This document shows, piece by piece, positions 1 to 26,422 of a stretch of DNA of 26,422 nucleotides (within the stretch, counting starts at the first letter, position 1; each line of letters begins with the position of its first letter). Source of the DNA: a virus. Location: positions 1 to 26,422 of the IMG/VR virus record IMGVR_UViG_3300048903_000083. One strand, 5' to 3'. Made by a program: the position numbers and the translations under genes. The notes beneath the pieces were generated by a model. It saw only the letters and a program-made list of their open reading frames with translations. It did no database searches and had not been told where the DNA came from.

Positions 1-452
1 CTTTCGACACTTTTTCGGCACCGCATGTCAGCGCCCAGATAATTCCTGTCGAAAAACTGGGAGAGAAATTCGAGCAACTAGAACTGCTCGAAGACTGGAT
101 CAAAGCCGTTCGCGCACGCATCGAGTACGAAGTGTTCGCCGGTAACACCGTACCGGGCGTGAAGGTCGTAGCAGGCAAGCGGGGTAACCGGGCGTGGTCT
201 TCGGATGAGGAAGCGGAAGCCCTCATGAAGAAGTTCAAGATGAAACAGGATGAGATGTATTCGTTCAAGCTGCTTGGACCGAAGCCTATTCTGGACGCAT
301 TGAAGGACCAGCCGCGACGCCTGAAGCAGATTGAACAACTGGTCGTGCAAGCCGAGGGTAAGCCACACGTGGTTCACGAATCGGACAACCGGCCGGCGAT
401 TGAAATTAAACCTGTCGAAGATGGCTTCGACACTGTAGACGAACTTTGTTAA
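1..452 (+). CDS. DUF2800-type phage nuclease, C-terminal part (5' truncated)
   Basis: An open frame runs from base 3 at the window edge to a TAA at 450-452, so the start lies outside; the internal GTG at 132 is not a real start. The visible 149 residues contain a short helical stretch (GEKFEQLELLEDWIKAVRAR) and then the conserved tail of DUF2800 proteins: PGVKVVAGKRGNRAW followed by a charged DEEAEALMKKF helix. DUF2800 proteins belong to the PD-(D/E)XK (RecB-like exonuclease) superfamily, but the catalytic core is upstream and cannot be checked. Immediately downstream, with an AAGGAG site overlapping its stop, comes a DUF2815 ssDNA-binding protein and then a family-A polymerase. That is the usual order of this replication cassette in phages. 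The identification rests on the tail motif plus context. Confidence 0.75.
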   Translation, partial: FDTFSAPHVSAQIIPVEKLGEKFEQLELLEDWIKAVRARIEYEVFAGNTVPGVKVVAGKRGNRAWSSDEEAEALMKKFKMKQDEMYSFKLLGPKPILDALKDQPRRLKQIEQLVVQAEGKPHVVHESDNRPAIEIKPVEDGFDTVDELC

Positions 453-464
453 GGAGATTTAAAA

Positions 465-1052
465 ATGGGTACTATCGTCCAACTGAAGCATGTCCGTATC
501 GCGTTCATTGATGAACTGTTCGAACCGGGCCAGTACGAAGGCAAGGGCGATTTCCGCCATACCGCCACGTTCATCGTAGAGCCGGGTTCGGCTAACGACA
601 AGGCAATCCAGGCCGCGATTCAGGCGGAAGCTGTTGCGGCCTGGGGCAAGAAGGCAGACACGATGCTTGAAGACCTGCGCGGTGACAAGAAAGCCTATTC
701 GTATCAGAAGAACAAGAAGGACAAGACGGGTGAAGTATACGAAGGCTTCGAAGACCGCTATGCACTGTCGGGCGTGCGCAAGGCGAAGGACGGCGCGCCG
801 CTGTTCCTGCACAATGTGAAGGACCCGGAGACGGGGAAGGCGCAACGCCTGACCGGTAAGGAAGGCGTGATCTACGCCGGCTGCTACGTCAACGCAAAGG
901 TCGAGATGTGGGCGCAGGCGGGCACGTATCGCGGCATGCGCTGCGGTCTGCTTGGCGTCCAGTACGACGCCCCTGGTGACTCGTTCGGCGGCGCTTCGCG
1001 GCCCTCGGATGACGGCTTCGATGCCGTGGATGCGGAAGACGATCTGGCGTAA
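465..1052 (+). CDS. Single-stranded DNA-binding protein, DUF2815 (Enc34-like)
   Basis: This 195-residue protein starts at an ATG 8 bases after AAGGAG (451-456). It has the DUF2815 layout: an N-terminal strand with a valine/lysine pattern (VQLKHVRIAFIDELFEP), an F/T-rich strand (FRHTATFIVEPGS), a central FEDRYALSG, the late GCYVNAKVEMWA strand, and an acidic C-terminal tail (DDGFDAVDAEDDLA). DUF2815 members such as the phage Enc34 protein adopt an OB fold and bind ssDNA, like T7 gp2.5. The acidic tail is typical of SSBs and would contact replication partners. It lies between a DUF2800 nuclease and a family-A polymerase, so a role coating ssDNA at the phage fork is well supported. Confidence 0.87.
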   Translation: MGTIVQLKHVRIAFIDELFEPGQYEGKGDFRHTATFIVEPGSANDKAIQAAIQAEAVAAWGKKADTMLEDLRGDKKAYSYQKNKKDKTGEVYEGFEDRYALSGVRKAKDGAPLFLHNVKDPETGKAQRLTGKEGVIYAGCYVNAKVEMWAQAGTYRGMRCGLLGVQYDAPGDSFGGASRPSDDGFDAVDAEDDLA

Positions 1053-1055
1053 CGC

Positions 1056-1077
1056 AAAGGCCCTACGGGGCCTTTCT
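1056..1077 (+). terminator. Hairpin with UACG tetraloop after the SSB gene (terminator or attenuator)
   Basis: AAAGGCCC (1056-1063) pairs perfectly with GGGCCTTT (1068-1075) around a TACG loop closed by C-G, a UNCG-class stable tetraloop. It begins 3 bases after the SSB stop. The following bases (TTTCTC) give only a weak U-tract, so it may be partial termination or 3'-end protection that lets the SSB be made in excess of downstream genes. The next gene's AAGGAG site is only a few bases further on. Confidence 0.6.
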
Positions 1078-1094
1078 CAGCAAAGGAGATAGAC

Positions 1095-1310
1095 ATGGAG
1101 TACGGCAGCTATAGCGATGAAGAATTGCGCCGCGTGCTGAACGCGGATGACCGTGATGTTGACGCGATTGTCGAAGCCGCTGCGCGCTTCGCGAAAGCCT
1201 CTCATGAAACGGATGCTGACGAATTAGAGGACGCCCGAAAAGAGGGTTACGACGAGGGTTACCACGACGCGCGCGAAGAGTACCAGGAAGAATGGGAGCG
1301 CCCGGTATGA
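1095..1310 (+). CDS. Small acidic hypothetical protein
   Basis: A 71-residue protein with a good AAGGAG site 6 bases before its ATG. It is very acidic and probably mostly helical: an N-terminal YSDEELRRVLNADDRDVDAIV segment is followed by a charged, Tyr/Asp/Glu-rich C-terminal stretch (DARKEGYDEGYHDAREEYQ) with i,i+4 repeats of EGY/DGY type. No catalytic motif is visible and I do not recognise a named family. Its stop overlaps the polymerase start (ATGA at 1307-1310), so the two are translationally coupled. That coupling makes a replication accessory or DNA-mimic-like role conceivable, but this is only inference. Confidence 0.7.
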   Translation: MEYGSYSDEELRRVLNADDRDVDAIVEAAARFAKASHETDADELEDARKEGYDEGYHDAREEYQEEWERPV

Positions 1311-3379
1311 AACTCTGGTGGGATCTGGAAACCTACAGCGAAACCCCGATCAACGACGGCGCGCACCGGTACGCGGAGAACGCGGAGGTACTGCTGTTCG
1401 CGTGGGCCATTGATGACGGGCCGGTTCAGTGTTGGGACGTCTCTAGTGAGGGAACGCGCTGGCCTACTGTGCCTTTTCAATTGTTGGATGCAATCGCGAA
1501 GTGCGATGAGTTTTGGGGACATAACTCCGGAGGTTTTGATCGAACTGTGATCCGTAAAGCGTTACCCGGCTTCGCGGGCTGGACTGAAAACCCCGGTCAC
1601 CGTGACACAATGGTCCAGGCACTCTGCCACGGGCTGCCGGGGAAACTTGACACGCTTTGCGATATCTTCCGCCTCGATAGCGATGTGGCGAAGAGCAAAC
1701 GCGGCAAGCAACTGATTCGCATGTTCTGCATGCCGCAACCCGCTAACCAGAAACTGCGCCGCAAGACCCGCGAAACGCACCCGGCAGAGTGGGCGGAGTT
1801 CATCGAGTACGCGAAGTCGGATATTACGTCCATGCGTATCCTGCACCAGAAGATGCCGAAGTGGAACTATCCGAATCACGAATTCGAATTGCGACTCTGG
1901 CAACTGGATCAGCGAATCAATAACGAGGGAATCTATGTCGATCTTGAACTATCTGAGAAAGCCATCGAGGCGGTCAACGTTGCGCAAGCCCAGCTTGCAA
2001 GCGATGTTAGCGAAGCAACACTGGGCGCAGTTACATCCGCGACGCAGCGAGACAAATTGCTTGAGCACATCCTCGCCGAGCACGGCGTTTCGCTCCCCGA
2101 CATGCGAGCCGACACCCTGGAACGACGCCTACTGGACCCTTCTCTGCCAGACGGGGTACGCGAGCTTCTTTCTATAAGGCTGATGGCGTCCACGTCATCT
2201 GTCAGTAAATACAAACGCGTGATGCGCTGCACGTCGTCGGATGGCTATTTGCGAGGCGTGATCCAGTTTTGCGGGGCGGGGCGCACGGGGCGCGACGCGG
2301 GCCGCCTGTTCCAGCCGCAGAACCTGATGCGTCCGACGCTCGAAGCGGATGAAATCGATAAGGGTATCGAGGCTATCAAGGCGGGATGCGCGGACCTCAT
2401 AACGGACAACGTGATGGAACTGTGCGCGAACGCCATGCGAGGCGTCATCATCGCGCCGCCGAAGTCGAAGATTGTCGTTGCCGATCTGTCGAACATCGAA
2501 GGGCGCGTACTTGCATGGCTGGCTGGCGAAGAGTGGAAGCTGAAGGCGTTCCGGGAGCTGGATAAGAACGGAGGCCCTGATCTTTATGAGATTGGTTACG
2601 GATCAACGTTTGGCGTTGACCCTGCCGAAGTCGAGAAATGGCAACGACAGATAGGCAAGGTGATTGAACTTTTCCTTGGTTTTGAGGGCGGTGTTGGTGC
2701 GTTCATCACAGGAGCCGCGACTTATGGAATCGACCTGGACGCGATGAAAGCGGAGGTGCCGGACGACGTGTGGAGCGAGGCGGAGAAGTTTTATACGTGG
2801 GCGACAGACACAAAGCGTCCGACATTCGGCCTGAAGCCTGAAACGTTCATGATGTGTGACTCGATAAAGCGCCTGTGGCGTCGCGCTAACAACCGGATTT
2901 CTGGCTATTGGCCAGAAGTGAAAGACTGCGCTATAGCCGCCGTAGAAAACGAGGGCGTAACAATTCAGTGCCGCAAAGTAACCATGATCCGCAAAGGAAA
3001 CTGGTTGCTTATCGTCCTGCCATCGGGTCGCGCATTGTCGTACCCCGCGCCACGAGTCGAAGACGGCAAACTGTCTTACATGGGCATGAATCAGTACTCG
3101 CGAAAGTGGCAAAGGCTGACCACATACGGCGGAAAACTGGTCGAGAACATGACGCAGGCAGTAGCGCGCGATGTGTTCAAATCCTGCTATCCGGCAGTGC
3201 TCGAAGCAGGCTACAGCATCCGTCTTCCGATTCACGATGAACTGATTACGTACGCACCAGATGGCGAACTGTATAACGCGAAGCACCTGTCACAACTCAT
3301 GGCGGCGGGCTCCGGATGGGCGCAAGGTCTGCCGCTAGCTGCTGCCGGGTTCGAAGCGTACCGCTATCGAAAAGGTTGA
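1307..3379 (+). CDS. Family-A DNA polymerase with 3'-5' exonuclease domain
   Basis: The start at ATG 1307 gives 690 residues. It has a GGGAG site 8 bases upstream and an ATGA overlap with the preceding stop; an in-frame ATG at 1292 has no usable ribosome site. The exonuclease domain shows Exo I (WDLETYSE, D6/E8), Exo II (HNSGGFD, N73/D78) and Exo III (YAKSD, Y168/D172). The polymerase domain shows GRTGRDAGRLFQPQNL (about 325-340), motif A (VADLSNIEGR, D393), an O-helix with R447 and K451, and motif C (IHDE, H643-D644-E645). The O-helix positions equivalent to E. coli Pol I F762 and Y766 appear to be L455 and F459, consistent with the phage branch. It is the replicative polymerase of this cassette; no 5'-nuclease domain is present. 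Confidence 0.96.
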   Translation: MKLWWDLETYSETPINDGAHRYAENAEVLLFAWAIDDGPVQCWDVSSEGTRWPTVPFQLLDAIAKCDEFWGHNSGGFDRTVIRKALPGFAGWTENPGHRDTMVQALCHGLPGKLDTLCDIFRLDSDVAKSKRGKQLIRMFCMPQPANQKLRRKTRETHPAEWAEFIEYAKSDITSMRILHQKMPKWNYPNHEFELRLWQLDQRINNEGIYVDLELSEKAIEAVNVAQAQLASDVSEATLGAVTSATQRDKLLEHILAEHGVSLPDMRADTLERRLLDPSLPDGVRELLSIRLMASTSSVSKYKRVMRCTSSDGYLRGVIQFCGAGRTGRDAGRLFQPQNLMRPTLEADEIDKGIEAIKAGCADLITDNVMELCANAMRGVIIAPPKSKIVVADLSNIEGRVLAWLAGEEWKLKAFRELDKNGGPDLYEIGYGSTFGVDPAEVEKWQRQIGKVIELFLGFEGGVGAFITGAATYGIDLDAMKAEVPDDVWSEAEKFYTWATDTKRPTFGLKPETFMMCDSIKRLWRRANNRISGYWPEVKDCAIAAVENEGVTIQCRKVTMIRKGNWLLIVLPSGRALSYPAPRVEDGKLSYMGMNQYSRKWQRLTTYGGKLVENMTQAVARDVFKSCYPAVLEAGYSIRLPIHDELITYAPDGELYNAKHLSQLMAAGSGWAQGLPLAAAGFEAYRYRKG

Positions 3380-3404
3380 TTTCCTGTTTTGCATTTGCTA
3401 TAGT
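3376..3404 (+). promoter_or_regulatory. Sigma70-type promoter with extended -10
   Basis: TTGATT at 3376-3381 lies exactly 17 bases before TATAGT at 3399-3404, and the -10 is preceded by TGC, giving an extended -10 (TGCTATAGT). The 18 bases TTTTGCATTTGCTATAGT (3387-3404) recur exactly at 9388-9405. It overlaps the last codons of the polymerase gene. A leader of about 20-25 bases would precede the next ATG at 3434, whose ribosome site is AAGGAG at 3421. It should drive the membrane protein to helicase genes independently of the upstream promoter. Confidence 0.75.
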
Positions 3405-3433
3405 CAATTCACCAACAACTAAGGAGAGATGAA

Positions 3434-3679
3434 ATGTACTTCTGGGAAGATATCTGTGTTCCGGTTCTCATCATCGTAGGCTTTATAGCCGGCGTAATTT
3501 TTGCAATAGCAACTGCAGTCAAGATTGCAGCGAGCGCGGAATGCAGCAACTACGCGCAGTTGACCGGCGCGAAGACCTACTTCACCTGGACAACGGGTTG
3601 TCTCGTTCAAGGCGCCGATCAGAAATGGCTCGATCTTCACGCTGTTACGAAGAACGATGTGACCGTTCATCAAAAGTGA
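3434..3679 (+). CDS. Small membrane protein
   Basis: An 81-residue protein starting 7 bases after an AAGGAG site and directly downstream of the extended -10 promoter. Residues about 8-33 (VPVLIIVGFIAGVIFAIATA) form one strong transmembrane helix. The remainder is a soluble tail with two cysteines (AECSNYAQ and TTGCLVQ) separated by 19 residues that could form a disulfide if periplasmic, and it ends in LHAVTKNDVTVHQK. The family is not recognised. The next small membrane protein gene starts 7 bases after its stop, so they probably form a pair. Being among early-type genes argues against a lysis role but does not exclude one; inner-membrane interference with the host is possible. Confidence 0.7.
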   Translation: MYFWEDICVPVLIIVGFIAGVIFAIATAVKIAASAECSNYAQLTGAKTYFTWTTGCLVQGADQKWLDLHAVTKNDVTVHQK

Positions 3680-3686
3680 GGCCGTT

Positions 3687-3857
3687 ATGTTTTCACGAGA
3701 CGCAAAACACTATCGCCCGACGCCGCGCAGCGTACAGGAAGCGTTCGGCGCCTACCATCGTTTTGACATCGTGCATTGCCGCAAGCACGAACGGCTGGTT
3801 GCTATTGTCGGCGTGCTGATCGTCGGCGCGTTCTTCGGGTACTGCTTCGCATCGTGA
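3687..3857 (+). CDS. Small C-terminally anchored membrane protein (56 aa)
   Basis: A short reading frame of 56 codons with ATG 3687 and TGA 3855-3857. The N-terminal half contains YRPTPRSVQEAFGAYHRFD, a pattern I associate with small phage-encoded proteins. The C-terminal half (about 37-54, LVAIVGVLIVGAFFGYCFA) is a single hydrophobic helix. The ribosome site is weak (GTGAG at 3676-3680), which suggests coupling to the preceding gene. Its stop overlaps the GTG of the VRR-NUC gene (GTGA at 3854-3857). Such tail-anchored peptides near phage replication genes have no settled function. The overlap on one side and tight spacing on the other support it being a real gene. Confidence 0.65.
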   Translation: MFSRDAKHYRPTPRSVQEAFGAYHRFDIVHCRKHERLVAIVGVLIVGAFFGYCFAS

Positions 3858-4120
3858 GAGAGTCGGTAATCGAAGCCTACTTCGTGCGCCGCGTGAAGGA
3901 AGCGGGCGGGATATCGTTCAAGTTCGTCAGCCCCGGCGTTCGCGGCGTGCCTGACCGAATCGCCATATTTGACCGCTCCGTATACTTCATCGAGCTGAAA
4001 GCACCGGGCAAAGAGCCGCGCGCCGACCAGGTGCGGGTGCACACCCGCATGCGCGCTCACGGCGCTGACGTGCGGGTTATTTCTTCGAAAGAAGACGTGG
4101 ACAAATTCATAGGATACTGA
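3854..4120 (+). CDS. VRR-NUC domain nuclease
   Basis: A stand-alone VRR-NUC nuclease of 88 residues. I chose the GTG at 3854 because it overlaps the previous stop (GTGA) and gives the usual family N-terminus (RESVIEAYFVRRVKEAGG). Catalytic features of the PD-(D/E)XK fold are visible: GVRGVPDRI with D34, then YFIELKAPGK with E47 and K49 (the ExK pair), and RADQ with Q59. The C-terminal GADVRVISSKEDV is the typical last strand and helix. Stand-alone phage VRR-NUC proteins are structure-dependent nucleases, usually encoded next to an SNF2 helicase, as here. Likely roles are processing of branched replication or packaging intermediates. Confidence 0.92.
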   Translation: MRESVIEAYFVRRVKEAGGISFKFVSPGVRGVPDRIAIFDRSVYFIELKAPGKEPRADQVRVHTRMRAHGADVRVISSKEDVDKFIGY

Positions 4121-4121
4121 A

Positions 4122-4211
4122 ATGAGCATCTGGACTATTGCGGTTCTGGTTTGGGGCGTGATTTGCGCAGCGGCAATGGGGCTTGTGATTGGCGGGGGCG
4201 GAAAATGCTAA
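4122..4211 (+). CDS. 29-residue membrane peptide
   Basis: ATG 4122 to TAA 4209-4211, with an AGGATA-like ribosome site at 4111. It encodes MSIWTIAVLVWGVICAAAM, then GLVIGGGGKC, a single hydrophobic helix of about 20 residues with a Gly-rich end and a terminal cysteine. It fills the only gap between the VRR-NUC and PP-loop genes and overlaps the PP-loop start (ATGCTAA). A purely translational-coupling role is an alternative explanation. The composition is clearly membrane-like, but at this length chance cannot be excluded. Confidence 0.5.
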   Translation: MSIWTIAVLVWGVICAAAMGLVIGGGGKC

Positions 4212-4951
4212 TCGTCTCTTACGGCGGCGGCACTGACTCCACAGCCCTGCTCGGATTACTCCACCAGCGGGGCGTACGGCCTGACCAGATCACGTTCGCG
4301 GATACAGGCGACGAGAAGCCGCACACCTACGAGTTCGTCAAGCTGGTGAGCGAATGGTGCAAGCGCGTAGGCTTTCCGGAAATCGAGATCGTTCGCTGGG
4401 TAGACCGCGAAGGCCGCACGCGTATTCTGTCGCAGGACTGTATAAATCAAAAGACGCTACCCAGTGCGGCGTTTGGGTTCAAGGGTTGTTCGACAAAGTA
4501 CAAGATACAACCCCAGGAGCGCCGCGACCGCGAAGACCCCCGTTGCAAAGCAATATGGTCCTGCGGTGAGCGCGTCGTGAAGATGATCGGCTATGAAGCG
4601 GGGGAGGAGCGCCGTATGCGTCCTGCTGACGACAAATACGAATACCAGTACCCTTTGATTACTGCCGGTATGGATCGCGATGACTGCATAGAAATGATCC
4701 AGCGCTACATGAAGTTGCCGCGCCCCGGCAAGTCATCGTGCTATTTCTGCCCGCAGCAGAAGAAGCAGGAATGGGTGCAGCTAAAGCGCGAATACCCTGC
4801 TCTGTTCGCGAAGGCTGTGCAGATCGAACAGAACGCGGAACTGACTTCCGTGAAGGGGCTTGGGCGTCGGTACTCGATAACAGAGATTGATGAATCCGCA
4901 TTGCCAGCCTATGAGCAGGATTACGACCTTCCTTGCGGGTGTGTTGACTGA
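4205..4951 (+). CDS. PP-loop ATPase, PAPS-reductase/DndC-like
   Basis: A 248-residue enzyme; ATG 4205 gives an N-terminus that goes straight into the PP-loop (VSYGGGTDSTALL, residues 4-16, a variant of SGGxDS). It continues with FADTGDEKPHTYEF, which matches the substrate region of PAPS-reductase-like proteins. Conserved-looking cysteines are C79, C95 (KGCSTKYK), C120, C179/C182 (CYFC) and C244/C246 (CGC). C95 with the CxxC could bind Zn or an Fe-S cluster, as in DndC-like or tRNA-thiolation relatives. The PP-loop adenylates a substrate with ATP; the acceptor is unknown. Phage homologues are usually annotated PAPS reductase, but true sulfate reduction is doubtful because the usual ECGxH C-terminus is missing. 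Its stop overlaps the helicase start (TGATG). Confidence 0.85.
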   Translation: MLIVSYGGGTDSTALLGLLHQRGVRPDQITFADTGDEKPHTYEFVKLVSEWCKRVGFPEIEIVRWVDREGRTRILSQDCINQKTLPSAAFGFKGCSTKYKIQPQERRDREDPRCKAIWSCGERVVKMIGYEAGEERRMRPADDKYEYQYPLITAGMDRDDCIEMIQRYMKLPRPGKSSCYFCPQQKKQEWVQLKREYPALFAKAVQIEQNAELTSVKGLGRRYSITEIDESALPAYEQDYDLPCGCVD

Positions 4952-6321
4952 TGAAACTTCGCCCTTATCAGGAAATCATTCGCGATTTCCTGCTTGAAAA
5001 GGAGAGATGCAATGCCTTTGTCCCTATGGGCCTCGGTAAAACGATCAGCACCCTTAAGGCGTTGGAAACCTTGGCCCTTGTCGATGACTCCCCGACACTT
5101 GTACTCGCGCCTCTTCGTGTTGCCCAAAGTACGTGGCCTGACGAAGTCAAAAAATGGGGCCTTGACTTGCCAGTCACGCCCGTGGTTGGAAACGCGGAAC
5201 AGCGGGCACTTGCACTACGTCAGGAATCCGCCATATTTACTATCAACTACGAAAACGTACCGTGGCTCGTAGACTGGTTCAAATACAACCCCCGCCCGTG
5301 GCCGTTCAAGACGATCGTCGCGGATGAGGTGACGAAACTCAAAGGCTTCCGCACGCGCCAGGGTACGAAGCGCGCCAAGGCACTCGCAGAAGTCGCACAC
5401 AAGAAGGTGGACAGATGGATAGGCCTTACTGGCACACCGGCCCCGAATGGGCTGAAAGATTTATGGGGCCCGATGTGGTTCGTGGATGGGGGCCAGAGAC
5501 TTGGCAAGTCGTTTGCGGCCTTTTCGCAACGGTGGTTCAGGACGAGTTACGACGGGTACGGGCTGGAGCCCGTGGAATGTGCACAGTCCCAGATCCAGAC
5601 GCTCATATCCGACGTGTGCTTATCGCTGGATGCGAAGGACTACTTCAATCTCTCCGAACCGATCCGCAACAAGATCGTAGTGGATCTGCCTTACAAGGCA
5701 CGGCAGCAGTACCGGGATATGGAGAAGAAGATGTTCCTCGAATTAGAGGGGCATTTAGGTCCCACGGAAATCGAAGCGCTGAACGCGGCCAGCAAGACGC
5801 AGAAGTGTCTCCAGCTGGCAGCGGGCGCGATCTATACCGATGACCAACGCAACTGGCAGGAGGTTCACGATGCGAAGATCAGCGCGCTTGATGACATTAT
5901 CGAAGAGGCGAACGGCGCACCTGTTCTGGTGGCTTATCACTTCCGCCACGATCTTGCTCGTCTCCTTGCTGCTTTTCCTCGCGGTCGGGTTCTGGACTCT
6001 GATCCCGAAACCATACGCGCGTGGAATGCTGGAAAAATACCTGTTCTATTCGCTCATCCTGCTAGTGCCGGCCACGGTCTTAATCTACAGGATGGCGGAA
6101 ATATACTCGTATTCTTTACCGTGAACTGGAATCTCGAAGAGCACGCGCAGATCATTGAACGGATCGGACCCGTTCGGCAGATGCAGGCAGGACATGATAG
6201 ACCGGTATTTATTCATTACATTCTGGCAAGCGATACGGTGGACTTTGACGTACTTGAACGTCTTGAAAGCAAGAAGACGGTTCAGGAAATTCTGATGCAG
6301 GCTATGAAAAGGAGAAAGTAA
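4951..6321 (+). CDS. SNF2-type DNA helicase/translocase
   Basis: A 456-residue SF2 helicase with single-base overlap to the PP-loop gene. It shows Q-like LRPYQEIIRDFL at the start, Walker A MGLGKT (K30), motif Ia LVLAPLRVAQSTWPDE, Walker B/motif II VADEVTKLKG (D125/E126; DEVT rather than DEAH), motif III LTGTPAPNGLKDLWG and the C-terminal lobe with motif V GHGLNLQDGGN. Motif VI is ERIGPVRQMQAGH instead of the usual QxxxRxxRxGQ. This is characteristic of compact phage SNF2 proteins, which have no chromatin-binding domains. It acts as an ATP-driven duplex DNA translocase, probably with the neighbouring VRR-NUC nuclease and polymerase during replication or recombination. Confidence 0.93.
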   Translation: MKLRPYQEIIRDFLLEKERCNAFVPMGLGKTISTLKALETLALVDDSPTLVLAPLRVAQSTWPDEVKKWGLDLPVTPVVGNAEQRALALRQESAIFTINYENVPWLVDWFKYNPRPWPFKTIVADEVTKLKGFRTRQGTKRAKALAEVAHKKVDRWIGLTGTPAPNGLKDLWGPMWFVDGGQRLGKSFAAFSQRWFRTSYDGYGLEPVECAQSQIQTLISDVCLSLDAKDYFNLSEPIRNKIVVDLPYKARQQYRDMEKKMFLELEGHLGPTEIEALNAASKTQKCLQLAAGAIYTDDQRNWQEVHDAKISALDDIIEEANGAPVLVAYHFRHDLARLLAAFPRGRVLDSDPETIRAWNAGKIPVLFAHPASAGHGLNLQDGGNILVFFTVNWNLEEHAQIIERIGPVRQMQAGHDRPVFIHYILASDTVDFDVLERLESKKTVQEILMQAMKRRK

Positions 6322-6630
6322 GTGAATCAGTGCAACGATATGAACGCAGGCTATAAAACGAACGTGGACTTTAGCTTTGAACGAAAACAAATCGCAGAGC
6401 TATACGCGCGGGTAACGCAACTCGAAAAACTGGTTCAGTACCCGAACACATATCAGAGTGAGATGCAGAAGAAAGCCACAGAACACCTGTACGCGCCTTT
6501 GCGCAGCGATACGCGAGCCGTGCTCGATCTGGCGGCGTTCGCGCGCCGCCTGGTCGATATGCAGGACCTCGGCCACGCGGTGACGGAAGAGGTTCGACAA
6601 CTTGCGATGCGGGCTTTGGGGATGAAATGA
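6322..6630 (+). CDS. Hypothetical helical protein (102 aa)
   Basis: A GTG start at 6322 directly follows the helicase stop and lies 7 bases after AAGGAG; ATG 6340 is a possible alternative. The 102 residues include a short coiled-coil-like heptad region (RKQIAELYARVTQLEKLV, about 19-36) and then helices ending in EVRQLAMRALGMK. No recognised domain. The size, helix content and position after a helicase suggest an oligomerising accessory protein, but this is inference. The stop overlaps the next start (ATGA at 6627-6630). Confidence 0.7.
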   Translation: MNQCNDMNAGYKTNVDFSFERKQIAELYARVTQLEKLVQYPNTYQSEMQKKATEHLYAPLRSDTRAVLDLAAFARRLVDMQDLGHAVTEEVRQLAMRALGMK

Positions 6631-7436
6631 AACTCTACAGCACAACCGATATTGCGGCGTCCGTCAAGAAGGCGTACGAGCAATTTACGCATGTCATCCT
6701 CAATCGTGGGTACACGATCCTTAAGCCCGTCTACTTCAAGACGGCCGCGCTGGACGGGCTCCCCGTCCTGCAATACGCAAGCTGGATTCCGGCGAGCGAG
6801 ACGCAACTGACACGCTGGAAGAACCTGGGCGGCATCCTGATTGAACAGGACACGCACCCGAAGGATGGCTACCAGACCGACGTTACGGTTATGGTTGAGG
6901 CGCCCTATGACATGGACCGCCTGAAGGCGTGCAACTGGCGCAATAACGAGTATGGCGTAATCCCGAACCCCGTGTCGTGGTCTACGCACGAGGAATGCAT
7001 CGATCTGCGCTTTCCGACTGCGGACCTGTTGCGTGAGATATGGACGATCGCCAACGGCCAGCCGTTCACGAACAGCGAACTGGCTACGGAAACGGGCATT
7101 CCGATCAGCCAGTTGCAGTACATCAAGAATGCGCTCCATCCGGTCGAGCACTGGTACGTGCAGAAGCGCCTGGCGCCGGAGCGCGAGGAGATGCTACCGG
7201 CCTACGACTGGCTGGAATCGGGCATGTTGACGAAGAACGCGATCATCGAGTCAGGCCATAAATCGATGATCGAGGAACTAGGCAAGTTCGGGTACATCGA
7301 CCTGAAACGCCGGATGCATTATCCGGCGCAGGAACCCGACTGGCAGGTTGTAGAGCGCAAACGACAGCGCGCGCTTAGTGATCTGGCAGCTGTTCGATCG
7401 TTAGTGGAGTCACTTCCCGACCATCTGTCATTGTGA
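6627..7436 (+). CDS. Hypothetical protein, last gene of the plus-strand operon
   Basis: This 269-residue protein is coupled to the preceding gene by an ATGA overlap. It is soluble, with many aromatic residues in the first half (FTHVILNRGYTILKPVYFKT, WIPASETQLTRWKNLGG, WSTHEECIDLRFPTADLLREIW). In the second half FTNSELATETGIPISQLQYIKNAL (about 149-172) looks like a winged-helix or helix-turn-helix segment, followed by EHWYVQKRLAP. I do not recognise a family. A DNA-binding or regulatory role is possible because of that segment. Its last 62 bases overlap the convergent minus-strand gene at 7375-7908, so both late and early transcripts would be antisense to each other there. Confidence 0.75.
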   Translation: MKLYSTTDIAASVKKAYEQFTHVILNRGYTILKPVYFKTAALDGLPVLQYASWIPASETQLTRWKNLGGILIEQDTHPKDGYQTDVTVMVEAPYDMDRLKACNWRNNEYGVIPNPVSWSTHEECIDLRFPTADLLREIWTIANGQPFTNSELATETGIPISQLQYIKNALHPVEHWYVQKRLAPEREEMLPAYDWLESGMLTKNAIIESGHKSMIEELGKFGYIDLKRRMHYPAQEPDWQVVERKRQRALSDLAAVRSLVESLPDHLSL

Positions 7437-7908
7437 TGACGGTTTGCCGGATTTCCTTGATACGAGGAGCGTTAGCATGATAGAGAGCATTCAATTCAGC
7501 AAGGGCGTTCTCAGTCTCACTGTTGCCAGCAGTCGTCCCCGTTTTACCGGAGAGAGCGAGTGCCGCGTCGAGCTTAACCTTGGCGAGGGCGGCGCTATCC
7601 CCGAACTCCATGGTAGCGAGCTTGTGAACTTCATTTATCCCGTCTACCCGGAAGGCGCGCATGAGATCCGAAACCTGATTTTCGAACTGCTCAGCACTCA
7701 TGCGCGAGTAAGCCGGATCAATCTTCACTGTTTCTATGGCACCCGCGAAGGACTGGAGGGCGGCACTGCGACGAATGAAGAGATCAAACTCGCGCGGGGT
7801 ACAGTCTAGCGCGCACGCGGCCAGAAAGATGTCGCCCTTGGCTTCTGTCAGGGCGGTCTTGATTGACTGTTCGGAAATCAGGCCGCTCTTTCGCGCACGG
7901 GAAGTCAT
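7375..7908 (-). CDS. Possible terminase small subunit (HTH protein)
   Basis: This 177-residue protein is the leftmost minus-strand gene. ATG at 7908 has an AAGGA site and overlaps the stop of the upstream 43-residue gene (ATGA). The N-terminus (KTALTEAKGDIFLAACAL, DCTPREFDLFIRRSAALQSF) reads as a helix-turn-helix of the type that starts phage small terminases. The middle (MEFGDSAALAKVKLDAALAL, then SGKTG) resembles the helical oligomerisation part. Small terminases recognise the packaging site and stimulate the large subunit, but no large terminase is visible here and it lies far from the portal, so the call is tentative. A generic HTH regulator is the alternative. It overlaps the convergent plus-strand gene by 62 bases. 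Confidence 0.5.
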   Translation of the reverse strand: MTSRARKSGLISEQSIKTALTEAKGDIFLAACALDCTPREFDLFIRRSAALQSFAGAIETVKIDPAYSRMSAEQFENQVSDLMRAFRVDGINEVHKLATMEFGDSAALAKVKLDAALALSGKTGTTAGNSETENALAELNALYHANAPRIKEIRQTVITMTDGREVTPLTIEQLPDH

Positions 7909-8036
7909 TTCTTTTCCTTCTTGCGAGCCTGATTCAAAGCGATAGCCACGGCCTGCTTTTGCGGTTTGCCGGCTTTCATCTCTGTCTTAATGTTCTTCCT
8001 GACAGCCTCTTTCGATTTGCCTTTTGCGAGCGGCAT
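7905..8036 (-). CDS. Small lysine-rich basic protein (43 aa)
   Basis: ATG 8036, TGA 7905-7907, AGGAG 7 bases upstream. The product is highly basic: MPLAKGKSKEAVRKNIKTEM followed by KAGKPQKQAVAIALNQARKK. The KxGKPQKQAVAIAL core is a pattern I recognise from small conserved phage proteins found among packaging and head genes. The function is unknown; net positive charge suggests nucleic-acid binding. It is translationally coupled to the downstream HTH protein. The ribosome site overlaps the stop of the ATP-grasp gene upstream (TAGGAG), making a three-gene unit. Confidence 0.8.
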   Translation of the reverse strand: MPLAKGKSKEAVRKNIKTEMKAGKPQKQAVAIALNQARKKEKK

Positions 8037-8044
8037 GATGACTC

Positions 8045-9388
8045 CTAGTAAGAAAGACCCAATCCAAATCCAAGTTTCTGAAGGTCTGGTAACTGCTTCT
8101 TTAGCCGGCCAGCTCCTATGTCTGTCCTGTAAAAAGGAGAGTTCGGTATCTTTACCTTCTTTAGGGCACTGTACGCACTGCGGCGCGCGCCAGTTATCGT
8201 TTCGCCCGTTCCCGTCGCAATCAGAACATAGTCCCCTGCTGTCACAGGGCCCGGAAGGCTAACCACCTTCCCGCCCACTTCGCGCGGCGCATCGCCTATC
8301 ATGACTTCGGAGAAATGAAGGTGTTCCATGTCTTCCGCATTGTAAATCGGTATGCCGCAAAGTTCCTTGTTCGTTATCTTCGAATAGGGAAAGTCGGGCA
8401 GGGCCATGAGAACCGAGATGCAGACTACATCGGTCTTCACCTTCAGCGTGTCGCGACCGTTCACCAGATCGAGCATCCATTGGGCCTGATCGCCTTCAAT
8501 CAGCGCGGTCAGGTTGTGGCGGATAGGCCAGCCGTCGCGCATGGTCCACTCAAGCGGATAGGGGGTTCCATCGTGCGTTATCATGCAATTCACATCAACA
8601 TAGCCGACGTACCCCACGCGATGGAGATGTTCTGTAGCAGGCTTCAGCACCTGGTCAGCGAGTTTCGACTTTTTGACGACGCGCACCGTAGTGCCCATCT
8701 CGCCCGTATTCACGCCGAGATCGCCGTTCATCAGTTTCTTGTTCTCCCAGTTCTCAACCCATCCTGCTTTGGACCATCCAGCCGGCCCGAACCACCCGCC
8801 CACGGCCATCTCCATCCCGTCAATCTTCTCCTGGAGGATAAATCCGTCTTCTTTGGCCGACTTGACGTATTTCGGGATCTTCTTCCAGCGCTCAAGCATG
8901 TAGACCAGATCCGCCGCCGAGTTCGCAACGTAGGACATTGCCCGCTCGCCGTCACCGGACGGCTTGGAGACAAACGCTTTACCCTGCTTTTTTACGTAAG
9001 CGATGGCTGAATCGTAATCATGGAACGTCTTACCCGGAATGCACGGCATGCCGCACTCTTCCATGACCTTTTGCCCGTGCTCGCGGTCCAGTTCCCACTC
9101 TACGGCGTCGAGATTGCAGCCGAAGATCGGGTAACCGATCCGGCGGTACGGCTCTAGCAGATCGAGATAGGAAACATTGTCAGGCGTATAGATGAGGTCT
9201 GCCCAACCGATCCACTTTTTCCGGAGGTCGTTGAAGTCGCGAATCTTGTGCACGAAACCCTCACCCGCGTGGCGGTCTGTACCATCTGGCCGGGGTTTGT
9301 CGTACCAACGAATCTCATGACCTTGCATCTGCCAGCGCATGCACAGATCAAGCGCGTTCGAACCGACATCAATCACTAGTATTTTCAT
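8045..9388 (-). CDS. PurD-like ATP-grasp ligase
   Basis: A 447-residue protein with the full layout of phosphoribosylamine-glycine ligase: an N-domain Rossmann start (MKILVIDVGSNALDL), an ATP-grasp core (AFVSKPSGDGERA with K142; FILQEKIDGMEM with E187), the hallmark GVNTGEMGTT (225-234; PurD has GPNTGGMG), YPLEWTMRDGWP (E280, R284; PurD has ExNxRxGDPE), and a C-domain ending ARRSAYSALKKVKI then FYRTDIGAGRL (PurD: YRxDIGxRAL). The first G-G of NTGGMG and the E-x-N metal site are altered, so substrate use may differ from glycine plus phosphoribosylamine. No other purine genes are present. It sits in the late operon between an ejection protein and a possible terminase. No clear ribosome site precedes its ATG. 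Confidence 0.88.
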   Translation of the reverse strand: MKILVIDVGSNALDLCMRWQMQGHEIRWYDKPRPDGTDRHAGEGFVHKIRDFNDLRKKWIGWADLIYTPDNVSYLDLLEPYRRIGYPIFGCNLDAVEWELDREHGQKVMEECGMPCIPGKTFHDYDSAIAYVKKQGKAFVSKPSGDGERAMSYVANSAADLVYMLERWKKIPKYVKSAKEDGFILQEKIDGMEMAVGGWFGPAGWSKAGWVENWENKKLMNGDLGVNTGEMGTTVRVVKKSKLADQVLKPATEHLHRVGYVGYVDVNCMITHDGTPYPLEWTMRDGWPIRHNLTALIEGDQAQWMLDLVNGRDTLKVKTDVVCISVLMALPDFPYSKITNKELCGIPIYNAEDMEHLHFSEVMIGDAPREVGGKVVSLPGPVTAGDYVLIATGTGETITGARRSAYSALKKVKIPNSPFYRTDIGAGRLKKQLPDLQKLGFGLGLSY

Positions 9389-9405
9389 TTTGCATTTGCT
9401 ATAGT
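9388..9405 (+). promoter_or_regulatory. Extended -10 promoter, identical to 3387-3404
   Basis: TTTTGCATTTGCTATAGT repeats exactly the 18 bases at 3387-3404. TGCTATAGT forms an extended -10 (TATAGT at 9400-9405). The -35 position (9377-9382, TAGTAT) is poor, so the extended -10 would carry recognition. A leader of about 20 bases containing GGGAG precedes the ATG at 9431. It points opposite to the late operon and its upstream end overlaps the start codon of the ATP-grasp gene. Confidence 0.7.
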
Positions 9406-9430
9406 GGTCGTAACAACCCGGGAGATCACC

Positions 9431-9568
9431 ATGAAAGGACTACTCGCCGCAATTCTACTCGTTCAGACTATCACGCTAGGCGTCATGCTTACGAGGCACG
9501 AAGCTTCGCATCCCGCATGGCAAGACGCGCCTATCGTGCATGGCCCGTGGGAAAACTACCGCAAATGA
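9431..9568 (+). CDS. Small membrane protein with WQDAP motif (45 aa)
   Basis: ATG 9431 follows GGGAG (9419-9424) and the extended -10 promoter. Residues 3-20 (GLLAAILLVQTITLGVML) form one signal-anchor-like helix, and the C-terminal tail (residues 21-45) contains AWQDAPIVHGPWENYRK. The WQDAPIV segment (30-36) closely matches GWQDAPLI and AWEDAPVV at the N-terminus of the neighbouring ejection protein (minus strand, 11560-9590). The membrane peptide could therefore bind or mimic that virion protein; this is inference. The stop overlaps the next start (ATGA at 9565-9568). Confidence 0.7.
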   Translation: MKGLLAAILLVQTITLGVMLTRHEASHPAWQDAPIVHGPWENYRK

Positions 9569-9657
9569 ACCTGAACCCCTGGCTGGATATCATTGCGGCG
9601 GTGATGCTAATTGTGTGCTGGTGGGTTGCGGGCTCGTCCGACCACCGCGATCAGTAG
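9565..9657 (+). CDS. 30-residue membrane peptide
   Basis: ATG 9565 overlaps the stop of the 45-residue gene; TAG at 9655-9657. It encodes MNLNPWLDIIAAVMLIVCWW followed by VAGSSDHRDQ: a single membrane helix (about residues 7-23) with a short charged tail. The last 68 bases are antisense to the end of the convergent ejection-protein gene. ATGA coupling and the membrane composition support it, though it is very short. Confidence 0.55.
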   Translation: MNLNPWLDIIAAVMLIVCWWVAGSSDHRDQ

Positions 9658-11560
9658 GCTGTCCGTACTGCGCGCGCAGCGCGCCGACTGCCGCCGATTG
9701 CGCTTTGCCGTTCGCCGCGCTGTAGGCTTTGCGCAGCAGATCGCGGCCCTGTTGCGTCAGCAACGCCTTGGACGCAACGTAAGGCGTCACAACAGCGCCG
9801 ACTGCCGCCATAGGGTGCGAGATCGCGAGCGCGGGGAGACTGGCAAGGTGCGCGACGCCCGTAGTCTTGGACGTGTTGACGCCCGTCTTATCGCCCGCGC
9901 GCGCCATCGTGTCGGTAACGTCCTTGATGTCCTTTATCTCTTTGCTCGTGAAGCCCATTTCAGCAAGCTTAGGCTGTACCTTGTCGATTTCCTTGCGGAA
10001 CTTTGCGAACGAGATCGGCGGCGCACCGGGCACGTCATTCTTTGCCGCCTCCAGGCCGTTCCGCAAAACGAAAGACTTCACGTCCTGAAGCGTTTGCGGG
10101 TCATGCTGCTGAAGAATCGAGGTCACCGATCTGGCCTCACTCGGATTCATGTTCAGATACCGCTTTGCGATCAGTTCCGGCGCCTTGGTGGACGCCGTAG
10201 CGCCCGTAAAGGCCGCGTCAGTCACGTCTTCACCTAGCAGTTTGCCGAGTGCGGATTTCTTGATGAAGTCGATGGATTGCGAAGCTTTCGCGTAATTCTG
10301 GTTCGCTTTTGCCAAAGCCTGCGCGATAGGCGTTCCGCCTTTCGAGGCGTCATTAAAATCCTGATTGATGGCGCCAAACAGGCGCTTTGCGTAGACCTGA
10401 TTCGCGTTCTGATCAATGTCGGAGAACACGTTGCCAGTTCGGCGTGAGGCTTTCCCCCACGCGCTCCGCGTCTTCATCGCGTCATCAACCGTGGCCGTGC
10501 CTTGCTTCGCTAGCAAATCCTTTGCCTGTTGCGCCTGCTTCACGATCTTCGGCGCGTCGCCGGTCGGGACGTTTTTGTTCTCCGCGATGATCTTGTCCAG
10601 CGTGTCCAGCGTGTTTTTGTAGCCGATAACCGGCTTGCCTGCCGCCAGTGAACGGACCGCGCCGTAGTCGGTTGCGGCCTGCGAACTGCGTAGCTTGTCG
10701 ATGTTCTCGACGGTGTTTTTGTAGGATGAGCGTAATTGGTTGCCGATTGCTTCCGGGTCCGCAGTCGCGCGACCCATCGTGCTTGCGAGATCATCGACGC
10801 GCTTCGCGCCCGCCGTGACCTGTGCCAGTTCGTCCGCGTGCGCGGTGCCGGCGGACGGGAACAGATCGCGCAACGTGTTCTCTGTGAAGGTAAGCGCCTT
10901 GCTGCCCGTCTCCTGACCCAACGTAAGCGGAATACCGGATGCCTGCGATGCACGCGCGGCTTCGCTAGGCGGCTTCGGGATGCCGCGTCCAGCGCCGGCC
11001 ATTCCGCCTGCTGCACCGCCGATCAGCGAACCTGCGATCTGCCCTGGCGTTCCGCCGATCTGGCGCCCGACTTCGCCGCCGAGTCCGCCGCCCACGGCTG
11101 CGCCTACGCGCGACAAGGCGGACGCCCCGCCGCCGGGAATGGCCGCAGAAGGAAGCGCCTGCAAAGCGGCAGCACCGTACTTCTGTGCCGTTGTGCGCGG
11201 TTCAGCGGATTGCGTAATAACGCCATGCTGCCGCAACAGGTCTTCGATATGCTCCTGACTACCGGCCATAGCGGAGTCCGAGCGCTTAGGCGCGGGCGCC
11301 TTGATGAGCGCGCGGAACTTCTCTTCCCCCGGCGTCTCAGTAGCCGCAAGCAACTGGCTGCCGACAGCAGCCGGGATGCCCGCCACTTGCGCGGCCCCCT
11401 TCGCCAGATTACCGCCGACAAACCCTGCCATGCTTTGCGGAGGCTGCGCCGGCGGAGTGGGCGGGGATGAGCCCGTGCCGACAACCGGCGCGTCTTCCCA
11501 GGCCGCTTTGCCTTTGCTGCTGCCTGCCGTAATCAGGGGTGCATCTTGCCAGCCGGCCAT
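9590..11560 (-). CDS. Internal virion / DNA ejection protein (656 aa)
   Basis: A large helical protein coupled by TAATG to the gene upstream. The N-terminus carries two W-x-D-A-P motifs (GWQDAPLI, residues 3-10; AWEDAPVV, 20-27). A glycine/alanine-rich, potentially membrane-inserting section lies at about 150-195 (VGGGLGGEVGRQIGG, SLIGGAAGGMAGAG, glycine-zipper-like). A long alpha-helical region follows (about 230-560), rich in Lys/Asp/Gln with little tryptophan or cysteine. This matches P22-type ejection proteins (gp16/gp20 class) that leave the capsid with DNA and form the channel across the envelope. No muralytic domain is evident. It is the last of three consecutive internal proteins. Confidence 0.7.
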   Translation of the reverse strand: MAGWQDAPLITAGSSKGKAAWEDAPVVGTGSSPPTPPAQPPQSMAGFVGGNLAKGAAQVAGIPAAVGSQLLAATETPGEEKFRALIKAPAPKRSDSAMAGSQEHIEDLLRQHGVITQSAEPRTTAQKYGAAALQALPSAAIPGGGASALSRVGAAVGGGLGGEVGRQIGGTPGQIAGSLIGGAAGGMAGAGRGIPKPPSEAARASQASGIPLTLGQETGSKALTFTENTLRDLFPSAGTAHADELAQVTAGAKRVDDLASTMGRATADPEAIGNQLRSSYKNTVENIDKLRSSQAATDYGAVRSLAAGKPVIGYKNTLDTLDKIIAENKNVPTGDAPKIVKQAQQAKDLLAKQGTATVDDAMKTRSAWGKASRRTGNVFSDIDQNANQVYAKRLFGAINQDFNDASKGGTPIAQALAKANQNYAKASQSIDFIKKSALGKLLGEDVTDAAFTGATASTKAPELIAKRYLNMNPSEARSVTSILQQHDPQTLQDVKSFVLRNGLEAAKNDVPGAPPISFAKFRKEIDKVQPKLAEMGFTSKEIKDIKDVTDTMARAGDKTGVNTSKTTGVAHLASLPALAISHPMAAVGAVVTPYVASKALLTQQGRDLLRKAYSAANGKAQSAAVGALRAQYGQPTDRGGRTSPQPTSTQLASPPQ

Positions 11561-13146
11561 TATGGTTTTCTCCGATGCGAGCCATCAGGCGCGATGAAGT
11601 CCGTACCTGACGGCAGGTTTGCGTAATCCGCGTCTGACGACACGCGAACCGGAGCGCCTGTGTCGGAAGCCGTGGTTTCCTGCCTGCCTGATACGCGCGC
11701 TTTCTGCCGCGCCATGACTTCGGTAGGCGCGCGCGACGCGGCAGCCATTTCCTTTTCCATGATGTTCAGAACCGCATTCAACTGTTCCGGCGTGTTGGCC
11801 GTGGACAGCAGTTCGCGTGCGTGCTCCTTGTCGGACACGGTAGGCGTACCGGAAGGGCTGATCGCGCGCGCATAGGCGTTCACCGACGTGTTAAGCGCCG
11901 TGCCGAGCGCGATCACGCGCGGATCGCCCGTATTCGTTTGCGCGGCCTGCAACGCGCGGTTCACCGGTACAAACTGGCCGCGCGGCAATGCCGCCGACGC
12001 TTCCCGCACAAGCGGGAACGTCTGCTGCGCTTCGGCCACGGCCATCCCGACGTTCGCTGCTTTGGTCGCGCCCGTGCGCGCTGCCGCCTTCTCACCCTGG
12101 AACCCGACATTAGCCGCAGCCACATCAGCGCCCGTACCGCCAGCTTCGCGCGTCTGCTTCATGACCTCACGTCGCAGCGCAATGATGTTCTTCGCGCCTT
12201 GCGCGCCGCGTCCGAGGTTCTGGTAGACGGACGTGTCACCTTGCCGCGCCTGTTCCGCAAGGAATTTAAGGTCATCCGGCGAAAACTTCGCGTCTTCACC
12301 GTTCGATTGCGCGGCTATCTGCTTGCGGAGCGCGATTGACTCGCCGCGCATCGCGTTTGCTTCGCGCGCGGCATCCGCCCGTTGCTGGATACCCAGTTGC
12401 CGATCCTCAGACGCCTGTTTGGCGGCATCGATGCGAGCCTGCAACGAATCCTTCTGAACCTGCAACTGTTGCAATTTCAGTTCGTGCGTGAACTGCGCCT
12501 GGAGCTGCGCGGCCTGCTGTTTCGACTGCGCGTCCAATACAGGCGTGAGCTGCTGGAGCCCGGCCAGCAGGTCGGCGCCCGACAGCCCTTGATCCTGAAG
12601 TACCTTTACTGCGCCCTGAAGCGACAACGGGCCCCCCTGCTGCTGCTGCTGCGGGGCAGTTGCGGCAGCCTGAGCCGGCGGCGCGGGGATCACGCCTTGT
12701 GGCGCCATCGACTGCGGCGGCGTGGTCGGCATAGGCCGGAAAGGCGGCAACGGTTGCTGGGGCCCTGCGCCTTGCGGAGCACCGCCAGGGGGCAACGGGG
12801 GCTGCACGCCACCCGGCGCCGGACCCATGCCGGGAAGCGGCGCGCCCTGCTGCATAGGCTGCGAAGCCTGACCGGGAGCCGGAGGCTGCGGAGGGGGCGG
12901 CATTTGCCCCTGTTGCGGCTGCGCGGCTACCTGACCGCCAGCCAGTAGTTGCGGCAAGGCATTGCCGGCGGCGGCCTGCGCTGCCTGTGCGCGCTGCCGG
13001 TCTTGCTGCGCCTGTTGCCATTGCTGCTGCTGTTGTGCGAACGCCTGCGCGCGCATCTGTTGGTCCTGCTGCGCGCGCTGCTGTTCCTGCAACTGCCCCT
13101 GATACTGGATGAAGTAAGGCAGTCCGCTTACATTGAATCCGGCCAT
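11560..13146 (-). CDS. Gln-rich internal virion / ejection protein (528 aa)
   Basis: ATG 13146 has a strong GGAGG site 5 bases upstream. Residues 15-60 are extremely Gln-rich (QGQLQEQQRAQQDQQMRAQ and similar). Residues about 70-170 are a Pro/Gln/Gly linker (QMPPPPQPPAPGQ, GGVQPPLPPGG), and the rest is mostly helical with coiled-coil stretches (LKLQQLQVQKDSLQARIDA). No enzyme motif is visible. The composition and position between two other internal proteins agree with a podovirus DNA-transfer protein (P22 gp20-like role). It ends sharing one base with the next start (TAATG). Confidence 0.68.
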   Translation of the reverse strand: MAGFNVSGLPYFIQYQGQLQEQQRAQQDQQMRAQAFAQQQQQWQQAQQDRQRAQAAQAAAGNALPQLLAGGQVAAQPQQGQMPPPPQPPAPGQASQPMQQGAPLPGMGPAPGGVQPPLPPGGAPQGAGPQQPLPPFRPMPTTPPQSMAPQGVIPAPPAQAAATAPQQQQQGGPLSLQGAVKVLQDQGLSGADLLAGLQQLTPVLDAQSKQQAAQLQAQFTHELKLQQLQVQKDSLQARIDAAKQASEDRQLGIQQRADAAREANAMRGESIALRKQIAAQSNGEDAKFSPDDLKFLAEQARQGDTSVYQNLGRGAQGAKNIIALRREVMKQTREAGGTGADVAAANVGFQGEKAAARTGATKAANVGMAVAEAQQTFPLVREASAALPRGQFVPVNRALQAAQTNTGDPRVIALGTALNTSVNAYARAISPSGTPTVSDKEHARELLSTANTPEQLNAVLNIMEKEMAAASRAPTEVMARQKARVSGRQETTASDTGAPVRVSSDADYANLPSGTDFIAPDGSHRRKP

Positions 13147-13155
13147 GCTGCCTCC

Positions 13156-14220
13156 TTACATGGTGAAACCATATGAGTTCCCGCCGCCGCTGTAGTACGG
13201 GCTCGATGTGAACGCGCCGCTGAAGTCACCGCCGCCGAACGAACCACTGGCTGGGTTCGACCAGTTCTGAAACGCATTGCTATTCTGAAACGCGTTCCCT
13301 AAACCCTGAACCCCTTGCCCGACTGCCTGGCCGGCGAGCGCCCCTGCAGCGCCTGCGCCTTGCGCCTGCGCCTGGTAGGGCACGGCTTGTGCACCCTGAC
13401 CGTAGTTCATGTATGGAATCGCCTGTTGCTGGAAACCCTGCGCCGGACCGTAGACCGTGTTTTGCAGGTACTGACCGTAATTCTGTCCGATATTGGTCGG
13501 CTCAGCGCTTATCTGTAGATTCGACTGGTAGGGAACTTGCCCGCCCTGCAACGTGTACCCCGCGCCCGCGCCGCCGAGTGCGCCGCCCTGCGCCGCCGCC
13601 TGGCCGGCCTGCCCGACCGCCGAGCCGTACCCCTGAAGACCGGACAACTGGCGCTGCAACTGCGCGTTCTGCCAGTCGATATTGAAATTGCCCAGCGCCT
13701 GATTCGCAACACCCGCGCCGGCAGCACTAGACCCCAGCCCGTACATACTGTTCGTGGCCCCGGTCTGGTCCTGCAACTGCTGGACGGTGCGGTTGTAGAG
13801 CGCGTTTTGCGGATCGAAAGCAGTGTTATAGACCTGCTGACCAGCATTAATTAGCCCCTGCTGCTGCCCGAACTGAAGACCAGCGGCATTCTGCAACTGG
13901 CTTCCCAGGGCACCATACTGTTGCCCTGCCTGATTTGCCGCCTGCCGGTACCCGCCACTGTAATTATTGTAGTCGGCTAACTGCTGCTGGAGCGATTGCT
14001 GCCCAAGTGCCTGTAACTCCGGCTGTGACTGGCTGAACACGTTGTAGTTCTGGTTTTGCAGGTTCTGCCATTGCTGGTCGGCGCCTTGTAGACCGGTCGG
14101 CACATAGTACGAACTAGGCCCGCCGCCCCCTGATCCCCCGAAACTGGACGGCGACATGGCGCTCGAAATAGCTGAACCTGCGACCGATGCGGCAACGCCC
14201 GCTGCGACTCCCCATGGCAT
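13156..14220 (-). CDS. Gly/Gln/Asn-rich internal virion protein (354 aa)
   Basis: The start is at ATG 14220 with GGAG 7 bases upstream. An N-terminal hydrophobic stretch (WGVAAGVAASVAGSAISSAM) is followed by a Ser/Gly linker and a body rich in Gln, Tyr, Gly and Asn (for example NLQNQNYNVFSQSQPELQAL and GYGSAVGQAGQAAAQGGA). It lacks lysine-rich clusters. The position at the head of three internal proteins and the hydrophobic N-terminus fit a P22 gp7-like ejection protein. The family is not recognised from motifs alone. Confidence 0.65.
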   Translation of the reverse strand: MPWGVAAGVAASVAGSAISSAMSPSSFGGSGGGGPSSYYVPTGLQGADQQWQNLQNQNYNVFSQSQPELQALGQQSLQQQLADYNNYSGGYRQAANQAGQQYGALGSQLQNAAGLQFGQQQGLINAGQQVYNTAFDPQNALYNRTVQQLQDQTGATNSMYGLGSSAAGAGVANQALGNFNIDWQNAQLQRQLSGLQGYGSAVGQAGQAAAQGGALGGAGAGYTLQGGQVPYQSNLQISAEPTNIGQNYGQYLQNTVYGPAQGFQQQAIPYMNYGQGAQAVPYQAQAQGAGAAGALAGQAVGQGVQGLGNAFQNSNAFQNWSNPASGSFGGGDFSGAFTSSPYYSGGGNSYGFTM

Positions 14221-14223
14221 GAT

Positions 14224-14502
14224 TTACTCCTTATCGATGTCCGGGTCCGCTATCGCTTCCGAGTGAATGCAGAGCCAGGTGATGTCTGTAATTGCCGTAA
14301 TCCTGTGCGATTTCCCGGCTTTTATCTCTAACATGCGGGGTCCGCGAATCGCTTCAAGTTCCCCATCCACTTCGACCAATGCTTCGCCGCTGCACAGAAA
14401 ACTCAGATGATCGTAGGTGTGCGTGTGCTTAGTCACTTCGCCGCCTGCCGCTAGCGTCTGTTCACGGGCGTAAGTTCCGCCGAAAGAATGGTGGAGGATC
14501 AT
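14224..14502 (-). CDS. Single-domain cupin
   Basis: A 92-residue cupin coupled by ATGA to the oxygenase gene upstream. The first cupin motif is KHTHTYDHLSFLCSGEALVEVDG with H26, H28 and H32; the second is KAGKSHRI with H66. Together they give a credible 3-His metal site in a small beta-barrel. Such metal-binding cupins act as dioxygenases, isomerases or sensors. Direct coupling to a hydroxylase suggests a shared pathway, and the pair is next to the lysis genes and ejection proteins. The substrate is unknown. Similar small cupins occur in phage tail regions, so a virion or receptor role is possible. Confidence 0.85.
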   Translation of the reverse strand: MILHHSFGGTYAREQTLAAGGEVTKHTHTYDHLSFLCSGEALVEVDGELEAIRGPRMLEIKAGKSHRITAITDITWLCIHSEAIADPDIDKE

Positions 14503-15062
14503 CGCTCACACCGCAGGCAGATAATCAGCGTGATCCGGTCGTCCGGGCCGTCGTTCGTGACCTCGTGCTCTTTCAGGTTATCGAAGTACCAGACTTCGCC
14601 TGGAGCCATCGCGACTCGCTCTTCTTCCACGCGGTTCACGCATTGTGGGTTCGACTGCAAAACCACGTACAGCTTGGTATTGTAGTACTTCGCGTGCCAG
14701 CCGTCGTCCGCGTGCGGCTCAATGCGCCCGCCGGGTGGGATACGGGTAACCATTACCCCGCCAATCCGGACCGCGCGCACGCGGTGCGCGAGATCGAACA
14801 CGACCTGATGGAGCGATGGCAGTGCGAACCATTCCGGATAGAACTTCGCGTCGTGCTCATCGTTGAACTTCGAGTAGTCGCCCGACTCCTTGAACGGCTT
14901 TTCGTCGTTGTACCGAAGCCAGATATCGTCCATTGCCGCGTGCGGGGTCTCCGGCGCGGTCTTCCTGACCGTGTGCCGGTTCCACAGTTTCGGCTGGCGC
15001 GCAATCTCCAGAAGCATTGGCGCCGTGTCGATTCCTGCTGCGATTTTTACCAGATTCCTCAT
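14499..15062 (-). CDS. Aspartyl/asparaginyl beta-hydroxylase-like 2OG-Fe(II) oxygenase
   Basis: ATG 15062 overlaps the holin stop (ATGA) and gives 187 residues. The double-stranded beta-helix core shows RIPPGGRIEPHADDGW (H117 and D119), then YNTKLYVVLQ, MAPGEVWYFDNLKEHEV (H166) and DRITLIICLR (R176, which would hold the 2-oxoglutarate carboxylate). This is the arrangement of the aspartyl/asparaginyl beta-hydroxylase family (PF05118). These enzymes hydroxylate protein side chains or small molecules. Phage versions often lie near tail or lysis genes with unknown targets. Here it is followed by a cupin with an ATGA overlap. Confidence 0.87.
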   Translation of the reverse strand: MRNLVKIAAGIDTAPMLLEIARQPKLWNRHTVRKTAPETPHAAMDDIWLRYNDEKPFKESGDYSKFNDEHDAKFYPEWFALPSLHQVVFDLAHRVRAVRIGGVMVTRIPPGGRIEPHADDGWHAKYYNTKLYVVLQSNPQCVNRVEEERVAMAPGEVWYFDNLKEHEVTNDGPDDRITLIICLRCER

Positions 15063-15433
15063 TTGCCTTTCACCGTTTGCCATGCGTGAGTTACGCCGAG
15101 ACCAAGCATACCGATTGTGAGGGTGGACAGTTCTGTCATGTCCATCCGGCCAAGGGTGACGGGGTAGTGCATAAACGCAGCCGTGGCCGTAGCGATTGGC
15201 TCCAGCACGTAGTTCCACGCGTAACCCGCGACGCAGACCCAACCGAGACCTCCCCGCCAGTGCTGGAGGGGGTCCGTGCTTTGCGCTTCCGCCTTGTTGA
15301 TGTCGGTCTGCGCGGTAATCATTGACAGCACGGCGGACAATTGCGCCTGTTCCTGTGCGCTCTTGTCCGGCCAGATCTTGCCAACAATCGTGCTGGCGAG
15401 GTCAAGCCCCGCCGTGATCGGGTCTAATGCCAT
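15059..15433 (-). CDS. Holin (3TM-type)
   Basis: I chose ATG 15433, 124 residues, preceded by TGGAG; it overlaps the endolysin end by 10 bases. The N-terminus is a short amphipathic helix (LDPITAGLDLASTIVGKIW), then a polar Lys/Gln/Asp region (PDKSAQEQAQLSAVLSMITA) resembling the PF11351-type phage holins, and WRGGLGWVCVAGYAWNYVLE leads into hydrophobic helices including IATATAAFMHYPVT and LSTLTIGMLGLGVTHAW. The neighbour is a GH19 endolysin, forming a lysis cassette. The pore would let the endolysin pass the inner membrane. Confidence 0.85.
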   Translation of the reverse strand: MALDPITAGLDLASTIVGKIWPDKSAQEQAQLSAVLSMITAQTDINKAEAQSTDPLQHWRGGLGWVCVAGYAWNYVLEPIATATAAFMHYPVTLGRMDMTELSTLTIGMLGLGVTHAWQTVKGK

Positions 15434-15984
15434 GATTCGCTCCAGTAGCCGTCGCCAACGCCGAGCGTCGTGCAACACATCTTCCACAGGTTCACGCGGT
15501 CATCGTACCCGTTCAGTCCGCCGTTTATGACCTTCGTGATACCTTCGAAGTCCATCACGTCCGCGGACACGTTCAGGCCGTGCGTGTTCCAGAACCATGC
15601 CGCCGACTGCGCAGCGTTGCCCGGTTGTTCCAGCAGTTCGGGATGATCTGTTAGCGGCAGGACCAGTGCGTCACCGCACCGCTGGTAGTTCGCGCGCCCG
15701 GTAACCTGAATCAGTCCCCGACCGCGGAACTTGAACCCGTCACCCTTCTCGGTATTCCCGAGATCCGCGCGGCCTTCGTAGCGCTCCTGCGCGGGCGTCG
15801 GCCCCCACAGTTCGCGAACGTAAATCAGGCGTCCGGATTCGTGACCGATCTGCGCGATGAACGCAGCCTGGCGCTTAGGCGAATCGATCGCATAAAGCGC
15901 CATCGCCGCAGACAGCGGATCAGCCCACGTTTGCGCGCGAGTGGGAGGAATCCCAAGACAGGCTGCGAGCTCTTCCGGAATCAC
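15424..15984 (-). CDS. Endolysin, GH19 chitinase-like
   Basis: GTG start at 15984 overlaps the preceding stop (GTGA). The 186 residues show the GH19 muralytic pattern: FIAQIGHESGRL with catalytic E49, RYEGRADLGNTEKGDG with E70 as probable second acid, FKFRGRGLIQVTGRANY (85-100), and AAWFWNTHGLN near the active cleft. No signal peptide or SAR helix is visible, so release depends on the adjacent holin. It cleaves peptidoglycan at lysis. It is a single-domain enzyme without a cell-wall-binding module, typical for phages of Gram-negative hosts. No Rz/Rz1 pair could be identified nearby. Confidence 0.93.
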   Translation of the reverse strand: MIPEELAACLGIPPTRAQTWADPLSAAMALYAIDSPKRQAAFIAQIGHESGRLIYVRELWGPTPAQERYEGRADLGNTEKGDGFKFRGRGLIQVTGRANYQRCGDALVLPLTDHPELLEQPGNAAQSAAWFWNTHGLNVSADVMDFEGITKVINGGLNGYDDRVNLWKMCCTTLGVGDGYWSESWH

Positions 15985-16193
15985 AGCTTGCCCACCAGCG
16001 TCAGGAGTTCCGTCACCTTGTCCGGCGTTGCCTTCGTGCCGTCGTCAATGATCGCCGTGAACTGGTTGGTGAGCGTCGTCATTTCCTGCGCGCGCGTCTG
16101 GATGCCCATAAGGTTTTCCAGCTTCGTTGCCACGCTGTCGGCGCTTCCGATTACCGCGTTGTAATCTGCTTCGATCTGTGCCCAAAACGACAT
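15981..16193 (-). CDS. Small helical hypothetical protein (70 aa)
   Basis: ATG 16193 has AGGAG at 16205-16201, and the gene is coupled by GTGA to the endolysin. The whole 70-residue product appears helical (MSFWAQIEADYNAVIGSADS, then MGIQTRAQEMTTLTNQFTAI and VTELLTLVGKL). There is no membrane segment and no recognised domain. Its close association with lysis genes could reflect a regulatory or structural role, which I cannot assign. Confidence 0.72.
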   Translation of the reverse strand: MSFWAQIEADYNAVIGSADSVATKLENLMGIQTRAQEMTTLTNQFTAIIDDGTKATPDKVTELLTLVGKL

Positions 16194-16203
16194 GATATTG
16201 CTC

Positions 16204-16395
16204 CTATTTAAAGTACTTCGCGAAACCGCCAGCTGCGCCGTAGGCGGCAAGCCAGAGTATGAGGTAGAAACACGCTTTCCATACAAGGGAAAGAACGCCC
16301 TTGCCGATATTAAGCTGAAAGCGCTGTGCAGCACGTCTCTCAAGTTCATCGACTATCGCCTTTACGTCGCCTTCAGTAAGCGTTCTTCCGTCCAT
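16204..16395 (-). CDS. Small membrane protein upstream of the lysis cassette (63 aa)
   Basis: The gene overlaps the end of its upstream neighbour by 34 bases. The N-terminal half is charged and helical (LTEGDVKAIVDELERRAAQR) and leads into one hydrophobic segment (LSLVWKACFYLILWLAAYGA). The LTEGDVKAIVDELE-plus-membrane arrangement is familiar from small conserved phage proteins found near endolysins. It could be a second holin or antiholin, but no such assignment can be made from sequence alone. Its stop region provides the ribosome site for the next gene. Confidence 0.75.
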   Translation of the reverse strand: MDGRTLTEGDVKAIVDELERRAAQRFQLNIGKGVLSLVWKACFYLILWLAAYGAAGGFAKYFK

Positions 16396-16685
16396 TCCGT
16401 TTCCCCGATCTGCTTTGCCGTCTGTCGCTGGCCTAACGCGACGGCGTTGTTAAGAGCATCCTGCCGCTGTACTACTTCGTTTCTCATCGACTCTACCGCC
16501 GCCTGCGCGCCCCTTACCGAGCGTGCATTCTCGACCAGTAGTACGGGCAACCACTTCACCGAACAGTCCCACAGGTCAAGCGCTGCGCCTGTTTGGGGGT
16601 GCCCGCCCTGTACGTGTACCCAGAAGGCGCAATCGTGGCTGATGCACGCTTTCTTAAGCAGGGGGCATGTTTTTTCTTTGCTCAC
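16362..16685 (-). CDS. Conserved phage protein with four-cysteine N-terminus (107 aa)
   Basis: GTG 16685 overlaps the previous stop (GTGA). The N-terminal half has four cysteines: C7, C14, C19 and C41 (KTCPLLKKACISHDCAFWVH and WDCSVKWLPVLLVEN), suitable for a Zn or Fe-S site. The C-terminal half is helical and Gln-rich (AAVESMRNEVVQRQDALNNA). I recognise the CPLLKKAC...CAFW...WxCxxxWLPxLLxEN pattern as a widespread phage protein of unknown function. It lies between a tail-fibre-type gene and the lysis genes. Confidence 0.78.
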   Translation of the reverse strand: MSKEKTCPLLKKACISHDCAFWVHVQGGHPQTGAALDLWDCSVKWLPVLLVENARSVRGAQAAVESMRNEVVQRQDALNNAVALGQRQTAKQIGETEWTEERLLKAT

Positions 16686-17314
16686 GATTTGATCGCCAGG
16701 ATAACGTCCATCGTGGAATAGTTGAAATTGCTCAGCGCATGGGTGTGGCCCGCCCCGCTACCTGCGTTCTGAATGCTGATATTGGTGGGGCCAGCGCTGA
16801 CCGTGACGCCGATAGGATTCGTCAGGTTTTCGAGATTAATATTGTTTGCGCCACCTGAAAAATTGGTTGTCGCACCGCCGGTAGGGGTGGCGGTGTAGAA
16901 GTTGAAACCGGAAGCGGAACCGTGCTGGTGAGGGGGGCTGCTGTGGCTGTGCGTCGGGTCCGTCACACCGTGGTTATGCACCGCCAGTTCTGCGGAAGTC
17001 AGCGCGTGACTGTCCGTCGTTGCACTACCGCGCATCAAACCGCTGAACGCATTGGCGCCCGCCACCCCTACAAATGCTCCGGGGACCATTACCCGTATCG
17101 CGGCATCGTTGGTCGAGGTTTGCGCCGTCCACCCCAAAGGGGCAAAGTTCTGCTGAAATAGCATGGCCGTGCCCGTCGGCGCGGTCAATGTGCCGAGCGG
17201 AGTCGCGTTAGCGTTGACCTGATTGACGATGTAGTTAAAGTCGGCCATCACGGGCGTAGCGTCCACCGCTTGCCCATTGCTGATCGTGTTCGGAAGAGTG
17301 CCAATGATAGCCAT
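16682..17314 (-). CDS. His-rich tail collar / fibre protein
   Basis: A 210-residue protein with a probable N-terminal attachment segment (NGQAVDATPVMADFNYIVNQ), which in phages is typical of collar or fibre proteins, followed by a collar-like region (TAMLFQQNFAPLGWTAQTS). Three metal-binding-type His clusters follow: HNHG (113-116), HSHSSPPHQHG (122-132) and HTH (190-192). The C-terminal NFNYSTMDVILAIKS strand is the usual end of tail collar proteins. HxH motifs coordinate iron in trimeric phage fibres such as T4 gp37. It probably forms part of the host-recognition tip. Confidence 0.78.
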   Translation of the reverse strand: MAIIGTLPNTISNGQAVDATPVMADFNYIVNQVNANATPLGTLTAPTGTAMLFQQNFAPLGWTAQTSTNDAAIRVMVPGAFVGVAGANAFSGLMRGSATTDSHALTSAELAVHNHGVTDPTHSHSSPPHQHGSASGFNFYTATPTGGATTNFSGGANNINLENLTNPIGVTVSAGPTNISIQNAGSGAGHTHALSNFNYSTMDVILAIKS

Positions 17315-17317
17315 TGC

Positions 17318-18937
17318 TTACCCCATGTTCGTATAGCCGGCGTCCTGATACCGGGCAAAGAAGGTGCCTATCGTGACACTGTTGGACGAAGTAGCGGTCA
17401 CATCCAGCGACATTTTCTGAAAGACCAGCGGCACAGTCCAGGGGATCGTGTACACCTTGGGGATCTGGTTAGTGGAGGTCCACAGTCCCCCGCCACCCCA
17501 CAGCGAACCGCCACCCCACGTGATACCCGTTGGGTTCGTCATCACGAAAGTCGAATTGATCGTATTGTATGACGTGTCAAGCGCGGTGATGTTGTAGTTC
17601 ACTGACGCGCCGGATGACGACAGTTCGACCGTCGATTCCACTACCTGCACCTCAGCCATGTGGCCGGTCTTCGGGAACGATGAGGAGCGAAGATGGCTGA
17701 ACAGCGCCGTGCCAGCGTCGTTGTAAACGCTATTCGTGTCGGGAATTGTCTGGCTCTTGAACAGGGCCGCGCCGTGCGCGGCGCCGGACACAATGAAGAA
17801 ATCACTGATCTGCGAAGCACAGTCGTAGGTGAACGTGTGCGGACCCGTCCAGCGCTGCCGGCGAATGTCGTACCAGTAGTCGTTCGTCTGCGCGATGCCC
17901 TGAATGATCGTGTCAAAACATGTCCGGTACGTGTTCCCGGAGAAGCTCGCTGCGATCCGTGAAGGCGTAGTCGCGTTCTGGAATGGCCGCTGGATGTCTG
18001 CTATCGGATTGCCTTGCCGCGCGAGCGGCCCAACCGTGCCGAAGTAGCTAAGCAGATAGGGGCTATCCACGCCCGCGAAGAAGATTCCGAGCGGACCTTG
18101 CACGACACTGCGCGGTGATACCGTTCCCGTCGTCAGCGTGATGTAATTCAGCGCCAGATTGTTCGTCGCCGGATCGCCCGTTATCTGCCAGATCTGCGTT
18201 CCCTTGAACACTACCAGCGCGCCGAGCACGCCAGACGATGTGGTCTGGATAGGCAGGCCGGATTGCGCGGTGATCGGCGTCGTGTCACCAATCGTCACCG
18301 ACTGGCTGGCATTCGTGCGCGTCAGCGGGACCAGAACGTCACTGAAGTAGTCAACGTTCCCCACGGAGAAGTACGCGCGGTTGTTGAAGTTCGCAACGCT
18401 GGTCGGGATGTTGGGAAGAGGGTTCGTAGCCAGATTCGAGGAAGACCACGCGGGCGCCGCCGGATTCGTGATGTCGATCACGCCGAAGAAGTTCGTACCC
18501 GTGCCGGAGAACCCCGGATGCGTCACAAGGATCTTCGTGCTTACCACCGCCATCGTGGGCGGCGTCCACGGGCCCGACGTCGGTTGCGAGGTCGGCGTGT
18601 TTGCTGCCGTGACACCGCTGATCGTGATAAACGTATTGCTGGCCGTGTCGTACGCGAACGGCTCATCGTGGCCCGCGTTGCGCGCGGTCGCCACCATGCC
18701 GTAAATCACCGTGCCGAGTGCCACGTGAACCGATACGAAAGTCGGCGCCGTGAAACTCCCGAATGTGGTTAGCGCCGTGCCGACACCCGGGCGGGAAATC
18801 ACAACCTCCGGGTTTCCCTGATCGAAAATCAGGTTTGACAGCAACTGGCACGCGCCGGGGAATGCGTCTGTCGCGTCGAACGCGTCGCAGATGCCCTTCG
18901 GCGTGAAACGGACTGGCTGACCGTTGCGGATTGCCAT
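17318..18937 (-). CDS. Tail hub / DNA-stabilisation protein (P22 gp10-like candidate)
   Basis: A 539-residue beta-rich protein starting after AGGAG. The start MAIRNGQPVRFTPKGICDAF followed by FPGACQLLSNLIFDQGNPEV and a run of repeated short strands resembles podovirus tail hub/packaged-DNA stabilisation proteins. WYDIRRQRWTGPH (mid-C-terminal) suggests a beta-propeller blade. The C-terminal Trp/Gly loop GGGSLWGGGGLWTS (about 473-487) precedes a final beta domain. The neighbouring tail adaptor gene and the downstream collar protein fit the P22 order gp4-gp10-fibre. The assignment is by architecture and position; sequence identity is not strong enough to be certain. Confidence 0.6.
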   Translation of the reverse strand: MAIRNGQPVRFTPKGICDAFDATDAFPGACQLLSNLIFDQGNPEVVISRPGVGTALTTFGSFTAPTFVSVHVALGTVIYGMVATARNAGHDEPFAYDTASNTFITISGVTAANTPTSQPTSGPWTPPTMAVVSTKILVTHPGFSGTGTNFFGVIDITNPAAPAWSSSNLATNPLPNIPTSVANFNNRAYFSVGNVDYFSDVLVPLTRTNASQSVTIGDTTPITAQSGLPIQTTSSGVLGALVVFKGTQIWQITGDPATNNLALNYITLTTGTVSPRSVVQGPLGIFFAGVDSPYLLSYFGTVGPLARQGNPIADIQRPFQNATTPSRIAASFSGNTYRTCFDTIIQGIAQTNDYWYDIRRQRWTGPHTFTYDCASQISDFFIVSGAAHGAALFKSQTIPDTNSVYNDAGTALFSHLRSSSFPKTGHMAEVQVVESTVELSSSGASVNYNITALDTSYNTINSTFVMTNPTGITWGGGSLWGGGGLWTSTNQIPKVYTIPWTVPLVFQKMSLDVTATSSNSVTIGTFFARYQDAGYTNMG

Positions 18938-18945
18938 ACGGTCTC

Positions 18946-19650
18946 CTAGTCGGTGATTTTGGTCGGTTTCAGCGTACGGTTCGTGTGGAAGCGTCGCGGG
19001 TCAAGACGCACGGACTTGACCACCTGCTGTTCGTCTCCCTCCATGATGAGGTGAACGCGCAGCATGTTCTGTAACTGCTGTAGGAAACTTTCGCGCCGCG
19101 TGTCGTCCGTAATGTCCATCAAGCGAACCGCTGTCGCCTTGATGAGGTAGTCCTGATCCGGAAACCACGGGATGACAGCCGAGTTTTCAGGCGCCACAAT
19201 GTCAGGCTGCTTCACCATGTACCGATGGGTGAGCGAGATCTGGCCGGACGACTGCGGGTAAATGAACAGCGTTCCTGCCGAGTTTTGCGAAATGGCCGTC
19301 GTTTCATCGACCAGAATGGTCATGAACTCGTACGGATAGTTCGCAATCGACGGGTCTTTAAACTCCTGGTCGTATTCTTCCGTGCTGATCGGGTTCAGGA
19401 AGTACGGCAGGTTGTTCTGTTCGAAGAACAGATCATACGTGCGCAGATAATTCAACGGCAGTGTGAACGGGCCGAAGTTGTTCGCCTGCACAGGGATCTG
19501 TTCCGTGACCCGGTTAATCTTCAGGTCACGGTGCAGCCAGAGATCCTCAAGAGCCATGTTCAGGAATTGTCCGCCGATCTGCATAAAGCCGGGGCACTTG
19601 GCAATCTGGCACGCCAAGGTGACAATCTGCTGGCTCGTGAGGTAGGCCAT
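18946..19650 (-). CDS. Head-tail adaptor protein (P22 gp4-like)
   Basis: This 234-residue protein is coupled by TAATG to the gene above it. It starts MAYLTSQQIVTLACQIAKCP and has the features of phage adaptor proteins that dock under the portal: a helical N-terminus (FLNMALEDLWLHRDLKINR), then a beta part (FTLPLNYLRTYDLFFEQNNL, GTLFIYPQSSGQISLTHRYM) and a helical C-terminus (YLIKATAVRLMDITDDTRRE). Such proteins close the portal and connect the tail hub. Position after head genes and before the tail hub candidate supports this. Confidence 0.72.
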   Translation of the reverse strand: MAYLTSQQIVTLACQIAKCPGFMQIGGQFLNMALEDLWLHRDLKINRVTEQIPVQANNFGPFTLPLNYLRTYDLFFEQNNLPYFLNPISTEEYDQEFKDPSIANYPYEFMTILVDETTAISQNSAGTLFIYPQSSGQISLTHRYMVKQPDIVAPENSAVIPWFPDQDYLIKATAVRLMDITDDTRRESFLQQLQNMLRVHLIMEGDEQQVVKSVRLDPRRFHTNRTLKPTKITD

Positions 19651-20036
19651 TACGCAGCCTTTTTCACGGACGAAATCTTCGACTGGCCTTCCTTGAGCTT
19701 GGTCTCGATCTGTTTGATCTGGACCGGCAGGTTACGCATCGACGCGTCATCCTGGCTCGTGAGCTTGTGCTTTGCCTTCGAACGTTCCAGAAGGTCAGCG
19801 TACGCCTTGCGATGGTCTTCCAGCATGCGTTCCAGTGCTTCGACTTCCTTCTGGAGAACGGGCACTTCAAGAATCGCCTGCTGGCGGATCAGGGCTTCCC
19901 GGCACGTGTCCATGCGTTCGTTCAACGATTCCAGCGATTCGGATTCGTAGACGTAACCACTGATCGACACGGACGCACCGTTAGGCGCGGGCAGGTTGAT
20001 CTGGAAATTACCGAGAACTGCGGTCTGTTCGCTCAC
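19650..20036 (-). CDS. Helical coiled-coil head-region protein (128 aa)
   Basis: GTG start at 20036 with AGAGGA upstream. After a short beta-type N-terminus (LGNFQINLPAPNGASVSISG) the protein becomes a long charged helix with heptad character (LQKEVEALERMLEDHRKAYA and then LLERSKAKHKLTSQDD), ending in Lys-rich SSVKKAA. No enzymatic motif is present. Position between head genes and the tail adaptor suggests a head-completion or assembly factor. Its stop shares a base with the adaptor start. Confidence 0.68.
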   Translation of the reverse strand: MSEQTAVLGNFQINLPAPNGASVSISGYVYESESLESLNERMDTCREALIRQQAILEVPVLQKEVEALERMLEDHRKAYADLLERSKAKHKLTSQDDASMRNLPVQIKQIETKLKEGQSKISSVKKAA

Positions 20037-20047
20037 TTTGGTTCCTC

Positions 20048-20533
20048 TTATCGACGGCGGTCGCCACCGCGCAGCACGCGGTCTTGCGCCACCTTGTAGG
20101 CGTTTTCATTCGCCCCGTTGATGTTGTTCTCGTGATCCCACGTGCGGGCCACGATTTCCTTGACACTGCGCAGAACGTCCGTGGTGAACTCGTACGTCGT
20201 GCCGTGGACATACTGCTGTCCGTTCAGGCGGATATCGATACCCCCGCACGGTGCCAGGTCGATACGATACCACCACATATCCACGCCGTCCGACGTCTTG
20301 CGCGAGAAGCGCTCAGTGACGTTGGTCGTGAACATGGACGATTGGGCCTGCGCCGACAGACGGGCAGACTCTTCCTCCGCGATCAGCCGGCCAGCGGTCG
20401 ATTTTTCCAGTTCGGCTTCAAGAGCCTTGATTCGGGCCTTGAGCTGTTCCGGAGTCTCGACAGCAGCCGGCAGATCGTTTTCGAGGTTTTCGTCTCCGCC
20501 TTCCGGCGGAGTGTTAGGCGTGCGCGGGGGCAT
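20048..20533 (-). CDS. Head-associated hypothetical protein (161 aa)
   Basis: Preceded by AGGAG and located directly after the capsid gene. The N-terminus is Pro/Asn/Glu-rich (PPRTPNTPPEGGDENLENDL), followed by a coiled coil (LKARIKALEAELEKSTAGRL) and a beta-rich C-terminal part (WWYRIDLAPCGGIDIRLNGQ, YEFTTDVLRSVKEIVAR). No recognised family. Many phages have a small helical-plus-beta protein between capsid and connector genes; a head-completion role is possible. Confidence 0.66.
   Translation of the reverse strand: MPPRTPNTPPEGGDENLENDLPAAVETPEQLKARIKALEAELEKSTAGRLIAEEESARLSAQAQSSMFTTNVTERFSRKTSDGVDMWWYRIDLAPCGGIDIRLNGQQYVHGTTYEFTTDVLRSVKEIVARTWDHENNINGANENAYKVAQDRVLRGGDRRR
20494..20511 (-). 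promoter_or_regulatory. Stable hairpin with GGAA (GNRA) loop near the start of the 161-aa gene
   Basis: On the transcribed strand CTCCGCC, GGAA loop, GGCGGAG gives a perfect 7-bp GC-rich stem 22-39 bases downstream of the ATG (codons 8-14). It has no U-tract, so it is not a normal terminator. It could protect mRNA 5' ends or pause translation between the abundant capsid and the downstream genes. It may only reflect the codons for PPEGG. Confidence 0.35.
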
Positions 20534-20545
20534 TTATGCTCCTGA

Positions 20546-21967
20546 TTACGGGGTTGTCACAGTACCGGCAGTATACCCCGGCGTGAAGGCCGAACCGGCT
20601 TCGACGCGCGCGAGGAACGCCTGATTCAGGATGATCGAGCCGTAGAACACCTTCCACGACACGACACGCGTCTGATTCAGCGGGTCCGACTTGTCAGCAC
20701 CCGTCAGGTAATGGAATTCCGGGTTTTCGAGCAACACCTGACCGTACGAGTGGTTGCCGATAAAGATCGTCGGGAACACGCTGACGCCCGTTGCCGGTGC
20801 TGCCGGCGGTGTTTGCGCGACGCCGATACCCGTCAGCGTGACCGTCTGGTTAGGCGCGAGCTGCGTAGCCTGACCGGCCAGCGGGCCCGTGACCGGGACG
20901 CCGTTACCGATTGCCGTTGCCAGATTGCCAGGTGTGGCCGACGTGCCGATGTACACGTTGAACACGTAGTTCGGCACGTTCGGGATCACGACCGAAATCG
21001 AGCCCGTAGGGCCTGTAACGCTGATCGCGTTCGACACCTGGTAAATGATCTGTTCGACCGACGTTTGCGCGGGCGATGCCGTCACAATGATCTGGTAACC
21101 GGCGTTCGTGGCCAGCGTGCCGCCCGAAGCCGACGCCGTACCCTGAATGGCGGCTGCGCCCGTCCAGTAGGGCATCATGTTCGATTCAACGAAGCGCGCG
21201 CCGTTGAACGGGCCCAGTTCGTTGTTGTACAGGCGGTTCACGTCGCTGTACGACCACGCGTTCACAACCGTGGTGTTCTCGCGCATGTCTTGCGCCGACA
21301 GCGGATGGATCAGCGCAACGTAATGCTGCATGACAGCCGGCGACTTCGACGGATCGCGATACGCGCCCGCTTCGATCATCATGTCTTCGCGTTCGTCGCC
21401 CATGAAGCGCGGGACGCCATACGTGAGGAACGAACCAACGATGCGGTTCGTCTCGTGCGGGGTCATCACGTCGGTTGCGAGCAGGTTCGCGCGCGATGCC
21501 TTGCCGTTCGCGTAGTTCACCTGCGTGGTCGCCAGAAGCGTGTTGAACGTGTTGCGTTCCAGCGTTTCCGGCAGTTGCAGGCCAACCAGTTCGCAGGCTT
21601 GCTGGAACAGCGGATGCTTGATGGTCAGGTTCGCCACGTCCGTGATAATCACGCGGTCGCCCCATTGCTGCGCGGTCGCGCTGACCTGTTGCAGCGTCAT
21701 CGCTTCGCCGGGGGGCGCAACGCCTTCCTGCAATGGCGCGAACGGCAGCGGCAGACGCTGGTAGCGCGAAGCCGTGTACGTCGTACCGCGATTCGTGTCC
21801 AGCTTCAGCGGTTTGCCGAACTGGTACGCGACCAGCTGGCGGCGCGCGAGCGGCTCGACTTCTTCCTGAATGTACGCTTCAACGTCCGCCGTAAAGCTGG
21901 TGGACTGGTTGGTAACGCCCGGGAACAGCGAGGCCCACAAGAGGCCCAGTTTCTTGAGGTATTTCAT
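20546..21967 (-). CDS. Major capsid protein (N4-gp56 type) with inserted beta domain
   Basis: ATG 21967 (GAAGAGGA upstream; longer upstream frame has no ribosome site) gives 473 residues. The core shows the N4-gp56-type signature: ADVEAYIQEEVEPLARRQLV, GDRVIITDVANLTIKHPL, QLPETLERNTFNTLL and VNYANGKASRANL, plus the end VSWKVFYGSIILNQAFLARV. Residues about 278-395 (YQIIVTASPAQTSVEQIIYQ, NYVFNVYIGTS, APNQTVTLTG) look like an inserted Ig/FN3-like domain absent from smaller relatives. The first 18 residues (MKYLKKLGLL, WASLFPGV) resemble the starts of the scaffold and the 169-residue protein, suggesting a shared leader. Confidence 0.9.
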   Translation of the reverse strand: MKYLKKLGLLWASLFPGVTNQSTSFTADVEAYIQEEVEPLARRQLVAYQFGKPLKLDTNRGTTYTASRYQRLPLPFAPLQEGVAPPGEAMTLQQVSATAQQWGDRVIITDVANLTIKHPLFQQACELVGLQLPETLERNTFNTLLATTQVNYANGKASRANLLATDVMTPHETNRIVGSFLTYGVPRFMGDEREDMMIEAGAYRDPSKSPAVMQHYVALIHPLSAQDMRENTTVVNAWSYSDVNRLYNNELGPFNGARFVESNMMPYWTGAAAIQGTASASGGTLATNAGYQIIVTASPAQTSVEQIIYQVSNAISVTGPTGSISVVIPNVPNYVFNVYIGTSATPGNLATAIGNGVPVTGPLAGQATQLAPNQTVTLTGIGVAQTPPAAPATGVSVFPTIFIGNHSYGQVLLENPEFHYLTGADKSDPLNQTRVVSWKVFYGSIILNQAFLARVEAGSAFTPGYTAGTVTTP

Positions 21968-21983
21968 GGTTTCCTCTTCGTGG

Positions 21984-22703
21984 TTAAATGTTCTGATTCT
22001 CAAGACGCGCGCGAAGCTTGTCTTTGTCCGAACGCCCTGAACGGGCAGGCACATCGCTGCGCACGCCCGCCGTCTTGCCCCGGTTGACTGCCGGCGCGGA
22101 ACTGGTTTTAGGCTTTGCCTTAAGCTTGCCTTCAGCAATGTCCTTACCGAGCATCCAGTAGTACACGTCTTCGCGCGAAGCCTGCTGCCCGCGCGAACGC
22201 GCCTTCTGCACTTCTTCCTCCACGCGCTCCGTGTACTTCGCGCGGCGCGGTTCGCTCGCGATCTTCGATTCGAAGCGCGTACGGTCCGACATGTCTTGCG
22301 CCTGGAACATCGCCTGTTGCGCCTGGCGTTGCGTGTCGCGCAGTGTGCGGTTCGCCTGAATCTGCCAGCGTTCCATCTCCGACGTGTCCGGATTGCGCAG
22401 ACGTTCTTCTTCGCGCTGATGCTCCGGGTCTACTGTGGGCTGACTCGAAAGCCGCGCCTCAGCAGCGAGGCGCCCCCGGCGCTCGACTTCAGCCTCCAGG
22501 CGAGCCAGACGCTCAGCAGAATCATCACGGCGCGAGGTCTGCCGGACAGGAGGATCGTCAGGCAGGTCATCAGCAGGCAGATCCAGATCATCATCGCTAT
22601 CGGGATCAGATGCAGGCAGGTCATCAGGAAGGGGATCATCGTCCGTTTCTCCGTCAATCCCCGGAAAAAGAAGGCCTAAGAGTTTTTTAAGCAGCTTGTT
22701 CAC
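21984..22703 (-). CDS. Scaffold-like acidic head protein
   Basis: GTG start at 22703, 6 bases after AAGGA, giving 239 residues. The N-terminus MNKLLKKLLGLLFPGIDGET is shared in pattern with the capsid. Next comes a very acidic low-complexity section (about 20-50; SDPDSDDDLDLPADDLPDD) encoded by tandem-like repeats, then a charged coiled-coil body (RLARLEAEVERRGRLAAEAR, QRQAQQAMFQAQDMSDRTRF) and a basic C-terminus (RSDKDKLRARLENQNI). Acidic N-part plus basic, helical C-terminus directly before the capsid gene is typical of phage scaffolding proteins. No protease motif is present. Confidence 0.75.
   Translation of the reverse strand: MNKLLKKLLGLLFPGIDGETDDDPLPDDLPASDPDSDDDLDLPADDLPDDPPVRQTSRRDDSAERLARLEAEVERRGRLAAEARLSSQPTVDPEHQREEERLRNPDTSEMERWQIQANRTLRDTQRQAQQAMFQAQDMSDRTRFESKIASEPRRAKYTERVEEEVQKARSRGQQASREDVYYWMLGKDIAEGKLKAKPKTSSAPAVNRGKTAGVRSDVPARSGRSDKDKLRARLENQNI
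22559..22627 (-). repeat. 15-bp direct repeats in the acidic part of the scaffold gene
   Basis: CAGGCAGGTCATCAG occurs at 22559-22573 and again at 22613-22627, encoding PDDLPA/ADDLPDD type units. The spacing is 54 bases (18 codons, in frame), so recombination would change the length of the acidic segment by 18 residues without a frameshift. Confidence 0.7.
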
Positions 22704-22712
22704 TTGGGTTCC

Positions 22713-23222
22713 TTACAGCAGCGTGAAGCCGCCGACATTCTGGATAGTCGCCGTGGGCGTCGCCGCGTTGGTGATTGTGACGATAAAGTCACGTGCGGTA
22801 GCCGTGGCAATCGTCATCGTGCCGCTCAGCGTCCAGCCTGCGGCGGTCGTGACCGTCACGGTTTGGCCCGTGCTATTCAGAATACGAAGGCCGACCGAAG
22901 AACCCGTAACGCCTTGCTGGGGCGTCAGCGTGGTGAGAAGAACAGCGACCGTAGGAAGTGTCAGCGCAACGCCGGCACCAGCCGCGCCCGTGAGAGATAG
23001 GACAGTCTCTTCCGCGCCCATGATCTGCGATTGCGTCGCCGTGAAGCTGGCTGTGTTAGTCGCAGTGTTGAATACCGTCGCCTGCCATGGGTTTTGCGAC
23101 AGGATCGCGTTGATCAGACTGATCTGGTCGGGCATCGAACCGTTGTCCGCGATTACGGGCACCTGGCCCTGGATCGACGGAAAGAGCGCGCCGATCAGGG
23201 CGCCGATACGGGTTTTCTTCAT
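22713..23222 (-). CDS. Head/decoration-like protein with LFPSI leader (169 aa)
   Basis: I use ATG 23222, which has GGGGA upstream; the longer frame to 23261 overlaps a promoter. The N-terminus MKKTRIGALIGALFPSIQGQ shares the leader pattern with capsid and scaffold. Then comes a polar section (PDQISLINAILSQNPWQATV) and a Thr/Val/Gly-rich beta body (VTVTTAAGWTLSGTMTIATA, FIVTITNAATPTATIQNVGG). Only Ala/Gly/Thr-rich strands are visible, similar to head decoration or fibre proteins. The family is not recognised. It is the first gene downstream of a minus-strand promoter. Confidence 0.7.
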   Translation of the reverse strand: MKKTRIGALIGALFPSIQGQVPVIADNGSMPDQISLINAILSQNPWQATVFNTATNTASFTATQSQIMGAEETVLSLTGAAGAGVALTLPTVAVLLTTLTPQQGVTGSSVGLRILNSTGQTVTVTTAAGWTLSGTMTIATATARDFIVTITNAATPTATIQNVGGFTLL

Positions 23223-23251
23223 GGTAATCCCCTGATTAGGCTTTCGCCGGT

Positions 23252-23278
23252 TGTATAGCATTTATTGCAAAAAGTCAA
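23252..23278 (-). promoter_or_regulatory. Probable late promoter (extended -10)
   Basis: Reading the minus strand, TTGACT (23278-23273) lies 15 bases upstream of TATACA (23257-23252), which has TGC directly before it. The segment TTTTGCA...TGCTATA resembles the plus-strand promoters at 3387 and 9388. The predicted start is about 20-25 bases before ATG 23222. It would drive the 169-residue protein, scaffold and capsid. The -35/-10 spacing is short, so the extended -10 is the main support. Confidence 0.55.
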
Positions 23279-24363
23279 CGTACGCGTCGAGCGCGGATAA
23301 ACCCATCCGCCGTCAAGGTACTCACCGCAAAAGTTGCGTCTCCGATCAGGAAAACAGTCGTTGTTGACGCCAGGCTAAAACGGGTTACCGGGGAAGATAT
23401 AGCTTCCGCCGTTCCCGCCCCCGCAGGAATCTGCACCGAAAACTGTGTGAATGAACCTAAAGGCCCGAATGTGGCTGAGGTTGAACTAACCCCTGAAAGA
23501 AACCCGCTCATCGTCGTACTTGCCGAGGGGTTGTAACGCACGACCCCTGATACGTCCCAATCGCCTGCCGTCAGGCTGATGGATGCAATGTTCGTGACGG
23601 CACCGCTGCTTAGCGAAACGCCGGACGCCGTAGCCGTGACATACTCGCCCACGCTGCCCGCGTTCGCGTTATCGTTCGTCGTCGTCCCGACGATACCGGC
23701 GGTGCTCGACGGCGTAAAAGTTCCCGTGCTGCTAAGTGTCGTGAACGCTCCAGTACTCGCCGTCGTGTTGCCGATGGGTCCCGGCGTAGCGAAGCGCGCC
23801 GTGAATCCCGCGCCGCTAACCGCGCCGCTCGCTGCCAGGGTTGTGAAACTGCCCGTGCTAGGCGTCGTTGCGCCTACGGGAGTGTTGTTGATCGAACCGC
23901 CGGTGATCGTCGGGTTGTTCCCGAAAGCAGGGTCCGCGCCGGTCACGCCGAGCAGTACCTGACCGGTTGTTCCGGTTACGAAATTCGGTGCGCTGGAGCC
24001 CTCGCCTATAACCACCCCGTGCGCCGTCAAGGCGTTAAGCCCGGTCCCGCCGCTCGTCACGGCTACGGGAGTCGTGGCTGTGAGCGTCGTGAAAGCGCCC
24101 GTTGACGGCGTAGTTGCGCCGACCGTCGCTCCGTTGATTGTGCCGCTCGCGATATGCGAACCGGTAACAGTCGGGTTCGGATACGTGCCAGATAGATCGC
24201 CGCCCGCCGGCCCGCTAGGCGGTTCCGGCGTACCAACGATAGTGTTTAGCGCAATCGTTGTCTGCTGCGCAAGCGAGTTGATAGCGGCCTGCACTTCTTC
24301 AGGCGGCACATCGGTGCCCGCGCTGCGCACGGGGTAGGGAATAATCCGGAATGTGTCAGCCAT
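23275..24363 (-). CDS. Repeat-containing fibre protein in the head module
   Basis: A 362-residue protein with ATG 24363 overlapping the end of the peptidase gene. The N-terminus (MADTFRIIPYPVRSAGTDVP, then VQAAINSLAQQTTIALNTIV) resembles that of the 167-residue neighbour, suggesting a common virion-anchoring segment. A GDLSGTYPNPTV region follows, then three copies of a (V/I)GxTTPSTGAFTTL-like unit, a feature of trimeric phage fibres. The C-terminal third (about 230-362) is a beta domain (SISLTAGDWDVSGVVRYNPS, VQIPAGAGTAEA) with a C-terminal strand ending in ARRVR. Its place between portal and capsid genes suggests a head fibre or decoration rather than a tail fibre. Confidence 0.72.
   Translation of the reverse strand: MADTFRIIPYPVRSAGTDVPPEEVQAAINSLAQQTTIALNTIVGTPEPPSGPAGGDLSGTYPNPTVTGSHIASGTINGATVGATTPSTGAFTTLTATTPVAVTSGGTGLNALTAHGVVIGEGSSAPNFVTGTTGQVLLGVTGADPAFGNNPTITGGSINNTPVGATTPSTGSFTTLAASGAVSGAGFTARFATPGPIGNTTASTGAFTTLSSTGTFTPSSTAGIVGTTTNDNANAGSVGEYVTATASGVSLSSGAVTNIASISLTAGDWDVSGVVRYNPSASTTMSGFLSGVSSTSATFGPLGSFTQFSVQIPAGAGTAEAISSPVTRFSLASTTTVFLIGDATFAVSTLTADGFIRARRVR
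23733..24125 (-). repeat. Three copies of a STGAFTTL-type protein repeat
   Basis: Coded copies lie at about 24083-24125 (VGATTPSTGAFTTL), 23838-23880 (VGATTPSTGSFTTL) and 23733-23778 (IGNTTASTGAFTTL). Spacing is uneven, so it is a dispersed repeat in the fibre shaft and not a simple tandem array. The similarity is clearer at protein than DNA level. Confidence 0.7.
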
Positions 24364-24691
24364 GGAGTGCCCTTAACCGTTTGCTTATCGATGGGCGTCC
24401 GCCGGGGCAGTGCATCAGCAGGTACGTTACCAGGCCGGGCCCGTAACCGCATGCCTTCGCGTACTGGTCTGCCTCCAGTTCCTGCGCTTCGCACATCGCG
24501 AAAAACTTCTCAGTCTGAAAGAACGCGCGCAGCGTCAGGAACCACAGAATCCTGGTGCGCACGTGCTTGTGATGCAGATGTCCGCGCTCGTGCGCCAGAA
24601 TCGCGTTCTGCTCAAAGCGCGACAGAACGTCGAACTGGTCGCCCGTCTGTATTGTGCCCCACGGCGTCACGCGTGCGCAGAAGTCTTTCAT
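24356..24691 (-). CDS. Small HExxH zinc metallopeptidase (M48-like)
   Basis: ATG 24691 overlaps the upstream stop (ATGA) after a G-rich site; an ATG at 24706 has no ribosome site. The 111-residue protein contains LAHERGHLHHKH (H34-E35-x-x-H38), the zinc-binding pair and catalytic Glu of gluzincins, and AQELEADQYAKAC with E73 as likely third ligand (M48/M56-type EADxYA). A hydrophobic segment between them (TRILWFLTLRAFF) may be a membrane-facing helix or the family's usual core helix. It encodes only a minimal catalytic core. Location within the head module makes prohead or virion protein processing possible, but host targets are equally possible. Confidence 0.8.
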   Translation of the reverse strand: MKDFCARVTPWGTIQTGDQFDVLSRFEQNAILAHERGHLHHKHVRTRILWFLTLRAFFQTEKFFAMCEAQELEADQYAKACGYGPGLVTYLLMHCPGGRPSISKRLRALHG

Positions 24692-25191
24692 GCCGCCCCC
24701 AGGCATTCAAGTACGATTCGCAACGCATACACGCCGCCGGTTACCGTACCTGTCGCCGTGGTGCTCAGAGTAACTGGCGTTGAGGCGGCGCAGTAGAAAT
24801 TGAATGTCGCGCTTGTTTCGTTGCCGGCTGTCGTCAGCGGCATACCGGTAGCGAAGCTGTTCGGATCGGAATGGTTTATTCCGTTGTCATTGACTAGCAG
24901 AATGGTGTAACTGCCCGTGGCGCCTGCGTTGGCCGTCGTAACAATCTCACTGATCGTCGCACGGTAAAGCCCCGCAACGGGCGCCGTATAGATCGCGGTC
25001 GGGGAGATTGCGCCCGCCTGCCCGGTCAGAACCGTTGTCGAAACAATGCCCGTCTTCGTAGCTGACAGGGTATTCACTGCTGAATTAGCCTGATTCGACA
25101 ACGTAAGCAAGGCTCGTCGCAGACTTTCCGCGTCGTTCATGCCGCCCAATATCTGGAAGACGGGGAGCGCGAGTTGAAATTGATCAGCCAT
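24688..25191 (-). CDS. Fibre/decoration-like protein (167 aa)
   Basis: This protein shares one base with the portal stop (TAATG). N-terminal MADQFQLALPVFQILGGMND and LTLSNQANSAVNTLS parallel the start of the 362-residue fibre (MADTF...PV, SLAQQ...ALNT). The rest is a compact beta domain (AIYTAPVAGLYRATISEIVT, SYTILLVNDNGINHSDPNSF) of a type common in phage surface proteins, like TNF/C1q-type or head-fibre domains. It probably forms a short head fibre or decoration that attaches through the same segment as its neighbour. Confidence 0.7.
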   Translation of the reverse strand: MADQFQLALPVFQILGGMNDAESLRRALLTLSNQANSAVNTLSATKTGIVSTTVLTGQAGAISPTAIYTAPVAGLYRATISEIVTTANAGATGSYTILLVNDNGINHSDPNSFATGMPLTTAGNETSATFNFYCAASTPVTLSTTATGTVTGGVYALRIVLECLGAA

Positions 25192-26422
25192 TATCGCGGC
25201 CCCATCTGCGGGTCCTGCACCTGATCCGGATGGACTGCGCCGGGAGGCGACTGCGGACGCGGCTGGCCCGGCTGCGCGCCGGGTCGCGGTGTACCGGCCA
25301 CGCCGGGGCCCGCGCCGCCGGGTACGCCCGGCTGGCCCTGCGGTGCGCCGAGTTGCTTCTGCATCTTCTGGTTCATGGCCTGCTGATGCGCCTGAATGTG
25401 CGCGCGGAACAGGCCGTGCGGATCGCCCGTCAACGTCGCGCCCTGCATGTGCTCCGCGATGTGTCGCTGGTCGTCGTCCGCCGGATGCACTTCGGCAGGC
25501 AAGCCGTTGTGCATCATGAGATTCTCGTCCGAGGGCTCGACGTGGAACAGATTGCGTTCATCGATCAAGATGCGCGGGCCGACTTCCGGACCAAAGATCT
25601 GTTCCGTGCCCATTTCCAGAATGGGGCCCACGTTCAGACGACGCCCGTCCAGTTGTTGTGGCGGGATGCCTCGCAAGACGTTCATCCACGAAATCATCTG
25701 TTGCATGCGCTGCATGCCCGTCTGGTAGGCCGTGCCGCACCAACGGAAGAAGTATCGCTCGTTGAACGCCTGCACGGGAATCTCTTCCTGCTTCGCGCGC
25801 GCGCCAACTTCGCCCATCGTGACTACAGTCAGTTCCTTCGTGCGGAACTGTCGGTCAAGTTCGAACATACGTTCGAGCAAGGGGTTCAGGATGCAGCCCT
25901 CGTACCGCTTTGCGTGGTCGATGATGTTCGACTGCTGTTCCTGCGCCTGAGCTGCGGCCTGCGCCTGATTCTTCCGGCCCGCCGGCATCTTGCCGAGCAT
26001 GGCATCGTTGACTTCCATGCTCTCGTTGATTTGTGCCTTGATCGCCTGGCAGAGCGCCACGGCGTCCTTGTAGATCGCCGGGAACTGCGCAAACTGCGTC
26101 TTCTGCGGATCGGTCAGCCACACGGCGGCCAGGCCCATCACCATTGACTGGTAATTGGGATTGGCTAACGGATCAGTCATCACGATAGGCAGAAGCGCAT
26201 ATTGCGCGCTGTCCTGCCCCATGTTCCAATAGTCGTTCAGGTTCCATTGCAGGTACTTGACCGGCTCGACGCGCGAGGTCCCGTAAATCGTGCCTTGAAT
26301 CCGTTCGACGGGCGCTGTAATGATCGGGCGCTTCTTCGACCAGAACGGGTTCCGGATGATGCCAAGAATGACTTCCGGGCCGGCGTAGTAGACGAAGCAC
26401 GGTTCCTTGCCGCGCCCATCTT
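25191..26422 (-). CDS. Portal protein (N-terminus outside the window)
   Basis: The open frame runs from the right edge (codon 26420-26418) through to TAA 25191-25193; the apparent ATG at 26222 is internal. The visible 409 or so residues include PEVILGIIRNPFWSKKRPII, VEPVKYLQWNLNDYWNMGQD, long portal-type helices (KDAVALCQAIKAQINESMEV, CILNPLLERMFELDRQFRT) and IPVQAFNERYFFRW, followed by a 60-residue Pro/Gly/Gln-rich C-terminal tail (GAPQGQPGVPGGAGPGVAG). The stop is shared with the next start. A dodecameric channel for DNA packaging and ejection is the expected function. The first part of the gene and probably the terminase lie to the right. Confidence 0.82.
   Translation of the reverse strand, partial: DGRGKEPCFVYYAGPEVILGIIRNPFWSKKRPIITAPVERIQGTIYGTSRVEPVKYLQWNLNDYWNMGQDSAQYALLPIVMTDPLANPNYQSMVMGLAAVWLTDPQKTQFAQFPAIYKDAVALCQAIKAQINESMEVNDAMLGKMPAGRKNQAQAAAQAQEQQSNIIDHAKRYEGCILNPLLERMFELDRQFRTKELTVVTMGEVGARAKQEEIPVQAFNERYFFRWCGTAYQTGMQRMQQMISWMNVLRGIPPQQLDGRRLNVGPILEMGTEQIFGPEVGPRILIDERNLFHVEPSDENLMMHNGLPAEVHPADDDQRHIAEHMQGATLTGDPHGLFRAHIQAHQQAMNQKMQKQLGAPQGQPGVPGGAGPGVAGTPRPGAQPGQPRPQSPPGAVHPDQVQDPQMGPR

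Follow-up and report, generated by a model that had tools for sequence, protein, structure and literature searches.

The window, the whole 26,422-base stretch of DNA analysed here, is an IMG/VR virus record. Its head genes, all on the minus strand, run from a connector-like protein through a 167-aa protein, the M48-like peptidase, the tail-fibre-like protein and the third protein to the putative scaffold and the capsid (Table 1). The capsid protein matches phrog_1357 (major head protein, E=3.4e-42) and, at a level under the Pfam cutoff, PF25209 (Phage_capsid_4, E=9e-5). The protein called scaffold has zero matches in Pfam or PHROG, and its identity is putative, being based on its position directly before the capsid, its size and the acidic tract at its N-terminus; a homology search with this protein and the third protein against named phages gave no match. 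The third protein matches phrog_673 (head protein, E=3e-5), and its structure model (pLDDT 84.5) shows a beta-rich domain. Since the best match of this model in the PDB is the capsid spike of Pseudomonas phage Pa223 (9ny6; E=7e-4, TMq 0.42), the third protein is probably a head decoration or spike protein, an assignment that is likely but not certain. The tail-fibre-like protein, upstream of the third protein, starts with MADTF in the window; in six relatives (L030, L053, L054, L070, L071 and L072) it opens instead with a signal-peptide-like stretch, MKKxxxxLLxLxxxALAQ-x-YPSPTY.

Table 1 Features of the head block in the window
Feature	Position	Strand	Description
Major capsid protein gene	20546..21967	-	473 aa; N4-gp56/P22-like HK97-fold family; read 21967-20546, MKYLKKLGLLWASLFPGVTNQSTSF
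Capsid leader	21914..21967	-	MKYLKKLGLLWASLFPGV; kept in leader-bearing relatives, absent in leaderless ones
Putative scaffolding protein gene	21984..22703	-	239 aa; GTG start; acidic after the leader; read 22703-21984, MNKLLKKLLGLLFPGIDGETDDD
Scaffold leader	22656..22703	-	MNKLLKKLLGLLFPGI; co-varies with the capsid leader
Third protein gene	22713..23222	-	169 aa; beta-rich; read 23222-22713, MKKTRIGALIGALFPSIQGQ
Third-protein leader	23172..23222	-	MKKTRIGALIGALFPSI; conserved in an alignment of relatives
Tail-fibre-like protein	23275..24363	-	Lies between the peptidase and third-protein genes; match to phrog_11393 (tail fiber, E=6e-17)
M48-like zinc peptidase	24356..24691	-	111 aa; HERGH...QELEAD; candidate leader-processing protease

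A leader on capsid, scaffold and third protein

The three proteins begin with a leader of ~12-20 residues that is hydrophobic and weakly basic and whose last residues read [F/L]x[P/L][G/A][V/I]; in the structure model of the third protein, residues 2-13 form a helix, though with low confidence. A strict regular expression was too narrow a description of the leader, recovering the capsid only, and a position-specific scoring matrix (PSSM) was used instead, trained on 35 third-protein leaders from relatives only, with the window's own sequence left out. Over 150 open reading frames (ORFs) of the window, the third protein (25.2), the scaffold (25.0) and the capsid (11.4) took ranks 1-3, the best score among the other 147 being 5.6 (background mean -4.9, SD 5.8). 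The same three genes held the top three ranks in all six relatives scanned, and the leader is thus specific to capsid, scaffold and third protein within the clade. The tail-fibre-like protein, which lacks a leader and gives no score with the matrix, serves as an internal control. At shared residues the same codon is used at a rate of 0.325 within a genome and 0.354 between genomes; because the rate is no higher within than between, gene conversion is not supported as the cause of the resemblance.

Relatives were gathered by five capsid-based scans of IMG/VR and one scan of GTDB genomes, together with searches that started from the scaffold and the third protein. The integrated copies with named hosts lie in Paraburkholderia species, and the leader is kept on all three proteins across these prophages and environmental relatives: every capsid with a QEEVE-type N-terminal region carries it, as do nearly all of the adjoining scaffolds. 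The last five or six residues form the conserved part of the leader, and its first half is free to vary. The motif is weakened or the pattern broken in the third protein of L133 (as called), the third protein of L216 and the scaffold of L251, and L174 is mixed; gene starts were assigned automatically, using start codons and ribosome-binding sites, and some of these calls are wrong, that of the L133 third protein possibly among them. In five close relatives of the window (L010, L012, L013, L014 and L083) the capsid leader is interrupted by a 32-codon in-frame insertion, LLWA-LTLQTIISFFVNYHKRDSGRTWTLMAYRQLPMY-LFPGV; the insertion offers a possible internal start, MAYRQLPMYLFPGV, and LFPGV is retained.

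More distant relatives, with ~50-60% capsid identity to the window, and the L129 group have no capsid leader. Their capsids start with MAVNQSSSF, MTTAVNYQATF or MGQTNQSSTF, where leader-bearing capsids read ...LFPGVTNQSTSF, and this start maps to about G17/V18 of the window capsid, near the residue that follows the leader. Their scaffolds are homologous and stand at the same gene position (E 1e-11 to 1e-28, with a profile built without the leader), and begin directly at the acidic tract. In these outgroups the leader is missing from capsid and scaffold together, and because homologues of both proteins start after the leader position, it can be regarded as an added N-terminal module.

Concerted drift of the motif

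Some leader-bearing genomes carry LFPG on every tagged protein, and in others the leader ends have drifted together. Those of L145 are FLTLGV on the capsid, FLTLGI on the scaffold and FLSLGL, YLSLGV, FLRLGI and RLFHIG on four further proteins; those of L176 are FLTLGV, FLTLGA and AFSLGA, those of L220 LFRPGV, ILRPAV, IFRPAA and FFRPLI, and those of L246 LFPAV, LFPKA, LFPSL and LFPRI. L258 has LFPRV, LFPQV, VWPRV and FLYPAI, yet in the capsid core it shares 86-88% identity with FLTLG-type relatives. An inserted gene of another kind within the block of L220 and L293 (LALCIPS.../IALCVPS...) has no leader. Such a leaderless insert (LALCIPSTGEWKADFGYSLVQ...) is seen in L220, L293, L301, L302 and L304, inside the decoration block between the third protein and an upstream leader-bearing gene, and has the look, judged by eye only, of a glycosyltransferase type.

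Among the 50 genomes left after thinning at 75% scaffold identity, the motifs of capsid and scaffold resemble each other more within a genome than between permuted genomes (p=2e-4), and the same holds in the 27 non-LFP genomes alone. As related genomes are not independent, disjoint pairs of nearest relatives were also contrasted: the motif was closer to that of its own partner in 15 pairs and to that of the other in 3, with 6 ties (sign p=0.0038, Wilcoxon p=0.0009). These figures come from a corrected run, in which the trimming of L022, L276, L293 and L336 was fixed after the first result was known, and in which the L258 capsid is mis-trimmed (LFPRVVNTS), its contrast being positive either way; the first run was also positive (13 versus 5, Wilcoxon p=0.006). 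The simplest reading of this concerted drift, for which gene conversion has no support as a cause, is one trans-acting reader of the leader. That the proteins share a functional signal, and that one factor recognises it on all of them, is near certain.

The earlier note on this DNA had described the same N-terminal leader on three consecutive head proteins, with codons that differ and so speak against recent DNA duplication; the cross-protein test with the scoring matrix confirms the first statement, and the same-codon rates support the second. Its view of the leader as a shared functional peptide is strongly supported by conservation on three proteins, by joint presence and absence and by joint drift of the motif. 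The result that it gave as a refutation, relatives with the same genes but no motif on at least two of the three proteins, is not seen inside the clade; outside the clade, capsid and scaffold both lack the leader.

An M48-like zinc peptidase in the head block

Within the head block, between the connector-like and third-protein genes, lies a gene for a small protein that matches the Pfam M48 family (PF01435, 27.5 bits; cutoff 20.3) and itself carries no leader. PF01435 matches 36 of its 41 divergent members at E<=0.01. Across these 41 homologues, whose mean column identity is 28%, the residues of the HExxH and ExxAD zinc signature (H34, E35, H38, E71, A74 and D75) are invariant, the pattern expected of what would be an active zinc peptidase. 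The best solved relatives found with the peptidase profile are Ste24p and ZMPSTE24 (E 1e-7). The structure model (pLDDT 95.7) leads to the same proteins, ZMPSTE24 and Ste24p being the top Foldseek matches with a probability of up to 1.00 and a TMq of about 0.65, at a best E of 0.075, which is weak. In L145, L220 and L276 the segment between HExxH and ExxAD is strongly hydrophobic (KRILLLIVFPFCIFAY) and could be a binding site for the leader or for a membrane.

The peptidase was found in all 49 distinct leader-bearing loci that have at least 6 kb upstream: in 44 by motif, in four more by a hidden Markov model (HMM) and in the last (L265) in the full record. It may lie several kb from the capsid gene, the distance reaching about 8 kb in L265. 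With the same HMM applied to whole or partial records, several of them fragments, the peptidase was present in all 20 leader-bearing records and in 0 of the 20 leaderless ones, the latter including two named phages with distant capsids. A clean M48 HMM run over the leaderless loci gave zero matches; M48 matches in L132, L195, L223 and L236, which came from an HMM contaminated by frame shadows, have no HExxH and were rejected. Leader similarity follows peptidase identity when capsid and scaffold identity are controlled for (partial r=0.35, permutation p=0.001; 0.45 without the scaffold control), although relatedness is not fully removed in such Mantel-type tests. An M48 lead from a thaumarchaeal element (PMC6563490) proved unrelated to head maturation.

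Proposed leader processing and known systems

We propose that the leader is a head-assembly signal on capsid, scaffold and at least one virion-like protein, and that the single trans-acting factor reading it on all tagged proteins would be the M48-like (HExxH...ExxAD) zinc peptidase of the same block. The leaders would gather capsid, scaffold and decoration-like proteins in the prohead, either at a membrane or by helix-helix contacts with one another. After that the peptidase would trim the leaders, during or after prohead assembly, and may set the timing of scaffold release and maturation. The cut would fall near the G|V bond, at about LFPG|VTNQ for the capsid and LFPG|IDGE for the scaffold; its placement at FPG|V is suggested by the start of leaderless capsids at about G17/V18. 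Cleavage, its site, its timing and the M48-like protein as the enzyme are what we infer from the sequence patterns: removal of the leader by proteolysis appears likely, and its performance by the M48-like protein probable. Taken as a whole, a cleavable head-assembly leader processed by a phage M48-like peptidase is the reading that we favour with fair confidence. All leader-bearing phages found belong to one capsid clade, so that leader and peptidase may have been acquired together once and co-inherited since. It also counts against this reading that the peptidase has no leader of its own to take it into the prohead, and that some members break the pattern.

The earlier note had named a co-assembly tag, tethering and a cleavable leader as possible roles. 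A functional peptide is borne out, whereas tag and cleavable leader are not separated directly; the co-occurring peptidase favours the cleavable leader. The strongest alternative is nevertheless an uncleaved co-assembly or membrane-docking helix that joins capsid, scaffold and decoration protein, the M48-like protein working elsewhere, for instance in lysis or on another target. Hydrophobic, basic N-termini would suit docking to a membrane or between helices, the scaffold leader of Staphylococcus aureus phage 80alpha is required for assembly while its cleavage is not (PMC5744158), and a peptidase gene may be as distant from the capsid gene as it is in L265. Such a helix leaves unexplained why the peptidase is present in all leader-bearing loci tested and absent from leaderless ones, and why leader similarity correlates with peptidase identity, and we regard it as unlikely, though to be taken seriously.

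Far less probable is removal of the leader by a host protease, with the phage peptidase unrelated to it, for which 80alpha again provides the precedent, a host enzyme, Prp, cutting both capsid and scaffold (PMC5744158, PMC9405229). The strong simultaneous drift on all proteins between related phages fits a phage-borne partner more easily, the peptidase co-occurs with the leader, and the LQFFA motif of Prp is absent: the leaders end in LFPG or FLxLG instead of LQ(F/L)F|A, and the three window leaders contain no LQFF. It is very improbable that signal peptidase I removes the leaders as ordinary Sec signal peptides. Some variants do look alike, such as MKKIFHILCAFLTLGVVNAAAG in L145, and a typical signal peptide opens the tail-fibre-like protein of some relatives (MKKILALLLFVSTVALAQ), but the window residues before the predicted junction are F-P-G and not small-x-small, and capsid and scaffold act in the cytoplasm. 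Equally improbable is a chance resemblance, for which it counts that hydrophobic N-termini are common and the leaders short, or copying by recent gene conversion, both being contradicted by the matrix, permutation, sister-pair and codon tests and by the joint absence in outgroups.

If leader processing by the M48-like peptidase is correct, an M48-type zinc peptidase would join the kinds of enzyme that act in phage head maturation, a protease class that would be new if shown; a limited open-access literature search found no report of an M48 prohead protease. A wider claim, which we consider probable if a little less firmly held than processing itself, is that a minimal phage M48-type zinc peptidase constitutes a new class of capsid-maturation protease, co-evolving with one hydrophobic leader on capsid, scaffold and several decoration-like proteins, and that together they would form a transplantable module for head assembly and processing. 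These phages would also offer a natural series of cases where a single signal, carried by several unrelated proteins, shifts in concert with its likely reader, making testable the role of the leader before cleavage, the gathering of capsid, scaffold and decoration proteins, and the protease residues that set specificity. The leader could double as a head-targeting tag, and the sequence rule of a leader with an adjacent HExxH gene would help to find head proteins, including decoration proteins that have no database matches.

The closest known system is that of 80alpha, in which capsid and scaffold share an N-terminal motif and lose 13 and 14 residues to the host cysteine protease Prp (PMC5744158, PMC9405229). 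Here, too, one N-terminal motif stands on capsid and scaffold. However, the 80alpha motif is LKxNLQxF|A, whereas the present leader is hydrophobic and ends in LFPG or FLxLG. Prp is host-encoded and of the cysteine type (MEROPS C108), whereas the candidate here is phage-encoded and M48-like. The 80alpha motif recurs on ribosomal protein L27; the present leader recurs on a decoration-like protein, and relatives carry it on further proteins. A distant relative, the human faecal phage L123 (MT836150.1, 4972-5950 and 5967 onward), has a different shared leader on the scaffold MKKELLKKLHTHMFD and the capsid MNRDYLKKLHTQMFD, and the L124 capsid starts with MEMNLQMFA; these sequences resemble the Prp motif.

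In phage T4, the head proteins, capsid protein included, are cut by one phage protease, gp21, which is of the serine type and has a different site. The T4 capsid targeting sequence (CTS) is a common N-terminal peptide that directs several head-internal proteins into the scaffolding core (PMC3012670). It resembles the present leader in being common to several head proteins, but it is found on internal proteins and not on the shell protein, whereas here the capsid is tagged as well; the two would not be expected to be related in sequence. In phage P1, 30 N-terminal residues of DarB suffice to bring a reporter into the capsid (PMC9024508); this is an analogous head-targeting peptide, but on one protein, a motif shared with capsid and scaffold not being described, and P1 carries a conventional predicted prohead protease. 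With the M48 enzymes Ste24p/ZMPSTE24 and HtpX, the window peptidase has in common the HExxH...ExxAD signature, and it may share the fold of their catalytic core, to which the structure search points at weak E-values; unlike them, it is a protein of ~111 aa that lacks further domains and has its gene in the head block of a phage. The statement of the earlier note that such a leader is not known from described phages was therefore wrong, given 80alpha (PMC5744158, PMC9405229) and the T4 CTS (PMC3012670). A leader shared by capsid and scaffold was known already; what is new is the motif, the number of tagged proteins and a phage zinc peptidase as the candidate enzyme.
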